A stretch of 64,000 bases of DNA from Singulisphaera sp. GP187 (GTDB lineage Bacteria; Planctomycetota; Phycisphaerae; Phycisphaerales; SM1A02). Positions 1-64,000 of the stretch are shown here, piece after piece. Numbering within the stretch: the first letter of the stretch is position 1; each line of letters opens with the position of its first letter. The stretch is taken from positions 1 through 64,000 of the forward strand of contig CAMAXY010000002.1 in the NCBI GenBank assembly GCA_945862215.1, given 5' to 3'. The notes beneath the pieces were generated by a model. That model saw only the letters and a list, made by a program, of their open reading frames with translations. It searched no databases and was not told where the DNA came from. The position numbers and the translations under genes were made by a program.

Positions 1-66
1 GCATGCCCCAATTTCAGAGCATGTCAAAATGAACCTGTCAAAATCAGCGGAAATTTTGCTTTTGCG

Positions 67-1596
67 CTAGTACGCCTTGGCCCAAACCACCCTTTGGGGG
101 CTCGGAGCGCCGGTTATCACGCACTTTCCAGGTTCATTTCCCATTTCAAGGGGAATGCAGCGAACGGTCACGCCGAGGCGATCTTTGATTTGGGCTTCAA
201 CCTTTGGATCGCCGCAGAAGTGAGCGAGCGCAAAGCCACCATGAATCGGCGTTGGCACATTCTCCGCAACCTTTGGCGCAGCAAAGTATGCCTCGAATTC
301 TTTTGCATCATCGATCACCTTCGTGTTTGCAATGCGAAAATCGTTCGCACGCTTGAAGAGCCCATCTTGAATCTCTTGCAGAAGTGCGGAAATCCCTTGA
401 ATGAAATCACCGCGCTTGACTGCCAACTTTTCCTTATGCGGCTTGTCGCGCCGCGCCATAAAGACGCTGTCGGCAGCCATATCTCGTGGCCCGACTTCCA
501 CTCGCACAGGAACGCCTTTCTTGATCCAGTTCCATGCCTTGTCGCCGCCGCGCATATCACGCTCATCGAGTTGCACTTGTACAGGTCGTCCATCGAATGA
601 TTGTTTGCGAAGTTCGTCTGCAAGCGATCGCGTCCACGCTTGAATCGCCGCTGCATCTTCGGGCTTGTGAACGACGGGAATAATCACCACATGTGCTGGA
701 GCCAACTTCGGCGGCAAGATCAAACCATCATCATCGGAGTGAGTCATGATCATCGCGCCGACAAGGCGAGTGCTGACTCCCCATGATGTCGTCCACGCAA
801 ACTGGCGTTCGCCTTGCGCATCCAAGAATTGAATCTCACTTGCTTTGGCAAAGTTCTGTCCCAAGAAATGACTTGTTCCTGCTTGAAGCGCGCGACGATC
901 TTGCATCATCGCTTCAATGCAATACGTATCGACCGCGCCTGGAAATCGTTCGCCGTCAGTCTTGCGTCCTTGCACAACTGGCATCGCCATCCATCCTTCT
1001 GCAAAGTTGGCGTAGACCTTGAGCATTTTCATCGTCTCTTCAACAGCTTCTTCACGCGTGGAATGAGCCGTATGACCTTCTTGCCAAAGAAATTCCGTTG
1101 TCCGCAGAAAAAGTCGAGTCCGCATTTCCCACCGAACAACATTCGCCCATTGATTGATCAACAGCGGCAAATCGCGATAACTCTGAACCCACTTTGCATA
1201 CGTTGCACCAATAATCGTTTCCGAAGTTGGTCGAACAACAAGTGGTTCTTCCAACTCTCCAGCGGGAATAAGTTTCCCATCAGGTCCCATCTCCAGCCTG
1301 TGATGCGTGACGACCGCACATTCCTTTGCGAATCCATCGACATGCGCCGCTTCCTTTTCCAAGAACGACACAGGAATGAACAGTGGGAAATAGGCGTTGC
1401 TATGTCCAGTCTCTTTGAACATTCCATCAAGGACCCGCTGCATATTTTCCCAGATCGCATATCCCCAAGGCTTAATGACCATGCACCCACGCACCGCAGA
1501 ATTTTCTGCCAGATCCGCAGCGCGGACCACTTGTTGATACCACTCAGAATAATTTTCAGAACGCGTTGGGGTGATCGCCGTCGTTGGGTTTGCCAT
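67..1596 (-). CDS. proS: Prolyl-tRNA synthetase (ProS, short archaeal/eukaryote-like type)
   Basis: Charges tRNA-Pro with proline in the cytoplasm. The 509-residue protein shows class II synthetase motifs: RPTSET at residues 122-127 and RTTEFLWQEGHTAH at 165-178 (motif 2 region), followed by an anticodon-binding domain in the last third. The large editing insertion of the long bacterial ProS is absent, and the length fits the short archaeal/eukaryote-like form also found in some bacteria. The ATG at 1596 gives a normal N-terminus (MANPTTAITP). It is the last gene of a minus-strand run that starts at tRNA-Thr, 42 bases after the CHAD gene, and could be co-transcribed with it. Identification is secure. 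Confidence 0.97.
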   Translation of the reverse strand: MANPTTAITPTRSENYSEWYQQVVRAADLAENSAVRGCMVIKPWGYAIWENMQRVLDGMFKETGHSNAYFPLFIPVSFLEKEAAHVDGFAKECAVVTHHRLEMGPDGKLIPAGELEEPLVVRPTSETIIGATYAKWVQSYRDLPLLINQWANVVRWEMRTRLFLRTTEFLWQEGHTAHSTREEAVEETMKMLKVYANFAEGWMAMPVVQGRKTDGERFPGAVDTYCIEAMMQDRRALQAGTSHFLGQNFAKASEIQFLDAQGERQFAWTTSWGVSTRLVGAMIMTHSDDDGLILPPKLAPAHVVIIPVVHKPEDAAAIQAWTRSLADELRKQSFDGRPVQVQLDERDMRGGDKAWNWIKKGVPVRVEVGPRDMAADSVFMARRDKPHKEKLAVKRGDFIQGISALLQEIQDGLFKRANDFRIANTKVIDDAKEFEAYFAAPKVAENVPTPIHGGFALAHFCGDPKVEAQIKDRLGVTVRCIPLEMGNEPGKCVITGAPSPQRVVWAKAY

Positions 1597-1638
1597 GAAC
1601 CAAGCATAAGCGCAACACGGTAGAAGAGATGTTGAGGA

Positions 1639-2691
1639 TCACGATTGCTTGATGCGTTGATTCATCATCTGCAGCATCTCAGCTGAAGTCGCTGTGAGCG
1701 CACAACGAGATTGCTTGCGAGCCGAGCGAATCGCCTTCGCGCGCAGTGCGAGAGCTCTTTTGGCTAAAGCCCGACCTTCGGCCGTTGTTCCTTCGATCTT
1801 GTCGGCAAGCAAAGCAAGATCTCGCGCACGACCTAAATTTTCTGCTGCAGAACGAAGTCGATTTCGCGCTGAATATTCTTTGCGACCGATGCATCCGCCC
1901 AAGGCCGCCATCTGATCTGCGAGTCGCTGAAATTTCTTGCGGGTTTCATGCAATTCCGTTTCGCCAAGACCAAGCCAAGCACGATGAGCCAAGCCTCGCG
2001 CATTTTGCCATGTCTTGGAAAATTGAGCGGTCACTTCATACCAGTCCAAGGGCGAGCCCGAATAGAGACGCATGGCTCTCTGTGCAATGCCAATAGATTC
2101 CAATGCTTCTTCGATGCACTTGGATGATGGAGCGAGATGCGTTACATGAGTTGCCCCATCAGCAGCAGTTGTTAATGGTTGACCACGAAGCGCACAGAGT
2201 TCTTCAAGTAATGAGGCGAGCGCGTCGCGTTGACGCGTTTCAGCCAAGCTTGCCTTTGCGCGACGGATGCCAGCTCGTGCCAGAATGCGACCCTGCGGAA
2301 ATCCTGGCTGAAGCAAATCACGCAGCGCTTGCAATCGTTTCAGCCCTCTGCGCGAACGATGAATTCCTGCGAGTCGCTCGATCAACGGCTGCGACTCATT
2401 GGATGCCAACGCAATTCCTTTTCGAACTGAAGAAAATTCTGCTGCGAGGATCGCGCGTGCGGTCACTCTTGCTGGCTGCGAACAATCAAGTCGCAAGACG
2501 CTTTGATCAATAGCGTCAGCTGCAATTGGGTTGGTGTCCGGCAACAGCGTTTTTTCGCGCAACACTTGCAAATTGGCGGACAAAATTTGCGAAGACGCTT
2601 CGCGCGATTTTCGCATGCGATCAGCAGCTTTTAACGCTTCGCGAGGCAGGAGAGTCTGGGTCTGCCGAATGATCTTCATATTTTGATTCAT
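1639..2691 (-). CDS. CHAD domain protein
   Basis: A 350-residue, strongly basic, helix-rich protein. The CHAD fold consists of two helical repeats with conserved basic residues, seen here as HRSRRGLKRLQALRDLL (about 111-127) and HETRKKFQRLADQM (248-261), followed by the typical LGRARDLALLADKIE stretch (286-300). CHAD proteins are known to bind inorganic polyphosphate and often sit with CYTH/triphosphatase domains; no CYTH partner lies nearby. No signal peptide or membrane segment is visible, so it is probably cytoplasmic. It starts 17 bases after the lipoprotein gene. A second possible ATG is at codon 5. The family call is good; the cellular role is inferred. Confidence 0.85.
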   Translation of the reverse strand: MNQNMKIIRQTQTLLPREALKAADRMRKSREASSQILSANLQVLREKTLLPDTNPIAADAIDQSVLRLDCSQPARVTARAILAAEFSSVRKGIALASNESQPLIERLAGIHRSRRGLKRLQALRDLLQPGFPQGRILARAGIRRAKASLAETRQRDALASLLEELCALRGQPLTTAADGATHVTHLAPSSKCIEEALESIGIAQRAMRLYSGSPLDWYEVTAQFSKTWQNARGLAHRAWLGLGETELHETRKKFQRLADQMAALGGCIGRKEYSARNRLRSAAENLGRARDLALLADKIEGTTAEGRALAKRALALRAKAIRSARKQSRCALTATSAEMLQMMNQRIKQS

Positions 2692-2708
2692 TCGACAACT
2701 CGCAATGA

Positions 2709-3230
2709 CTATTGTTGCGCGGGCTTCGCTTGCTGGACAACTGCTAGAGGCGTGTTACAAGTCGGCGCATCAACTGGCACCAACCAGAATTGGAGCATGG
2801 TTGGATAGTAAGGTTGAGCCATTGAGCCAACGAAATGCACTGTCGCTAACTGATAGATGCCCTCGGTTGGATAGACGACATCGACTTCTGCTCGTGCGCC
2901 AGACAATCGCACTTGGCGAATGGACCAGACATGCGTATCGCCAACTGTCATCGGTCGGCCAATTCCAAGTCGTTTTCCAACGCCTGTCCAAACCTGTACT
3001 GGAGTCGTCGGTGGCAAGTTGTAAACCAATTCTTGATCTGGCGAAGTGCGTTGATGCGCAAACTTCAGCGCATCCGCCATCAAGTTTGGCATTGGCTGCA
3101 AACTTGGATCTGCCTTTGGGGCTCCCTGATATTCGGGATAGGTCATCGTGGCAGTGCAGCCCGATATGGAAAGCGCGACGGCGATGGCAGCCGTAAATGA
3201 AAGTGCTTTGATAAGGATTTGTTTGCGCAT
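2709..3230 (-). CDS. Hypothetical lipoprotein
   Basis: The 173-residue product begins MRKQILIKALSF, followed by a hydrophobic stretch ending in the lipobox-like ALSISGC, so it is probably exported and lipid-anchored at Cys24. The rest has no domain I recognise; it is rich in beta-type residues with a central VWTGVGKRLGIGRPMTVGD stretch. I placed the start at 3230 because the lipoprotein signal begins there and GAGAGG lies about 8 bases upstream. The open frame runs further upstream into nusG without a plausible N-terminus. It sits between nusG (55-base gap) and the CHAD gene. No function can be assigned. Confidence 0.75.
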   Translation of the reverse strand: MRKQILIKALSFTAAIAVALSISGCTATMTYPEYQGAPKADPSLQPMPNLMADALKFAHQRTSPDQELVYNLPPTTPVQVWTGVGKRLGIGRPMTVGDTHVWSIRQVRLSGARAEVDVVYPTEGIYQLATVHFVGSMAQPYYPTMLQFWLVPVDAPTCNTPLAVVQQAKPAQQ

Positions 3231-3285
3231 CAAGCAGCCTCTCGTTGGGTCGTATGCGATTCGTTTCTCGTCCAACCGACGCGCA

Positions 3286-4134
3286 TCACTTCTCTGCGCG
3301 TTGAACAAACCAATATTCCATATCGATCGGCGCTTGACGACCGAAGATCGTGACGAGCACCCGGACCTGGCCCTTGTCCGGGAATACTTCGTCGATCGTT
3401 CCTTCGTAGCCTTGGAAAGCACCTTCTTTGATGGTGACATTGTCGCCCTTGTGCAAATCCATTTTCAATTGCGGCGCTTCTTGCGCAGGCTTCGAATCGA
3501 ACAACATCTTTTCGACTTCGACAACTGACATCGGAGTCGGACGACCTGCAGTACCGACGAAATCGCCGACACCCGTCGTTTCTTTGATCAAGAAAAATAC
3601 GTCTTGGGGAATGCGACCATCTGGCTCGAGGCGCATTTCAACGAAGACATATCCTGGATAGAGTTTTGTTTCAGTGACAGTTTGCTTGCCTTGCTTGCCG
3701 AGCACTTTCACCTTTTCGGTTGGAACCATGATTCGACCAACAAGTGATTCCATACCTTCGATCTGAACTTTTCGAAGCAGAGTTCCTCGGACGGAATCTT
3801 CTTTATTGCTTGCAACGCGAAGAACGAACCAATCCATTCCTTCGCGGAACATTGGCATATCGCCTTCAGCAATCGGAGCAATCTCTCTTGGCTCTGCTGG
3901 AATCGTGATGCGTGTTGTTTCCACACCCATGACTCGCGAAGTTGTTGCGGGTCGCGCTTCGCCTGATCGAATAGCTCGCAGATTTCGCGGGCCAGCAGGT
4001 TCGGCGACAACAACTTCAGCCTTTGGCTTTCGCTTTGCTTTCGTCTTCGCTTCGACTGCCTTGCCTTCAACTGGCGTGGCTTCGTTCTCTTGTGACTCAG
4101 AGAAATTCGGATCGTTTTCGTCAGATGTATTCAT
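3286..4134 (-). CDS. nusG: Transcription termination/antitermination factor NusG, extended N-terminus
   Basis: NusG binds RNA polymerase through its NGN domain and couples it to Rho or to ribosomal S10 through its KOW domain. Here NGN starts near residue 101 (DWFVLRVASNKE) and the KOW segment (KGDNVTIKEGAFQGYEG) lies near 230-250. Before NGN there is a charged, low-complexity extension of about 100 residues not found in E. coli NusG. The ATG at 4134 follows the secE stop by one base; an earlier in-frame ATG at 4215 lies inside secE and is unlikely. The linked rplK-rplA genes that normally follow are absent. Confidence 0.96.
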   Translation of the reverse strand: MNTSDENDPNFSESQENEATPVEGKAVEAKTKAKRKPKAEVVVAEPAGPRNLRAIRSGEARPATTSRVMGVETTRITIPAEPREIAPIAEGDMPMFREGMDWFVLRVASNKEDSVRGTLLRKVQIEGMESLVGRIMVPTEKVKVLGKQGKQTVTETKLYPGYVFVEMRLEPDGRIPQDVFFLIKETTGVGDFVGTAGRPTPMSVVEVEKMLFDSKPAQEAPQLKMDLHKGDNVTIKEGAFQGYEGTIDEVFPDKGQVRVLVTIFGRQAPIDMEYWFVQRAEK

Positions 4135-4135
4135 G

Positions 4136-4534
4136 TCAAGTACCTGGTTCCAATACGCGGAGTTGCACAAAGAGGAAGAAGAATGCTTGATCGAAGACAA
4201 AGCAGAACAAGGCAATCACCACGCTGGTAAAAATCACGATGATCGTTGAACTCGTGACTTCTCGTCTCGTTGGCCAACTGACTTTCTTCATTTCTGTTTC
4301 AGTTGCAACCATAAAGTCAACACTTGTCACATTGCGTGCAGTGAACATGTAAATGAACGGACAGCACAAAGCGACGAAGAGTCCACCGATTCCCCAAGAA
4401 AGAAAAATTGGATTGATTCCCCAATTGACGGTTGCGAAGATGTCATGAAGCCACAAACCACCGAGCATGGCGATCACTCCACCTGCCGTCGCGGATATCA
4501 CACGAGTCCAATAGCCTTGTCCAAGTTTGTACAT
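4136..4534 (-). CDS. secE: Preprotein translocase subunit SecE
   Basis: Small membrane subunit of the SecYEG channel. The 132-residue protein has the family signature EMKKVSWPTRREV (about residues 81-93) just before the last membrane helix (STIIVIFTSVVIALFCFVF). Two further hydrophobic segments near residues 12-30 and 44-64 make it a three-helix SecE like that of E. coli rather than the single-helix form. It lies 74 bases downstream of tRNA-Trp and is followed one base later by nusG, the classical secE-nusG pair. Confidence 0.95.
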   Translation of the reverse strand: MYKLGQGYWTRVISATAGGVIAMLGGLWLHDIFATVNWGINPIFLSWGIGGLFVALCCPFIYMFTARNVTSVDFMVATETEMKKVSWPTRREVTSSTIIVIFTSVVIALFCFVFDQAFFFLFVQLRVLEPGT

Positions 4535-4608
4535 GTCTTTATGGTTCCGTTTCGAATGATTCTGTCGTGACTATGCAAACAATGCGGATAAAACCTCAAT
4601 CAAGAAAA

Positions 4609-4681
4609 CACGCCGAGAGGGGATCGAACCCACGACCTGCGGATTTGGAATCCGCTGCTCTACCAGCTGAGCTATCGGCGT
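4609..4681 (-). tRNA. tRNA-Trp (CCA anticodon)
   Basis: The reverse strand folds into a complete 73-nt cloverleaf: acceptor ACGCCGA pairing with TCGGCGT, D stem GCTC/GAGC, anticodon stem GCGGA/TCCGC with loop TTCCAAA (anticodon CCA), T arm GTGGG-TTCGATC-CCCTC, and discriminator G. CCA is not encoded. It lies between rpmG and secE, as in many bacterial tuf-secE regions, and is probably processed from the same transcript. Confidence 0.97.
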
Positions 4682-4702
4682 CTCGGCGAAAAGAAACCAC
4701 GT

Positions 4703-4882
4703 TTATTTCCGCTTGATTTTGTGAAGGGTGTGCCGACGAAGACGGGGACTGAACTTCTTGAAGCCAAGCTTCACTTTCTCCAGAATTCCGCCTTTTACGC
4801 GGATTTCTGTTCGATAGTTCAAGTCACCGGTTTCGGTGCACTGCAACCACACATATTCACGGTCGAGACTTTTCTTTGCCAT
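4703..4882 (-). CDS. rpmG: 50S ribosomal protein L33 (bL33)
   Basis: A 59-residue basic protein, MAKKSLDREYVWLQC..., ending HTLHKIKRK. The FSPRLRRHTLHK segment is the hallmark of bL33, a structural protein of the large ribosomal subunit near the E site. The zinc-ribbon cysteines are mostly missing (a single Cys at 15), so this is a zinc-independent type. The ATG at 4882 lies 4 bases after the tuf stop, and tRNA-Trp follows 21 bases after the rpmG stop. The tuf-rpmG-(tRNA-Trp)-secE-nusG order is widely conserved. Confidence 0.95.
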   Translation of the reverse strand: MAKKSLDREYVWLQCTETGDLNYRTEIRVKGGILEKVKLGFKKFSPRLRRHTLHKIKRK

Positions 4883-4886
4883 TGAG

Positions 4887-6095
4887 TTACTTCACAATCT
4901 TGGTGACAACACCAGAGCCGACTGTCTTTCCACCTTCGCGGACTGCGAAGCGGACTCCGACTTCCATTGCAACGCCTTTTCCTTCAAGATCAACCTTCAA
5001 GTTGACGTTGTCGCCAGGCATGCACATTTCAGCGCCGACGAGGTCGAGCTTGCCTGTGATGTCTGTCGTGCGGAAGTAAAACTGTGGCTTGTATCCGGAG
5101 AAGAACGGCGAATGACGTCCGCCTTCTTCCTTCGTGAGCACATAGACCTGCGCTTCGAATTCGGTGTGCGGCTTGATCGAACCTGGCTTGCAAAGAACTT
5201 GGCCACGCTCGATGTCGCTCTTTTCAACACCACGGAGGAGGCAACCAACGTTGTCACCAGCCATACCCGAATCGAGAGTCTTCTGGAACATTTCGACGCC
5301 GGTGACAGTGGTCTTGATCGCTTCAGGTCGAAGTCCGACGACTTCGATTTCCTCGCCGACCTTGATCATGCCGCGCTCGATACGACCAGTCGCGACAGTT
5401 CCACGACCCTTGATCGAGAAAACGTCTTCGACGGACATAAGGAACGGCTTGTCAACTTCACGCGTTGGTTCTGGGATGTATGAATCGATTGCATCCATCA
5501 GATTTGCAATGCACTGACTCTTCTCTGCATCCTTTGGATTCATCAGAGCAGGGTAAGCCGCGCCGCGAACGATTGGAATCTCAGATGCTGGGAAGTCATA
5601 CTTCTTGAGCAGATCACGAACTTCTTCTTCGACGAGATCGATGAGTTCCGCGTCCTCAACGGTGTCAACCTTGTTCAGGAAGACCACGATGCGCGGTACG
5701 CCAACCTGACGAGCGAGAAGAACGTGCTCGCGAGTCTGTGGCATCACGCCGTCGTAAGCAGAAACCACGAGAATTGCGCCGTCCATCTGTGCAGCGCCAG
5801 TGATCATGTTCTTGACATAATCAGCATGGCCTGGGCAATCGACGTGTGCGTAATGACGAGCACCAGTCTCATACTCAACGTGCGATGTTGCAATCGTCAC
5901 GATCTTGGTTGGATCTCGGCGGCCTTCACTCTCGGACGCCTTTGCAACTTGGTCATAGCTGACCGGCTTGCAGAAGCCGCGTGCAGATTGGACCGCAGTG
6001 ATCGCCGCAGTGAGCGTCGTCTTTCCGTGATCGATGTGTCCGATTGTTCCCACGTTAACGTGAGGCTTTGTGCGATTAAAATTTTCTTTTGCCAT
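4887..6095 (-). CDS. tuf: Elongation factor Tu
   Basis: GTPase that delivers aminoacyl-tRNA to the ribosome. The 402-residue protein has the P-loop [10 protein letters not shown] (19-28, with Ile where most EF-Tu have Val), DCPGH, and NKVD. All three domains appear present, ending TKIVK. Switch I is unusual: in place of RGITINTSHVEYE it reads [14 protein letters not shown], keeping the Mg-coordinating Thr and the distal half but losing the Arg-Gly. From memory, other planctomycete EF-Tu proteins share such a change. It is preceded by tRNA-Thr (66-base gap) and followed by rpmG. Confidence 0.98.
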
Positions 6096-6161
6096 GTCTA
6101 ATTACTCCGTTGAGTCGCCTGAAGAGTTCTGAAGCAGACACCCAACACGAGTGCCTACGGA

Positions 6162-6233
6162 AGCCACCGAAGGGGATTGAACCCTCGACCTCACCCTTAC
6201 CAAGGGTGTGCTCTACCACTGAGCTACGGTGGC
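6162..6233 (-). tRNA. tRNA-Thr (GGT anticodon)
   Basis: The reverse strand gives a 72-nt cloverleaf: acceptor GCCACCG/CGGTGGC, D arm GCTC...GAGC, anticodon stem CACCC/GGGTG with loop TTGGTAA (anticodon GGT), T arm GAGGG-TTCAATC-CCCTT (one G-T pair), discriminator T. CCA is not encoded. It sits directly upstream of tuf, the same arrangement as thrT-tufB in E. coli, and is likely co-transcribed with it. Confidence 0.96.
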
Positions 6234-6245
6234 GTTCCCGAGATG

Positions 6246-6267
6246 AAAAACCGCCCTCATCGGGCGG
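6246..6267 (-). terminator. Intrinsic-terminator-like hairpin upstream of tRNA-Thr
   Basis: On the minus strand CCGCCC-GATGA-GGGCGG is followed by TTTTT: a six-pair, all-GC stem with a U tract. It lies 139 bases downstream of the pseudopilin gene and only 12 bases before the first base of tRNA-Thr. It could end transcription from the pseudopilin gene, or act as an attenuator or processing element in the tRNA-tuf leader. Confidence 0.6.
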
Positions 6268-6406
6268 CGGGAGGGTAAGTGTATCGACATTCCAAATCCC
6301 TACAAGTAGGTTGAACTGTCATTTTTGAAAATTAGAATTTAAAGATGAAAGAGCAGGACTGAAGTCCAACTTTTTTGGGAGACGCCGAAGAAACCAAAGA
6401 AATAAA

Positions 6407-7462
6407 TTATGGCGCTGGTGGCGGGTTATCGGATCTGTCTAGGTTGGAAATTTTTAGTCCGCGAGGATCTGGATCATTTGGACCTAGGGCTGGCGGATCC
6501 GCTGGACTTGTGAAAAAACCGCCTTGTAAGTCCTGAATCTTGTCCCACCGAGTTTCGATTTGCACATGTCCATCCAAGCAGAGGAAGAGACAAGAGTCGC
6601 CGGGATATCGAAAATCAACTTCGCAAAGGTCAATGACGGCAGAGCCAGAAGTGACAGGAGTTGGAGTTCCTTGCCAAGGATCAGCGAGGGGTTTAATCAC
6701 CTCTCCTGCACGGCTATCCACAAGATAAACAGCGTTGGCTGGATAGAGAATTTGGCTCGATGGGTAATAGCGTGGCAACTGGCCAGCTGCAGCCACTCCA
6801 GTTCCGCCAGTTCCAATCCACGGTGCAGCACTGAAAAAATTATTCGCAGCGAAATATCCTGGATGGTCAAACTCGAGGCTTGATGCGCCGATTCCCCACG
6901 GCGTTGCTTCATCAACTGGTGGATCTGTCGCAGCCGCGAATGGTTTCTTCATACCAACCGGCGAGCGAAGAATGTTTTTGGAATAACCAGAATGAGCCTC
7001 ATAGACAAACCTGTCAGGCGAGTCATATTGATAGGTGTAAAGATTGCTTTCTCCATCCGCACTTGGCATAACAAACGAACCCATATTGGCTGTCGTCCAA
7101 AGAATGTCCGCCCACGTTCCAACGCGAGCAGGACCCAACGGCGGTGCCGATGGGGCGGATTTACGCATTGGCCCAGCATAAAAAGGGAGAACTGGCGCTG
7201 GAACAGGCTGTCGATGATCAAATTCGCTTGGCAATATTCGGTCGCGATTGTCGGTGGTATATCCCTGCATCAATGTTGCGATTTGCCGCATATTGTTTTG
7301 GCTTGCAGCCATCTGACTATTTGCTTTCGCAATTCCTAGCGCAGGCAGCAACAATGCGATCAGCAACGCAATGATTGCGATCACAACCATGATTTCAACA
7401 AGTGTGAAGCCACTCTTCTGGTCGCGTGAGTTGGTTGAATATGCAGTGGGTTTCATACGCAT
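6407..7462 (-). CDS. Prepilin-type N-terminal cleavage/methylation domain protein (type II pseudopilin-like)
   Basis: The protein begins with a short basic leader and the prepilin peptidase site KSG-FTLVEIMVVIAIIALLIALLLPAL, a type IV pilin/pseudopilin helix that holds the protein in the inner membrane until assembly. Behind it comes SQMAASQNNMRQIATLMQGY and a roughly 300-residue exported domain with a CLDGHVQ segment near the end, as in the large pseudopilin-like families of planctomycetes and Lentisphaerae. The start is uncertain: ATGs lie at 7507, 7462 and 7456 with no clear Shine-Dalgarno site; 7462 gives an 18-residue leader. No other secretion gene is near, so its assembly partners must be elsewhere. 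Confidence 0.85.
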   Translation of the reverse strand: MRMKPTAYSTNSRDQKSGFTLVEIMVVIAIIALLIALLLPALGIAKANSQMAASQNNMRQIATLMQGYTTDNRDRILPSEFDHRQPVPAPVLPFYAGPMRKSAPSAPPLGPARVGTWADILWTTANMGSFVMPSADGESNLYTYQYDSPDRFVYEAHSGYSKNILRSPVGMKKPFAAATDPPVDEATPWGIGASSLEFDHPGYFAANNFFSAAPWIGTGGTGVAAAGQLPRYYPSSQILYPANAVYLVDSRAGEVIKPLADPWQGTPTPVTSGSAVIDLCEVDFRYPGDSCLFLCLDGHVQIETRWDKIQDLQGGFFTSPADPPALGPNDPDPRGLKISNLDRSDNPPPAP

Positions 7463-7555
7463 AACTATTTTCTGTCGCAAATCGATTCGTTTCAAATCTA
7501 TACGCATTCTATAGAGATAGCGATGCTTGAACCCTGAGTCCTTAAAGACCTTACC

Positions 7556-7583
7556 CCTTAGCCCATACTCCTTAGCCCATACT
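7556..7583. repeat. Tandem 14-bp duplication across the rho stop codon
   Basis: Two perfect copies of CCTTAGCCCATACT lie head to tail (7556-7569 and 7570-7583). On the rho strand each copy reads AGTATGGGCTAAGG, so the rho stop codon TAA and the codons before it are duplicated just downstream of the gene. Confidence 0.9.
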
Positions 7584-9119
7584 CATAGTCATTAGGAATT
7601 CGGCGTTGGATTTGGTCTTTGCAACTCGACTTCGCAGAAGCTCCATCGCTTCGACCACATTCATGTCAGAGACCACCTTTCGCAGGCGAATAATGAGTTC
7701 GAGCTCCTTTGGATCGAGCAGCAACTCCTCGCGGCGGGTTCCAGATGCGCCCACGTTGATCGCGGGATATATGCGTTTTTCAACCAATTTTCGATCAAGG
7801 TGAAGTTCGGCGTTGCCGGTTCCCTTGAACTCTTCAAAGATGACTTCGTCAGCACGACTGCCCGTATCAACGAGCGCAGTTGCGATGATTGTCAGCGATC
7901 CGCCACCTTCGATGTTGCGAGCGCTTCCGAAGAATTTCTTCGGTTTGATGAGCGCAGAAGTGTCAACGCCGCCCGAACCGATCTTGCCAGAATTTGGCAT
8001 TGCGTTGTTGTATCCACGGGCGAGACGAGTGATCGAGTCAAGAAGGATGACAACATGCTCGCCGCACTCGACCATGCGTCGCGCTTTTTCAATCACCATT
8101 TCGGCAACTTGAATGTGACGCGAAGCTTCTTCGTCGAATGTGCTTGCCACAACTTCAACACGCGTTGGAGTGTTGCGTTTGAAATCGGTGACTTCTTCAG
8201 GACGCTCATCGATCAACAAAACGATTGTGTGAACATCGGGATGGTTGGTCGCGATTGCATTTGCAATTTGTTGAAGAATGACTGTCTTTCCAGTGCGCGG
8301 CGGCGCAACAATCAATCCGCGCTGACCGAATCCGAATGGCGTGACCATGTCGATGACTCGGGGTTCGATGCGTGTTGGTTGGTTCAACATCTCCAAGTGG
8401 ATGCGGGCATTGGGATGAAGCGGAGTCAAGTTTTCGAAGATTGGAAGCGAGTGCACGGTCGTTGGATCAAGACCGTTGACTGCTTCGACGCGAAGTAATG
8501 CAAAGAATAATTCCTGTTCCTTGGGAGCGCGAATGAGTCCACGAATAGTTTGACCGCGGCGCAATCCCAATTTACGGATGTGACTTGCACTGATATAGAC
8601 ATCGTCTTCGCAAGCCAAATATGAATATTCCGCGCTGCGAAGAAATCCGAATCCTTCTGGCATGATGTCGAGCGATCCTTCAGCAAGCATCAACCCATCC
8701 ACCAAAGCCCGCGCTTTGAGAATCTCGAATACGAGGCGATGATTTGGAAGCCCAGACTTGTCTTCAAGGCCAAGTTTCTTCGCTTCTTTGAGCAGTTCTT
8801 CGGCGGTCATCTTCTGAAGACCCGCGAAATCGACTTCAGCCTTGTCGCTTTTCTTTGATGGCTTTTTCTTTTCGCTCAGTTCTAATTGGATTGCGGCCAA
8901 TTCTGTTTCAAGTTGCTCGTCGGTAGGAATCGCTCCCGGCGGGAAAAAACTCATCGACTGCGAGCTGTTAAATCCGCCGCCACCACCACCACCGCCACCA
9001 CCACCGCCACCGCCGCCGCCACCGCCGCCACCACGCCGTCGTCGTCGTCGACCCTTCTGTTGATAGTGATCTTTGTTCTGGTTAAAACTGCCTTGCGACG
9101 ATGACTGTGTTTCGTTCAT
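7572..9119 (-). CDS. rho: Transcription termination factor Rho with poly-Gly N-terminal tract
   Basis: Hexameric RNA helicase that ends transcription at Rho-dependent sites. Residues 1-50 are a low-complexity lead: a Gln/Asn-rich start, a run of six Arg and about 20 Gly. A Rho N-terminal helical segment follows ([17 protein letters not shown], near 109-125), then the cold-shock RNA-binding domain (EGFGFLRS), Walker A (APPRTGKT, about residue 275), Walker B ([15 protein letters not shown]) and the C-terminal R-loop region. Catalytic parts look complete. The minus-strand leader contains TATATATAG about 13 bases before the ATG, a possible -10 element. Long N-terminal insertions in Rho are known from several phyla and can bind RNA or phase-separate. 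Confidence 0.97.
8974..9051. repeat. GCC/ACC trinucleotide repeat encoding poly-Gly and poly-Arg in Rho
   Basis: An uninterrupted run of CCG/CCA triplets (8974-9033), then CGTCGT-type triplets, gives Gly and Arg runs in the Rho N-terminus. Gly codons are mixed GGT/GGC/GGA, so the run is not a pure microsatellite but could still vary in length by slippage without changing frame. Confidence 0.85.
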
Positions 9120-9247
9120 TTAAAATTTCTCTATATATAAAGATGCGAGTAAATGGTGATGCGAGAACTTGTAGGCCTTCTCTTGTTCTGTCTTGTGAGT
9201 TCAAGAGTGGAATTTTCTCAGCGCATAAAAGGAGGTCACGCCCTCGA

Positions 9248-9296
9248 CTTCCTAATAAAGATTCAGGAAGTTTTTCAGCAAAGATGATGCTGAAAA
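9248..9296. other. Two stem-loops in the coaE-rho intergenic leader
   Basis: Two inverted repeats lie in the 177-base gap between coaE and rho: CTTCCT/AGGAAG (9248-9253 with 9265-9270) and TTTTCAGCA/TGCTGAAAA (9272-9280 with 9288-9296, nine pairs). In the direction of the genes neither is followed by a U tract, so they are more likely leader structures of rho mRNA or a weak coaE 3' end than a standard terminator. Read on the plus strand the first is followed by TTTTT, but no plus-strand gene precedes it. Confidence 0.4.
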
Positions 9297-9953
9297 TCAA
9301 GAATGATGCTGAGAAATGATGCGGAGGATCTGGGCGACTTGCGCCCTCAACGATTCGATGTTCCCGTCGTTGTTGACTATATGATGGGCAAGTTTTCGCT
9401 TCAAGTCAAGTGGCATTTGGGAATTTTCTCGGCGAATAAGTTCGTCAGATGTCCAGCCCCGACTCGTTCGAACCCGCTCCAAACGGACCGAAAAAGGAGC
9501 GTCAACCATGACAAGAGCCGTGCACTCGCCCTGCATATTCGATTCGAGCAAGAGCGGCGCGTCGATGACCAAAGCCTTCGCGGTCGCTGGTGCTTGCGCA
9601 AACAGCGCGCGTCGTTGAGTGTGAATCCAAGGATGAACAAGACCTTCGAGACGCTTGCGCTCTTGATCTGCCACCGCGCGATCAGTGTCAGATGCGCTGA
9701 CAGCAGGAAAAATCTTTGTTGCAACTCGACTGCGATCAATGTTTCCTTGTGGGTCGAGAATCGATGCGCCCCACCACTTCACGATTTCTTCGCGCACCGC
9801 TTGGTCTTTGAATGCTTCGCGTGCAAGTGCGTCTGAATCGGACACGATGCATCCTGCATCTGCGAGCATTTGTGCAACTGTCGACTTCCCCGCGCCGATC
9901 GATCCCATCAAGCCAATGACTGGAGGCGAATTTGTTCGCGATGACTTTGTCAC
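9297..9953 (-). CDS. coaE: Dephospho-CoA kinase
   Basis: Last step of coenzyme A synthesis: phosphorylates the 3'-hydroxyl of dephospho-CoA. The protein has the P-loop GLMGSIGAGKST close to its N-terminus, then SDSDALAREAF, and the VIDAPLLLES and RRENSQMPLDLKR segments typical of CoaE. I chose the GTG at 9953, which overlaps the cysS stop by four bases (GTGA) and gives 218 residues, near the usual 200. The longer frame to 10043 would run back into cysS. Translational coupling to cysS is likely. Confidence 0.92.
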   Translation of the reverse strand: MTKSSRTNSPPVIGLMGSIGAGKSTVAQMLADAGCIVSDSDALAREAFKDQAVREEIVKWWGASILDPQGNIDRSRVATKIFPAVSASDTDRAVADQERKRLEGLVHPWIHTQRRALFAQAPATAKALVIDAPLLLESNMQGECTALVMVDAPFSVRLERVRTSRGWTSDELIRRENSQMPLDLKRKLAHHIVNNDGNIESLRAQVAQILRIISQHHS

Positions 9954-11500
9954 ATTCGCGTCCAAGTTGTCCCCTGAGCTGAATCTTTGATTTGCACGCC
10001 GATGGCAACAAGTTCGTCGCGCACACGATCGCCTGCCGCCCAATCTTTCGCCGCGCGTGCGGCGGCTCGTGCGGCGATGAGTGATTCCACTTTTGTCTTG
10101 AATTCTTCCGCTGCTGGATCGCCTTGGGAATTGTTTACAGGAGAACTATTTCGTTCAAACACTGCGAGCACACCGTTCATGCGATTGAGCGCAGAAAGTT
10201 CGGCATGAGCGCAGTTGTTTGACGCAGCGCCTTCTGGCGATTCGCTCACCGCAGTGTTGATCGCCGCAATCGCGCGAGCAACATTCAAGTCGTCGCACAT
10301 TGCAGATGTGAATTGTTCAAGAGCGCGTTGGAACGGCCCAGGGATTGCGCTGGATTCTGCGGGCTTCGTTGCAGCTTGCTTGATCAACGCAGAGTGCGCG
10401 CGCGTCCATCGATCAATTTGCCTTTGACAATCTTTCAGCCCCTGCCATGTGAAATTTGCGTTCGTGCGGTAATGCGTGCGAATGAGTTCCAAACGCAGCG
10501 CCGCGGGAGTGATCTCGCGCGCGAGCACATCACGAACCGTGAAAAAATTGCCCTTGGACTTGGACATTTTCTCGCCTTCAACAACAAGATGGCGCGTGTG
10601 AAACCAGACTCGCGAAAAGGATGTGTGCCCGTATCCACAACAACTCTGCGCGATTTCGCACTCGTGATGCGGAAAAATATTGTCCTCGCCGCCGGAGTGC
10701 AAATCGATTTCCTCGCCGAGAAATGCGGCCGCCATCGCGCTGCATTCAAGATGCCATCCCGGATATCCAGCGCCCCAAGGAGAATCCCATTTCATCACAT
10801 GCGAAGCGTCGGGTTTCCACAACATGAAATCAGCTGGGTGACGCTTGAAGGATTGATTGTCAGCGGAAATTCGTTCCCCCGCACCTTCGCGAAGTGCATC
10901 AAGCGTATTGCCGGAGAGTTTGCCATAAGAAGGAAATGATCGAATGTCGAAATAGACCACGCCGTCGCCTGCGACATATGCATGATTGCGCGCGATGAGT
11001 TTTTCAACAAGTGCGATCATCTGCGGAATGCACTGCGTTGGGCGAGGCATGAGTGTTGGATCCGTGGAAAATTCCTGCGCAACTTTCAAGCCAAGGGTTC
11101 GAGCATCATCGATGAATCGATTGGCATAGAAGTCTGCAATCGCAAGCGGATCGCGCGGGTCGATGTCTGCGCCAGCTGGAAGCTTTCCCGATTTCTTCGC
11201 CTCTGCAATACGCCGACCAGCAACAGCCATCTTGTCTTCGCCGCCACCATCCGCATCCGTATCGTCTGTCATGTGACCGACATCGGTAATGTTCATCACG
11301 TGACGGACGCGATATCCGATCAGCTCCAAAGTCCTCCGCAAAACATCGGCATTGAGAAACGAGCGAAAATTGCCGACATGCGCATCGTCGTAGACCGTTG
11401 GGCCGCAGGAATAGAAAGTGACTGTTCGCCCTGCGGCATCGATGGGCGTGAAGATTTCGGTTTGACGGGTGAGGGTGTTGTGGAGGGAGAGTGAAGGCAC
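9950..11500 (-). CDS. cysS: Cysteinyl-tRNA synthetase
   Basis: Charges tRNA-Cys. From the GTG at 11500 the 516-residue protein shows FYSCGPTVYDDAHVGN (about 29-44), with the first zinc Cys and the HIGH-type motif, then GWHLECSAMA and HSGGEDNIFPHHE (other zinc ligands), and KMSKSKGN. No ATG lies between 11500 and the catalytic motif. The next upstream ATG (11563) would overlap the divergent GT2 gene, so the GTG is the best start. It is divergent from the GT2 gene with only 25 bases between them and overlaps coaE by four bases. Confidence 0.94.
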   Translation of the reverse strand: MPSLSLHNTLTRQTEIFTPIDAAGRTVTFYSCGPTVYDDAHVGNFRSFLNADVLRRTLELIGYRVRHVMNITDVGHMTDDTDADGGGEDKMAVAGRRIAEAKKSGKLPAGADIDPRDPLAIADFYANRFIDDARTLGLKVAQEFSTDPTLMPRPTQCIPQMIALVEKLIARNHAYVAGDGVVYFDIRSFPSYGKLSGNTLDALREGAGERISADNQSFKRHPADFMLWKPDASHVMKWDSPWGAGYPGWHLECSAMAAAFLGEEIDLHSGGEDNIFPHHECEIAQSCCGYGHTSFSRVWFHTRHLVVEGEKMSKSKGNFFTVRDVLAREITPAALRLELIRTHYRTNANFTWQGLKDCQRQIDRWTRAHSALIKQAATKPAESSAIPGPFQRALEQFTSAMCDDLNVARAIAAINTAVSESPEGAASNNCAHAELSALNRMNGVLAVFERNSSPVNNSQGDPAAEEFKTKVESLIAARAAARAAKDWAAGDRVRDELVAIGVQIKDSAQGTTWTRM

Positions 11501-11511
11501 AAACGCAATCG

Positions 11512-11517
11512 TATAGC
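11512..11517 (+). promoter_or_regulatory. -10-like TATAGC close to the GT2 start
   Basis: TATAGC ends 8 bases before the ATG at 11526, so transcription from it would start at or just before the start codon. No good -35 is visible. The same layout recurs at 50538, 53096 and 60604. Confidence 0.35.
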
Positions 11518-11525
11518 GTTGCGCT

Positions 11526-12362
11526 ATGCCTGCTTTGCGCTTGCCTGTCACAGTGGTCATTCCCGTAAAAAACGAGGAACGCAATCTTGCACGTTGCTTG
11601 GATCGATTGAAGCGATTTGCCAAGATCGTCGTGATCGATTCTGGAAGCACCGACCGAACACGAGAGATTGCGCAAGAGCACGGATGCGAATTTGTATCCT
11701 TCCGTTGGGACGGCCATTTCCCAAAAAAGCGAAATTGGTTCTTGCTGAATCATCCCCCAACAACACCTTGGGTTTTTTTCCTCGATGCTGACGAATATTT
11801 GACTGATGAATTTGTCGACGAACTTGCGCGCGCTTTGGCCATGACGACGTATGTTGGATTCCGTGTCATGTATTCGAATTATTTTCTTGGCAAAAAACTG
11901 AAGTATGGCGTGCCGCAGATCAAGCTTCCAATTTTTCGAGTTGGAAGCGGTTTCTATGAACGAATTGATGAAGATGGATGGAGCGGGCTCGATATGGAAG
12001 TACATGAACACCCAGTCCTTGAAGGCGCCATTGGGCAATTAAACACTTTGGTCGATCACCGAGATTTCAAAGGTCTCGATGCATACATCGCAAGGCATAA
12101 GGAATACGCCTCATGGGAGGCTCGGCGATATTTGAAACTACGAGACACCCCAGAGGCAATGGCGCACTTCACTGCGATTCAGCGCAGAAAATATGACAGC
12201 CTGACAAGTTGGTGGTTAGCCCCATCTTATTTTCTCTACTCATGGGTTTGGAAGCGCGGCATTCTTGATGGATGGGCGGGATTTGTCTTCGCAAAGATGA
12301 AGGCAAGTTATTTTTCGCAGATTCGGCGTAAAATACGAGAATTTGCCGCTGGAAAGTCTTAG
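11526..12362 (+). CDS. Family 2 glycosyltransferase (WaaE/KdtX-like)
   Basis: The 278-residue protein starts with the GT-A fold signature VTVVIPVKNEERNLARCLD, followed by VVIDSGSTDRTREIA and the DXD-type metal-binding FFLDADEYLTDEF (near residues 85-97). This matches GT2 enzymes that add sugars to lipopolysaccharide core or capsule. There is no transmembrane pair like that of polymerising GT2 synthases, although the C-terminal segment SYFLYSWVWKRGILDGWAG is hydrophobic and may touch the membrane. It stands divergent from cysS and converges on the polysaccharide operon (23-base gap). Donor and acceptor sugars cannot be told from sequence. Confidence 0.9.
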   Translation: MPALRLPVTVVIPVKNEERNLARCLDRLKRFAKIVVIDSGSTDRTREIAQEHGCEFVSFRWDGHFPKKRNWFLLNHPPTTPWVFFLDADEYLTDEFVDELARALAMTTYVGFRVMYSNYFLGKKLKYGVPQIKLPIFRVGSGFYERIDEDGWSGLDMEVHEHPVLEGAIGQLNTLVDHRDFKGLDAYIARHKEYASWEARRYLKLRDTPEAMAHFTAIQRRKYDSLTSWWLAPSYFLYSWVWKRGILDGWAGFVFAKMKASYFSQIRRKIREFAAGKS

Positions 12363-12385
12363 GCCAGTTTCAATCTCTACTCCCG

Positions 12386-14818
12386 TCATCGACGCTTCTG
12401 AATCACATCAATCAGGACCTCGCGCCACTTTTCGCACGCACGCTGCGAGGAATATTTCGCTTGATATGCCGCTTGTCCGCGTTGCCCCATCTCGCCCGCC
12501 TCAGTTCGGTGGGTCATTAAGAATCGAATTTTTTCAGTCAGCGAATTTGAATCGCCCGATGCCATTTCGAAGCCACATTGGGTTTCGCGCAAGATGGTTC
12601 CGCACTCACTCTCGCGCGGACCAATCCAAAGCACAGGTTTTCCAGCCGCAAGGATGCTGAAAAATTTGCTCGGAAGAATCAATCCTTCCCATCCTGGCAA
12701 GAGTGTGACGAGATGTGCGTCGCCAACATCAAGCACGTCTGGCAATTGCTCTCGAGTCTGATAGCCGCTGATCGTGACATTCTTTGCACCGCATGCACGA
12801 ACCCGCTCTTCAAGAATTGGCTTCGCTTTTCCTTCACCAATAAAGAGCCACCGAATGTCGTCCTCATTCTTCAGTTGCTCGACCGCACCAGCGATGGCTT
12901 CCATGTCGTGACCGAGTCCGAAATTTCCCACATACAGAATGGTGAAGCGTTCGCCAATATTCCACTCCTTGCGAAGCGGATTATTCATTCGCACTCGAAC
13001 AGGAAACTTTTCAGCGCCACTCCAAACACAAATCGTTCGGATGGTCTCGGGCAATGCGCCCTTTGCGATGAGTTTTTCTTTCATGCAATGACCTAGAGCG
13101 ACGACTCGGTCACTATTTCGCAGGCACAAACGATCGATCCAACTCAGGACGCTCCAAAGCAAACTGCCGCGCTTCATGACGCCCGCCGCACCCGCAACTT
13201 CTGGATAGAGATCCATCGTCCAATAAACCAAGCGTGTTCCCTTGATCCACTTCAGTAACACGCCGACTAATGCGATAAATGGCGGGGTCGTGAAACAAAT
13301 CACCACATCGTGTCGAGGCAGAATGAGGCAGCGCCAAGCGGCGGCGAGGTAGAACAATGTGAAGTCGAAGATGCGCGGAGTGATTCCACGTTTTCCAAAC
13401 AACTGCAATCCCACACGATAGATTTCGATTCCCTCGCGATTGTCGCGCTTGGGAAGCGACGAACCTCGCTCGCCATAAATCGAACGACTTGCAACCACCG
13501 AAACGTCATCGCCATGTGCAGCGAGATAGCGCGCGAGATCATCAGCATGCTGCGCCGTCGCCGCAACGTCCGGCCAGAACGCTTGATTGAGAAGCAATAT
13601 CTTGATTCCACGCAGCACATCGAGCATCTTCAGCGCGAGTGTTGTTCGGTCATATTTCTTCGCGGCCTGCAAGCAATTTTCTCGCAACCTTGAATAGAGC
13701 TCCTTGTCGCTCTGCAATCGACGGAGTGAGACCAGCAATTCGCCTGCATCTTCAGGAACAAATGGAATCCCAACTTGATCACTCAAGACGATCTCAGCGG
13801 ATTCGCCAGCGACGCCATGCAATACAGGAATTCCCATACCCATACATTCGAAAAGTTTCGATGGAATCACAGTTTCGAAGAGCGGCGTCCGACGGAGATG
13901 AATGATTGCGACATCGAGAAGCGCCCAGTATCGCGGCACTTCATCCTTCGCGACAGAATCTACGAAACGAACATTTCGAAGACCAAGTTCTTGCGCTTTC
14001 GCCTTCAGTTCGGCCTTGCGCGCTCCATCACCAAGAAAGACGAATCCGATTGATTCATCACCTTGAGATTGTGCTGTGTGTGCTGCTTCGAGCAACGTCT
14101 CAAGCGCATGAGCGAGCCCGTGTGTTCCGATGTAGCCAGCGATAAACCGCCCCTCGAATCCCATTTCCTTCACGAGCGCAGCGTCGCGCTTTTGGGGAAT
14201 AAATCGAGAGACATCGACACCGTTTGTCACGACATGAATCTTGTCCCCTTTGATTCCGCGTGAGATGAGATTTTTCTTAAACGCGTGCGTCACCGAGATG
14301 ATGCGAAAAGCACGGCGATACAAAAACAACTCGAGCCGCTCAAGCATTCGCAGCGCCCACGAATCTTTCATCGCGCCGACAACACGGATGGATTCTGGCC
14401 AGAGATCGCGCAATTCAAAGACAAACGGACGGCGCTTGTACACACTGACGACCCATGCCGCGACCGCCGTGAAAAACTGTGGCGATGTTCCAACAACAAT
14501 ATCAACCTTGCCGACGAAAAACGCAGCGATAACTGCGCTCACCATGTAACTGATGTAATCCAACACGCGGCGCTGGAATCCCTCATTCGCTGTGATGTAT
14601 GTCCACACTCGAATGACGCGAATGCCATCCATCTCTTCCGTCTGCCAAAGTTTATTCTTATAGCCCTCGAAAACTTTTCCCTTAGGAAAATTAGGAGCAC
14701 CCGTGATCACAGTCACGCGTTGACCGTGCTTGACCCATTCACGGCAATGTTCAAAGGTCCGCGAAGCAGGTGCATTGACCTCGGGAGGAAAGTTGTCTGT
14801 CAGAAAAAGAATGTGCAT
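12386..14818 (-). CDS. Double GT4 glycosyltransferase (two family 4 enzymes in one chain)
   Basis: The 810-residue protein contains two complete GT-B/GT4 units. Residues 1-403 begin MHILFLTDNFPPEVNAPASR and resemble WbuB/fucosamine-transferase-like enzymes (FELRDLWPESI, HVVTNGVDVSRF, the E-x7-E region FETVIPSKLFECMGMG). The second unit starts at IKILLLNQAFWPDVAATAQH (about 405) and has its own TMDLYPEVAGAAG, ILYVGNFGLGHDMEA and [20 protein letters not shown]. The join has no linker, and an Ile codon (ATC) sits where a separate gene would start. It is the last gene of the operon, one base after the heparinase-like gene. The two units probably add two successive sugars to the repeat unit. Confidence 0.9.
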   Translation of the reverse strand: MHILFLTDNFPPEVNAPASRTFEHCREWVKHGQRVTVITGAPNFPKGKVFEGYKNKLWQTEEMDGIRVIRVWTYITANEGFQRRVLDYISYMVSAVIAAFFVGKVDIVVGTSPQFFTAVAAWVVSVYKRRPFVFELRDLWPESIRVVGAMKDSWALRMLERLELFLYRRAFRIISVTHAFKKNLISRGIKGDKIHVVTNGVDVSRFIPQKRDAALVKEMGFEGRFIAGYIGTHGLAHALETLLEAAHTAQSQGDESIGFVFLGDGARKAELKAKAQELGLRNVRFVDSVAKDEVPRYWALLDVAIIHLRRTPLFETVIPSKLFECMGMGIPVLHGVAGESAEIVLSDQVGIPFVPEDAGELLVSLRRLQSDKELYSRLRENCLQAAKKYDRTTLALKMLDVLRGIKILLLNQAFWPDVAATAQHADDLARYLAAHGDDVSVVASRSIYGERGSSLPKRDNREGIEIYRVGLQLFGKRGITPRIFDFTLFYLAAAWRCLILPRHDVVICFTTPPFIALVGVLLKWIKGTRLVYWTMDLYPEVAGAAGVMKRGSLLWSVLSWIDRLCLRNSDRVVALGHCMKEKLIAKGALPETIRTICVWSGAEKFPVRVRMNNPLRKEWNIGERFTILYVGNFGLGHDMEAIAGAVEQLKNEDDIRWLFIGEGKAKPILEERVRACGAKNVTISGYQTREQLPDVLDVGDAHLVTLLPGWEGLILPSKFFSILAAGKPVLWIGPRESECGTILRETQCGFEMASGDSNSLTEKIRFLMTHRTEAGEMGQRGQAAYQAKYSSQRACEKWREVLIDVIQKRR

Positions 14819-14819
14819 T

Positions 14820-16463
14820 TCAAGTCCAGAGCAATTCCAATGTCATCTTCGGATCGGTCATTGTCAATTCCACGCACAAGTTTTCCCGCTCAACACCGAA
14901 CTCGGGATACCACTTCGATGAATTGATTTGCAGACGACCTCCATGAACAACGAAGGATAACTGCCGACCGCCAGACAGTCGCACCATATCAGGAGCAATT
15001 TTTTCGACCGTCGGGTGAAGATAGAGACGTGCGACCGCGGATCTGAATCCGCCTCGAATCGTGTCGGTGATGATGAGACGATCCGAAGCAAGCTGCCATT
15101 GACGATGATGGATTGGCCGACCAGAGAGTCGACAATATCCGTCATGTGCAGCGGCAATAGTGATGCTTCCCCCGCTCATGTCGCATGCGCTTTCAATAAT
15201 GCGAGCGCGACGAGCAACTCGAAAGCCACCCCATACTTCGCTCGAATCGCATCCGTCGATCTCGACCGTGTTATGCGCGGCCGTTGATCGCTCGCGAGTG
15301 CGCTGCGGTCCAGCGAGATATGTCGACGTACCAGAATTGACGATTGTTCTCTGACCATGCAACGAGAGTTCGAACGAAAGCGTGTCCGCATGTGCATGAC
15401 CCGGTTGGTAATCGGGTCCAACAGGCGCAATGTCAGCAATCAGCACAGCGGGGCCACATTCGGCGCGAACATAACCTGACTCCTGAAACCAACGAAGTTT
15501 CCCGTCGACCTGAGAGCCGAATTGGATCTGTAATCGATTTGCATACGCACGAATTTCTGAAAGCGTCGGGGCGATTGCGAAAGCGGAATCGTTGAAGAAC
15601 GAAACGTCGCCATCAGGATGAACGAGCCCAGCAAGCCACTCCAACATTCCACTTGCGGTTGTGCGCCATTGCTGAACGATCGCGGACGAGATGCGTCCCC
15701 GCCACGCGTCGTTTGCATTTATAAGATCAAGAACGTCTTCCAGAATCATCGCGTGATACATCGGACTGCGTTCGAAGTTGCCGCCGTCGGCAAGAATCTG
15801 CTCTGGGATTTCGCGCGACAAGATGCGCGACCCTTGATCGAGCCAACGGTCCGCCTCAGGCCCATCAAAAAACATTCCCGCGATTGTGAGTGCCTTCCCA
15901 TTCACAAAAAGGTGATTTGCAAGCAGATGATGCTCGACTCTTTTAGAAAGCCATCGAACCTGAACCGCAAGACTTTGTCTTGCAATTTCTGAGAGCGAAT
16001 TTCCAGCCTGCGCCCATTTGATCCAATTCACGATTCGAAGTGATGTTGGATATGGATCCCAACCGTTTCCGGCCGCGGGCGGATTTTCTTCGATCCATCG
16101 AAGGACGAGACGCTCTTGCAATATGGATTGTTCCGCTGACAAAGCCCCAGAGAGATCATCAAAGTAATGCAAGTTGTACAGCCATAACTTTCCGCACGAG
16201 AAATTATTCCAACATCTCGGCGAACTGATCTCTCGAGACTCATTCAAGAAATTTGCTGTCGATGGCGCTGTGATGCTCCTTGGTTTCTCGATCGGAGCCG
16301 TCCAAATTCCGACACTACGTCTTCGTGTTGGTGCTGGACGTAAATCGATTTGTGGACGCGCGAATCGAAACCAGATCCGCCCGTACAGCTGCACCGGTCG
16401 AAGATGCCGAAGTGTGTGCCAGTATTGCGTGAGAGATGCCACTCGTGAAAGAGTAGAGCGCAC
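14820..16463 (-). CDS. Heparinase II/III family protein
   Basis: The protein shows LWLYNLHYFDDLSG near the N-terminus, the helical toroid with HHLLANHLFVNGKAL and NFERSPMYHAMILEDVLDL, and the C-terminal beta domain with YQPGHAHADTLSFELSLHG and STAAHNTVEIDG, all typical of heparinase II/III-like polysaccharide lyases. In surface-polysaccharide clusters such proteins are thought to trim or release the polymer. No signal peptide is obvious, as often for cluster-encoded members. The start is uncertain: GTG at 16463 or 16442; an ATG at 16622 would overlap wecB by 150 bases. It is followed one base later by the double GT4 gene. Confidence 0.88.
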   Translation of the reverse strand: MRSTLSRVASLTQYWHTLRHLRPVQLYGRIWFRFARPQIDLRPAPTRRRSVGIWTAPIEKPRSITAPSTANFLNESREISSPRCWNNFSCGKLWLYNLHYFDDLSGALSAEQSILQERLVLRWIEENPPAAGNGWDPYPTSLRIVNWIKWAQAGNSLSEIARQSLAVQVRWLSKRVEHHLLANHLFVNGKALTIAGMFFDGPEADRWLDQGSRILSREIPEQILADGGNFERSPMYHAMILEDVLDLINANDAWRGRISSAIVQQWRTTASGMLEWLAGLVHPDGDVSFFNDSAFAIAPTLSEIRAYANRLQIQFGSQVDGKLRWFQESGYVRAECGPAVLIADIAPVGPDYQPGHAHADTLSFELSLHGQRTIVNSGTSTYLAGPQRTRERSTAAHNTVEIDGCDSSEVWGGFRVARRARIIESACDMSGGSITIAAAHDGYCRLSGRPIHHRQWQLASDRLIITDTIRGGFRSAVARLYLHPTVEKIAPDMVRLSGGRQLSFVVHGGRLQINSSKWYPEFGVERENLCVELTMTDPKMTLELLWT

Positions 16464-16470
16464 TGTGAAT

Positions 16471-17583
16471 TTAGCGAGCGAGCATCTTGTCCAAGATTGC
16501 GACGATTCGCTCGCCAGCCTTGCCATCCCAAAGTGGTGGAATCGTTCCACGCTTCCATTTTCCTGCAAAGAGTTCATCCATCGCAGGTGCGAGCGCGGTC
16601 GGATCAGTACCAAGCAACGCATTTGTTCCCATCGTCACGGTTTCAGGTCGCTCAGTCGATTCCCGAAGCGTCATACACGGCACGCCCATCACTGTGGTTT
16701 CTTCAGTGATTCCGCCCGAATCGGTAATCACAGCCATCGCATTCTTGACGAGATAGTTGAACTCCAAATACGGCTGGGGATCTACGAAATGGAAATTGTT
16801 TGAAAGTCCTTCGATTGATTTCAGGGTCTTCGCAGTTCGTGGATGGACAGGGAAGATCACTGGCAAATTGCGTGCGCCTTTGCCAACAGCCTTCAGCATT
16901 GCGGCAAGAGTGTTTTCGCCGTCGACATTATTCGGCCGATGCAGCGTGAGCACGATGTACTTCTTCTCGACAAGACCAAGTTCATTCCAGAACGCTGGAG
17001 GTTGCAAGCGAGACATATTTGCAAGCAATGTGTCAATCATCGTATTGCCGACGAAGAAGATTCGGTCGTCGGCAACTCCAGATCGGCGCAAGTTCGCATT
17101 GGCGACTTCACTTGTCGTAAAAAAGTAATTCGTAATCGAATCCGTCACCATTCGATTGATCTCTTCGGGCATCGTCCAATCACCAGAACGAATGCCGCCT
17201 TCGACATGCGCCACAGGCACGCAAAGTTTCTGCGCTGCGATCGCGCACGCCATCGTCGAGGTGACGTCTCCCACGACAAGGCAAAGTTCACTTCGCTTTT
17301 CCAGCAGCAACTTCTCGTAACGAGTCATGATGGTTGCTGTTTGCTCCGCCTGCGTTCCAGAACCAACTTCGAGATTGAAATGAGGTGCTGGAATACCAAG
17401 CTGCGTGAAAAAATCACCCGACATCTTGGCGTCATAATGCTGTCCGGTATGGATTAAGCGATAGCTCAGACGCCCGCCCTTCGCCTGACTCGCTTCGATT
17501 GCACGAATGATTGGGGCGATCTTCATGAAATTCGGGCGAGCGCCCGCAATGATGTCGACGGTTGGCTTTGTGACTTCGCTCAT
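16471..17583 (-). CDS. wecB: UDP-N-acetylglucosamine 2-epimerase, non-hydrolysing
   Basis: Interconverts UDP-GlcNAc and UDP-ManNAc. The 370-residue protein has the family signatures GARPNFMKIAPI, HTGQHYDAKMS, HVEGGIRSGDWTMPEEINR, LTLHRPNNVD, VHPRTAKTL, and ITDSGGITEETTVMGVPC near the C-terminus. Length and motifs match WecB/MnaA. No UDP-ManNAc dehydrogenase (WecC) lies in the window, so the product may be used directly or oxidised by an enzyme encoded elsewhere. Its start overlaps the stop of the bi-domain oxidoreductase gene by four bases (ATGA), a sign of coupled translation. Confidence 0.96.
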   Translation of the reverse strand: MSEVTKPTVDIIAGARPNFMKIAPIIRAIEASQAKGGRLSYRLIHTGQHYDAKMSGDFFTQLGIPAPHFNLEVGSGTQAEQTATIMTRYEKLLLEKRSELCLVVGDVTSTMACAIAAQKLCVPVAHVEGGIRSGDWTMPEEINRMVTDSITNYFFTTSEVANANLRRSGVADDRIFFVGNTMIDTLLANMSRLQPPAFWNELGLVEKKYIVLTLHRPNNVDGENTLAAMLKAVGKGARNLPVIFPVHPRTAKTLKSIEGLSNNFHFVDPQPYLEFNYLVKNAMAVITDSGGITEETTVMGVPCMTLRESTERPETVTMGTNALLGTDPTALAPAMDELFAGKWKRGTIPPLWDGKAGERIVAILDKMLAR

Positions 17584-19706
17584 TTATTCGACTCTGCTAT
17601 TTCGATGCTCACTCGAGCAACTTCGATAATTTCTTGAAGTGGGATTGGCGGAGCTCCGCCATCGTTGACAGCATGAACGAACGCCGCAGCGCATGCTCGC
17701 TGGCCTTTGTCTTGTTTCCATAGATTCATCTTGCTGAATCCCTTCCAACCAAATCCTTGAAGCTTTCGGAAATTATCGAGTTGCAAGACAGCGCCGCCAG
17801 CGAAAACTTCGAGACGCTCTTTGGGAAACGCTTTGCTGCCGTTGGCAAAGTAATGAATCGTTCCAAGAGAGCCGTCGGAAAATTTCAGTGAGATTGTGAC
17901 GGTGTCTTCCGTTGCAGATTTCATCGCGGCGGATGCGTGCGACTCGATCGGGGATCCCGCGAGAAAGCGAAGAAGGTCGATGAAGTGACATCCTTCTCCG
18001 ATAATGCGACCTCCACCCTGCTCGCCGTCCTGAGTCCAGTGGTCCGCAGGGATGGCGCCGGCATTCACAGTCATGACAAATGCTTTCGGTCCAGTGACCG
18101 CCCGGAGAAGTTCTTTGACCCGCTGCACTTGAGGCGCGAAACGCCGATTGAATCCGACCATCAAGACCGACTTATTCGTTGGCAAACTTCCCGCAGTTTC
18201 GATTGCGGTCAACTCGCTCAATGTCAGGCACAAGGGCTTCTCAACAAAGATATGTTTGCCGCACGCCATCGCTCTGAGCACAAATCCAGCGTGACTGTCA
18301 TGTCGAGTCGTAATGACAACTGAGTTTGATTGCGAGTCTGCGAAAAGACTCTCTGTATCTGTCGTCGTCTCTTCGAAACCAAACTTGCGACCAGCATGAA
18401 CCCCGCTCACCCCTGCGCTTGATGCGATGCTCCGTAGACGCGCGCCCGACTCCTTAAATGCCTTGATCAATACAGCCGTGGCATAATTGCCTGCGCCGAT
18501 GAAACTGATCGACGCACCGCCATTCGCACGCAAGATGTCATTCGTTGCATTTGAAAATTGCACAGTCTGTTTGGTTGGATCACGACCACTTGTTGTTGGA
18601 TTGGGGTATTCCAGCACAATTCCAAGCGAAGGCTCCGAACCGCTCACCACCTCATACGCTTGCCCAGCATTCTGAATTTCAAATCGATGCGAGATGAGTG
18701 ACTTCACTTCAAGTCGACCATCCGACATCATGTCAAGAACTGCTTCGAGATTGCGCTGCTCGGTCCATCGCACATATCCGACTGGATAATCCTGGCCTTT
18801 TTCTTCATAGTTTGGGTCGTATCGACCTGGACCATATGAACACGAAACTTGAAATGTGATTTCCTTCTTGAAGAAATCGTCACGCGACAGTTCCAATCCA
18901 GTCACGCCGACGAGAACGATGCGTCCACGCTTGCGACACATCAATGCTGCTTGGTGCATCGGCTCGTTGCTCTTCGTTGCCGCGGTCACGATGACTGCAT
19001 CAACACCACGGCCGCGAGAAAATTGTTCTGCTGCTGCAACGGGATCTTGACCTGCAGATAGATCCACGGTTTCGGCACCAAATCTCCGAGCAATTTCAAG
19101 TTTCTTCGGATCAAAGTCAATGCCAAGAACGCGACAGCCGTGTGCGCGCAACAACTGAGTCGTCACGATTCCGATCAGTCCCATGCCAGTTACCACCACC
19201 GCTTCGCCCAGAGTCGGCTGCACAAGGCGGATCCCTTGAAGTGCGATCGCTCCAAGAACTGTGAAGGCTGCTTCCTCATCGGAAACTTGCGGTGGAACTT
19301 TCGCGCAAAGGTTGAGTGGGACGCAAACCATTTCTGCATGCTTGCCATTCGAAGCAACTCGGTCACCGATTTCAAATCCAACAACACCAGCACCGACTGC
19401 GACGACGGTTCCGATATTGCAATAACCAAGCGGGAGCGGCTGATCTAATTTATTAAAAACGGCCTCAATCGTGGGCATAATCCCGTCAGTCTTCATCTTG
19501 TCAAGCACCATGCGGACCTTGTCGGGTTGCTGACGAGCCTTCTCGATCCAGCCAGCCTTTCCAAAATCCACCATCATTCTCTCTGTCCCAACCGAGACGA
19601 GTGTCCGGGAAGTTTGGATCAGCAAGTGCCCACGCTTCGCAGTAGGGCAAGGAACATCCGCAACTTCTGTTGCTCCAGTCTTGAGAGATTGCAGGATTTG
19701 TTTCAT
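17580..19706 (-). CDS. Bi-domain oxidoreductase: zinc-type alcohol dehydrogenase + Gfo/Idh/MocA
   Basis: A 708-residue fusion. Residues 1 to about 365 are a medium-chain dehydrogenase (GYCNIGTVVAVGAGVVGFEIGDRV, then the nucleotide-binding VVVTGMGLIGIVTTQLL). From about residue 395 comes a Gfo/Idh/MocA oxidoreductase with a Rossmann start ISFIGAGNYATAVLI and the catalytic-site EKPLCLT. This fusion is well known in bacterial exopolysaccharide loci next to heparinase-like proteins and WecB, as here, but its exact substrate is not established; oxidation or epimerisation of a nucleotide sugar is a reasonable guess. It overlaps both neighbours by four bases. Confidence 0.92.
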   Translation of the reverse strand: MKQILQSLKTGATEVADVPCPTAKRGHLLIQTSRTLVSVGTERMMVDFGKAGWIEKARQQPDKVRMVLDKMKTDGIMPTIEAVFNKLDQPLPLGYCNIGTVVAVGAGVVGFEIGDRVASNGKHAEMVCVPLNLCAKVPPQVSDEEAAFTVLGAIALQGIRLVQPTLGEAVVVTGMGLIGIVTTQLLRAHGCRVLGIDFDPKKLEIARRFGAETVDLSAGQDPVAAAEQFSRGRGVDAVIVTAATKSNEPMHQAALMCRKRGRIVLVGVTGLELSRDDFFKKEITFQVSCSYGPGRYDPNYEEKGQDYPVGYVRWTEQRNLEAVLDMMSDGRLEVKSLISHRFEIQNAGQAYEVVSGSEPSLGIVLEYPNPTTSGRDPTKQTVQFSNATNDILRANGGASISFIGAGNYATAVLIKAFKESGARLRSIASSAGVSGVHAGRKFGFEETTTDTESLFADSQSNSVVITTRHDSHAGFVLRAMACGKHIFVEKPLCLTLSELTAIETAGSLPTNKSVLMVGFNRRFAPQVQRVKELLRAVTGPKAFVMTVNAGAIPADHWTQDGEQGGGRIIGEGCHFIDLLRFLAGSPIESHASAAMKSATEDTVTISLKFSDGSLGTIHYFANGSKAFPKERLEVFAGGAVLQLDNFRKLQGFGWKGFSKMNLWKQDKGQRACAAAFVHAVNDGGAPPIPLQEIIEVARVSIEIAESNK

Positions 19707-20515
19707 AGGGGTTTTCGAGCCTCAATCAACATAAAAAGTCCAGATGTTGGCAAGAATGTACGAATGATCCAACGAGGCCAGATCCTTCGAGCGAGATTCA
19801 AAAGTGGTCCAGCGTGCCGTTGGCCAACTGGGGAATCCAATAGATCGCCATGAGTCAAAACCGTCCAAATTTTTCTGTCGGTAAATGATTTCATCAGAAT
19901 CTGAGCCCCCGCAATGGTATAGGCCTTCGTTCCAGGGCTTTCCAAATATCGACTGTAAATTTCTGTGATCGTCATCCACGGACGCAATTTCATGAGCGCG
20001 TATCGAATCCAAAGCATAATGCCCACCATGCTCCACTTTGAATAAATCATGATCCTTGCTGTACCTCCAGGCTTCAGAACTCTCAGAACTTCACCAATTG
20101 CGCGAGGTGTATTTGGACTGTGGTGAAGCACCCCCCATGAATAAACGATATCGAATGTTTCATCTGAAAACGAAAGGTTCTCAGCATCACAATTCAAAAG
20201 CGTTGATTGCAATTTGAAAGTGTCGAACCGATGCTTCGTGTGCTCAATCGCACGCTGGGTCAAATCAATACCAGTAAGAATTGCCCCTGCCTCAGCGAAT
20301 TGTTGGTGATCCGCACCCAGACCAACGCCAATTTCCAGAACACGTTTGCCTTTTGATTGCTCAAATTTTGCAAAGTCTAAAATGTATGGCTCTAATTGAT
20401 AGCGAGACTTCGCCTGATCTTGATATCCACTCTTCTTCGTACTCGTGAGATACAGATCTTCTCCACACGAAGCCTCGTTCCAAAAATCAAAAACTTGTTG
20501 CTTGCTATCTTTCAT
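19703..20515 (-). CDS. Class I SAM-dependent methyltransferase
   Basis: The 270-residue protein has motif I (VLEIGVGLGADHQQFAEAG), acidic motif II (LTGIDLTQRAIEHT), and FDIVYSWGVLHHSPNTPRAIGEVLRVLKPGG, the methyltransferase type 11 pattern. Within a polysaccharide operon it most likely methylates a sugar, but small-molecule or lipid substrates cannot be excluded. The C-terminal third (after residue 170) is not recognisable and contains hydrophobic stretches. The gene overlaps asnB upstream and the bi-domain oxidoreductase downstream by four bases each. Confidence 0.9.
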   Translation of the reverse strand: MKDSKQQVFDFWNEASCGEDLYLTSTKKSGYQDQAKSRYQLEPYILDFAKFEQSKGKRVLEIGVGLGADHQQFAEAGAILTGIDLTQRAIEHTKHRFDTFKLQSTLLNCDAENLSFSDETFDIVYSWGVLHHSPNTPRAIGEVLRVLKPGGTARIMIYSKWSMVGIMLWIRYALMKLRPWMTITEIYSRYLESPGTKAYTIAGAQILMKSFTDRKIWTVLTHGDLLDSPVGQRHAGPLLNLARRIWPRWIIRTFLPTSGLFMLIEARKPL

Positions 20516-22440
20516 TTTTTCTCTCCAGGGAGAATCGAGGATGATGTTCCATCGACATAATTCCTACACCAAATCTCGATCCCAAGCAGGGAAAGTAAGG
20601 TGTAACTCGCGTCCACTCGACCGGAGTCATTCGCTGCGATCAGTCGCTGGATCGCACTTGCATCAAACAATCCTCTCTGGTTGATCGATTGAGCCGAAAG
20701 GAAATCTCCAAGCAACGGCTTGAGATCATGACGCATCCAACGACGTAAAGGCGCAGTGAAGCCAGACTTTGGACGATAAATTACATCGTTGGGAAGGAAA
20801 GGCTCCATTGCTTTTTTCAAAATCCATTTTCCTTCTCGCCCACGTTGCTTCATCGACATTGGTATGCGTTGTGCGAATTCGACAAGTTCAAGATCAAGGA
20901 ATGGAACCCTCACTTCGAGACCGACAGCCATAGACATCTTGTCGGTATATGGAAGGTTGTGATCTGCGAGAAAAAATTCCTGTTCGAGTGCAAGCATGCG
21001 ATCTAATTTCCCAACCGATCTTGGGAGCGGTCGAAGAAAATCGATCATTGGATCAAGCGCATTCGCTGAGCCGATTTCAGCACGTACATCTGGTGAGTAC
21101 AACTGAAATAAATCCGATTCACGCGCCCATACAAAATAGTTTGCAAGTCTTGCATCTCCGTCCAAGCCTGCGCCTCGCATCAACTTTGCCAGTCGTCGCT
21201 TCGATGCATTTCGCATATCCATTCCTGTGGTCGCGCTTTCCAAGGCGCGTCGCAACGAAGATGGAATCCAACTCCATAGGGATTCATAATTCACTGCGAC
21301 GTGGCGTCGATATCCAGTGAACAAATCATCTCCGCCCGCGCCAGAGAGAAGGACCTTCATTCCGGATTCGCGTGCGAGTTGTGAGATGTATAAAACATTG
21401 AGCGGCGCAGGATCGGCGAGAGGTTCATCGAGCTGAACAATCATCCGTTCAAGATCGCCTGCCATATTCGAAGAATCGATTTCAACAATATCGAGAGCGA
21501 CATCGAGATGCTTCGCAACGCGACGCGCATATGGAAGATCGTCGGTTTCTCCGACATCATGCCCTCCCTTCGCTTCGATCGTAAAGCAGCGTAGATTCGG
21601 ATTCTGCTCTCGAGCGAATGCGACGACTGCGCTTGAATCCAAGCCGCCTGAAAGAAACGCTCCAACTGGGACGTCCGCGATAAGTTGTCTCTTCACGGCC
21701 GAGCGCAAGTGCGAAACTGTTCCTTGAATAGCAGATTCTTCATCCAAATCCGCTTGGACGCCGCGGAAAATCGGAGTCTGATACCAGATCCACTTGCGTT
21801 CAATTTTTCCAGCACGAAGGATCAGCGCTTCACCAGGCAAAACTTTACGCACAGCCTTGAGAGGCGTGCCTTCGCCTGGGCACCATAGAAAACTGAGATA
21901 CCGATGAAGTGCCACAGCATCAAGTTCGCGCGCTTCTGGGATCAGCGGGAGCAACCCTTTGATTTCACTTGCAAATGCGAATCCGCGCGATGATGCAGCG
22001 TAATAGAGTGGCTTCACACCCATCGCATCGCGTGCGACAAACATCTTTTGAGTGCGTTGATCCCAAATTCCCAATGCAAAGATTCCATTGAGCATTGGCA
22101 ACATCGACTCGCCCTGTTCGAGATAGAGATGCAGCAAGACCTCTGTGTCGGAATGTCCACGAAAACGATGTCCTTTCGCTTCCAAATCAGCACGGAGTTC
22201 TGGGAAATTATAAATCTCACCATTGAAGATGAGCGACACCTTGCCATCGGGACTCGACATCGGCTGATGGCCAAGCGGCGAGAGATCAAGAATTGATAAT
22301 CGTCGATGCCCAAGCCCAACACTTGCCGCATCGTCGAACATCGTGCCGGAATCATCTGGACCACGATGTGAGATGCGATGCAGGCCTACTGCGAGTGCAG
22401 CACGATCAAACTGACCAAAATATCCGAGTATTCCACACAT
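20512..22440 (-). CDS. asnB: Asparagine synthetase B-type amidotransferase (copy 1)
   Basis: The 642-residue protein has an N-terminal glutamine amidohydrolase domain beginning with catalytic Cys2 (MCGILGYFG, HRGPDDSG, LIFNGEIYN) and a C-terminal ATP-dependent synthetase domain with PP-loop GAFLSGGLDSSAVVAF and SGAGGDDLFTGYRRH. I moved the start to 22440 because Cys2 must follow the initiator Met. In polysaccharide clusters such enzymes are thought to amidate uronic acid sugars; free asparagine synthesis is the alternative. A 117-base gap, in which I see no gene, separates it from the acetyltransferase gene. Confidence 0.93.
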   Translation of the reverse strand: MCGILGYFGQFDRAALAVGLHRISHRGPDDSGTMFDDAASVGLGHRRLSILDLSPLGHQPMSSPDGKVSLIFNGEIYNFPELRADLEAKGHRFRGHSDTEVLLHLYLEQGESMLPMLNGIFALGIWDQRTQKMFVARDAMGVKPLYYAASSRGFAFASEIKGLLPLIPEARELDAVALHRYLSFLWCPGEGTPLKAVRKVLPGEALILRAGKIERKWIWYQTPIFRGVQADLDEESAIQGTVSHLRSAVKRQLIADVPVGAFLSGGLDSSAVVAFAREQNPNLRCFTIEAKGGHDVGETDDLPYARRVAKHLDVALDIVEIDSSNMAGDLERMIVQLDEPLADPAPLNVLYISQLARESGMKVLLSGAGGDDLFTGYRRHVAVNYESLWSWIPSSLRRALESATTGMDMRNASKRRLAKLMRGAGLDGDARLANYFVWARESDLFQLYSPDVRAEIGSANALDPMIDFLRPLPRSVGKLDRMLALEQEFFLADHNLPYTDKMSMAVGLEVRVPFLDLELVEFAQRIPMSMKQRGREGKWILKKAMEPFLPNDVIYRPKSGFTAPLRRWMRHDLKPLLGDFLSAQSINQRGLFDASAIQRLIAANDSGRVDASYTLLSLLGIEIWCRNYVDGTSSSILPGEKK

Positions 22441-22557
22441 GAGTTTGCTCTCGCCCAAGGCGAGTCTTTCTGCATGGAGCGTACACATGCAGGGTTGGAG
22501 TTGCGATTGATGCAAGTTTCAACCGAACTCATTCATACAGGTTTTCTTTCTAAATCA

Positions 22558-23124
22558 TTACTGATTCAACTGAGGTCGAGCGATTTTCCCGTGAATGAGC
22601 GGACCCGCGAGCATTGCCTCGTGTCGCGCACGATCGGCGGGATCTGGCAATCGTTCACTGATCTTTTTCGCTGGAATACCGCCGTGTATTTCATATGGTG
22701 GAACATCACGAACAACCACAGCGCCTGCCGCAACAATTGCGCCCCTCCCAATGCGAACGCCTTGCATAAGGATTGCGGCATGCCCAATCCACGCATCGTC
22801 TTCGATGACTGTTTCGAGAATTTCAGGCCGACCACTGAAAACATTTGGAACTCCAGGCAGATTCGGTTGATGGTCTCCACCGACAACAGAAACGCGAGGT
22901 CCCAAAAGTACATATCGACCAAGCACCACTCGTGCCTGAATCATGCAGTCGTTATTCATGAATGAGTATGGGCCTGCGACAAGATCAGAGGCCACCCAAC
23001 AATTAGGTCCCATATAAAATGTTGGATGAACATGTTTGAGCCCATGGCGGAATCGGCGCCACGCCATCACTCTCCCTCGGAGAAAAAGGAAAAAACTTCC
23101 ACGACCAATCCATTTACGAATCAT
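22558..23124 (-). CDS. Hexapeptide-repeat acetyltransferase (WcaF/LacA-like)
   Basis: The 188-residue protein has left-handed beta-helix hexapeptide repeats, for example VIEDDAWIGHAAILMQGVRIGRGAIVAAGAVV, and the usual closing VPPYEIHGGIPAKKI. This is the pattern of O-acetyltransferases that decorate sugars in capsules and O-antigens. The His in GGDHQP may be the catalytic base. A basic, hydrophobic start (MIRKWIGRGSFFLFLRG) could lie against the membrane. It begins four bases before the end of the upstream GT4 gene, so translation is probably coupled. Donor is presumably acetyl-CoA; the acceptor is unknown. Confidence 0.88.
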   Translation of the reverse strand: MIRKWIGRGSFFLFLRGRVMAWRRFRHGLKHVHPTFYMGPNCWVASDLVAGPYSFMNNDCMIQARVVLGRYVLLGPRVSVVGGDHQPNLPGVPNVFSGRPEILETVIEDDAWIGHAAILMQGVRIGRGAIVAAGAVVVRDVPPYEIHGGIPAKKISERLPDPADRARHEAMLAGPLIHGKIARPQLNQ

Positions 23125-24335
23125 TCGCCCAAACTCCTCATGCTTTTACTGCGAAAAAAGAACAAGTCATCAGCAGGATAGCCCATCACAGCGCGTTCGA
23201 TGGCTTCCTGCTGAAATGTCGGCGACCAAAATCTTTCCACGATTGCGATACAGGCTGCACAGGTCTCCGCTTTTCCTTTATCTCGACGAAGCCATAAACC
23301 GATCACACGAGCAAGATCCGCGACATCGCCGAGCGTGAACAAATTGCCTGTGATCCCTGGAATGATCGCCTCAACTTCTGGAGCTTGCTTGCCTATTGTG
23401 CTGTGAGAGATGACCGGTACGCCAAAAGTCATACTGTGGATTGCGGTCAATCCAACAAAACCTGGCGACACGGTGATGTCCGAGGCGCTGATGTAACGGG
23501 CAAGGAGCTCGTCGTCATAGCACGCTCCAGTGAAGTGGGCGTCGATCGACGAATCGCGTGCAAGTTTTTCCAAGTCGCTCCTGCAAGGCCCATCGCCCAC
23601 AATGAGTACGTTGACTGGCACACCATCCTTATACAACAGTCCAAGAGCTGAAATTAAAAGATCGAGTCGTTTGGAAGGTTGTAAACGGCATGAACAAAAT
23701 GCAATTGGATGTAACGGATTGCGAAAAAGATTCTTGCGAAGCTCTGCGACTTTTTCGGTCGTCACTTTGCTCCTCTCGGTTTTCTGAGTCTCGAGATTTA
23801 AGCTGTTGCCTACAACATGCAGACACTGTGGGTCCCACCCAAGCGCAATCGCGTGCTGCTTCGCCCAACGACCATAAAACAAATGAGTATGCGCGAGACA
23901 AAAAAAGATGCGTCTGATCATCCCCTTCACTCCCTCGGGAGGCGATAAAAAACCGTGACTCCAGAACAGCACACGCTTTCCCATCAAGCGTGCGACGATC
24001 GCAGCGACCCATGTCGCAAGCCAGAATGGATTTCCTAAAAAAATAATCTGGTCAAACTGATTCGAGAATGAAAGCCGCAGAACGCCGGATTGCCACATCA
24101 CGGAGCGAAACATTTTCTTTGTCGGACAAAATCGGAACTTGACTTCCTTGCTGAATGTGGCGGCCTTGATACTGCTCTCATAATCATGGTCGTCACCAAA
24201 GAACACAAAGTCGGCAACTTCGCTTCGTGCAAGGCGTTCAACGATTGGTTCTCGATAATGAGCGAAAAAATGATAGACAACCGCGACTCGCGGACGCACT
24301 GGACTTTTGATACTCGAATGAGAAGAGGTCATCAT
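23121..24335 (-). CDS. Family 4 glycosyltransferase
   Basis: A 404-residue GT-B enzyme. The N-terminal half carries VAVVYHFFAHYREPIVERL and VLFWSHGFLSPPEGVKGMIRR. The C-terminal half has the donor-binding PIAFCSCRLQPSKRLDLLI, VLIVGDGPCRSDLEKLA and, near 290, DITVSPGFVGLTAIHSMTFG, where the usual E-x7-E appears modified. It overlaps the flippase gene upstream and the acetyltransferase gene downstream by four bases. It probably acts on the cytoplasmic side of the membrane during repeat-unit assembly. Confidence 0.88.
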   Translation of the reverse strand: MMTSSHSSIKSPVRPRVAVVYHFFAHYREPIVERLARSEVADFVFFGDDHDYESSIKAATFSKEVKFRFCPTKKMFRSVMWQSGVLRLSFSNQFDQIIFLGNPFWLATWVAAIVARLMGKRVLFWSHGFLSPPEGVKGMIRRIFFCLAHTHLFYGRWAKQHAIALGWDPQCLHVVGNSLNLETQKTERSKVTTEKVAELRKNLFRNPLHPIAFCSCRLQPSKRLDLLISALGLLYKDGVPVNVLIVGDGPCRSDLEKLARDSSIDAHFTGACYDDELLARYISASDITVSPGFVGLTAIHSMTFGVPVISHSTIGKQAPEVEAIIPGITGNLFTLGDVADLARVIGLWLRRDKGKAETCAACIAIVERFWSPTFQQEAIERAVMGYPADDLFFFRSKSMRSLGE

Positions 24336-25903
24336 TTGGCAAATCTCGTCGGGGCAATTCGGTGAAGGACCCTGATGACGATTGGCTGAAGGTCAGCATA
24401 GACACTGGGCTGGCTGAATCGGGTTGCGAGTAATGAGCACACGAGAGCAATCGGACCAACGCCAAAGAGTGCGATGAGTTTTCCCGTGGTGCCATATGGC
24501 TGCAGAAATTGCCAAGCGATCCATGCAAGAAATGCGATTGGCGCTGCAGTACACCATGGTGCGAGAAAGACTTTCACTGCAGTCCATCGATTTACTTTCA
24601 CTCCACGTATACACAGCGATACGGCGATCGGAAGTCCGATGCCCCAAAGCACTGCCGCACAAACAGCGACGCCGATCGCACCATAGTGAGAAGCCGCCAT
24701 GCTGTACGCAACCACTGAAAGAACAAACTGTGACGCTTGCCACACAAAATATGTTTTGAATCTCCTCTGCGCACGCAGAAGCGACATCGTGGGTGCAGTT
24801 GCGAAATAAAATCCTTCCATGATGCTGAGCACTGAGAAGAGCTGTATCGCAGCGTCCCACTTTGATTGGAAAATCAACGCAAAAAGTGGCGCTGCGAGCG
24901 CAGCCTGCAAAAGAGTCAGCGGTACTGCAAGAGAGCCGATTGTGCGGATCACTCTCAAAAATGCAGCAATCTGACGCTCGGCCTCATTGGAGAGCCGTCC
25001 AAAAATTGGTTGAAGCACCATGCCCAATTGAGAAGCGATCAAACCATTTGCCTGAGCAGAAAGTGTGAAAGCGAATGCGTAGAGGCCAGTTTGCTCTTCC
25101 GTGGAGAAGTAACCGAGGATCAGAACTGGCAATAAGACAAGAATATTATGGACATATTGCGCAGTCGCGGCGAAGAAAAATTCTCGCCTGATTTGACGTT
25201 GAGCGCGTGTGGCGATCCATGGCGTCGTGACATAAGAGTGCTTTGTCGAATCAGTCTCACAAGACGAACGAGCGGATGATCGATAAAAAGCCGCCTTGAA
25301 AAAAACTGCAATAATTTGAGGCAGAACCAGAGCCAAAGCTCCGAAGCCCATGAACGCCAAGGAAACTGTGACGATTGTTGCGATGAACTGTATCGATCCA
25401 TCAATGAAGGCGATGGATCGATAACGAAAATCCAATCGCAATTTGGATAGAGGAAGGGTGCAAAGTCCATCGCCCCAAGGTCGAAACGCAACAACAAATA
25501 ACAAGCCAACTAAAACCCCTGCGGGATATTTGTCATAGATCCATGCGACCAACGGTGCGGCAATAATGATAAAAACAGTTGTTGCAATCCCAACCTGCAT
25601 TGCAAGTCGAGAAGCGATCCGTGAAACAAGCAGAAATCGGCGACGATGCGTGACCAATACATCGCCGACGGTCAAGGGTGGAAGAAATACTAGAAAAACT
25701 CCAACTGCAAGTGTCAGTGCAGCCATCCCGAATTCATCTGGCGTCAGACGAAGCGCGATCACCCACATCGAAACCATTGTGGCGATCTTGTTCAAAAGTG
25801 CCTGCGTCGAAGTAAATCCTGTTCCGCTTGCCGCAGTCGCAGTCAGTCCAGTGTGTCCATCACGCGGACCAACAGATGACTTCGATAGCAAATTGTCACT
25901 CAT
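24332..25903 (-). CDS. Wzx-like lipopolysaccharide/polysaccharide flippase
   Basis: A 523-residue membrane protein with about 12-14 hydrophobic helices, of the MATE/polysaccharide transporter type (WzxC-like). LLNKIATMVSMWVIALRLTPDEFG lies at the first helices and GMVLQPIFGRLSNEAERQIAAFLRVIRT in the middle. It would move lipid-linked repeat units across the inner membrane. The ATG at 25903 overlaps the stop of asnB copy 2 by four bases; the longer frame to 25981 would lie inside that gene. Together with the O-antigen-ligase-like protein it indicates a Wzx/Wzy-type pathway. Confidence 0.88.
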   Translation of the reverse strand: MSDNLLSKSSVGPRDGHTGLTATAASGTGFTSTQALLNKIATMVSMWVIALRLTPDEFGMAALTLAVGVFLVFLPPLTVGDVLVTHRRRFLLVSRIASRLAMQVGIATTVFIIIAAPLVAWIYDKYPAGVLVGLLFVVAFRPWGDGLCTLPLSKLRLDFRYRSIAFIDGSIQFIATIVTVSLAFMGFGALALVLPQIIAVFFKAAFYRSSARSSCETDSTKHSYVTTPWIATRAQRQIRREFFFAATAQYVHNILVLLPVLILGYFSTEEQTGLYAFAFTLSAQANGLIASQLGMVLQPIFGRLSNEAERQIAAFLRVIRTIGSLAVPLTLLQAALAAPLFALIFQSKWDAAIQLFSVLSIMEGFYFATAPTMSLLRAQRRFKTYFVWQASQFVLSVVAYSMAASHYGAIGVAVCAAVLWGIGLPIAVSLCIRGVKVNRWTAVKVFLAPWCTAAPIAFLAWIAWQFLQPYGTTGKLIALFGVGPIALVCSLLATRFSQPSVYADLQPIVIRVLHRIAPTRFAK

Positions 25904-27858
25904 ACTTTCCGATGCGCCTTTGAATCTGAATGAACTCCCGGAGCATTCGCCGCAGCTCGCGACATCCCTTGAGCCCAACATTCCAGCACCAACATATGAA
26001 TGAGAAGCGGATAGGGTCGTCCAAGTCGATCAGTCGTGCGTCGAATCTCGTCATATGTGCCGCGTTTCAAGATTCCAGATTGGACAAGAATCCCGTTACG
26101 AAGGTCCTCGATATGCCGATTAAAAATCGCTTCGTACCAACGTCGCCATGGCGGAGAAAAGCCTCGCTTTCTCCTTTCGAAAACAAACTTCGGGACAATA
26201 TCTTGAGTTGCATCGCGAAGCCATTTTTTTGCTGGAAGATGATGATCAGGATGAGCCTTTCGCAAACCGATCACGGTCTCAATCAATTTATAGTCAACCA
26301 ATGGAAGTCGACTTTCAACACTTGTTGCCATACTGAGTCGATCACCTTGGGCGATTCCATTGACTGCGAGATATGTTTCGCTCACAAGTTTCGTGATCGA
26401 AATATCAGTGCGCGGGAACAAATGTTCGCCGCGCCATATTGCGGTTGGGTCCGTCATTCGAGCTTCTTCCCAACATTCCAAAATGATCGGTCCCATTGCA
26501 TCTGCGATATGCCAAGTGCTATGAGGATCCCAACACGGCAGTTGAAAACGATGCGAAGTTCGATCTGTATTCCAATCATTCCAACCGCTCAAAACTCCAC
26601 CGCCTTGTTCAAGCCAAGTGATCGCTCCAGTCCAACTGATTGGTGGCTTCGTTAACTTGAGATAGTTCCATAAGCCCGCCTTACTTTGCAACATGTTCTC
26701 GCGTCGTTCGGCACGAATCGCAGCATCTTTCATCCACTTGTATCCCCAGAACAACTCATCTCCGCCATGTCCCATCAACATCACTGGCACGCCATGTTCG
26801 CGCGCCATCTGCATCACGGCGAAATAACTTGAACCAGAAAGATCAGCAGTTGGATCATCACGTTGAAAACAAATATCCGCAAATCCTTCTGCTACTTCTT
26901 TGGTCTTCATATGCCGGACATGCATCTCGATTCCAACATGATCAGCGAATTCTTTGGCAAGTTTGGTCTCGTCCTGCCACGCGCCTCCTTCGTAGCCAAT
27001 CGAGAATGCAGTAAGCCTGTCTTGCAACTGACCTTTTGCCATCATCGCTACAAGGCTTGAATCTACTCCGCCGGAAAGTGCAATTCCGACGGGTACATCA
27101 GAGCGCACGACGAGTGAGGACATCTCTTGCAAAACATTGCGAATGGTTGTTGCTGGATCAGCATCAATTGGTGGCGCATCTTCAATTCGCCACCAGCAGC
27201 GCTCATTGACAGTCCACGGATCCAAATTGATCTCAAGCAGGTGACCACCAAACAACTTACGAACTCCACGAACAGCCGTGAATGGATCTGGGATAAATCC
27301 ATGATGCAAATATTGATTGATCCCACCAGGATCCATCACAAATGGCACGGCCCCAGAACCAATCAAGCCACGCATCTCGCTCGCGAAGACTAATCGGTTT
27401 CCACTCGCTGCGAGATACAAGGGCTTCTCGCCGATCCGATCACGAGCGATAAGCACTTTATTATTTCGGCGATCGTGAAGTGCGAAGGCAAACATGCCAC
27501 GCAAGTGATGAACACAGTCCGCTCCATATTCCTCATATAAGTGAATGATCGTCTCGCAGTCACTACCAGTTCTGAATTGGTGGCCACGCAATTCGAGTTC
27601 ACGGCGAAGTTCGACAAAGTTATAGATTTCCCCATTTGCAACAAGGGCGATTGAGTTGTCTTCGTTCCAGAGTGGCTGCCATCCACCCTTCAGGTCAATG
27701 ATTGCGAGTCGGCGCATCCCAATTGCGACATGATCTGACTCTGCAAATCCCTCGCCATCGGGACCTCGATGCACGAGCGCTGCTGCGAGATTGCGAAGCA
27801 TTCGCCGATCTGTATCAGCGATGTCATTTGCAGAAATGATTCCAAAAATGCCACACAT
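25900..27858 (-). CDS. asnB: Asparagine synthetase B-type amidotransferase (copy 2)
   Basis: A 652-residue protein with the same domain order as copy 1: glutaminase with Cys2 (MCGIFGIISAND, HRGPDGEGF, LVANGEIYN), then synthetase with GIALSGGVDSSLVAMMAK and LMGHGGDELFWGYKWM. The two copies are clearly different in sequence, so they are not a recent duplication and may amidate different sugars or act at different steps. It starts 5 bases after the O-antigen-ligase-like gene and overlaps the flippase gene by four bases. Confidence 0.93.
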   Translation of the reverse strand: MCGIFGIISANDIADTDRRMLRNLAAALVHRGPDGEGFAESDHVAIGMRRLAIIDLKGGWQPLWNEDNSIALVANGEIYNFVELRRELELRGHQFRTGSDCETIIHLYEEYGADCVHHLRGMFAFALHDRRNNKVLIARDRIGEKPLYLAASGNRLVFASEMRGLIGSGAVPFVMDPGGINQYLHHGFIPDPFTAVRGVRKLFGGHLLEINLDPWTVNERCWWRIEDAPPIDADPATTIRNVLQEMSSLVVRSDVPVGIALSGGVDSSLVAMMAKGQLQDRLTAFSIGYEGGAWQDETKLAKEFADHVGIEMHVRHMKTKEVAEGFADICFQRDDPTADLSGSSYFAVMQMAREHGVPVMLMGHGGDELFWGYKWMKDAAIRAERRENMLQSKAGLWNYLKLTKPPISWTGAITWLEQGGGVLSGWNDWNTDRTSHRFQLPCWDPHSTWHIADAMGPIILECWEEARMTDPTAIWRGEHLFPRTDISITKLVSETYLAVNGIAQGDRLSMATSVESRLPLVDYKLIETVIGLRKAHPDHHLPAKKWLRDATQDIVPKFVFERRKRGFSPPWRRWYEAIFNRHIEDLRNGILVQSGILKRGTYDEIRRTTDRLGRPYPLLIHMLVLECWAQGMSRAAANAPGVHSDSKAHRKV

Positions 27859-27863
27859 AAGAT

Positions 27864-29237
27864 CTATCTCGATTGAGTTTCTGAATCGTATTGCGCTTCA
27901 TCGAATGAAACGCCGTCCGTAAGTTCTTCTTGCGAAGTCGATTCGCCATCGAAAAATACATCGGATTGACTATCTGCGAATTCGGTGCGCAATCGCAGTC
28001 TCGTTATCGCTACGACATAAAAATAAAACGAAGTTGCTGCCCACAAATACCCCTGCTTGTTTACAAGAAAGATTTGATAAGCCAGAAGTGCAAGAAGAAC
28101 CGAAATGCTTGCGCGAGCAATTGGATCATTTGCGAATCGACGAAAAAGCCATCGAGCATCGCGTGTTGTGATAGACAGAATTATTGCCAACAAAATGAAC
28201 ATCGGAATTCCTAATTCGGTGAGAACATCGACAAACAGCACGTGAGAATAAGGTTCTGAATTTGCAGCGCTGATCGCGGTGAATGCGTTGGATCCCAAGC
28301 CTATGAACCATGCCGCTGGGTGATGAAGGAATGCATTGAAAAGATCAAGGACATTCGCGATTCGAACACTGGTTCCTCCAGCGATGACATCAGCATCCCA
28401 CCGCCGAATTTCCGCTGATCCGAGAATTTTCTGGGCAATAAGCAAAACCAACGGAACGAGAATGAGCAACCCCACGCTAGTTCCTAGAAATCCCAAAAGA
28501 TTCTTGACTTTTGTTGAGAGTGGATAGAAGGCAACAGACAGGATGACGGCGAACACGATTTGGCCTCGCGAACCAGACTGGAGTGCGAGAATTGCACCAA
28601 GAAAAAATGCGCCAATACGAAGGATATTAAAGAAAAAAGATTTGAATCCCAATTGAAACAAAGCTGCAACCAACATAAGCGTCCCGCCAAGTTCTCCCAT
28701 TGCAAGAGGATTTGTCCGAACAAGGGCATCAAGATTGACGCCGAGGCGACCACTCAAAAATGTGAATTGCGGATTCGTCAAAATAATTGCGCAGATGATT
28801 GATCCCAAAATCAAAAACGCGCGAAAGAACTTTTCGAACACTACGAGTTCGTCAATCAAAATTGGCGATATGACCATAAACAAGATCACGTATGGCAAAC
28901 CCCATGTCGTCAAACCAAGGGCTGCTTGAAATGCAGGAGTCCAAAGTAAAGAAATGGCAGACCAAAGAAGAAGAGCGGCGACACCAATCCAAACTGATGT
29001 GATATAGCCTACGAATGGACGATTTTGACTGAAAATACAACGGAATGCACAAGTGGCAGCCGAGGCCGCAACGCAAACATTTGCAAGTGGCAAGATGCGT
29101 AGAAATATTCCAGATGATGCTTGAAGAGCCTGCTCGAAGGCATACATAGACATCACAAGCGCAAGGGCCCAAGCAGGACTAAAAGCACCCATAATGCACG
29201 CAATGGCGAATGTCCCAACTGTGATAATTTCAAACAC
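27864..29237 (-). CDS. O-antigen ligase/polymerase family membrane protein
   Basis: A 457-residue protein with about ten hydrophobic helices and a Wzy_C-like core (about residues 185-340): LQSGSRGQIVFAVILSVAFY, a large exported loop, and HHPAAWFIGLGSNAFTAISAANSEPYSHVLFVDVLTELG, where the late His and Glu are typical of WaaL/Wzy enzymes. It either polymerises repeat units or ligates the chain to a lipid or protein acceptor; sequence alone does not separate the two. The C-terminal tail of about 45 residues is acidic. It follows the secreted TIM-barrel-like gene by 60 bases. Confidence 0.85.
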   Translation of the reverse strand: MFEIITVGTFAIACIMGAFSPAWALALVMSMYAFEQALQASSGIFLRILPLANVCVAASAATCAFRCIFSQNRPFVGYITSVWIGVAALLLWSAISLLWTPAFQAALGLTTWGLPYVILFMVISPILIDELVVFEKFFRAFLILGSIICAIILTNPQFTFLSGRLGVNLDALVRTNPLAMGELGGTLMLVAALFQLGFKSFFFNILRIGAFFLGAILALQSGSRGQIVFAVILSVAFYPLSTKVKNLLGFLGTSVGLLILVPLVLLIAQKILGSAEIRRWDADVIAGGTSVRIANVLDLFNAFLHHPAAWFIGLGSNAFTAISAANSEPYSHVLFVDVLTELGIPMFILLAIILSITTRDARWLFRRFANDPIARASISVLLALLAYQIFLVNKQGYLWAATSFYFYVVAITRLRLRTEFADSQSDVFFDGESTSQEELTDGVSFDEAQYDSETQSR

Positions 29238-29297
29238 TCGAGTGCTCCAATTGATCGCCGATCACGGGTCGTGCTTTGAAATCCACTGAAACATCAT

Positions 29298-30377
29298 TCA
29301 CTGACTCACATCCTTTGCTCGAAAGGAACGAATCGATCGGATAGAGTCCAAAATAGTGAGCGATGCTTTGCGCAGAAGTGTTGCACGAAGCATTGGATCA
29401 TCCCAATTTGTTGGTGGACGATTCTCGAGATATTCCTGAATGAAAGCATCACGCCAAACGCGTGTACCGAAATTTTCTTCTTGATGCATTTTCTTGGCAT
29501 AGCCGTCGATCGCTAATTCGATGCAGTATCCGACGCTAGACCAAAGAGCCACACCATTTGCACCTGCCTCGACGATTGGAGCAACCATATCTTCCAGAAA
29601 TTGAGCCTGCGGCACAATCGTTCCAGCCTTTGCGACTCCGTTGGGTTGCCAGTACGGACTGATAGTTGGAATCACTGGCTTCCCAGCAGCAAGAATTTTT
29701 GCGATTCCAACACTCGAAATTCTCCAGGCTCGACCACTCTCTCGAACTGCGTCGGGAGTTTTTGGTTCAAACATAAGTGGGTCATAGACTGGGTAGACAC
29801 TTGGACTGACCCAATCCTCTTCAGCAACAAGCGGAGCATAAATCTTGTAAATCCGATCGAGGAGTGCCTTCTTTGCTTCTGTCGTCGCATTGCTCCAATT
29901 CTTTCCATCAAGCCAGTAAGACAAAAATGGTGTTCCGTAATAGGTCCACTTAATATTCGGATAGCGCTCTTTGACTACTCGAATGGTTGCAATCATCGAT
30001 TGAATTGTCGACTGATACTTTGGTGAATCCACTCCAGCCTGCAGATTTGAAGTGAAGGGGTCTTCAAAATCCAGCATGCCCCACGTAGGTACGCCACCCG
30101 CAATTTTTCTCGCGATCTCTTTTAAAACAGCATCAGTGTCAATACGCCCTGTCGATGCCGCCTGCGGATCGCAACCTTGATAGATGATCAGAAACTTTGA
30201 TGCATCAAAAGCATCTGTGCGCTGTTCGACACTCGGATCTGGGATATCGTCGAAAAGAATCTTGAATTGTGCTGTTGGCTTCGGTTGAGGAGGTTGCTGG
30301 GGTGCTGCGAACAGAGATTTTCCAAGTGAAATCTCCACTCCAATAAAGAGGATGAGTATCGCAAGCAAAATTCTCAT
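29298..30377 (-). CDS. Secreted protein of unknown function, possibly a TIM-barrel glycosidase
   Basis: The 359-residue protein has a clear signal peptide ([19 protein letters not shown]) followed by a Pro/Gln linker. Its body alternates strands and helices in a TIM-barrel-like way: [24 protein letters not shown] (a possible D-x-E acidic pair), [57 protein letters not shown]. The pattern recalls hyaluronidase-like or other retaining glycosidases, but I cannot assign a family. The ATG at 30377 overlaps the gmd stop by four bases. Being inside the polysaccharide operon, it may trim the polymer or act outside the inner membrane during export. Confidence 0.7.
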
Positions 30378-31423
30378 TGGTCGTGGCCAGTTATTGCAGG
30401 CATTTCGTGCCCCGCATCGCGAAGCGTCTTCTCGCGCCTTGCAAGTTCTAAATCTGCATCGACCATCATTGCAGCCAATTCTTCGACGGAGCACTTTGCT
30501 TGCCATTTCAATTCTCGCTGCGCCTTCGAAGCATCTCCAAGCAATTGCTCAACTTCAGCAGGGCGGAAATAGCGCGGATCAATCTCAACGAAATCTTTCG
30601 CATCCAGCCCAAGGCGAGCGAATGCGAGATCGCAGAATGTTCGGACTGAAATCATTTTCCCTGTCGCAATCACAAAATCGCCAGGCTTGGGTTGTTGCAG
30701 CATTCGCCACATCGCATCAACATATTCACCAGCAAATCCCCAATCGCGCATTGCGTCGAGGTTTCCAAGATAAAGTTTCTTCTGCATTCCAAGCTTTATT
30801 CGACCAACGGCCCGCGTAATCTTGCGTGTCACAAATGTCTCGCCACGTCTTGGGCTTTCATGATTGAACAGGATTCCACAACTTGCGTGAATTCCATAAC
30901 TCTCACGGTAATTCACGGTAATCCAATGTGAAAAAGCCTTCGCGCATCCATAAGGCGACCGTGGATAGAACGGCGTCGATTCTTTCTGAGGAATCTCCAT
31001 CACTTGGCCAAACATTTCGCTCGAACTTGCTTGATAGAAACGAACTTGCTTTCCAGACTGCTCTTGAAATGATCGAATCGCTTCCAAGAGTCGCGTCGTG
31101 CCAGTCGCCACCGTGTCTACGGTATAAACCGGCTGATCGAAACTTACTCGCACATGACTCTGCGCGCCAAGGTTGTACACCTCGTCTGGATTTGCCTTGC
31201 GAATGACTTCGGTCAAACCAATTCCATCTGTCAGATCGCCATAATGCAATTTCAGGCGTGCGCCGTGTTCGTGCGGGTCTTGATATATGTGATCGAGACG
31301 CTCCGTGTTAAAACTGGAACTGCGGCGAATGATTCCATGAACTTCATAGCCCTTCGCAAGCAGAAGTTCGGCAAGATAACTGCCGTCTTGTCCTGTGATT
31401 CCAGTGATGATTGCCTTTTTCAT
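30374..31423 (-). CDS. gmd: GDP-mannose 4,6-dehydratase
   Basis: First committed step to GDP-L-fucose: makes GDP-4-keto-6-deoxymannose. The 349-residue protein has the NADP-binding [14 protein letters not shown] (8-21), [26 protein letters not shown] and catalytic YGCAKAF (Tyr-x3-Lys), then [17 protein letters not shown], all diagnostic for Gmd. I chose the ATG at 31423, which precedes [11 protein letters not shown]; the frame extends 30 codons further without similarity. It is the first gene of the 19-kb minus-strand operon and is divergent from fcl, its pathway partner. Confidence 0.96.
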
Positions 31424-31446
31424 TGTGCGCGCCTCATGATTCGCAG

Positions 31447-31481
31447 GATAGACCAATCTGAGAGACTTTCGTTGGTCTATC
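31447..31481. promoter_or_regulatory. Inverted repeat in the gmd-fcl divergent promoter region
   Basis: Perfect 10-bp arms GATAGACCAA (31447-31456) and TTGGTCTATC (31472-31481) flank a 15-base spacer in the short region between gmd and fcl. Each arm contains a TATC hexamer that could serve as a -10 element for one direction. It could be an operator controlling both transcripts, or a hairpin in a leader. Confidence 0.5.
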
Positions 31482-31518
31482 AGTGGAGAGTTTGAAAGTT
31501 GATACCGTTTCAAGCGTC

Positions 31519-32478
31519 ATGACAATCTCACCTATTTCAAGTCCATTTTATGGCGCGCGCATTGTCGTCACTGGAGGTGCTGGTTTTCTCGGGCGCATTG
31601 TCGTCGAGAGGTTGCGACAACGTGGGGCTGGCGAGATTCTCGTCCCGCGACGCGAACACTTCGACTTGACCCATGAACGAGATGTCGCACGCATGTATGC
31701 CGAAATGCGCCCAGACGTGGTCTTCCATCTTGCGGCGGAAGTGGGCGGCATCGGTGCCAACATGCGCAACCCTGGGCGGTACTTTTTCGCCAACATGGCG
31801 ATGGCGCTTCATCTGATCGAACATGCAAGACAGGCAGGTCTCGGAAAATTCGTTCAAGTCGGGACCATCTGCGCATATCCAAAAATGACGCCTGTTCCAT
31901 TCCACGAGAATGATTTATGGATCGGTTATCCAGAAGAGACAAATGCACCATACGGCATTGCAAAGAAAGCCGCGATGGTGATGCTTGATGGATATCAACG
32001 ACAATACGGTTTGAAATCAACCTATGTCTTACCCGTGAATTTGTATGGCCCTGGCGACAACTTCGATGCAAACACATCGCATGTCATTCCGGCGCTCATC
32101 AAAAAATGCGTCGAAGCTGTTGATGCGTCCGCTGGTCATATCGATTGCTGGGGCACTGGTTCTGCAAGTCGAGAATTTTTATATGTTGACGACGCTGCTG
32201 AAGGAGTCATTCGCGCAGCAGAAGTTCTCGACACGCCCGAGCCGATCAATCTTGGAAGCGGACGCGAAATCTTGATACGCGACCTTGTTGTGCTGATCGC
32301 AAAACTCTCTGGTTTTAAAGGCGAAATTCGCTGGGATACTTCAAAGCCTGATGGTCAACCTCGCAGATGCTTGGATGTCTCAAGGGCTGCGTCACTCTTA
32401 GGTTGGCGTGCGAAAGTCGAATTCGAAACAGGTCTTACGAAAACGATTGACTGGTATCGCTCCAACCGACACGGCTGA
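31519..32478 (+). CDS. fcl: GDP-L-fucose synthase
   Basis: Converts the Gmd product to GDP-L-fucose by epimerisation and NADPH reduction. The 319-residue protein has [17 protein letters not shown] at the N-terminus, [30 protein letters not shown] and the catalytic [14 protein letters not shown] (Tyr-x3-Lys), followed by [13 protein letters not shown] and [10 protein letters not shown]; this is the WcaG/Fcl pattern. The ATG at 31519 is preferred over a GTG at 31483. It is divergent from gmd, with 95 bases between the two starts, and converges on the following secreted-protein gene with a 24-base gap. Confidence 0.95.
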
Positions 32479-32502
32479 TTCGCTGCGAAAATATCCCACG
32501 CA

Positions 32503-34053
32503 TCAACTCCATCCCGAAAGAACAATGGCAAGATCGATTCCACTGACTATCCCGTCTCGGTTGATATCAGCAACAGGGTTGTCGGTGGTTCCCCATCCTG
32601 CAAGCACGAATGCGAGATCCGTTCCGTTGATAAAACCATCTTCATTTACATCGCCAGGCAAAGTTGGATTTGCGCCGACCGAGCCATCGTTTCCAATGCG
32701 TTGACCTTTGATATCAGCCGATCCAGTTGCGCCATCGCTCCACACCACGACCGTTGCGGCTGATTGACGATATGAAACCATTTTACTTTTGCTGCTTGCT
32801 CCGTCGACAAGAACGGCTCCGCTTGACCATGCATTCGATCCGTCATCGTTCAATCGGCGGGCGTAGAGCGACGCTTGTCCAGATGCAGCTGATGATTGCC
32901 ATGCGAATGTTGCGCCACCGCCGCAACGTACTGCTGTGAAGTCTGCGGAATAGAGAGTTGTTGGCGGCAAGAGACTCGCACCAGATTCGCCCCACAATCG
33001 TGTTCCGGTTCCATTCAAAGCGAATGATTGCGCGGCGACGCTATATGTAGAAGTATTTGGCACTTGCTCTGGCCAGACAACATAAACGCGATTGGTTGGG
33101 CCATCTGCTGCGAAAGTTGGGCTGACACGATTGAGCGTGGTTGATGAAGTCACAGCGGCTCCATTCGCACCAAACTGCGCAACGCCTGCAGTATTGAGAA
33201 CTTGGACATAGCTCTGAAGTGGACCTGACGTGTACCAGCAGAAAACATAACCAACTCCATAGACCGATTGGCAATTTGGATAGTTTCCGAATTGGAGCGA
33301 TCCCGTCGAGAACACGACAGAAGGCGCCGTGCTTCCCGCAGTCCATCCAACGACGCCTGTAGGAGAAATCCTCCACGCCTTAATAGTTTTTGCGCCAGTG
33401 AATCCAACTTGGCGCACGCACGAAAGCATCACGCCACCAGTTGCATCTGCAGCGGGCCAGAGATCTGCGTTCCAAGTTTGCGCAGTGCCATCTTGAATAG
33501 TGACAGGCGTCGACCAGATTGCGGCGCCAGTCGTAACATCAAACTTTTGAACTTTGCTTGCGGAATTCTCGAGCCATGAACCATAGATCGATCCATCAAA
33601 TGGATCTTGACAGACCTTTGGATTGGCGACAGATGCACCAGCTGTGCCGAGCGTTGTCGTCCACAAGATTGCGCCAGCGTCACTGAGCAAAGAAAAACTG
33701 ATTCGATCTCCACCGAGTCGATCGTCGTTGTAGGCAACCGCAAACTGATTTCCGCTGACAACCCACGAACTGTAATCAACCGTCGAGGAAAAACTGCGAT
33801 CAGCAACAAGCACGCCGTTCGCTCCCCACATCGGCATTCCAGATGCATTGAATCGATTCGCGCGAACGTCATATCCACCTGTTGCGTTGTCGAACCACGA
33901 CATGCAAAAACCGCCGTCGGTGGTGCCGCTCATTTTCGCTTGAACTTGATCGTTCGCTCCTCCACCGAGCGTTGTTGAAGATGATGGTGTCCAAGCCAAG
34001 CAAGCTGCCGCAACACAAACCAAGCATGCACCGATAACGACCTTTGTTTTCAC
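32503..34053 (-). CDS. Secreted protein with C-terminal dockerin-like calcium motif
   Basis: The 516-residue protein has a signal peptide (MKTKVVIGACLVCVAAACLA) and a long beta-rich body with repeated elements such as WSSGAVLVDGASS and MVSYRQSAATVVVWSDG, suggesting a beta-propeller. The last ~55 residues (GDVNEDGFINGTDLAFVLAGWG ... DINRDGIVSGIDLAIVLSGW, the first copy near 465) form a pair of Asp/Asn-Gly calcium loops each followed by a helix, like a type I dockerin. Two other proteins in the window end the same way. The role of the body is unknown; it is probably extracellular. Confidence 0.85.
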   Translation of the reverse strand: MKTKVVIGACLVCVAAACLAWTPSSSTTLGGGANDQVQAKMSGTTDGGFCMSWFDNATGGYDVRANRFNASGMPMWGANGVLVADRSFSSTVDYSSWVVSGNQFAVAYNDDRLGGDRISFSLLSDAGAILWTTTLGTAGASVANPKVCQDPFDGSIYGSWLENSASKVQKFDVTTGAAIWSTPVTIQDGTAQTWNADLWPAADATGGVMLSCVRQVGFTGAKTIKAWRISPTGVVGWTAGSTAPSVVFSTGSLQFGNYPNCQSVYGVGYVFCWYTSGPLQSYVQVLNTAGVAQFGANGAAVTSSTTLNRVSPTFAADGPTNRVYVVWPEQVPNTSTYSVAAQSFALNGTGTRLWGESGASLLPPTTLYSADFTAVRCGGGATFAWQSSAASGQASLYARRLNDDGSNAWSSGAVLVDGASSKSKMVSYRQSAATVVVWSDGATGSADIKGQRIGNDGSVGANPTLPGDVNEDGFINGTDLAFVLAGWGTTDNPVADINRDGIVSGIDLAIVLSGWS

Positions 34054-34124
34054 AATCTAAGTATGACACAGATTTGCGCGACCGCAAAAAATGTGGCGCA
34101 TTTCCTTTTAAGCTCGAATCAAGA

Positions 34125-34424
34125 TCAGTCAAAAAGACCTTTTTCGACTGGTTTCTCGGGAAGTGGCGTGCAAGGTGTGACAGGGCCAGGAAATGATTCA
34201 TAGTCCGCATTTGGATTTGCGTCGATCCAAGTGACAAAAGCCAAGACTTCCGAATCAATACCAGACTCTCGCCAATGTTCCCCAAAGACCGTCTTCACCC
34301 CAAGCCAGATGTGGGCGAATGCATTGCGACGTGCGAGCGATTCATGTGGAAGAAGTTGCGGCTGAATGCGCGCGCCAACCAGAGCGACTTGATCGCGAAT
34401 CGTTTTCAGCTGTACCGAATTCAT
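34125..34424 (-). CDS. Hypothetical protein, 99 residues
   Basis: A small acidic protein beginning MNSVQLKTIRDQVALVGAR with the central stretch RRNAFAHIWLGVKTVFGEHW. It has no signal peptide or membrane helix and a Pro-rich end. I do not recognise the family. It is believable as a gene because it fills the gap divergently from the large cytochrome gene (23 bases between starts), has a helical, well-composed sequence, and the overlapping plus-strand frame (34319-34447) is an unlikely N-terminus for the cytochrome. Confidence 0.6.
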   Translation of the reverse strand: MNSVQLKTIRDQVALVGARIQPQLLPHESLARRNAFAHIWLGVKTVFGEHWRESGIDSEVLAFVTWIDANPNADYESFPGPVTPCTPLPEKPVEKGLFD

Positions 34425-34447
34425 GTATTCAAATTACCCTCTCTGCA

Positions 34448-37400
34448 ATGTTGACACACATCATTTCGTTGTTGATGGGATTTGTTCCGCCGCCAGTTGT
34501 CGCAACGCCAGTTGCTGCCCAGAAGCAAGAAGCCAAACAAGAAGCCATACCTGTGATTGTCCCCGATGGATTCAAGATTGAAATATTTGCAAAGGAACCA
34601 TTCGTCGCAGATCCTGTTGCGATCGACATGGATTCGCAAGGGCGAATATTTATTGCTGAGAGCGAGCGACAAGAACGCGGGGTTGAAGACAACCGATCAA
34701 GTCCATTCTGGTTGATGGAAGATCTGACTGCACAGACCGTCGAAGATCGCCTTGCGTATTACGAAAAATACAAAGACAAGCGCAAAGGTGGCATGGACTA
34801 TTACACCGCCTTTGCAGATCGAATTCGCATGGTTGAAGATTCGAATGGCGATGACATCGGTGATCGCGGCACAAATTTCTCGCGAGATTTTCGCGAGCCA
34901 CTTGATGGAACCGGCGCGGGAATTCTTGTAGATGGCAACGATATTTTTTACACCTGCATTCCAAATCTCTGGCGCTTGCGTGATGCGAATGCAGATGGAA
35001 CAGCCGACTCAACTGATTCGATGTTCCGTGGATTTGGTGTGCGTACCGCACTACGCGGTCATGACATGCACGGACTGACCATCGGCATGGATGGACGAAT
35101 CTATTGGTCAATCGGCGACCGCGGATATCACGTAACAACGCGCGAAGGCGTGGTGCTTGCCGATCCCAAATCGGGCGCAGTCTTTCGGTGTCGGCCTGAT
35201 GGATCGCAGTTAGAAGTTTTTGCAACTGGGTTGCGCAATCCCCAAGAACTTGCATTCAATGAATATGGTGATCTCTTTACGGGCGACAATAATTCTGATG
35301 GTGGAGATCGCGCGCGATTTGTCTATGTGATGCCGCACGGCGAAACTGGATGGGATATGAATTATCAAACGCTTGAAGGTGTGAATCAGCGTGGACCGTG
35401 GAATCAAGAGGGAATTTGGCATGTCCGCACTGGGCCTGATACGCAGTATCCAGCATGGTCATTACCGCCGCTTGCACATATCGGCAGCGGTCCCTCTGGA
35501 CTTGCATATGCGCCGGGAACTGGAATGCCAAAGGAGTGGGATCGCCGCTTCTATCTCTGCGATTTTCTCGGAAGCGAAACGCAGAGCAGTGTGATTGCAG
35601 TTCAAGTCGAGATGGATGGCGCGGGATATAAAGTTGAAAATTCCAAACCATTTGCGACGAATGTTCTTGCGACTGATGTGACATTCGGTCCCGATGGTCG
35701 TGTGTTTGTCAGCGCGTGGGGCGGCGGATGGTTTTCCACCAACAAAGGAACGATTTATGCGATCTCAGATCCAAAGATTCGTGATGCTGTCGAATCTGTA
35801 CAGACTCGCGCGATCTTAAAATCTGGATTTACTTCGCGATCAATCAGCGAACTGATCCCGATGATGGAGCATCCCGACATGCGCGTTCGTCGTGGTGCGC
35901 AATTTGCACTTGCGTCGATGGGATCGCTGAGCACATTACAACTGCTCGCACTCGCACAGGCAGGTGAAGCAGATGGGAGTGATGATTCGGCTGAAACGAA
36001 TGATCGACTACGAAAACTGGCACAGATTCACGCCATTTGGGCGCTTGGAATGCAAGCGAGTGGAATTCGCTGCACTGCGGTGACTGAACCAGATCCGTTG
36101 GCGCCGATTGTTTCGATGCTCGATTCGGACGATGCCGAAGTACGAACACAAACTGCGCGTGTGCTTGGCGATACAGGATATATGGCCGCTGCTTCGAAGT
36201 TGATCGAACATATTGTTGATGAAAGCTCTCGAGTGCGCGCTGCGTGTGCGCTTGCATGTGCTCAATTGGCAACGAAGTCGAAGTCTGCGATGGCGGATGC
36301 GATTCCTGCGCTGACCGCTGCGCTCTTCGAAAACGACACAAAGGATGCATTCTTGCGCCACGCACTTGTTGTGGGCCTTGCAGGTTGCGCAGACTCGGCA
36401 AAGCTTCAGGAACTTTCCGCGGATCAATTTGCGAGCGTCCGACTTGGGGTTCTGCTTGCGATGCGTGTTCAAAAAGATCCTGCGATCGCCCGCTTTCTGT
36501 TCGATCCGGATTTTCGTATTGCGACTGAGGCAGCGCGTGCAATCTGGGACGTTCCGATTCCTAGAGGATTCGCTTCTCTTGCCGCAGCAAGTGGACGACT
36601 CGGAACACTTTCCAACGAATCGAAGGTGAATGCCCCAATTGTTGCTCTTGCCTTCAAACGCGAACTCTGGAAGAACGAAACTGCAGCTTCATCGAAAGAG
36701 CTTGAGAGCGCGAAAGCATTCAATCGCACGGCAGATGAGATTGGCGAAGCAAACGAAGCTGTCGGATTTTCTGATCATGGAAACAACTATCTGCAACGAT
36801 TGAGCGGAGTAGTGACTGCGCCTGAAGGCGGTAAATATCAGTTCTATCTCACAAGTGACGACCATTCGGTGTTGACGATTCAAGAAGTTGGCGCGCCAAA
36901 AAGTACGCAAGTGATCGCGCGTGTTGATGGATATTCCGATCCAACAGGATGGGAGAGTGATCCATCTCAGATTTCCGCTGCGATTCAATTGCAAGCGGGA
37001 AAGAAATATTTGCTTGAAGCGCGACACGCACAAGGCGGAGGCGGAAATCATTTGGCAATCGGTTGGAAGTTGCCAAGTGGATCCTTCGAGCGGCCAATTG
37101 GACGCGTTGAAGTCGACCCCAACATTTCTGCGTTCGCGCGAAGAACGATCGCGGCAAATCTTGCGCTTGGAACACTTCAAGGAACGCTTGGCGCCAACAA
37201 TGAAGGTGCGATTGCCATCGCAGCGATTGCTGCGAATCCAAAATTGCCAAAAGCGATCAGGATGGAAGCGCTCGCTGCACTTAGTGAATATCAAACACCT
37301 AGCCGACGCGACCGTGTTCATGGGCGTGTGGACATGCTTGCTCCTGCTGCACGCGATGCAGTTGCATTTCGCCGCGCGTTGACGATGAATCTTCCAATGC

Positions 37401-38254
37401 TTGCGAAAGATTCGGATGGTGACCTTCGTGCGAGCGCTCTGAAACTTGCGACGACCTCTGGAATTGCGCTTGATCAACGTGCAAACTTGGATGCGGTTCT
37501 CGATGCAACGCGACCAAGCGCCGAACGCGTTGCATGCCTTGGACAATTAGCTGCTGCGAATCACGAAACACTCGGTCAAGCGCTCGATGCATCGCTTGTA
37601 TCGTCCGATCCAGACCTGCGGATTTCTGCGCGTCAATACCTTGCGACTGTTGACCCAGCGAGATCACTTGATGAAGCGAAGAAAGCAATTGCTTCTGGTA
37701 GCGAGCCTGAACAGCAATCCGCTATTTCTTTGCTTGGCCAATTGACGCGCACTCCAAACACCGCGTTAAGTCAGAGTGCGAATCAAGAATTGAACGGCTT
37801 GCTTGATCAAATGAACAAAGATTCAGTCGCCGCTGGACTGCGATTAAATTTGATCGAGACAGCACTCGCAACTGGCGATGCGAATTCTGCAAAGGTCGCT
37901 GCATTCATGTCCCCCAAGCAAGGAACAAGTTTGACGGATTCGCTCTCTCCAAATTTGTTGACTGGAGGCGATCCGGTGCGCGGCCGCGAAGTGTTGATGT
38001 ATCAATCTTCTGCCGCATGTTTGCGCTGCCACGCCATTGCGGGAGTCGGAGGACATGCTGGACCGGCACTCGACGGAGTTGGTTCTCGACTCGATCGACA
38101 CGCAATTCTCCAATCATTGCTCGAACCGCAAGCAGTCATGACTGCGGGTTATGGCACAATTTCTGCGATGCCACCGATGGGCCCCCTACTCACGCCGCAC
38201 GAAACGCGAGATCTCGTTGCTTATCTGGTGTCGCTCAAGAGTGCGCAGAAATAA
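34448..38254 (+). CDS. PVC-type membrane-bound dehydrogenase with HEAT repeats, PA14 domain and cytochrome c
   Basis: A 1268-residue exported protein. After a signal peptide (MLTHIISLLMGF..., cut near residue 25) comes a glucose/sorbosone-dehydrogenase-like beta-propeller of the PVC membrane-bound dehydrogenase type (VPDGFKIEIFAKEPFVADPVAID, RGHDMHGLTIGMDGRIYWSIGDRG, FTGDNNSDGGDRAR). Next are HEAT-like helical repeats (about 470-720), a PA14-like sugar-binding domain (near 770-905, GGKYQFYLTSDDHSVL), more HEAT-like repeats, and a C-terminal cytochrome c with haem site CLRCH at 1191-1195 and a likely axial Met in AMPPMGP. It probably oxidises a sugar or related substrate in the periplasm and passes electrons to the haem. 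Confidence 0.92.
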   Translation: MLTHIISLLMGFVPPPVVATPVAAQKQEAKQEAIPVIVPDGFKIEIFAKEPFVADPVAIDMDSQGRIFIAESERQERGVEDNRSSPFWLMEDLTAQTVEDRLAYYEKYKDKRKGGMDYYTAFADRIRMVEDSNGDDIGDRGTNFSRDFREPLDGTGAGILVDGNDIFYTCIPNLWRLRDANADGTADSTDSMFRGFGVRTALRGHDMHGLTIGMDGRIYWSIGDRGYHVTTREGVVLADPKSGAVFRCRPDGSQLEVFATGLRNPQELAFNEYGDLFTGDNNSDGGDRARFVYVMPHGETGWDMNYQTLEGVNQRGPWNQEGIWHVRTGPDTQYPAWSLPPLAHIGSGPSGLAYAPGTGMPKEWDRRFYLCDFLGSETQSSVIAVQVEMDGAGYKVENSKPFATNVLATDVTFGPDGRVFVSAWGGGWFSTNKGTIYAISDPKIRDAVESVQTRAILKSGFTSRSISELIPMMEHPDMRVRRGAQFALASMGSLSTLQLLALAQAGEADGSDDSAETNDRLRKLAQIHAIWALGMQASGIRCTAVTEPDPLAPIVSMLDSDDAEVRTQTARVLGDTGYMAAASKLIEHIVDESSRVRAACALACAQLATKSKSAMADAIPALTAALFENDTKDAFLRHALVVGLAGCADSAKLQELSADQFASVRLGVLLAMRVQKDPAIARFLFDPDFRIATEAARAIWDVPIPRGFASLAAASGRLGTLSNESKVNAPIVALAFKRELWKNETAASSKELESAKAFNRTADEIGEANEAVGFSDHGNNYLQRLSGVVTAPEGGKYQFYLTSDDHSVLTIQEVGAPKSTQVIARVDGYSDPTGWESDPSQISAAIQLQAGKKYLLEARHAQGGGGNHLAIGWKLPSGSFERPIGRVEVDPNISAFARRTIAANLALGTLQGTLGANNEGAIAIAAIAANPKLPKAIRMEALAALSEYQTPSRRDRVHGRVDMLAPAARDAVAFRRALTMNLPMLAKDSDGDLRASALKLATTSGIALDQRANLDAVLDATRPSAERVACLGQLAAANHETLGQALDASLVSSDPDLRISARQYLATVDPARSLDEAKKAIASGSEPEQQSAISLLGQLTRTPNTALSQSANQELNGLLDQMNKDSVAAGLRLNLIETALATGDANSAKVAAFMSPKQGTSLTDSLSPNLLTGGDPVRGREVLMYQSSAACLRCHAIAGVGGHAGPALDGVGSRLDRHAILQSLLEPQAVMTAGYGTISAMPPMGPLLTPHETRDLVAYLVSLKSAQK

Positions 38255-38274
38255 ATTTCAAATCCAGAATTGCT

Positions 38275-39126
38275 TCAATCGCGACCCAAGGTCATTGTCA
38301 ACGCAGGACCGTTCAACTTGACCGCATCGATGTCTTTGCCCATTTGAAATACAACAGTTTCTGGCTCTTCAAAATAACCAACACCTTGAATATTTTGCGC
38401 AGCAGATCCATTCCATGAAATACCTAGTGCAAGTTTGCCTGTGTCATCAATCTTGCCAATGATCGATCCGTGTCGCGCAGACAGTCCAGCAGCGCTATCA
38501 GCCCATGCATCATCGACGAGGACGCCAGAGAAATCTCCGTCCCTAGTAATCGTCGCGGTTCCTGTTCCTGCGTTTCCATCACTGGTATAAAAATTGACAG
38601 TCCAGCGACCTACAAACTGAGTCATAAAATTTGGTTGAGTTGTCTTTGGTTTTCCATATGGCGGACCTGCCGCAACGCCCTGCTCATGAAGTGCGAAGGC
38701 GATGTTTCCACCCTTTGCAAAATTTCCATCAGGACCATACTCGCGGATATTGATTCCCATCGAACCAAAAGATGGTGCACTGACCATACCTTCAAATTTT
38801 TCAGTCTGACTCGTACTCCATGCGATCGTGACTTGCGCGACACCCGCAGTGACCGAGCCAGAAACGATTCCAGTCCTTCCAACTCCATGAGCTGCCTGCC
38901 AAACAGAATCAATAAGCGAACCGTTCAGTTTTCCATCTGCGCCAATGGAAAGTCGCGCTTGTCCGCCGCTTGTTTGGTCTTGTGCTGTGAAACTGCCAGA
39001 CCAACGACCAATTGTCGAAACGCTTTCACCTGCGATCGGCCCAGGTTGTGTGGGCGGTGAATTGCACGCGCCAAACGTCAAAGCCGTGGCGATAAAAAAG
39101 AATCTTGAGATTGATTGAATGGACAT
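38275..39126 (-). CDS. Secreted hypothetical protein, probable lipoprotein
   Basis: The 283-residue protein begins MSIQSISRFFFIATALTFGAC, a signal with a possible, non-canonical lipobox (Phe at -3). The mature part contains two similar beta-rich halves of about 115 residues: IGRWSGSFTAQDQTSGGQARLSIGADGKLNGSLIDSVW and VGRWTVNFYTSDGNAGTGTATITRDGDFSGVLVDDAW. This is an internal duplication of a small beta domain I cannot name. The start at 39126 was chosen for the signal peptide. It follows the FG-GAP gene by 10 bases and may share its transcript. Confidence 0.75.
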   Translation of the reverse strand: MSIQSISRFFFIATALTFGACNSPPTQPGPIAGESVSTIGRWSGSFTAQDQTSGGQARLSIGADGKLNGSLIDSVWQAAHGVGRTGIVSGSVTAGVAQVTIAWSTSQTEKFEGMVSAPSFGSMGINIREYGPDGNFAKGGNIAFALHEQGVAAGPPYGKPKTTQPNFMTQFVGRWTVNFYTSDGNAGTGTATITRDGDFSGVLVDDAWADSAAGLSARHGSIIGKIDDTGKLALGISWNGSAAQNIQGVGYFEEPETVVFQMGKDIDAVKLNGPALTMTLGRD

Positions 39127-39136
39127 ACGCCGTAAC

Positions 39137-40834
39137 TTACAGCCCAAAGGCTGCAAGCACGATCGCGAGATCAATGCCATCAACAAAATTATCGCCATTT
39201 GCATCGCCACCAGGTTCGGAGGTTCCAAATGCCGCCAAGATAATGGCGAGATCAAATCCATCAACATGGCCATCGCCATTGCGGTCGGCTGGAATTGGAG
39301 GCGGTCCAAATTCGGTGAATGTCAGAATTGGACCATCTCCAGTATTTCCAAATGCATCAACCGAGCGCACGGAATAACTGACCAGCGATCCTGCGGCCTG
39401 CGCAGGCATCACGCCGCGCCAAAGACAATTGCCCGTCAACTTCATCGCGGCCGACTGCGAAAGAACACCGCCGACTCCAAATCGAAGTGTCACGCTTCGC
39501 GCATGAAAACCCATATGACTCGTGTATGCATCGCGAAGTTCGACTCGCACAGGATGCGCCGCACCAACGACAGTTCCTGCGATCACTTGCTCAGTTCGTA
39601 CATTGACAGGTGGCAATGTGTCGATCGCACCGTTATTCATATAGATGCGATTCTGAAATGCGCCACTTTCACCTTGACCCGTGACGATGTCGTATCGACC
39701 GTCGCCGTCGAAGTCCGCAACTTTCACATCAAGCGACGCATCTGTTGACGCAGTAATGATATTGGTCACTTGCGTGAAAGCACCAGTGCCGTTGTTGCGA
39801 TAGATGCGCTTCGTTGCGCCAAGCACTGCAACCACGAGATCGAGATCGCCGTCATTGTCCATATCGAAAAACTTGCTGTCGTTATCGTCGACTGAAGGAT
39901 TAGGAGAAATCGAAGTGGAAACATTGGTCCAAGAAGTACCTAATCCATTTGCATTTTTCGCCAGAAGTTCTGCGTTGTTCGTTCCAGCATTTGTTCCAAT
40001 CAAGTCAAGATCGCCATCGCCATCGATGTCGCCTGCGTCGTATGCATATGCCGTTGCGTCATTTGGAAAATTCCCACCCGCAGCGAAAACTCCCGAACCA
40101 TCATTCAGCCAAAGTCTGCTTTGACTTGGAGTCGATGCACGCGTGCCAACAAAGAGATCGAGATCGAAATCGCCATCGGCGTCGAAAAAGAGAACGTCCA
40201 TTTGCTGTGAAATATTCCCCGTGGGAATTCGCCCTGTCGTTGCATCTGTGAATCGACCACCACCATCGTTGAGATACAGACGTGGTTGTCCCGTCGTGCC
40301 AAAACGAGATGTTCCAGAATTGCAAAGCGCAATATCAAGATCGCCATCTGCATCGACATCGCCGAATGTTGCGCGAGCAGTCGAGGTGTTGAGGGTTGGA
40401 ATGCGCACAGTGGTTTCGTTGGCAAAGACGCCCGCACCATTGTTGATCAGCAAGAGCATTTGCCGGCTGTAATCCTGGCCAAGCAAGAGATCAACATCTC
40501 CGTCGCCATCCACGTCACCAAATTCTGCGCTTCGAAAACATCCAGTGATGCCTGCCACTCGCGTGTCGGTCTGATCACTGAAAACACCAGCTCCACTATT
40601 TATATAGATGCGTGGCTTGAGAAGCGTCCCGAGCGATGAATAGCCCTGTCCATTTGCGAAACAGATATCTAAATCGCCATCGGCGTCGATGTCGGCGACT
40701 GCGATCTGATTTGTGTATTCGGCTTGAACTGGGAAGCGAGCTGTTGTCTGATCGACGAACTGAATCTGGGCCGCCGCTGCGTAACCGGAGGCAAGGGTTA
40801 CAAGACAGACAATAGCGTGGGTGCGTGGAATCAT
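39137..40834 (-). CDS. Secreted FG-GAP/VCBS repeat protein with dockerin-like C-terminus
   Basis: The 565-residue protein has a signal peptide (MIPRTHAIVCLVTLASGYAAAA) followed by at least six FG-GAP/VCBS-type blades, each with the calcium pattern D-x-D-x-DGDLD (IAVADIDADGDLDICFANG, FGDVDGDGDVDLLLGQD, ADFDGDGRYDIVTGQG), forming a likely integrin-alpha-like propeller. A beta domain follows, then a paired dockerin-like motif (DRNGDGHVDGFDLAIILAAFG, DANGDNFVDGIDLAIVLAAFG). Such proteins usually bind surfaces or glycans outside the cell. Confidence 0.9.
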   Translation of the reverse strand: MIPRTHAIVCLVTLASGYAAAAQIQFVDQTTARFPVQAEYTNQIAVADIDADGDLDICFANGQGYSSLGTLLKPRIYINSGAGVFSDQTDTRVAGITGCFRSAEFGDVDGDGDVDLLLGQDYSRQMLLLINNGAGVFANETTVRIPTLNTSTARATFGDVDADGDLDIALCNSGTSRFGTTGQPRLYLNDGGGRFTDATTGRIPTGNISQQMDVLFFDADGDFDLDLFVGTRASTPSQSRLWLNDGSGVFAAGGNFPNDATAYAYDAGDIDGDGDLDLIGTNAGTNNAELLAKNANGLGTSWTNVSTSISPNPSVDDNDSKFFDMDNDGDLDLVVAVLGATKRIYRNNGTGAFTQVTNIITASTDASLDVKVADFDGDGRYDIVTGQGESGAFQNRIYMNNGAIDTLPPVNVRTEQVIAGTVVGAAHPVRVELRDAYTSHMGFHARSVTLRFGVGGVLSQSAAMKLTGNCLWRGVMPAQAAGSLVSYSVRSVDAFGNTGDGPILTFTEFGPPPIPADRNGDGHVDGFDLAIILAAFGTSEPGGDANGDNFVDGIDLAIVLAAFGL

Positions 40835-41030
40835 TGTTCAAAGAAACCTAGCACAGAAATAAGCAAAATCGACTTTATTTTTTAATTTTCTGAAATAGTC
40901 GGATGGCTTATTGCCCAATACCTTGCAAATCGCGATGTATCTGTGTTGAAACTGAATAAACGCTATCGCCACGACTTGATCGCTGGGCGGGGAACTTTGA
41001 TGACGGATGAATGGCGCGTTGACAGAATTT

Positions 41031-44000
41031 TTAGTTACACAATCCCCACGCAGAGAGCAGGATTGCCAGATCAAGACCATCGACGACTCCATCGTTGTTG
41101 ATGTCCCCTGCGGCTGCCTTTCCACTTGTTGCCCAAGAAGAAAGAACAATCGCCAGATCAAGCCCTCCGACGGTTCCGTCGCCATTGAGATCAGCGTCGC
41201 AACCACAAGAAAGAACGCCATCGCACTCATCTGGCACGCCATTGAAATTGCAATCGTTGGGCAAGATTCCATCGAACCCTTCTGCGCGCACCAACACATT
41301 GGCCTGCGTCAAGTAACCGTAGATCACCGACGCAGACAAGTTATTGATGTTGACTGTGCCGATTGACCCGAAAGAAATCCAACTGCGGAACAATGGCCCG
41401 CTCAAATCCGCCGGCGTCACTGCTTGATTCCCATACGGATCTTGGAAGTACACGCCAACAAAGAATGATGTTCCTGCTGGTCCGACTTCGGTAGGCGTGA
41501 TGAACGTGGTGTGGAAGATGCTCGTGTTTGGATCGCGGACAGTCGTGCTTGCTTGCGCGATCACTTGTGCGTCATTGGGAATTCCGTCGCCGTTTGGATC
41601 ACTCCAAAGAATCACCTCATATGGATGAGACGAAATGCCATTACCGATGACAACTGAAATGCCACCGATCCACTCGCTTCCAGCCACCGTGTTGAACTGA
41701 TTCAGCCACACAAGGTCTGCTGCGGCAGTCACTCCATAGTTCCCTTCGCGAGTTCCATCATCAAGTAGATAAACACTTTCAGTTGGTGGGTCGCCTAATT
41801 GACATTCGTCTGGAATCCCATCGCTTTGACAGTCGAGGCTGAACCCCGTTGCAATATCCGTGCTGTCGATCAAGCCATTCTGATTGCAGTCTTCGCACTC
41901 ATCCGGAATTCCAGATCCATTGGAATCTTGACTCTCTCCAGATGTGAGATCGCAGGAATCCAAGATCCCATTCTCATTGCAATCTTGATTCACCAATTGG
42001 CAGAGATCGGGAATGTTGTCATCGTTGCAATCTTGCGAAAACAAACTTGTTTGACATTCATCCGGGATGCCATCGAGTTGGCAATCGGGACTCGTACCGT
42101 TTGCGATATCTACGTTGTCGAGCACTCCATTCTCATTGCAATCTTCGCATTCGTCTGGCGTGCCAGATGAGTTGACATCTGCGCTGATCCCGTTGGCGAT
42201 ATCACAAACATCGAGTTGATTGTTGATATTGCAGTCATTCTGTCTGCGAAGCGAGACGCCTCCAAGAATCCACTTGCCTGGGAATGGCAGCGAATCTTCT
42301 AAGCGTGAAAATTCCTCTGCTCCATCAGCAAGAGCGTTGGGGTTGATGGTGGAGTTCTTGCCAATGATCCACGACCGATTGAATATGGCTGCGCCCGATG
42401 TGTCGACTGCTGCGGGGAACAAGGATGTGACCGCATTTGTATTGGTAATCGCTCCGACAAAGAATGATGTTCCATTGGGACCTACATCGATATCCGCGAT
42501 ATCAAAGCGGCGCATTTGGCTCAGTGGCGCGGCAGTTGTTGCCACGCTTGCGAGAACTTGCGCATCATCTGGAATGCCATCGTTATTTGGGTCAGACCAA
42601 AGGTAGACGGTGACTGGATGGTTGTCAGGCATCATTACAAACATGCATTCGATTGCAGTGATGAGATTCGCGTTGTCCGCGACACGGAACTGTGTCAACC
42701 AGGCCATATCAGTTCCAATAGAGCGCACCCCAAATTCAGGTCCAGTATCTGACAGACGGTAAAGCTGCGGTGTGAGAATCTGGCAGATGTCGAGTGCGCT
42801 GTTCAAGTCACAGTCCAACGACGGGTCTGCAGCGATGTCGCAGCTATCAACAATTCCGTTCGAATTGCAATCTCCAACAGCGAGTTGGCAATCATCTGGA
42901 ACGCCGTTCTGATCGCAATCATTGTTCGTAAGTTGACAACTATCAAGCACGCCATCTTGATTGCAGTCTGGAGCGCCTCCAGTAATTTCGCACGCGTCTG
43001 CAGTACCGTTGTTGTTGCAATCCGGTTCGCAAACATCCAGAACACCATTGGCGTTGCAATCACCGAATCCAGAATCTAAATCGCAGCCATCTGGAACGCT
43101 GTTCTCATTGCAGTCCGCAGTTCCTGGACGAGCAAGTAGCAATGCAGGTTCGAGAGCACGACCACTGATTCGAAGTTCATCCACCGATCCTTTTACGCGC
43201 TGATTGAACTGTCCCGTTGTGCTGGTGTGTGCGCCAATCACGAGTGGGGCGTTCGTCAGAACCCGTCCTTGACTGAGGAACATCACCTTGTCCATCTGTT
43301 GATCAAGAACAAATGTGACCTCACTGCGTCCTGCATCAAAAATGGCGGCGACATAGTGCCATTGATTGTCCGAGATGGAAAGCCGACTTGAAACTGTCCA
43401 GAAACTTGAATTCGCAGTTCCTCCATTTCCAAAAACAAGCGCAATACTCTTTTCATTCCACTGCGATCCGAAGTTGCGAATTCCAACATTGGGATAATCG
43501 GCAGCCTGCACAAGGAACATCCAATCGAGGAACTTATCGCCATCCGTCAGGCGCTTGCGCTGAACTAATGTTTGACGACCTTCAGATGTCGATCCCGTTG
43601 CAAGCGTGTCAATCTTGACCCACGCCTCGACAGTAAAACTATTGCCATTCGAAGCGCACTCTCCTTGCGGATCGTTCACCACGAAATGCCCAGTGTTGTT
43701 TGATGATGGTGCCAGCCCAGTCGCACTTTCATTCTCTTGGCTTGTTGCGGGCACAAACTGATTTGGGCGAGAGGTCGAAGGCAAAAGTCCAACACCATTT
43801 CCGGTGAGACCAAAGGGTCCAGAATCCACAACCTGCTGACTCGACTGCTCGAACCTCCAATAGCCGCTGACATCTGCTGCTGTGGGTTCACAGGAATCAA
43901 TGATGCAGTTGTGATTGCAATCAATGGCTGCGCCAGTTGCAATTTCTGTGCTATCTGCAATTCCATTGGCATTGCAATCGCGGGTCAAATCGGGGATTCC

Positions 44001-45020
44001 ATTTGCATCGACGTCGGTCATAGGTTGAAACGCGCTCGTCGGCACGGGACTGCGTGCTTGGCCCGACGGCTGCCATTCGAGAAATACGCGAGCGTCGCCA
44101 CCACCTTCGTAGTAATCCACACGAAATGCATATCGCTGACCAGCCACAAGAGTGACAGTCCCTGCAATCCACTCGAGCGCGCTTTGGGGAACCCAAGCAT
44201 CTATCACGGGAAGTCCATTGATCCACAATCGGAAACCATCATCACTGCGAGAGAAAAAGGTGTACACACCTGACGTTGGCGCAGTCAGCGTGCCCATCCA
44301 ACGCACAGAAAATTCGTTCTGTGGAACGAGCGGATCGGGCGACCCCCCTGCCCAGTCAAATGAAATAGTTGGATCGATGCGGACAAGAACCCGTCGTCGA
44401 AAATCTCCAGCCTGACTGACTTCATCGTCAAAGTACTGCGCAATCAAGCCGGTAGCAAACAAAGCTTCGTCTGAATCTGCCATACCGTTTCCATCGCCGT
44501 CTTCACAATCCTGACACTCATCAGGTACTCCGTCGAGATTTGCATCCAACGATGTGCCCGATGAGATGTCCAAATGGTCTGCGATGTTGTTGCCGTTGCA
44601 ATCTGCAAAATCGAAAAACACAGACGCATTTGATTTGTATTCAAATGGCGCATCGTTTCCAAATCGCTCAAATCTGCGCGGTGAAAAATCTGCTTGCGGA
44701 GCGACGAGTTCGGCTGCCGATCGCGCTGTTGGAGGAAATTCAAAAAGTTGAAGCGAAGGAATCTGTGCGGGGCGCGCGGCGGCCTTCTTGGATGACTGTG
44801 TGGATGAATCGGCGGCTGAAACGGTGTCATCCACGCGATTGACTCCCACCCACGAGGCGCGACTATTGCTTTGAATCTCCGTGACTTCGATCTGATCCGT
44901 GTTTTCGTCTTGGCTTGGGCGAGGGGAAATCGCTCCATCAACAACTGGACTCTGTCCTTGTGCTACTACTGACAAGCCAAGAAGCAGAGCAAAAATAATT
45001 ATTTTATTTAAATGAGACAT
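41031..45020 (-). CDS. Giant secreted multidomain protein: PA14, LamG, thrombospondin-3-like repeats, dockerin-like end
   Basis: A 1329-residue protein. It has a signal peptide (MSHLNKIIIFALLLGLSVVAQG), a disordered segment, a first CN-x-NG-x-x-D repeat near 135-180, a PA14 domain (about 190-330, DDGFRLWINGLPVIDAW), a LamG-like lectin domain (about 390-640, SFTVEAWVKIDTL), and many Cys-Asp-x-Asn-x-NG-x-x-D-x-C-x-I repeats resembling thrombospondin type 3 calcium loops. Two copies of a ~110-residue domain (LWSDPN-DGIP-DAQV ... GTSFFVG) lie among these repeats. It ends with the paired motif DLNGDGTVGGLDLAIVLSSW / DINNDGVVDGLDLAILLSAWG. Probably a calcium-stiffened extracellular glycan-binding protein. 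Confidence 0.88.
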   Translation of the reverse strand: MSHLNKIIIFALLLGLSVVAQGQSPVVDGAISPRPSQDENTDQIEVTEIQSNSRASWVGVNRVDDTVSAADSSTQSSKKAAARPAQIPSLQLFEFPPTARSAAELVAPQADFSPRRFERFGNDAPFEYKSNASVFFDFADCNGNNIADHLDISSGTSLDANLDGVPDECQDCEDGDGNGMADSDEALFATGLIAQYFDDEVSQAGDFRRRVLVRIDPTISFDWAGGSPDPLVPQNEFSVRWMGTLTAPTSGVYTFFSRSDDGFRLWINGLPVIDAWVPQSALEWIAGTVTLVAGQRYAFRVDYYEGGGDARVFLEWQPSGQARSPVPTSAFQPMTDVDANGIPDLTRDCNANGIADSTEIATGAAIDCNHNCIIDSCEPTAADVSGYWRFEQSSQQVVDSGPFGLTGNGVGLLPSTSRPNQFVPATSQENESATGLAPSSNNTGHFVVNDPQGECASNGNSFTVEAWVKIDTLATGSTSEGRQTLVQRKRLTDGDKFLDWMFLVQAADYPNVGIRNFGSQWNEKSIALVFGNGGTANSSFWTVSSRLSISDNQWHYVAAIFDAGRSEVTFVLDQQMDKVMFLSQGRVLTNAPLVIGAHTSTTGQFNQRVKGSVDELRISGRALEPALLLARPGTADCNENSVPDGCDLDSGFGDCNANGVLDVCEPDCNNNGTADACEITGGAPDCNQDGVLDSCQLTNNDCDQNGVPDDCQLAVGDCNSNGIVDSCDIAADPSLDCDLNSALDICQILTPQLYRLSDTGPEFGVRSIGTDMAWLTQFRVADNANLITAIECMFVMMPDNHPVTVYLWSDPNNDGIPDDAQVLASVATTAAPLSQMRRFDIADIDVGPNGTSFFVGAITNTNAVTSLFPAAVDTSGAAIFNRSWIIGKNSTINPNALADGAEEFSRLEDSLPFPGKWILGGVSLRRQNDCNINNQLDVCDIANGISADVNSSGTPDECEDCNENGVLDNVDIANGTSPDCQLDGIPDECQTSLFSQDCNDDNIPDLCQLVNQDCNENGILDSCDLTSGESQDSNGSGIPDECEDCNQNGLIDSTDIATGFSLDCQSDGIPDECQLGDPPTESVYLLDDGTREGNYGVTAAADLVWLNQFNTVAGSEWIGGISVVIGNGISSHPYEVILWSDPNGDGIPNDAQVIAQASTTVRDPNTSIFHTTFITPTEVGPAGTSFFVGVYFQDPYGNQAVTPADLSGPLFRSWISFGSIGTVNINNLSASVIYGYLTQANVLVRAEGFDGILPNDCNFNGVPDECDGVLSCGCDADLNGDGTVGGLDLAIVLSSWATSGKAAAGDINNDGVVDGLDLAILLSAWGLCN
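41800..43090. repeat. Imperfect DNA repeats encoding calcium-binding TSP3-like units
   Basis: Related 36-42-base units with the recurring core ATTGCAATC plus GA/CA-rich spacers encode successive CN-x-NG-x-x-D-x-C blocks. They fall in two clusters (about 41800-42240 and 42780-43090), with shorter stretches near 43900-44000 and 44480-44600. The copies differ at many bases, so they are coding repeats and not a tandem satellite. Confidence 0.75.
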
Positions 45021-45117
45021 CCAATAAATATATATGAGATAGAACGCTATGCAAATTTATTTTGAAGAAATTTACAGTTAATAAATAGGGTTCTCAGACC
45101 ATCACTTACCAGTAATT

Positions 45118-45990
45118 TTATTTACGCCGACGGGCTTTCACAAGATTCTTGATGGACTGCCGAGCAGAATCGCCACTATTCGCACCCATTGCTCCAGCAT
45201 TTCGCCCTTCTTGACGGCCCTGTCCCGCCGCACCACCACCCGAACTTTGCATCTGCGAATTGAGTTCGCGAATTCTTTGGCGCATCCGAAGAACGCCATT
45301 TACTCCACCACCCTGCAAGTATGCAGAAGCCGCAGCATTCGCTTCTGAAAAGAGACCATCAAAGATGATTGTGCTCGTGGCGACATCAATGCTGATTCCC
45401 ACAACGCCCAGATCGGAGATGAGTGAAACAACTGCATCGATCCGTTCATCATCCTTGGCAACATTGCTTGAGATCAGCGATGCGAGCGCGCGCGTCGTCG
45501 TGATGTGGATCGGCTCGTTCAATCGACGCATATCGACAACTGCTTGCATAGCAGGTTCCATCTTGTCTCTTGTCATCAATTTCACATCGCGCTGTTCTCC
45601 ATTAAGTACGAAGATTCGACTTGAAATATTCGCAAGCGCCATTGCCAATGCACGACCCGTTGCAATGTTGCCTTGTGAATATGGGTCAGAAATATCTCGC
45701 GCACGCTCCTCTGCGGATAAGACCTTATCGATCGAACCACCCGTACCGCCTTGCGGAATCGTCAAAGCGCGAACACCCATTTCGTGCAGAAGCCAGAGGC
45801 ACCACTGAATTGGAGCGTCAGTCATGGTCTGCCCGGATGCAAGTCCTTGCCCAAGAACTCCGCCGATGGATGGAACAAGCGGTTCCTTTGCCGCAATCAA
45901 TGGCAAAAGCGCGTTGAGCACACTTCCAAGCGTTTCTTGAGTTTGAATTGTCAGTTCGATTTGTTGACCGTTGAGAATCATTGAAGGCAT
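45118..45990 (-). CDS. Hypothetical protein, 290 residues
   Basis: No family recognised. It lacks a signal peptide and begins with a beta segment (MPSMILNGQQIELTIQTQE). The middle is predicted helix/strand alternation with GGTGGSIDKVLSAEERARDISDPYS and SSRIFVLNGEQRDVKLMTRDK. The C-terminus turns Gly/Gln/Arg-rich and ends in a basic tail (KNLVKARRRK), which could bind nucleic acid or polyanion. AGG lies about 8 bases before the first ATG; a second ATG is three codons in. It stands divergent from the GH29 gene (33-base gap) and downstream of the giant gene in an A+T-rich setting. Real gene by codon structure, unknown role. Confidence 0.7.
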   Translation of the reverse strand: MPSMILNGQQIELTIQTQETLGSVLNALLPLIAAKEPLVPSIGGVLGQGLASGQTMTDAPIQWCLWLLHEMGVRALTIPQGGTGGSIDKVLSAEERARDISDPYSQGNIATGRALAMALANISSRIFVLNGEQRDVKLMTRDKMEPAMQAVVDMRRLNEPIHITTTRALASLISSNVAKDDERIDAVVSLISDLGVVGISIDVATSTIIFDGLFSEANAAASAYLQGGGVNGVLRMRQRIRELNSQMQSSGGGAAGQGRQEGRNAGAMGANSGDSARQSIKNLVKARRRK

Positions 45991-46023
45991 ACAAGAAGCC
46001 TATCGGTTTCGTACCGTATTCGC

Positions 46024-48108
46024 ATGCGTATACGAAGATTGCTCGCTCAATTTTTTTCACTCGCCCTTACGACGAGTGCCATCACATCGAATATGCCTTG
46101 CGCTGCTGATGAAATCACTCCGCCTGATTTCGCGTGGTGGCGAGAAGCACGATTTGGAATGTTTGTGCATTGGGGTTTGTATAGCGAAGCGGGAAGTGTT
46201 TGGAAGGAGCGATTTCTGCCTGGGTGGAGCGAGTGGATGCTCAATCGCAAGAAGATTCCTCCCGAGGAGTATTACGCAGAGTTGATGCCACGATTTGATC
46301 CTGCAGATTTCGACGCGAATGCGTGGGTGCTCGCCGCAAAAAATGCTGGGATGAAATACATCGTGATCACGACAAAGCATCACGAAGGATTTGCGAATTG
46401 GCCAAGCGCCGTCAGCGATCGAGATATTGCTGCAACGAAATTTGGAAAACCATTTTCAGAAGGTGGGCGCGGTCGCGATCCACTACGAGAACTCGCTGAC
46501 GCATGCGAACGCCACGGAATGAAGCTGGGATTTTATTACTCACTATTGGATTGGGCGCATCCAGACTATCTCCCACGCCGCGAGTGGGACGTGCGACCAA
46601 TCGATGGCGCGGAGTACGCCCGTTACGCACAATTTATGCGTGCGCAAGTGAAAGAACTTCTTGATGGACGATATGGAAAGATTGCTGTGCTTTGGGGCGA
46701 TGGAGATTGGGAACACGGAGCACGCGAACATACGAGCGATGAGATTGTTGCGATGGCGCGTGCGTTACAGCCTGGAATTCTTGTGAACAATCGTTGGGCT
46801 CTGCCAGGTGATTATGCGACGCCAGAAAATTCGATCCCAGATGCAATACTTGATCGTCCGTGGGAGACCTGCATGACACTTAATGGATCTTGGGGATATG
46901 CGCGTGACGATCATGATTTCAAAGCCGCGCCAGTCGTCTTGCAAAATCTCGCAGATATTGTTTCCAAAGGCGGGAATTATCTTCTGAACATTGGACCAGA
47001 TGGACGCGGGCGAATCGATCCGGAATCGCTTGCAGTGCTTGCAGGGATCGGTCAGTGGATGCAAGCGCATTCGGCATCTATATATAGGAATGGACATACG
47101 CCACTTCCCATTCCAGAGTGGGGACGATGGACGATGGGGACAAATCAAGACGGCAGCACAACAATCAACGCGCATATTTTTTCGCCTCCAAAATCAGGAT
47201 TGATTCGTCTTGACGGGGTCATCGATAATCCGGCAGCGGTACGTGTGCTTGGTAGAGAGTTTGCTGCGCCGACATTTCGTCGAGAGGGTCCAGACTTGAT
47301 CGTCAATCTTGATTCTTCTGTCTTGGATGCAATTTCGAAAACATCTGCACATTCTGTAATTGCGATTGACTTTATGACACCTCCCAGAATCTTGACCGCG
47401 CCTGTGATCGTGGGAGATGATCGGATGTTCGTTGGCACATCGACCGTGCGCTTTGCGCTACCGCCAACTGGCGCAACGATTCATGTCACAACTGATGGAT
47501 CGCAACCAAATGCGAACACGCTTGCGCTCACTTCGAATCCTCAGGGTGAATTCGCAATCGTGCTCGACCGAACTTCGACTTTGCGGGCGCGAACAAGTTG
47601 GCAGGGAAACATGAGCAATGCCGAGACAACACTCACTTTCGTGCGCAGCGAATTATTGCCAGCGAAAAAATGTGGCGACACTGTCGGTCTTGATGCACGA
47701 GTGATTGTCGGCACATTTGAAATCGTTCCAGCGAATGATGCTTTTGAAAACGCGACGCAGAAGAGCGTGATGCAATCGGTTGCGATTCCAGTCGGCGTGC
47801 CCGCCGACCGATACGCAATACAACTTCGCGGCATGATCGATGTGCCAGCAAGCGGTGTCTATCGATTCGAACTCGCAAGCGATGATGGGAGTGAGTTATG
47901 GATCGACGGCGTACGTGTCATCAATAACGGCGGATTGCATGGGGCTGTACCAAAGGTCGGTGATGTCGCACTTGCGATTGGTTGTCACGATCTTGATGTT
48001 CGAATGTTCGAGTCTGTTGGAAGTGAAGCGCTTGCTCTTCGTTGGCGACTGCCGATGACGACACAATTCGCGGAGATCCCTCTGGAAGCTTTTCGCAGCA
48101 AGCGCTGA
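46024..48108 (+). CDS. GH29 alpha-L-fucosidase with C-terminal PA14 domain
   Basis: Exported (MRIRRLLAQFFSLALTTSAI... signal peptide) glycosidase that removes alpha-linked L-fucose. The catalytic domain has FGMFVHWGLYSEAGS, YIVITTKHHEGFANWPS and IAVLWGDGDWE, where Asp226 corresponds to the GH29 nucleophile. GNYLLNIGPDGRG marks the end of the barrel. A beta domain and a chitobiase-type segment (TIHVTTDGSQPN) follow, then a PA14 domain (about 565-690, FELASDDGSELWIDGVRV) that may bind glycans. The 694-residue length is explained by these additions. It converges with a second GH29 gene 12 bases downstream. Confidence 0.93.
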   Translation: MRIRRLLAQFFSLALTTSAITSNMPCAADEITPPDFAWWREARFGMFVHWGLYSEAGSVWKERFLPGWSEWMLNRKKIPPEEYYAELMPRFDPADFDANAWVLAAKNAGMKYIVITTKHHEGFANWPSAVSDRDIAATKFGKPFSEGGRGRDPLRELADACERHGMKLGFYYSLLDWAHPDYLPRREWDVRPIDGAEYARYAQFMRAQVKELLDGRYGKIAVLWGDGDWEHGAREHTSDEIVAMARALQPGILVNNRWALPGDYATPENSIPDAILDRPWETCMTLNGSWGYARDDHDFKAAPVVLQNLADIVSKGGNYLLNIGPDGRGRIDPESLAVLAGIGQWMQAHSASIYRNGHTPLPIPEWGRWTMGTNQDGSTTINAHIFSPPKSGLIRLDGVIDNPAAVRVLGREFAAPTFRREGPDLIVNLDSSVLDAISKTSAHSVIAIDFMTPPRILTAPVIVGDDRMFVGTSTVRFALPPTGATIHVTTDGSQPNANTLALTSNPQGEFAIVLDRTSTLRARTSWQGNMSNAETTLTFVRSELLPAKKCGDTVGLDARVIVGTFEIVPANDAFENATQKSVMQSVAIPVGVPADRYAIQLRGMIDVPASGVYRFELASDDGSELWIDGVRVINNGGLHGAVPKVGDVALAIGCHDLDVRMFESVGSEALALRWRLPMTTQFAEIPLEAFRSKR

Positions 48109-48120
48109 ACAATGTGCGAA

Positions 48121-49944
48121 TCACCTCGCAAGCGGCACAAGCGTGATTGATCGCAGGTTCATTACTGCGGAACCTGCCTTCGACAACGGCTTCACCACAA
48201 TTTCGAAATCGCCGGTGGGACACGCGATCGTTCCCATATCCACTGCTTTGAAATCGCACCAGTTTGCGCTGGCTTGAATGGTTGATTCAACGCTTTCGGT
48301 TCCAGCATCCGAAACCGAAACGCGATATCGACTGCCTCCTTCATTTGGAGCCGCTGCGACGTCTGCAGTCACGTTATATTTTCCCCCCGATTGAAGTCGA
48401 ACTGCCCATCGTGCAGTTCCGTCAACATCTGTCCAGTAACCAATGTTGTCACACTTTTCCTCATAGATCAAGCGACCGCGCAACTCTGCGTCCTTCGCCG
48501 TCAAATGAAATATCCCAGCTGTGTCGGGAAGAACTGCGAATGCGACAACTTTCGGTTCTCCAGCAATATCAACTGCGATCACACTACTCACATCATCTGG
48601 TGCAACGACTGGAATTGAGATCGCCCAACCATCACCTTGTCGGGATGCTTTCGCAGCGAATCCTGTTGCGCCCAAAAGACGCGCAGAAAGAACTTCGCTG
48701 GTCAAACCAGGAATGAACAGCGCATTCGTACTGCCATCTACAGATTTCGGCCATTCAAAGATGTGAAAATAAAGTCTCATTTGACCATTCGGCAACGACT
48801 TCTGCGTGCAGCGTCCCCAAGGCAAGCGAACAAATGGGCTCGCGTGTGTTCCATAAATTGCATCGCCGTTCGTTTCCATCCATTGACCGATGCGCATAAG
48901 TCGATCAATTGATTCTTGCGGAATTTGTCCATTGGCTTGCGGGCCAACGTTGAGCAAGAAGTTTCCACCTTTGCTTGCGATGTCACAAAGCATGCGAATC
49001 ATTTCTTGGGCACTTTTCCAATTGTGATCATCGCTTTTGAATCCCCACGTGTCGTTCATGGTCATACATGTTTCCCAATCACGACCTGGAAATCCTGTTG
49101 AAGGAACTTCTTGCTCAGGAGTTCCATAATCGCCCGCCCAATCGCCTTCGCCGTTCATGCCAGCCATTCCTGATCGCCCTTTATCAACACGATTGTTGAT
49201 GATGATGTCTGGATCGAGCGAATGAACATACTTTGCAAGATCAAGACCGTTCTCGTGCGTCCACGACTCTTCCCATTCGCCGTCGAACCAAAGAATTCCA
49301 ATCTTGCCATACTTGCCAGAGACCAATTCTTTCAATTGTTCTTTCATATATCCGATATATCGATCGAAGTCTGCATCTTCATTCTTGCGCGGATCCCATG
49401 AACGGTGCGGAACATAATCGTCGTGGGTCCAATCCATAATCGAGTGATAAAAACACAATTGAATGCCTCCGCGCTCACATGCACGCGCAAGTTCGAGCAA
49501 GATGTCTCGTTTGAATGGAGTTGCCATCACATCAAAATTTGAAACCTTCGAATTCCAAAGTGCAAATCCATCGTGGTGCTTGCTGGTGATGACGATGTAC
49601 TTCTGCCCGGCAAGCTTTGCGATGCGAACCCACTCGTCTGCATTGAAATCAATCGGATTGAACTGCGTCTGCAACTTCATATATTCCACCGGTTGAATTT
49701 TTCCCGAATTCAAAATCCACTCACCCACGCTTGGGATCGACTTACCCTCCCACTGACCAGCTGGAATTGCGTAAAGCCCCCAGTGAATGAACATGCCGAA
49801 GCGTGCATCGCGGAACCATCCCATGCGTCGATCGAGATCGGCTTTCGCCGCAGTTGGCGCGGGTGAAGCGGAAGCCTGCGCCAGAGATTTGGCAGGAAAG
49901 ATCAAAGACAGAACAGCAACACAGCAGAGAATTATTGTTCGCAT
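48121..49944 (-). CDS. GH29 alpha-L-fucosidase
   Basis: Second fucosidase, 607 residues, with signal peptide MRTIILCCVAVLSLIFPAKSLAQA. Motifs match the neighbour: FGMFIHWGLYAIPAGQWEGK, YIVITSKHHDGFALWNSKVS, IGILWFDGEWEE (Asp221 as nucleophile), GGNFLLNVGPQANGQIP. It differs by ending in a jelly-roll-like carbohydrate-binding module (GGKYNVTADVAAAPNEGGS ... GDFEIVVKPLSKAG) in place of PA14. The start at 49944 was chosen for the signal peptide. It lies 4 bases after the thioredoxin-like gene and is likely transcribed with it. The copies are far apart in sequence, so linkage preferences may differ. Confidence 0.95.
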   Translation of the reverse strand: MRTIILCCVAVLSLIFPAKSLAQASASPAPTAAKADLDRRMGWFRDARFGMFIHWGLYAIPAGQWEGKSIPSVGEWILNSGKIQPVEYMKLQTQFNPIDFNADEWVRIAKLAGQKYIVITSKHHDGFALWNSKVSNFDVMATPFKRDILLELARACERGGIQLCFYHSIMDWTHDDYVPHRSWDPRKNEDADFDRYIGYMKEQLKELVSGKYGKIGILWFDGEWEESWTHENGLDLAKYVHSLDPDIIINNRVDKGRSGMAGMNGEGDWAGDYGTPEQEVPSTGFPGRDWETCMTMNDTWGFKSDDHNWKSAQEMIRMLCDIASKGGNFLLNVGPQANGQIPQESIDRLMRIGQWMETNGDAIYGTHASPFVRLPWGRCTQKSLPNGQMRLYFHIFEWPKSVDGSTNALFIPGLTSEVLSARLLGATGFAAKASRQGDGWAISIPVVAPDDVSSVIAVDIAGEPKVVAFAVLPDTAGIFHLTAKDAELRGRLIYEEKCDNIGYWTDVDGTARWAVRLQSGGKYNVTADVAAAPNEGGSRYRVSVSDAGTESVESTIQASANWCDFKAVDMGTIACPTGDFEIVVKPLSKAGSAVMNLRSITLVPLAR

Positions 49945-49948
49945 CAAG

Positions 49949-50527
49949 TCAGCGTACTGCAGTGTCGACCGCATGCATTGCTTCCGCCAATTGGTCGAAG
50001 CTGTGCGATCCCACCATCGTCTGCGACAAGGATCCATCGCGGCGAAGAATAAAAATCGTCGGAATCGAACGAACGGACGAAAATGGTTTGCCTACAGGCG
50101 GCGCTGGTGCGACCATCGGATAAGAAATTGATTTGTCGGCAAGAAATTTCGTCACCGTTGCTTTTGGTTCATTCGATACTCCAATGACGACTAAATCATT
50201 CGGGTATGCCTGAGCAAGTTGTTCCAGAGCTGGAAGAGTCGCTCGACACGGACCGCACCATGTCGCCCAGAAATCAATAAAGACAATCTTGCCTTTCAAT
50301 GTCGAGGGATTCAATTCGCGACCATCAATCGAAGTGAATGAATAGTTCAGTGCAGCAGACGAAACTGTTGATCCGCTTGACTCCATCGGCGCGCGTGGCA
50401 CAATCGGCGCGACATTCTCGGTTGATGTCGTGGCATTGAATACAGCAAGAACAAGCACTCCTGCGACGGCAACGCTTGCAATCAGAGATGCTGCGATCTT
50501 GAAAGACTTCATTCCAGTGCTTTTCAT
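49949..50527 (-). CDS. TlpA/ResA-like membrane-anchored thioredoxin
   Basis: A 192-residue protein with an N-terminal membrane anchor ([20 protein letters not shown]) and a periplasmic thioredoxin fold: [38 protein letters not shown], with the redox pair Cys-Gly-Pro-Cys. The cis-Pro region is [15 protein letters not shown]. It probably reduces or forms disulfides on exported proteins. It precedes the GH29 gene by 4 bases and may support folding of secreted enzymes. It is divergent from the MFS gene with 22 bases between starts. The ATG at 50527 is used; a second in-frame ATG is six codons in. Confidence 0.9.
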
Positions 50528-50537
50528 ATGTGCGTCT

Positions 50538-50543
50538 TATACT
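50538..50543 (+). promoter_or_regulatory. -10 element TATACT directly before the MFS start codon
   Basis: TATACT is a strong -10 match and ends 6 bases before the ATG at 50550, so the transcript would begin at or next to the start codon (leaderless). No Shine-Dalgarno site fits in the space, and no -35 is evident. Confidence 0.5.
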
Positions 50544-50549
50544 CGCTCT

Positions 50550-51965
50550 ATGACCGAAACGAATGCACCCGACAGACGATGGCTGACACTGTTGGCCATG
50601 ACGGGTTCGCTCTCGATGATCATGCTCGATTCGACTGTGCTTGGCGTCGCGCTGCCAAGTATTCGACAAGAATTAAACTTTGATGATTCGACTTTGGCGT
50701 GGGCCGTCAACGGTTATCTCCTTGCGATGGCTTCGTGGGTTGCGATTGGTGGAAGACTTGGTGATTGGATGGGGCGAATCAATGCGTTTCGATTGGGAAT
50801 GGTTGGATTCATGATCGCATCAATCGGATGCGCGCTTGCGCCAACCGCGTTGATTTTTATTATCGCACGAATCATTCAGGGAATTTGCGCAGGGACAATG
50901 CAACCAGCAAGTTCAGCAATCGTGATCGATATTTATCCAGCGAAACAGCGCGGACGCGCGATGGCGACATACGCGGGTATTTCACTCTTGTTTATGGCTG
51001 GTGGTCCACTGATCGGTGGCGCGCTCGTGCAATTTGCATCTTGGCATTGGTGCTTCTGGCTGAATGTTCCCATCGCACTCATTTCACTCGGATTGACATT
51101 GACCTTGAAAATGAAATCAATTCGTGCGGCAACGCGCAAGACCGACTGGCCATCGATCCTGATCTTGCTCGCGGGTACGCCGCTGCTGGTCAGCGGATTG
51201 CAAGAGCTTGGGCATCACGGTCTCATGACGAAACCTGCTTGGGTTTCAATCGTGATTGGCGTCGTACTCTTGTGCCTCTTCGCGCATCGGCAATTAGGAC
51301 AGACACAACCGACGATCGATCTGCGGCTCTTTCGTGATCGAGGGCTGTTTGGAAACGCATTCTTATTATTGTGCGTCAGCTTCATTAATGTGGGTCAAGG
51401 AATTTATGGCTCCTTTTATATGCAAACGTTTCTTGGTTTCACGCCAATGCAAGCAGGATTAGGGACGCTTCCGCTGCTTGTCCCCGTGCTAGTCGTCATT
51501 CACTTTGCAGGACGCATGTATGACCATCATGGCCCACGCCGTCCAATCATGCTGGGGCTTTGTTTCGTGCTGATTGGAACGGTGATCGAAACAATCGGCG
51601 TCTTCGCATTGAGCTATCCAATTCTTGCGATTGGTATGGCCGTGCTTGGACTTGGATGTGGATTTGCAATGAGCCCAGCGAACGCGGATTCTCTCTCGCG
51701 TGCGCCGATCGCTCAGCGCGGCGAAGCGAGCGGACTTGTACAAATGATGAGGCAGTTTGGATCCACCATCGGCATAGCCTTGATGGTGCTTGTGATGCAT
51801 GGTTTCACTTCGCCCATTGCGCATGAAAATGCAGCATCAACATTAACTGCGCGCGACATTGGATTTGGATTTGGTCTTCATGTCATCGTTGCGTTTGCGG
51901 CATTCGTGGTTGGCTATTTTTGTATTCAGCGAGTAGCAGATCCGCCAGCAGCGAATATCGGCTGA
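50550..51965 (+). CDS. MFS transporter, DHA2 (EmrB/QacA) family
   Basis: A 471-residue membrane protein with about 14 hydrophobic helices. Early LDSTVLGVALPSIRQEL (DHA2 motif D1 area), then GGRLGDWMGRINAFRLGM (motif A) and AKQRGRAMATYAGISLLFMAGGPLIGGALVQF (motif C region) match proton-coupled drug or metabolite exporters. The start at 50550 is chosen because the protein then begins MTETNAPDRRWL just before the first helix. It is divergent from the thioredoxin-like gene and converges on the ABC ATPase gene with two bases between stops. Substrate unknown. Confidence 0.92.
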   Translation: MTETNAPDRRWLTLLAMTGSLSMIMLDSTVLGVALPSIRQELNFDDSTLAWAVNGYLLAMASWVAIGGRLGDWMGRINAFRLGMVGFMIASIGCALAPTALIFIIARIIQGICAGTMQPASSAIVIDIYPAKQRGRAMATYAGISLLFMAGGPLIGGALVQFASWHWCFWLNVPIALISLGLTLTLKMKSIRAATRKTDWPSILILLAGTPLLVSGLQELGHHGLMTKPAWVSIVIGVVLLCLFAHRQLGQTQPTIDLRLFRDRGLFGNAFLLLCVSFINVGQGIYGSFYMQTFLGFTPMQAGLGTLPLLVPVLVVIHFAGRMYDHHGPRRPIMLGLCFVLIGTVIETIGVFALSYPILAIGMAVLGLGCGFAMSPANADSLSRAPIAQRGEASGLVQMMRQFGSTIGIALMVLVMHGFTSPIAHENAASTLTARDIGFGFGLHVIVAFAAFVVGYFCIQRVADPPAANIG

Positions 51966-51967
51966 AA

Positions 51968-53050
51968 TCATTCCTCCAAGCCGACGACTTGATCGGTGAT
52001 GATGCTCAGCCGAACTTGCTTCCCCGCGAAGGATGACCAGTGCGGATTCACTTCGAAAACTTTTATGCGTTGACCATTCGCGTCAACCAAATGCTGAGCA
52101 TTCGCACCGAGATATGTTGATTCGAGACATTTTCCAAGAACAATTGTTGCGCAAGATTGTGGATTCGACACAGCGCTCGCGTGGTCGATCGTGATCGCCT
52201 CGGGACGAATCGAAAGCGTAATACGATCTCCGACTTTTTTTGTCGATGGAACAAGAGCACGCATCGTTGCAATCGGCGTCCTGACCTCAGCGAATCCGCT
52301 TGAATCACGGACGCCCTGAATCTCACCGGATATAAAATTTGTCTCGCCAATAAATTCTGCGACAAATCGAGTTCGTGGCCGTTGGTAAATATCCCTCGGG
52401 GCTCCGAGCTGTTCAATCTTTCCCGCTGACATCACTGCGATTTGATCGGCGAGTGATAACGCTTCATGTTGATCGTGCGTGACATAAATCATTGTGATAC
52501 GCAGTTCGTGTGAAATTCGCCGAATCTCAGATCGCATTTCGAGGCGCAATTTGGCATCGAGATTTGAAAGTGGTTCATCAAGCAAAAGCAGATCGGGGCG
52601 AAACGCGATCGCGCGTGCCAATGCAACGCGTTGCTGTTGACCTCCCGAAAGTTGATTGGGAAGTCGATCGGCATATTGACTCATGCGAACAAGTTCCAGC
52701 GATTCTCCGATGCGGATTTTCTTCTCGGCCGATGGCATGCGACGAACGTCCAAACCAAATCCAACATTCTGAGAGACTGTCATATGCGGCCAGAGGGCGT
52801 AATTCTGAAAGACCATTCCGGCATTGCGCTTCTCTGGAGAAAGTGTCGTGACATCACGGTCTCCGAAAAAAATTCGCCCCGCAGTTGGCTGAACGAACCC
52901 AGCAATCATTCGGAGAATTGTGGTCTTGCCACATCCTGACGATCCAAGCAAAAAGAAAAGTGAACCCGCCGAAACTTCAATACTGACATCCTCGACCGCT
53001 ACTGTTTGATCGAATGTCTTTCGTATGTTGGTCAGGCGAAGGCTTGTCAC
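51968..53050 (-). CDS. ABC transporter ATP-binding protein (PotA/FbpC/UgpC type)
   Basis: A 360-residue ATPase with Walker A LLGSSGCGKTTILRMIAG, Q-loop MVFQNYALWPHMTV, signature LSGGQQQRVALARAIA, Walker B LLLLDEPLSNLDAKL, H-loop TMIYVTHDQHEAL, and a C-terminal TOBE-like domain (from about residue 240) as in importers for polyamines, iron, or sugars. The start is a GTG at 53050 (GTG ACA AGC). No permease or binding protein gene is near, so it must pair with membrane parts encoded elsewhere. Substrate cannot be assigned. Confidence 0.93.
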   Translation of the reverse strand: MTSLRLTNIRKTFDQTVAVEDVSIEVSAGSLFFLLGSSGCGKTTILRMIAGFVQPTAGRIFFGDRDVTTLSPEKRNAGMVFQNYALWPHMTVSQNVGFGLDVRRMPSAEKKIRIGESLELVRMSQYADRLPNQLSGGQQQRVALARAIAFRPDLLLLDEPLSNLDAKLRLEMRSEIRRISHELRITMIYVTHDQHEALSLADQIAVMSAGKIEQLGAPRDIYQRPRTRFVAEFIGETNFISGEIQGVRDSSGFAEVRTPIATMRALVPSTKKVGDRITLSIRPEAITIDHASAVSNPQSCATIVLGKCLESTYLGANAQHLVDANGQRIKVFEVNPHWSSFAGKQVRLSIITDQVVGLEE

Positions 53051-53095
53051 GAGTGAGAGGATAAGTGAACAGATGGAAACAGCACGACGGTCCCG

Positions 53096-53101
53096 TACAA
53101 T
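53096..53101 (+). promoter_or_regulatory. -10-like TACAAT before the DciA-like gene
   Basis: TACAAT ends 11 bases before the ATG at 53113, leaving room for a 5' leader of only a few bases. It supports the 53113 start over the longer frame beginning at 53065. No clear -35. Confidence 0.4.
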
Positions 53102-53112
53102 TGCTGCGCGCT

Positions 53113-53481
53113 ATGGGAAATCCTCTTGAACATCTTCATGATCTGCAAAAACGGCGTGGCGCAAGAAGTGCAAACACGATCCCTGTCGATTCGATCCGTA
53201 GTGACATCACTCGACTCAGAACGACTGTCGAAAAACACGCGCAAAGATTTGGAGATGCTGCTGAATTATGGGAGCGATTCATTCCCGCAAATGTTCGAGA
53301 TGACACGCGCCTCTCAGGAATCTCTGGCGGTGTGCTGACCGTCGTGACCGGATCTGCGGCGACGAGCTATACGCTTGATCGAATATTGCGCGGCGGGGTT
53401 GATGCTGAAATTCGAAATGCAAGCGCAGGCAAGATCACTCGGGTGAGAATGCGCGTCGGGCAAGTCAACCCGCCGCAATAG
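53113..53481 (+). CDS. DciA-like protein (DUF721)
   Basis: A 122-residue protein. The C-terminal half carries the DUF721 pattern: ELWERFIPANVRDDTRLSGIS, GGVLTVVTGSAATSYTLDRI and an ITRVRMRVG end. DciA proteins of this family act as loaders or operators of the replicative helicase in bacteria lacking DnaC/DnaI. The N-terminal third is helical and charged. I use the ATG at 53113 (MGNPLEHLHDLQ); a longer form from 53065 is possible. It is divergent from the ABC gene, and its 3' end overlaps the convergent thioesterase gene by 17 bases. Function by family; not near dnaA or gyrB here. Confidence 0.75.
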   Translation: MGNPLEHLHDLQKRRGARSANTIPVDSIRSDITRLRTTVEKHAQRFGDAAELWERFIPANVRDDTRLSGISGGVLTVVTGSAATSYTLDRILRGGVDAEIRNASAGKITRVRMRVGQVNPPQ

Positions 53482-53866
53482 GAGCGCCACTCCAATTTGC
53501 TGGCAGAGGTTGCACGCGACCATCACGATCAATACATGCGAGTGTCGTTTCGCCAATCACAAGTTCTTCATCGCCTCTGCAAAGTCGATAGGAATGTTCG
53601 ATCTTCACATGGCCGACATCGCGCAGCGTGGTTTCGAGCACGAGCAATTCGTCATATTTCGCAGGCTTGCGATATCGCACATCTAAGCGCGTGACAGCCA
53701 ACAATATCCCGCGCGCTTCAAGATCGGCGTATGTCGAACCACTCGCACGCAACAATTCCGTTCTGCCCATCTCGAACCAAATTGGATAGACCGTGTGATG
53801 CACGACGCTCATCGGATCACACTCGCAGTAGCGCGGCCGAATTTCCATTTTGTGGATCTTGGTCAT
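53465..53866 (-). CDS. Acyl-CoA thioesterase, hotdog fold (YbgC/4HBT type)
   Basis: A 133-residue single hotdog domain. The start has RPRYCECDPMSVVHHTVYPIWFEMGRTELLR, where the D-x3-VVHH segment corresponds to the catalytic Asp region of 4-hydroxybenzoyl-CoA thioesterase-like proteins. The rest matches YbgC (LDVRYRKPAKYDELLVLETT, TLACIDRDGR). It likely hydrolyses short-chain or aromatic acyl-CoA. AAGGAAGG touches the ATG at 53866, and a TATATA element lies just before it. A second ATG is six codons in. Its last 17 bases overlap the DciA-like gene. Confidence 0.88.
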   Translation of the reverse strand: MTKIHKMEIRPRYCECDPMSVVHHTVYPIWFEMGRTELLRASGSTYADLEARGILLAVTRLDVRYRKPAKYDELLVLETTLRDVGHVKIEHSYRLCRGDEELVIGETTLACIDRDGRVQPLPANWSGAPIAAG

Positions 53867-53895
53867 CCTTCCTTTATATAAGGATTCACGATTTT

Positions 53896-54000
53896 ATGGA
53901 GTTTGACTTTTTACTTGCAGCTGAAGCTAGATTTGTCGAAAAATCAATTGAACTCTCCGAACTAAATGGGTTTCTTAAATGCTGCAAATGCAAAATATAA
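53896..54000 (+). CDS. Possible small protein, 34 residues, Cys-rich end (uncertain)
   Basis: An ATG frame preceded by AAGGA about 12 bases upstream encodes MEFDFLLAAEARFVEKSI... ending GFLKCCKCKI, with three Cys close together near the end. It is too short for statistics, and the region is A+T-rich, so it may be chance. If real, it would be a leader peptide or small protein made ahead of the rhodopsin. Confidence 0.2.
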   Translation: MEFDFLLAAEARFVEKSIELSELNGFLKCCKCKI

Positions 54001-54125
54001 GGCCATAGTAAATCCAGAAATTTAAAGTTTTTAGGTTCTTCTAAAATTCGTGTTATTTTCATTTCAAGCCTCGCCAGAACAGAAGTGTGCATATCCTTGG
54101 GGCACTACAAACCTGGAAATAGCGA

Positions 54126-54142
54126 TTGACCTTGTTGGTCAA
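54126..54142. promoter_or_regulatory. Inverted repeat TTGACC-n5-GGTCAA in the rhodopsin leader
   Basis: Six-base arms with a 5-base spacer, 26 bases before the rhodopsin start codon. It could be a small operator or a weak stem near the ribosome binding site; the left arm also looks like a -35 box, but no -10 follows at the right distance. Confidence 0.3.
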
Positions 54143-54156
54143 AAACTAGAACCACT

Positions 54157-54161
54157 GGAGG
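54157..54161 (+). promoter_or_regulatory. Shine-Dalgarno site of the rhodopsin gene
   Basis: GGAGG lies 7 bases before the TTG at 54169. Strong sites are rare in this window, so it stands out and supports the TTG start over the ATG at 54190. Confidence 0.7.
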
Positions 54162-54168
54162 ATTCACC

Positions 54169-54966
54169 TTGTTGACTCTCGCAGCAGAAATGACCACCAC
54201 CATGAAGGCTCTGAATGCAGGCCTTTCAATGGAAGGCGTAACGATGTATCTGTTTTGGCTTAGTACCGTCGCTATGGGCGCAGGAATGATTTACTTTTTT
54301 CTTCAACGCAAGACCGTTCCGGTGCAATACCAGACCGCGATTACTGTGGCCGGCATTATTTGCGGCGTTGCTGCTTTCCATTACTGGAGAATGAGCGGTA
54401 TTTATTTGGAAGGCGTTGCGAGCTTGTTCAATGAAGATGGAACACGAATCGCAGGCGCAACCATAACGCAATTCCCAACTGCGTACCGATATATTGATTG
54501 GCTAATCACAGTTCCATTGCTTGTGATGGAGTTCCCACTTCTGCTTAATTTGGGAAAAGCCGGGCGCGAACTATTCAAGTCACTGCTTTTCTGGTCCTTT
54601 GTTATGTTGATCACCGCTTGGGTTGCGGAAGAAAGCGTTACTGGAAGTCAACAATGGTGGACATGGTATGTGGTTTCATGCGGCGCTTGGCTGTACATCG
54701 TCTATACGCTGTTCACCAAGGTCTCGGATTCCATGAAGTCTGCCCCTGAAAGTATTCAAGAAAGTTTGAAGACGATGCGTATGTTCGTGCTCGTTGGTTG
54801 GGTGATTTACCCAATTGGTTTCTTGATGGCTCTCAATGGTGGCAATGGCGAAAGTTGGCGCGAAATTTTGTACAACGTGGCTGACGTCATCAACAAGGTT
54901 TTCTTCGGCTTGGTTTGCTACCAAGGCGTAAAGGTTCTAGGACAACAACAGCACCAAAAAGCCTGA
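54169..54966 (+). CDS. Proteorhodopsin-like light-driven proton pump
   Basis: A 265-residue seven-helix microbial rhodopsin. The helix C motif RYIDWLITVPLLVME gives Asp110, Thr114 and Glu121, equivalent to D97/T101/E108 of proteorhodopsin (acceptor Asp and donor Glu of outward proton pumps). Lys243 in DVINKVFFG is the retinal Schiff-base lysine, with Asp239 as counter-ion. His71 (FHYWRM) matches the His that pairs with the acceptor Asp. Leu118 corresponds to position 105, predicting green absorption. Tyr167 lies where carotenoid-binding xanthorhodopsins have Gly, arguing against an antenna. The TTG start follows GGAGG by 7 bases. The blh gene downstream would supply retinal. Confidence 0.95.
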   Translation: MLTLAAEMTTTMKALNAGLSMEGVTMYLFWLSTVAMGAGMIYFFLQRKTVPVQYQTAITVAGIICGVAAFHYWRMSGIYLEGVASLFNEDGTRIAGATITQFPTAYRYIDWLITVPLLVMEFPLLLNLGKAGRELFKSLLFWSFVMLITAWVAEESVTGSQQWWTWYVVSCGAWLYIVYTLFTKVSDSMKSAPESIQESLKTMRMFVLVGWVIYPIGFLMALNGGNGESWREILYNVADVINKVFFGLVCYQGVKVLGQQQHQKA

Positions 54967-54985
54967 GTCCCTGGACATATTTAGT

Positions 54986-56053
54986 TTGAAACTCGCCCCG
55001 CCTGCCGCCGCCGAGTTCGATGGATCCAAAAGATCCGCCGAACAGGTGGCGAAGGCGGGGCTTTTCATTTTTGCAAGCGCGCGCATATTGCCTTGGTGCA
55101 TTTTGCTTTTTGGTGTGTTGAGCGCATTGATCAATCCCGCATCTACCAAATCAATGGCGCCGTGGCCGTTTGTGATCGCATTGTTTGTATTCGGCATGCC
55201 CCATGGATGCGCAGACTGGATTGTGGCGGCACGGCTTTCTGGGCGAAAAACATTTGAGCAAAAAATCAGGGGATTTACAAGTTATTTGTCTCTCATGCTT
55301 GCAAGCTTGGCACTTCTCGCGTTGCTGCCGGGTGTCGCTGCCTTATTGTTTCTGTGTTTAACCATTTTCCATTTTGGCATGGCCGATGCAACTGCGGTGC
55401 ATGCAGACAAGGATGGATTTGTTGCAAACTGGGGATTGGCGCTTGGTCGCGGAATACTTTTATTGAGCACGGCCTTTGCGTCGCATCCTGTTGCAGCATG
55501 GGCACCATTTGAGCAAATTGGAATTGCATTCAGCGCATGGCAACAGAGTTCCGCAAGCGCGTGGATCCCTACATCAAATCAAATCCACCCATTTGCAGTC
55601 ATTGGTGTTGTCGCAGGAGTACTACTTGCTCTTGCAAGCGCGATAGAACGCTTGCGCCGCGGACACGCCAAGGCAGCGATTGCTGATCTCATTGAAAATG
55701 GATTCGTTGCCGCTATGGCGGCGCTTGCGGATCCATTATTCTCGGTCGGTATTTTCTTCCTTGGGGTGCATGCATTCAGACACACTCGTCGCTTGGCGTG
55801 CACGAGCTCCATACTTTCATTTCATTGGGCACCAAAAGATTTAATGACCCGATTGATCCGCGTGCATGTCATAAGCCTCTCGTTGTTGTGGCCCACTTTG
55901 CCCTGCCTGATTCCACTGTGTTTACTGCTTGGTGGATTCAGCGCAAACTCGATTGCTGTTGCGAGCATTAGCTTCTATATGATCACAACGCTGCCGCACC
56001 ATTTGCTTGGCTTGCGTTTACCTGCTGCCGATTTATTGCCAGCCAGGGAATGA
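54986..56053 (+). CDS. blh: Brp/Blh-family beta-carotene 15,15'-dioxygenase
   Basis: Cleaves beta-carotene to two retinal molecules, the chromophore for rhodopsin. The frame encodes up to 355 residues, strongly hydrophobic (about 8-9 helices), with the family's His landmarks: GMPHGCADW (His73), IFHFGMAD (His129), FLGVHAFRHTRRL (His262/266) and TTLPHHLLGLR (His338/339). The start is unclear. The TTG at 54986 precedes a strong hairpin that would then encode residues 4-25; GTG at 55046, or later TTG codons such as the one in RILPW, are alternatives. It lies 19 bases after the rhodopsin gene and converges on mnmE with a 4-base gap. Carotenoid synthesis genes are not in the window. Confidence 0.9.
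   Translation: MKLAPPAAAEFDGSKRSAEQVAKAGLFIFASARILPWCILLFGVLSALINPASTKSMAPWPFVIALFVFGMPHGCADWIVAARLSGRKTFEQKIRGFTSYLSLMLASLALLALLPGVAALLFLCLTIFHFGMADATAVHADKDGFVANWGLALGRGILLLSTAFASHPVAAWAPFEQIGIAFSAWQQSSASAWIPTSNQIHPFAVIGVVAGVLLALASAIERLRRGHAKAAIADLIENGFVAAMAALADPLFSVGIFFLGVHAFRHTRRLACTSSILSFHWAPKDLMTRLIRVHVISLSLLWPTLPCLIPLCLLLGGFSANSIAVASISFYMITTLPHHLLGLRLPAADLLPARE
54995..55073 (+). terminator. 67-nt long hairpin with U-rich tail between rhodopsin and blh
   Basis: Stems nest in order: GCCCCGCCT (54995-55003) with AGGCGGGGC (55053-55061); CGCCGCC (55006-55012) with GGTGGCG (55045-55051, one G-U); GTTCG (55015-55019) with CGAAC (55039-55043); GGATC (55022-55026) with GATCC (55032-55036). 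TTTTCATTTTT follows. This is a strong intrinsic terminator or attenuator after the rhodopsin gene, and it lies inside the 5' end of the blh reading frame. Confidence 0.85.
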
Positions 56054-56057
56054 CAAA

Positions 56058-57473
56058 TCACTTTCCGATGCAGAATCGTGCGAACAGTGCAGCAAGCACA
56101 TCGTCTGGAGTTCGATGACCCGCAACGATTCCAAGCGCATCGAGCGCGTCGCGCAATTCCATCGCAATAATCTCTGCAGGCTCTGCAGCACGGCGCCCCG
56201 CATCGACGCACGCTTGTGCCGCATCGCGCGCTTGTCCCATCAAAGTCTGCGCATCAGCAAGTGCTGACCGATGCCGTGTAAGCAGAACTGGGGCGAGTCT
56301 CGCTCCACCAACCCAGCCTCCATCATCGACCGCTGCCGTGAGCGCTTCGCGAAGTTCTTCGATGCCATCGCCATTCAACGCGCTTGTCATGCAACCACCC
56401 TGCACTTTGGCTTGCGCGAGACTTCGATCATCTGCGCAGTCTGACTTCGTCCACACAGTCATCATTCGTGGGCCACTCATAGCCTGCGCATCGACTGAAA
56501 TCGGGACGCAATTCAATTGCAAAGTTGCTGCATCAAACGCATGCTGCGCAAGTTGTTGCATTTGCTCTGCAAGCGCATGCTGTGGATCTTCAATTCCAGG
56601 CAAGTCAACCAGCAATGCTTCTCGGCCGCGGTTTAGTTTGAGAGTTTCGACAATCGCATCGCGCGTCGAGCCTGCTTGAGGTGATGTGACAACGCGTTCA
56701 TGCCCAAGCAGTGCATTAAAAAGGCTCGATTTTCCAGCATTTGTCGCGCCACGCAGCGCAATGACAGGAAGCGCGCGCAGCGATTCTTCGGGAGTTGTTT
56801 GATTGACCGCTGCGGAAAGATCGTCCTGAACCGCGGCGATTCCAGCCGCAAGGTCGACTGCAGTAATTGCAACAACATCTTCTTGGTCACTGAAGTCGAT
56901 GCCAGCTTCGACAAGCGCAAGCAATCCAGTAATTTCCTCTGCGGCTTTCAACGCAATCTGCCGAATGCGCCCAGTGCGCAATTGTCGCGCTGCATCCAAT
57001 TGCGAATCTGATTCGGCAGAAATTGAAAGTGCGATCGACTCCGCTTCCTCCATGGAGAGCGTGCCACTGAGAAATGCGCGAGCACTGAATTCGCCTGGCG
57101 ATGCATGGCGCGCGCGCATTGCGCCCATTTCGGAATCGCACAGCGCATCAACGACTGCCGTCAAAAGTGAAGCATGTCCTGCGATCAAAAATTCGACAGT
57201 CTCTTGCCCCGTGAAACTTTGCGGAGCAACCATCACAAGTGCAAGTGCAGGGACATCAACCCTTTGTCCACATATCGACACAGCGATGCGAACGGATTGC
57301 ACTCCTCGGCGAGCGATCAATTTTTCTTCAACAAGTCGCTCATTTACAATCGCAAACGTCGCATCGCCGCTGATGCGCACGATGCCGCGCGCAGCAGAAC
57401 CTGGCGGTGATGAAATCGCCGCAATCGCATCGGATGCTGACGCGGTCTCGACCCAGTTCGAGGGCTCGGGCAT
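56058..57473 (-). CDS. mnmE: tRNA modification GTPase MnmE (TrmE), variant switch II
   Basis: With MnmG it modifies the wobble uridine of several tRNAs (cmnm5U). The 471-residue protein has the folate-binding N-terminal domain (SDAIAAISSPPGSAARGIVRISG), helical domain, G1 GATNAGKSSLFNALLG, GSTRDAI (G2), G4 TKSD, and the C-terminal CIGK whose Cys is essential in the family. G3 is unusual: DLPGIED for DTAG, and the Glu at the E. coli 282 position, used for GTP hydrolysis, appears replaced. The ATG at 57473 follows yidC by one base. The yidC-mnmE order is conserved in many bacteria. Confidence 0.93.
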   Translation of the reverse strand: MPEPSNWVETASASDAIAAISSPPGSAARGIVRISGDATFAIVNERLVEEKLIARRGVQSVRIAVSICGQRVDVPALALVMVAPQSFTGQETVEFLIAGHASLLTAVVDALCDSEMGAMRARHASPGEFSARAFLSGTLSMEEAESIALSISAESDSQLDAARQLRTGRIRQIALKAAEEITGLLALVEAGIDFSDQEDVVAITAVDLAAGIAAVQDDLSAAVNQTTPEESLRALPVIALRGATNAGKSSLFNALLGHERVVTSPQAGSTRDAIVETLKLNRGREALLVDLPGIEDPQHALAEQMQQLAQHAFDAATLQLNCVPISVDAQAMSGPRMMTVWTKSDCADDRSLAQAKVQGGCMTSALNGDGIEELREALTAAVDDGGWVGGARLAPVLLTRHRSALADAQTLMGQARDAAQACVDAGRRAAEPAEIIAMELRDALDALGIVAGHRTPDDVLAALFARFCIGK

Positions 57474-57474
57474 A

Positions 57475-59703
57475 TCAGCCTCTGGCTTTGAACTTCTTGT
57501 TTGTTTCACGCTTTGATTGCGCGCGTTCCAAAGCTTTCTCGTACAACTTTCCAATTGCGTCGCGCGTCTTGGACTTCTTCACAACGACTGGCTGATCCTT
57601 TGTCATTTCAATGTATCGGCGCACGCGCTTACTCTCCCAAATTCCTACAAGCGTCGAAGTCATGATGTACAAAGTCAATCCAGATGGAGCGGCATAAAGC
57701 ATGACAGGGAACATAACAACTGTCATGATCCGCATCATCTTCTGTTGTTGTTCCTGTTCAGGAGTTTGCTGAGTCGATGGCGGCGGCGCCATGTATTTCT
57801 GCTGAATATAGAAAACGCCACCCATCAGTAGTGGAACAAGATTGATACTTGCGAGAGAGAAAAAGTAAAGATTGATCGGAGTTGGCAGTGTGATGAATCG
57901 GTCCTGCGCGCTGAGATCGCCAAGAAAATTCCAGCCACCCAAAAGTTGGAAGACGCCGAAAAATGCTGGCTGTTGGCGAAGTTCGAATGCCAGATACAGA
58001 ACGGCATACAGCGCCATCCAAATTGGCATCTGCAGGAATGTTGGCAGGAATCCACCAAGACACCCGACTGGATTCACACCCTTCTCTTTATAGAGCCGCA
58101 TCTGCTCTTGCTGCATCCGCTTTGGATCGTCACCATATCTCGCCTTGAGTGCATCGAGTTCTGGCTTCATCTCCGCCATTCCTCGAGTCAAACGCTGCAT
58201 TTGCACTTGCGACTTCTTGCTGATCGGATGCAAAATGAGACGCACGACAAGTACAAGCGCGATGATTGCCAGCGCCCAATCAAACACAACATAGTTATGT
58301 AGGAAATCCAAGAAGATAACCATCAAATTTGCCAGCCACGCAAATGTGCACCATGAACAACATCCACCCATCGAATAGACAATGAGCCCTGACATTTCAA
58401 GCGCGCTATAAGGAGGAACGGTGGAAAGGATCACATGATCCAGAGGTCCCGCAAACAAGCCCATCGAAAAATCTGCCGTCTGTCCAGCCGCAACTGTGCG
58501 CTCCGGCGAATGCAGCTCGATAAATAGCGTTGGCGCACCTGTTGTATCTGTGGGACTTGGATCGCCAAGCGATGCACGAATGGACTCAACCGATAGTGCA
58601 AGCGACTTGCTTGGAACCCCTTTCGCAGTCGGCAGCATTGGCGCATGCACTGCAAGCGAAAAATATCGATTGGTCGTTCCAAACCAACTCAGGTGCTGAT
58701 CTTGTTCTTTCTGCTCTGGACTCGGCCATACATCAAATTTTGCAGCGGTGACATTTTTCACAACCGCAGCGCGTTCAAGCATCGAATCGTGGGTGATCAC
58801 AGAAGTCTGCGCTGGATCGCGCCGTTCGCTCATCAAATATCCAAACTGAAGACGACGAATATCCATCATCTCGTTCGCAACCTGCGTCAGATCTCCAGGG
58901 CCGTATTGCACAATGCTGATCGTGTGTGTCGCGGCGGAAAGATTTTCGACGGTCTGCGAAAGCGTGATGTCGTATCCATCGCCCTGTTTCGTTTGCAAAG
59001 CAAAAACACGCCGAACTTTCAACACTGGCGTTCCCGCATCATCGACAAGAAGTGTTTCGAAACTTCCGGGAGATTGCTGAGACCAGACAGCACCAAAGAG
59101 CGAAGTTGATTGACCATCGACCTGAATCGAATGCGCAGCCAACATTGGTACAGTGAAACTTGCGAGCGTTCCAACTGGCGCAAGAAAGTATCTGTTGCTT
59201 ACATCCGGCAAGGGTGGAATTGTGTTTGCGCCAGATGCGATTGCAGTTGCGTTGCGAATCGCGGCGGTGCGATCAGATGCGTTCACCCAGAATTCGCTAA
59301 AAACTATTTTGCTAATTCCTGCGCCAGCTGTCGAGAAATCAATCGTGAAGCGATCGTTGGCTGGATCGAGCGAACCAACACTTGCCGCAGTCGAAATTGC
59401 AGCGCCTGATGGACGAGCCTTCAACTTTGTTGTTGTCACTGCTGGAGAAACTGTCGCAGTTGGCGCATTCGGTGGGATCACTGCAGCAGACGCAGAGACA
59501 GGGGTTGCAGTAGCGGGCGCAGCCGAAGCAGCTGCATTCGTTGCAGCCTCTGCGCTTGCAGGAGGTGTGGAGCTGGCCGCCGGCGAATCCGCAGCTTGTT
59601 TCGATTTTGCGGCTCCCTTCCCTGTCATGACAATTGTCACGATGCTTGCAGCGAATGAGATGACCAACAGCGTCAGAAGTAATTTTCGAGTTCCCTTATT
59701 CAT
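57475..59703 (-). CDS. yidC: Membrane protein insertase YidC
   Basis: Inserts and folds inner-membrane proteins, alone or with SecYEG. The 742-residue protein has an N-terminal helix (LLLTLLVISFAASIVTIV), an Ala/Pro-rich linker (about 30-90), a large periplasmic beta domain, and the conserved core from about residue 460: VVRLILHPISKKSQ (with the groove Arg), RLTRGMAEMKPELDALKARYGDD, GCLGGFLPTFLQMPIWMALY. The C-terminus is basic (KRETNKKFKARG). It is larger than E. coli YidC (548) mainly through linker and periplasmic part. The ATG at 59703 is set by the first helix. rnpA and rpmH are not adjacent here. Confidence 0.95.
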   Translation of the reverse strand: MNKGTRKLLLTLLVISFAASIVTIVMTGKGAAKSKQAADSPAASSTPPASAEAATNAAASAAPATATPVSASAAVIPPNAPTATVSPAVTTTKLKARPSGAAISTAASVGSLDPANDRFTIDFSTAGAGISKIVFSEFWVNASDRTAAIRNATAIASGANTIPPLPDVSNRYFLAPVGTLASFTVPMLAAHSIQVDGQSTSLFGAVWSQQSPGSFETLLVDDAGTPVLKVRRVFALQTKQGDGYDITLSQTVENLSAATHTISIVQYGPGDLTQVANEMMDIRRLQFGYLMSERRDPAQTSVITHDSMLERAAVVKNVTAAKFDVWPSPEQKEQDQHLSWFGTTNRYFSLAVHAPMLPTAKGVPSKSLALSVESIRASLGDPSPTDTTGAPTLFIELHSPERTVAAGQTADFSMGLFAGPLDHVILSTVPPYSALEMSGLIVYSMGGCCSWCTFAWLANLMVIFLDFLHNYVVFDWALAIIALVLVVRLILHPISKKSQVQMQRLTRGMAEMKPELDALKARYGDDPKRMQQEQMRLYKEKGVNPVGCLGGFLPTFLQMPIWMALYAVLYLAFELRQQPAFFGVFQLLGGWNFLGDLSAQDRFITLPTPINLYFFSLASINLVPLLMGGVFYIQQKYMAPPPSTQQTPEQEQQQKMMRIMTVVMFPVMLYAAPSGLTLYIMTSTLVGIWESKRVRRYIEMTKDQPVVVKKSKTRDAIGKLYEKALERAQSKRETNKKFKARG

Positions 59704-59729
59704 TTTTATTCGTTTCTCTTTCTTGATTC

Positions 59730-60542
59730 TCAACGGCCTTGGAGAAGTCGTTCGCCCAGCCAATCGTTCAAATCGTCGATTGCCTTGATCTTTTCGACCG
59801 TTCGTTCGATGTCATATTCCAAGCGAATGAACTGCACAGATTGTGGTTCGAAATTTTCGCCAGTTTCCAAGATTGCATACGAAGCACGCGGATCGAGGTC
59901 GCGAGGCTGACCAACCGAACCAGGATTCACGATGACAGAATCCTGCGCTGAAAATTTGTAAATGCCATCAGTCATCTCAGCTGCAGGAAGAAAGTCTGGA
60001 TCGTCCGTGAAGACACCTGGAACATGTGTGTGCCCAACAAGACAAACGCGCGATGGTTTGATGCGCGCAAAAATATCCTTAATCTTCTTCGTGCTATTCA
60101 GTGGATCCTCGGGAAAGATGTATTCATTGATTGGTCGGCGCGGCGAACCATGCACGCAAAGAAACGGACCGAAAACAACACGGACGCGAAGCTGGCCAAG
60201 AAAATCCCATCGTCGAACAGCTTCCGCAACGTCATACTCTGCGCCTGACTCACCATCTGTGGTCTTCGGTGGCTCTAATTGTCGACGCGTCCAATATGCC
60301 GCCGCTTCAGCAGACGCATTGAAATTCGTTGGCTCATACAAAACGCCAAAGTCGTGATTTCCCATCAAGCTCCACTCACATCGCTTGGCGACCAGATCGA
60401 CGCATTCCTTCGGATCGGGGCCGTACCCAACGATATCGCCAAGGGAAAGAATCCGATCAACGCCTCGACTATCGATATCCGCCAGCACTGTTTCGAGCGC
60501 AGAGAGATTCGAGTGGATATCGCTGATGAGTGCAGTTCGCAT
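59730..60542 (-). CDS. Metallophosphoesterase family protein (YfcE/MJ0936-like)
   Basis: A 270-residue calcineurin-like phosphoesterase with the full metal-site set: ISDIHSN (DxH), LSLGDIVGYGPDP (GDxxxxGP), LMGNHDFGVL (GNHD), FLCVHGSPR and LVGHTHVPG (GHTH). NPGSVGQPRD near the end matches the YfcE/diadenosine-phosphatase-like group. Substrate unknown; nucleotide or phosphoprotein cleavage is typical. It lies 26 bases before yidC and may share its transcript. It is divergent from lpdA with 77 bases between starts. Confidence 0.93.
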   Translation of the reverse strand: MRTALISDIHSNLSALETVLADIDSRGVDRILSLGDIVGYGPDPKECVDLVAKRCEWSLMGNHDFGVLYEPTNFNASAEAAAYWTRRQLEPPKTTDGESGAEYDVAEAVRRWDFLGQLRVRVVFGPFLCVHGSPRRPINEYIFPEDPLNSTKKIKDIFARIKPSRVCLVGHTHVPGVFTDDPDFLPAAEMTDGIYKFSAQDSVIVNPGSVGQPRDLDPRASYAILETGENFEPQSVQFIRLEYDIERTVEKIKAIDDLNDWLGERLLQGR

Positions 60543-60603
60543 AGGTTTTCCCGCATGTTATTGAGGGGGAAGAGATACTAGCAAACCTCTCACGATAGAT
60601 CGC

Positions 60604-60609
60604 TAGAAT
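60604..60609 (+). promoter_or_regulatory. -10-like TAGAAT before lpdA
   Basis: TAGAAT ends 10 bases before the lpdA ATG, predicting a leader of about 3-4 bases. No Shine-Dalgarno sequence is present between it and the start. No good -35. Confidence 0.45.
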
Positions 60610-60619
60610 CACACCCCCT

Positions 60620-62116
60620 ATGGCAGATATAAAGCATTATGACCTCATCGTGATTGGAAGCGGACCTGGCGGTTATGTTGGCGCGATTCGCGCAGCGCAA
60701 ATGGGCATGAAAGTTTGTTGCATTGAACGCGACAAGCTTGGTGGCGTTTGTTTGAACTGGGGTTGCATTCCAACGAAGGCGCTGCTGCATAATGCGGAGC
60801 TTTATATGGAAGCGATTCGCCACGGTGAAACTTGGGGAATTGAAATCAAACCCGAGCATGTCAAAGTCAATTGGGAAAAAGTCGTCGGTCGAAGTCGTGG
60901 CATTACTGGTCAATTGAATGCAGGTATTGCATTCCTCTTTAAGAAGAACAAGATCGATCATGTTGTCGGACATGCAAAGATCACTGCAGGCAAGACGGCC
61001 GCGGGACCTTGCAAAGTTGAAGTACGCAAAGCCAATGGAACGTATTACAAAGGTGTAAGTGAAGGTGATGCGCAAATCATGACGGCAGATCGTGTCATGC
61101 TTGCAACCGGCGCTGCACCGAAACAACTTCCATTCGCGCCATGTGACGGCAAGACGATCATTTCAAGTTATGAAGCAATGAATCTTCCAACACGGCCAGC
61201 TTCGATGTTGATCATTGGATCTGGCGCAATCGGAATGGAATTCGCATATTTCTATAACGCATTTGGAACGAAGGTCACGGTCGTCGAGATGCAGGATCGC
61301 ATACTGCCGATTGAAGATGATGATATTTCCGCAGCCGCGATGAAAACATTTGCCGCACAAGGAATCACATTTCGAATTGGATCGAGCGTCAAGGCGATCG
61401 ACAAGAATGCAACGGGTGCGAAAGTCACCTTGTATGAAATGAAAGACGAAAAGAAGACGGACACTTTGGAAGTCGAAGTCGTTCTTGTTGCTGTTGGTGT
61501 TGGCGCGCGATATGACGGTTTGTTCGATCCTTCGCTTGGCGTTCGCATTTGTGATTCAGGTCCTGCGAAAGGCCATATCTGGACGGATTATCAAGACAAG
61601 CCTGAACCTTCATATCAAACGAGCGTTCCTGGCGTCTATGCAATTGGTGATGTCATCGGACCACCTTGGCTCGCGCATGTTGCCAGCGAAGAAGCAGTTG
61701 CTTGTGTCGAACGCATGAAGGGACATCACACTCTCGGCGTGGATTATTCTTCGATCCCAGGATGCACATATTGCAATCCACAAATTGCATCCATCGGTAT
61801 GACCGAACGCGAAGCAAAAGCAAAGGGATTGAAATATAAAGTTGGCAAGTATCCGCTGAAGGCACATGGGAAAGCAATCGCCGTTGGCGCAACCGATGGA
61901 CTTGTCAAGATCATCACCAGCGAGCCATACGGAGAAATTCTCGGAGCCCATATCTTCGGCGAAGACGCAAGCGAGTTGATTGGTGAAATGGGCTTGGCGA
62001 AACGACTTGAAGCGACTGCGGAGGACATCATTTCGACTGTGCATGCGCATCCGACAATGCATGAGGCGATTCACGAAGCGGCGCTTGCGACCGAAGGTCG
62101 CGTGATTCACGGTTGA
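60620..62116 (+). CDS. lpdA: Dihydrolipoyl dehydrogenase (E3)
   Basis: Flavoprotein that reoxidises lipoamide in 2-oxoacid dehydrogenase complexes or the glycine cleavage system. The 498-residue protein has the FAD fingerprint LIVIGSGPGGYVGAIRAAQMG (about 10-30), the redox disulfide GGVCLNWGCIPTKALL (Cys44/Cys49), the NAD fingerprint IIGSGAIGMEFAYFY, the ATF-like VYAIGDVIG, and the C-terminal HAHPTMHEAIHEA with the catalytic His-Glu pair. Length is slightly above the usual 470. No E1 or E2 subunit gene is near, so it may serve several complexes. It converges on the small secreted-protein gene; a strong hairpin lies between. Confidence 0.97.
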   Translation: MADIKHYDLIVIGSGPGGYVGAIRAAQMGMKVCCIERDKLGGVCLNWGCIPTKALLHNAELYMEAIRHGETWGIEIKPEHVKVNWEKVVGRSRGITGQLNAGIAFLFKKNKIDHVVGHAKITAGKTAAGPCKVEVRKANGTYYKGVSEGDAQIMTADRVMLATGAAPKQLPFAPCDGKTIISSYEAMNLPTRPASMLIIGSGAIGMEFAYFYNAFGTKVTVVEMQDRILPIEDDDISAAAMKTFAAQGITFRIGSSVKAIDKNATGAKVTLYEMKDEKKTDTLEVEVVLVAVGVGARYDGLFDPSLGVRICDSGPAKGHIWTDYQDKPEPSYQTSVPGVYAIGDVIGPPWLAHVASEEAVACVERMKGHHTLGVDYSSIPGCTYCNPQIASIGMTEREAKAKGLKYKVGKYPLKAHGKAIAVGATDGLVKIITSEPYGEILGAHIFGEDASELIGEMGLAKRLEATAEDIISTVHAHPTMHEAIHEAALATEGRVIHG

Positions 62117-62176
62117 TACTCTGAAACCTGTCCAAGAAAAGTCGACTCACGAAACTTGGCGTGCAGAAATGAAAGC

Positions 62177-62214
62177 AGCACTCCCCGTATGAAATCGTTC
62201 ATACGGGGAGTGCT
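62177..62214. terminator. 17-bp perfect hairpin between lpdA and a convergent gene
   Basis: AGCACTCCCCGTATGAA (62177-62193) pairs perfectly with TTCATACGGGGAGTGCT (62198-62214) around a 4-base loop ATCG. On the plus strand the tail is TGATACTG; on the minus strand it is TTCATTTCTG, moderately U-rich. It probably ends both convergent transcripts or protects the lpdA mRNA 3' end. A weaker CTGTGAC/GTCACAG repeat follows at 62220-62250. Confidence 0.65.
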
Positions 62215-62276
62215 TGATACTGTGACGGCATTGGCGGTGACACGTCACAGCAATGATGAATCAGTGTGAAGAACCT

Positions 62277-62582
62277 CTATCGATCTTTCTTCTCTGTGGG
62301 CTTCACGTAGTTTTTAGCACACCAAACTGTGTACATACGTCGAACAACTCGTTCTTGGACGGTGTGCATCCACGCGCGTCCAAAGTTGTCGTCCATAAAT
62401 GTGACAAATGCTTGCGGGTACGCCTGCGCACGAAGTGACCAGCCAGGCGGTTTGCAAAATGCGTTGTTCGTCTGCAAGCAAAGTGCTCCAACTGCGATCA
62501 ATGAGAAAGTAAGAAACGAAAACGAAAGCCGTTTCGTTGATTTGCGAATGAACGACATTGTAAATTTGTGGGTAAATTTCAT
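62277..62582 (-). CDS. Small secreted hypothetical protein
   Basis: A 101-residue protein. After a basic start (MKFTHKFTMSFIRKSTKRL) comes a hydrophobic signal segment (FSFLTFSLIAVGALC), then a short mature domain with PPGWSLRAQAYPQAFVTFMDDNFGRAW and VVRRMYTVWCAKNYVKP. I do not recognise it. The Cys at the end of the signal could be a lipid site but lacks a good lipobox. It starts 20 bases after the HTH/TPR-like gene with AGGAAA a few bases upstream, so the two are likely co-transcribed. Confidence 0.6.
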   Translation of the reverse strand: MKFTHKFTMSFIRKSTKRLSFSFLTFSLIAVGALCLQTNNAFCKPPGWSLRAQAYPQAFVTFMDDNFGRAWMHTVQERVVRRMYTVWCAKNYVKPTEKKDR

Positions 62583-62602
62583 GTGGTTTTCCTTTCTGCC
62601 TT

Positions 62603-63856
62603 TTAGGCTGTGTGCAAAGAGCGAGCGCTCTCGAGGATTCGCCATCCTGTTTCGCGAAATGATGGGAAGCGCCCCATTGTGCCAGTCACAGTTCGAACAT
62701 CGTCATCGTCCAGCAACCATTCGGTTGCATAGCCCAGTGATTCGTTCATCCTTTGTCGACGTAAGTGCTCGAATGTGAACGCACGTTCTCGCATTGACCA
62801 ATTTTCCATGCGCTCTGCGATTTCTGCGGTCTTGTTCGAAAACACCGCCATGTGTCGGTGCATTTCTGGCCCACTCAATCCGCGCAAAACAACATTGCAA
62901 CCGAAGATCGCCCACCAACCATAACTCTCCAACCAATCGCCTGGTGGATAGTTCACAACATCGACAACTTGATCCAATCCTGCAGAGAGTGCTTCTGCCG
63001 CACGCAGTGGATCGATCACTCCAAGTGCGGCATCGCATTCGAAAATCGCGCCTGTGCAAGTATTTGCGATACCTGCATACGACGCATCATCGAACTCCTT
63101 TGCCAGGGCTGAATATGACGTCAAGGCAATCTGTAAATCTTCTCGAGCGCGCTGTGCGTGCGAATTTCCGCTGAGTGGATCGGTTTCGATCAATCGGCGC
63201 TCAGATTGTCCTCGAACATAATGCCCAAACGCTTGGACAACTCGCTCGGTGCGGGTTTCCGCTGGGCGAGATTGAAATCGCTCGACAAGCGAATTCGCAA
63301 CAGAACAAGCTTCGACAAGATGCCAAAGCGCATAGTGCGCGTTGGCAAGATTGACTTCAAGCATCATCCGGACATGTGAGGGGACTCCAGGTTCTGCGAG
63401 ACCGCGTTGCAAAGCTGCGAGAGCTTTCGTGTACCGCCCAAGTCCGTCATACGCTCCTGCGAGACGATTTGCCGCTGTCGCGCGTTCACTTCCAGTATGC
63501 GCGGCAAGAAATAACGCGCGCGACAATTCTGTCATGCGACGATATTCGCCTGCACGATGTGCTTCAATCGCTTCTCGATCGAGAATCGCGAATCCGCGTT
63601 CAGCCATCGTTTCGATTTCTCCATAGGCCTCTGCTTCGTCGCGCCAAATGCCTTCCGCAACATCACCAACATCCCAATCAAGCGCTTCTGCGAGTCCCAC
63701 GACTAAATCAAGCTTTGGATTTCCGCTTTCTGGAACCACTTTCGAAGGCTCGCGCCCAAGCGCTTGAGCCGTTTGGATTTTCGTCCACCTGCGATAAATA
63801 CGGGCAAGGTCGACAAACTGACTCAGACGATCCCGCCGAACTTCATCTCGAGACAT
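62603..63856 (-). CDS. HTH-like/TPR-repeat protein, possible regulator
   Basis: A 417-residue protein. Residues 8-70 (RRDRLSQFVDLARIYRRWTKIQTAQALGR... LVVGLAEALDWDVGDVAEGIW) resemble an XRE-type DNA-binding domain with a short insert, although the second helix is not typical. The rest is all-helical with TPR-like repeats (ERATAANRLAGAYDGLGRYTKALAALQRGLAE, LEVNLANAHYALWHLVEACSV). This architecture recalls peptide-sensing regulators of the Rap/Rgg/PlcR kind and other HTH-TPR proteins, but ligand and targets are unknown. A 14-bp palindrome lies 44 bases upstream. It begins MSRDEVRRDRL at 63856, directly after a GTATCT element. Confidence 0.7.
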   Translation of the reverse strand: MSRDEVRRDRLSQFVDLARIYRRWTKIQTAQALGREPSKVVPESGNPKLDLVVGLAEALDWDVGDVAEGIWRDEAEAYGEIETMAERGFAILDREAIEAHRAGEYRRMTELSRALFLAAHTGSERATAANRLAGAYDGLGRYTKALAALQRGLAEPGVPSHVRMMLEVNLANAHYALWHLVEACSVANSLVERFQSRPAETRTERVVQAFGHYVRGQSERRLIETDPLSGNSHAQRAREDLQIALTSYSALAKEFDDASYAGIANTCTGAIFECDAALGVIDPLRAAEALSAGLDQVVDVVNYPPGDWLESYGWWAIFGCNVVLRGLSGPEMHRHMAVFSNKTAEIAERMENWSMRERAFTFEHLRRQRMNESLGYATEWLLDDDDVRTVTGTMGRFPSFRETGWRILESARSLHTA

Positions 63857-63899
63857 AGATACCCCACTTTCTCACGGACTTCGTGTCCGAAACCGCCGC

Positions 63900-63913
63900 C
63901 TATGCATGCATAG
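63900..63913. promoter_or_regulatory. Perfect 14-bp palindrome upstream of the HTH/TPR gene
   Basis: CTATGCATGCATAG is fully self-complementary and lies 44 bases before the start at 63856. A dimeric repressor site is a reasonable guess; self-regulation by the adjacent HTH-like protein would fit. A small stem CGGAC/GTCCG also lies between it and the gene. The remaining sequence to 64000 shows no gene. Confidence 0.45.
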
Positions 63914-64000
63914 AAGGAGTGATCGACGGATTTTCTTACATCTGATTTCTGATTTTTCTTCGTCGCACAGCGAAAGCGCTATCAACAAACTCTTTACACT

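Follow-up and report, generated by a model that had tools for sequence, protein, structure and literature searches.

Rhodopsin phototrophy is usually assumed to require beta-carotene and retinal. The canonical proteorhodopsin cassette consists of a rhodopsin gene, crt genes and blh, and is ascribed to most rhodopsin-bearing Verrucomicrobiota in the accessible text of a survey (PMC10284914), which also names an uncharacterised rhodopsin clade, 'P4', from 43 verrucomicrobial assemblies, considered likely proton pumps; this clade may or may not correspond to the one studied here. Green-light rhodopsins were reported from freshwater Planctomycetes, one of five in Phycisphaerae, and the words 'carotenoid', 'carotene' and 'retinal' do not occur in the accessible main text of that report (PMC6461901). 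Squalene-route C30 carotenoid clusters, with hpnCDE, crtN/crtP, an aldehyde dehydrogenase (ALDH), an acyltransferase and a glycosyltransferase, were described from Methylobacterium and Planctopirus, with no link to rhodopsin in the accessible text (PMC10448405). Among the literature matches listed, no title linked rhodopsin with C30 carotenoids.

Here we analysed a 64,000-nt stretch of DNA (the window) from a planctomycete genome, G000, that is 93.5% complete in 112 contigs. Its rhodopsin is most similar, both by sequence (E 1.1e-50) and by fold, to that of Exiguobacterium sibiricum (ESR, 4HYJ). The rhodopsin clade of the window, called type B, was found in 18 genomes of the order, and a different rhodopsin, type A, in three (L054, L055 and L058), whose cassettes carry crtI-crtB-crtY-blh. 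Like this canonical cassette, the window has rhodopsin and blh in one locus, but no crtB, C40-type crtI or crtY was found in its genome.

The rhodopsin-blh doublet and its insertion site

The initial annotation placed a rhodopsin gene directly followed by a Brp/Blh gene, with thioesterase/DciA on one side and mnmE/yidC on the other. This arrangement, in which the two genes lie head to tail, was confirmed at the same positions. The features of the locus are as follows.

53065-53481, plus strand: DciA-like gene, left flank, belonging to the conserved block
53465-53866, minus strand: 4HBT thioesterase gene, left flank, located directly after mnmE in four congeners
53867-54168: AT-rich leader (36.8% GC), from the thioesterase start to the rhodopsin start
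54157-54162, plus strand: Shine-Dalgarno-like GGAGGA, 6 nt upstream of the rhodopsin TTG
54169-54966, plus strand: rhodopsin gene, TTG start, 265 aa
54986-56053, plus strand: blh, predicted Brp/Blh-family carotenoid 15,15'-dioxygenase gene, TTG start, 355 aa
54995-55061, plus strand: RNA hairpin whose window copy has 27 pairs, extended by 5 at 54987-55067, and is followed by a T-rich stretch
56058-57554, minus strand: mnmE, right flank, its stop 4 nt from the blh stop

An ABC ATPase and YidC were also identified as neighbours of the doublet; the DciA-like assignment scored 22.7 bits, slightly under the Pfam cut-off of 24. Whether the pair was acquired recently or is an old trait of the lineage had been left to gene order in relatives, which favoured the former. 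It appears that the doublet was inserted recently between mnmE and the thioesterase gene, because four congeners keep the flanking genes without it, with a gap of only 20-50 nt between mnmE and the thioesterase gene, and because the closest copies elsewhere have the two genes alone in common with the window. The leader is missing at the mnmE-thioesterase junction of the congeners, and the part that it shares with the nearest other doublet copies is limited to the last 13-63 nt.

A consensus scan of positions 53400-56200 gave no sigma-70-type promoter (2.6 expected in shuffles) and three terminator-like sites (3.2 expected), none of which was the hairpin of the doublet. Plasmid carriage was considered and rejected, as PLSDB held no match to the window Blh and its rhodopsin matches were all below 60% identity, the 12 listed being 23.5-30.4% identical to the window rhodopsin.

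Predicted proteins and a hairpin at the blh start

The rhodopsin matched PF01036 with 148.4 bits (cut-off 24.6), the sole match to this family in the genome. It carries D110, T114 and E121 (the D/T/E pattern), H71, L118 and the Schiff-base lysine K243 in window numbering. We take D110, T114, E121, H71 and K243 to be equivalent to the counterion, position 89, the donor, His75 and the Schiff-base lysine of bacteriorhodopsin and proteorhodopsin, and L118 presumably is the colour-tuning site of proteorhodopsin. The AlphaFold model had a mean pLDDT of 91.3, and its best fold match, 4HYJ, gave TM scores of 0.78 by query and 0.92 by target length at 37% identity. Judged from its sequence, the protein has the PF01036 fold, the lysine and the D/T/E/His residues of proton-pumping (proteo)rhodopsins, and it would pump protons outward in light. 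The description of the locus as a proton-pump-type rhodopsin with a Blh partner and housekeeping flanks, in a Phycisphaerales-like genome, was supported.

The rhodopsin tree and the table of pocket residues comprised 65 type-B rows, namely the window, 62 named loci, G012 and G062, with the truncated L113, L121, L142 and L149 omitted. K243 was kept in all 65 rows. Position 218 was Phe in 65 of 65, and Tyr in the three type-A rhodopsins; position 150 was Ala in 64 and Ser in one, and Gly in the three type-A rhodopsins, to which type-B rhodopsins are 28-30% identical. ESR has Gly and Tyr where the window has Ala150 and Phe218, and the window has Glu at the donor site, for which the proton-donor lysine of ESR, a site read from the alignment, is common to eight of the 65 type-B members. 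These changes at positions 150 and 218 are small and could reflect lineage drift.

The predicted Blh matched PF15461 (Pfam BCD) with 94.5 bits (cut-off 28), again as the sole match in the genome, and TIGR03753 with 94.3 bits, just below the cut-off of 95.25. The metal ligands of 66A03 Blh are H21, H78, H188 and H192, and its tabulated substrates, in the accessible text, are ring-bearing carotenoids only (PMC9227343). His73, His129, His262 and His266 of the window Blh may correspond to these ligands, which they match in order and, except for the third interval, closely in spacing, as read from residue positions. H73, H129 and H262 are kept in 67 of 67 Blh rows and H266 in 61 of 67, and distant type-B copies are 21-40% identical to that of the window. 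In every named locus with a sufficiently long contig, including L115-L117, L119 and L120, blh follows the rhodopsin gene. No solved relative was found either by sequence, where three weak matches (E 0.034-0.042) were to a polyketide synthase, or by fold, where the best match had an E of 0.31 and the listed TM scores did not exceed 0.23, and therefore no inference on the substrate pocket is drawn from structure.

The hairpin is located downstream of the rhodopsin stop and overlaps the blh start, beginning directly after the start codon. It is conserved in relatives with compensatory changes, as observed in a covariation set of 16 sequences selected from 23 folded ones. Using dinucleotide shuffles, and mechanically chosen, uncurated longest ORFs of at least 150 aa as control genes, we found that a z-score of -3 was not reached in 10 of 61 hairpin sequences (L093, L102, L106, L110, L112, L118, L129, L132, L143 and L144); loci that were too short (L086, L113, L121, L142 and L149) or contained an unknown base (L131) were skipped. 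At the gathering threshold, Rfam gave no match for the hairpin, and none of the literature matches listed on this topic mentioned proteorhodopsin or blh. Such a long hairpin, acting by termination or processing, may keep the rhodopsin transcript abundant while limiting expression of blh. Because several GC-rich relatives have a weak T-run behind it or none, it may have roles other than termination.

Carotenoid genes in G000 and in other rhodopsin-bearing genomes

The initial annotation had made light-energy capture by the pair conditional on beta-carotene made elsewhere in the genome, had proposed a search for crt genes, and had named the lack of a route to beta-carotene as evidence against it. 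The search returned crtI-family desaturases of C30 type, and no crtB, crtY or C40-type crtI was found. No phytoene synthase gene was found, the only SQS/PSY genes in G000 being hpnC and hpnD (HpnC over its cut-off, HpnD the best match but below its own), and no lycopene cyclase matched PF05834 or TIGR03462, CruA-type cyclases being outside the search. The proviso of host-made beta-carotene was thus not supported, and within the range of enzymes searched, CruA excepted, the genome shows no route to beta-carotene.

What G000 does carry, on contigs C65 and C54, is a C30-carotenoid cluster consisting of a crtN/crtP pair, ALDH, an acyltransferase and a glycosyltransferase. The genome also has hpnCDE, with hpnE (over its cut-off) beside hpnC/hpnD, and crtP, of the crtI family, is split over the two contigs. 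The crtN gene falls in the C30 CrtN clade of the desaturase tree. The gene set equals that of Microvirga and Azospirillum plasmid clusters and that of the Methylobacterium and Planctopirus clusters, and it agrees with the C30 tailoring genes in the accessible part of the published description (PMC10448405). So far as gene content can tell, C30 carotenoids or scavenging are better supported than host-made beta-carotene.

The same pattern was observed across the order. A full-length lycopene cyclase (PF05834) or CrtYc/d (TIGR03462) match and a separate crtB were each found in none of the 18 type-B genomes, and the searches work, since the type-A genomes show crtB, crtY and blh in them. In nine of the 18, not including G000, PF05834 was matched in its N-terminal part only, over 34-148 of 380 positions and with 19-33 bits, which exceeded the 23.4-bit cut-off in five; we read these matches as probably other FAD proteins. 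The cyclase searches covered 34 of 43 genomes of the order, with nine rhodopsin-free ones omitted. The lack of crtB applies to these 18 genomes; in most Verrucomicrobiota the SQS/PSY genes carry neither a squalene nor a phytoene assignment. The named-set searches covered 49 of the 66 named loci plus G007 (15 omitted as presumed duplicates, L113 as the same MAG as L094, and L149 as a fragment); some PF05834 match was found in 20 of 49 genomes, over the cut-off in 12, and a full-length lycopene cyclase in two (G190 and G196). Among 151 genomes of the order, taken as the same set in both surveys by their agreeing handles, a crtI-family gene over the cut-off was present in 18 of 18 type-B genomes versus 38 of 128 rhodopsin-free ones, counts that are uncorrected for kinship. 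Adjacent hpnCD-type SQS/PSY pairs are equally present in four rhodopsin-free congeners.

The type-B clade is common to Planctomycetota and Verrucomicrobiota. In some of its members, though not in the window, crtN adjoins the doublet, which sets them apart from the published C30 clusters as accessible (PMC10448405). We found a crtN-type (C30) desaturase gene in the flanks of seven of the 66 named loci (L129, L132, L133, L136, L145, L146 and L147), and type-A-like crtB or crtY in the flanks of none. It is the immediate neighbour of the doublet in six of the seven, with the order rho-blh-crtN in three, and L146 and L147 carry this order as an operon arrangement. All seven flank desaturases belong to the C30 CrtN clade (support 100/100), which is separate from six C40 CrtI sequences. 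Their loci fall in two clades of the rhodopsin tree, so independent linkage events were few; on the starred branches of the desaturase tree, at least two changes are forced for linkage to the doublet. The association of rhodopsin with crtN would also fit shared photoprotection needs.

The fenestration site, which on our assumed numbering of xanthorhodopsin (XR) and by homology maps onto Tyr167 of the window, is occupied by Tyr, Phe or Trp in each of the 65 type-B rows. Glycine at this site, position 156 of XR, is the rule for xanthorhodopsin-type antennas in the accessible part of PMC13043013. A carotenoid antenna of this type was considered as the cause of the crtN link and is thought unlikely, because the site is bulky in all type-B rows.

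Source of the chromophore

In our view, the substrate of Blh is most likely a product of the host C30 pathway and not host-made beta-carotene. The explanation that we tentatively prefer, at somewhat less than an even chance, is a mobile two-gene phototrophy unit that is fed by this pathway, perhaps with a ring-less C15 chromophore. Such a unit would move laterally, and in the window it appears to have been inserted recently between mnmE and the thioesterase gene; Blh would cut 4,4'-diapolycopene centrally into two C15 polyenals, which would keep the conjugated chain of retinal, lack the rest of the ring, and form a Schiff base in the rhodopsin. Acyclic retinal analogues reportedly support pumping in bacterio-opsin, going by the title of a 1984 report by Crouch et al. 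that is cited in PMC6849744. A C30 substrate would imply that Blh has a changed specificity, since 66A03 Blh is listed with ring-bearing substrates only. In favour of the C30 reading we count the lack of a recognised C40 route, the C30 cluster of the host, the co-occurrence with crtI-family genes, the crtN linkage and the pocket residues Phe218 and Ala150. We count these 66A03 substrates against it, together with the few crtN-linked loci, the smallness of the pocket changes, MAG incompleteness (93.5% for G000), the partial PF05834 matches and the full cyclases of G190 and G196.

The main rival is scavenging, to which we give a substantial minority chance: beta-carotene or a beta-apocarotenoid would be taken up from surrounding algae or cyanobacteria and converted by Blh to ordinary retinal. 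The doublet would then lack crt genes because its substrate is imported, and Blh family membership, the conserved histidines and isolate names of some close relatives that point to lakes (LacPavin, pond_D8) are consistent with this, as is the published finding that an actinobacterium lacking blh uses retinal from outside the cell (PMC7734400). Scavenging, however, leaves unexplained why crtN-type genes lie beside the doublet in some lineages and why, within the order, every genome with a type-B rhodopsin also has a crtI-family gene. A hidden C40 route through unrecognised enzymes, for instance HpnC/HpnD accepting GGPP, a C40-active CrtN, or a CruA-like or new cyclase, appears unlikely. Desaturases of the crtI/crtN superfamily can be promiscuous, CruA was outside the searches, and the nine genomes with partial PF05834 matches leave some room for such a cyclase, though not in G000; yet full-length cyclase matches are missing from all 18 type-B genomes of the order, and the hpnCD-like pairs are no different in the four rhodopsin-free congeners.

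Still less probable is that type-B Blh is a helper, a carotenoid-binding or membrane-stress protein, rather than a dioxygenase for the pump pigment. The low identity of distant copies would suit this role, and BrpA is reported to give salt tolerance in the accessible text of PMC4110020, but the putative metal-binding histidines are kept and blh follows the rhodopsin gene wherever the contig is long enough. An ordinary cassette whose crtB and crtY lie in the missing 6.5% of the assembly is highly improbable: fragmentation into 112 contigs, with one crtI-family gene split over C65 and C54, makes losses conceivable, but neither a full cyclase nor a separate crtB was seen in the 17 remaining type-B members of the order.

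Returning to the C30 reading, its furthest-reaching form is a natural rhodopsin system off retinal, in which a C30 4,4'-diapocarotenoid made from squalene would yield ring-less C15 polyenals as the chromophore of a pump clade in Planctomycetota and Verrucomicrobiota; from the genes at hand we regard this as possible but doubtful. A pump clade that spans two phyla, in hosts without a recognised beta-carotene route and in some cases beside C30 desaturases, raises the question of whether a microbial rhodopsin can naturally use a non-retinal chromophore, or whether these cells live on scavenged carotenoid. If the C30 reading is true, two genes would suffice for phototrophy in a host that makes C30 carotenoids, which would fit the patchy, laterally spread distribution, and for any host that makes squalene rho-blh-crtN would amount to a complete operon for phototrophy.

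The rhodopsin-blh doublet and its age

The window's genome (2.79 Mb, 112 contigs, 93.5% complete; the window is part of contig C2) carries a rhodopsin gene followed by a Brp/Blh gene, between thioesterase/DciA and mnmE/yidC. This arrangement, proposed in the initial annotation, is borne out by family matches (PF01036, PF15461) and gene order.

54169-54966, + strand: rhodopsin, 265 aa (PF01036, 148.4 bits)
54986-56053, + strand: Brp/Blh protein, 355 aa (PF15461, 94.5 bits)
54995-55061, + strand: RNA hairpin, directly 3' of the rhodopsin stop and just within the blh frame
left neighbours of the doublet: DciA-like gene, 4HBT thioesterase
right neighbours of the doublet: mnmE, yidC

Sequence alignment places D110, T114, E121, H71, L118 and K243 in the rhodopsin, which we take, from established proteorhodopsin knowledge, to be the residue set of a green-tuned proton pump; judged by these residues, the protein would be a light-driven proton pump. 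Its closest solved relative, by sequence and by fold, is Exiguobacterium sibiricum rhodopsin (4HYJ). Blh keeps histidines that would correspond to the iron ligands of 66A03, as given in the accessible part of PMC9227343. Elsewhere in the window, two large proteins (41031-45020 and 32503-34053) have dockerin type I domains, and PA14 and laminin-G-like domains also occur in the 1329-aa dockerin protein.

No match to rhodopsin or blh was found in the four congeners sampled (G045, G051, G105, G123). The YidC-MnmE-4HBT order is kept in all four, with only ~20-50 nt between mnmE and the thioesterase; the whole phosphoesterase-to-fucosidase block is kept in three, and in G051, the fourth, it is cut short by the end of the contig. 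In the window, as in the very closely related named genomes of loci L084 and L085 (rhodopsins 100% and 98% identical to the window's; both flanks visible in L085, the mnmE flank in L084), the doublet occupies the mnmE/thioesterase site on the opposite strand, with the stops of blh and mnmE 4 nt apart. The nearest copies elsewhere (L087-L090) match the window's DNA over just the two genes, starting at 54106-54156 and ending at 56035-56044; upstream DNA is common to L086, L088 and L090. Gene order in relatives had been suggested as a check on age, and because the four congeners keep the flanking genes without the doublet, which has other neighbours elsewhere, insertion is more likely than repeated precise loss.

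Compared with four genomes (G072, G023, G008, G135), the window's MnmE is 42-48% identical (partial matches in G008 and G135), its rhodopsin 82-86% and the adjacent Blh 52-58%. Planctomycetota and Verrucomicrobiota are intermixed in both the rhodopsin and the Blh tree, where well-supported branches force minima of 3 and 4 label changes for rhodopsin and 4 and 5 for Blh, counts from quick trees that bin label errors can inflate. G072 has a second, solitary blh (L063:6569-7636, contig C7, minus strand) away from its rhodopsin; in the Blh tree its nearest relation to the L104 protein is tight (branch lengths 0.024 and 0.023), so blh may move without rhodopsin. In L107 and L108, a delta-proteobacterium-binned contig and a planctomycete MAG, the Blh proteins are nearly identical (branches 0.006 and 0.004) and the rhodopsins further apart (branches 0.014 and 0.1), a discrepancy pointing to misbinning or recombination within the doublet.

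Within the order, 23 of 151 genomes had a rhodopsin match. Sorted by identity to the window, these gave type B (at least 52%; 18 genomes, the window's own included) and type A (28-30%; G007, G053 and G074, which belong to another family of the order); G038 had a fragment below the family cut-off. G035, from another family of the order, has two distant rhodopsins (L076 and L077, 22-24% identical), one of them adjoining a PF15461 match; both align an Asn with the counterion, and so may not be ordinary proton pumps. Named genomes were scanned with 17 aligned type-B proteins, which yielded 66 loci, including planctomycete MAGs (75-100% identical), three Verrucomicrobiota MAGs (L102, L105, L106; 77-78%), Phycisphaerales marine-looking by name (52-55%) and further Verrucomicrobiota (42-61%). 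Titles are the submitters' own and some are doubtful, as in L139, titled Flavobacteriaceae, with a rhodopsin identical to that of L138 (Verrucomicrobiales). Eight members (L112, L136, L141, L143-L147) resemble the Exiguobacterium rhodopsin in having Lys, not Glu, as the proton-donor residue; L112 is titled Phycisphaerales and the other seven share one mostly verrucomicrobial branch, so this residue may have switched repeatedly. According to the accessible parts of these papers, Planctomycetes rhodopsins (PMC6461901; PMC13043013) and an uncharacterised verrucomicrobial clade 'P4' (PMC10284914), which may be the clade found here, are already published.

The hairpin between rhodopsin and blh

The fold of 54985-55080 has an energy of -54 kcal/mol (z -6.6), and z was at or below -3 in 51 of 61 sequences (window plus 60 named loci). 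Among the controls, 8 of 75 genes did so, and none of 19 pairs in which the next gene lies on the same strand no more than 150 nt away. A 17-pair consensus of 16 close sequences had both sides changed in 11 pairs, a covariation reached by none of 500 shuffles. The blh frame is open across the hairpin in 25 close loci; the Blh leader it encodes is absent from three of them (the Verrucomicrobiota L102, L105 and L106), and the first 30 Blh residues have low confidence in the AlphaFold model. Several more distant relatives have an element resembling, by eye, a plain intrinsic terminator, and Rfam gave no match at the hairpin at the gathering threshold. The hairpin would act as a throttle, keeping rhodopsin high and Blh low.

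Carotenoid genes of the doublet carriers

The initial annotation set beta-carotene made elsewhere as a proviso, and the enzyme searches of the genome did not support it. Its only two SQS/PSY genes lie side by side with hpnE (HpnE, 399.7 bits, over cut-off), the best model being HpnC for one (255.7 bits, above its cut-off) and HpnD for the other (234.7 bits, short of its cut-off of 278.6); no match to the lycopene cyclase models PF05834 or TIGR03462 was found in it. Among 34 genomes searched with PF05834, full-length cyclases (173-186 bits) occurred only in G007, G053 and G074, whose type-A cassettes hold rhodopsin, crtI, crtB, crtY and blh; their recovery indicates that the searches detect a C40 pathway where present. 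Partial PF05834 matches in 9 of the 18 type-B genomes of the order (19-33 bits, 34-148 N-terminal positions, five over cut-off) were read as other FAD proteins. SQS/PSY genes formed an adjacent pair in 13 of these 18. G135 had two, each at the end of a contig, and G093 had three pieces; G132 and G012 had one squalene-synthase-like gene apiece, and G081 had no match. Family models, applied to the window's genome, G132, G012 and locus L136 only, gave squalene synthase TIGR01559, below cut-off, as best for the last three. Of 49 named type-B genomes, 43 had SQS/PSY genes and two a full cyclase (G190, the doubtful L139 bin, and G196, that of L145). Rhodopsin carriers that lack known retinal genes have been described before, the missing gene there, in the accessible part of PMC7734400, being blh; here, in contrast, the genome has blh but no recognised route to the usual substrate of that enzyme.

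Contigs C65 and C54 of the window's genome carry a crtI-family gene, an aldehyde dehydrogenase, a second crtI-family gene (split, with parts at the ends of the two contigs), an acyltransferase and a glycosyltransferase. The same set is unbroken in G123, G023, G065, G012 and G099, adjoins hpnCDE in G065, is carried by annotated plasmids of Microvirga and Azospirillum, and matches the squalene-derived C30 route of Methylobacterium and Planctopirus as described in the accessible part of PMC10448405. In a desaturase tree, crtN of the window's genome falls in a 16-row clade apart from six C40 references (Pantoea, Thermus, Roseobacter and three type-A cassettes; support 100/100). From gene content, C30 is the sole carotenoid this genome can be seen to make. 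G007 and G074 each have two more crtI-family genes outside the C40 cassette, so that a C30-type background does not replace the cassette in type-A genomes.

Crt genes and a possible C30 chromophore

A crtI-family gene over cut-off was found in 18/18 type-B versus 38/128 rhodopsin-free genomes of the order (Fisher 4e-9), and within the family in 14/14 versus 13/32 (8e-5), both values ignoring kinship; life in light could favour both genes. More telling is a crtN-type gene in the flanks of seven of the 66 named loci.

L129, L132: crtN and squalene-synthase-like gene, divergent from rhodopsin
L133: crtN, divergent from rhodopsin
L136: crtN and squalene-synthase-like gene upstream, ~2 kb off
L145, L146, L147: rho-blh-crtN in one direction (L145 contig ends within crtN)

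A rough Poisson model, taking loci as independent, gives about 0.6 crtN expected in all flanks (two copies per genome) versus 7 observed, and 0.1 versus 6 as immediate neighbours. The seven desaturases all belong to the CrtN clade and are spread over different parts of it (two changes or more, by the starred branches), and their loci, titled Phycisphaeraceae, Pirellulaceae, Verrucomicrobiaceae and Akkermansiaceae, fall in two clades of the rhodopsin tree. Type-A-like crtB or crtY was the best match in none of the 66 loci.

In the favoured reading, Blh would act on the C30 carotenoid: by structural reasoning, 15,15' cleavage of 4,4'-diapolycopene would give a C15 aldehyde that keeps retinal's double bonds from C5 to C15, with the rest of the ring absent. 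Reportedly, to go by the title of Crouch et al. (1984), a reference of PMC6849744, bacterio-opsin can pump with a ring-less chromophore. At the position of bacteriorhodopsin Trp189, 65/65 type-B rhodopsins have Phe and the three type-A proteins Tyr; at the position of Gly122, type B has Ala (64) or Ser (1) and type A has Gly. In bacteriorhodopsin both positions are at the ring end of the pocket, so these residues would fit an altered ring pocket. An antenna carotenoid is unlikely, because the fenestration site has a bulky Tyr, Phe or Trp in 65/65 type-B rhodopsins. A literature search on rhodopsin with C30 carotenoids gave no title joining the two among the matches listed; if true, a C30-derived chromophore would be categorically new.
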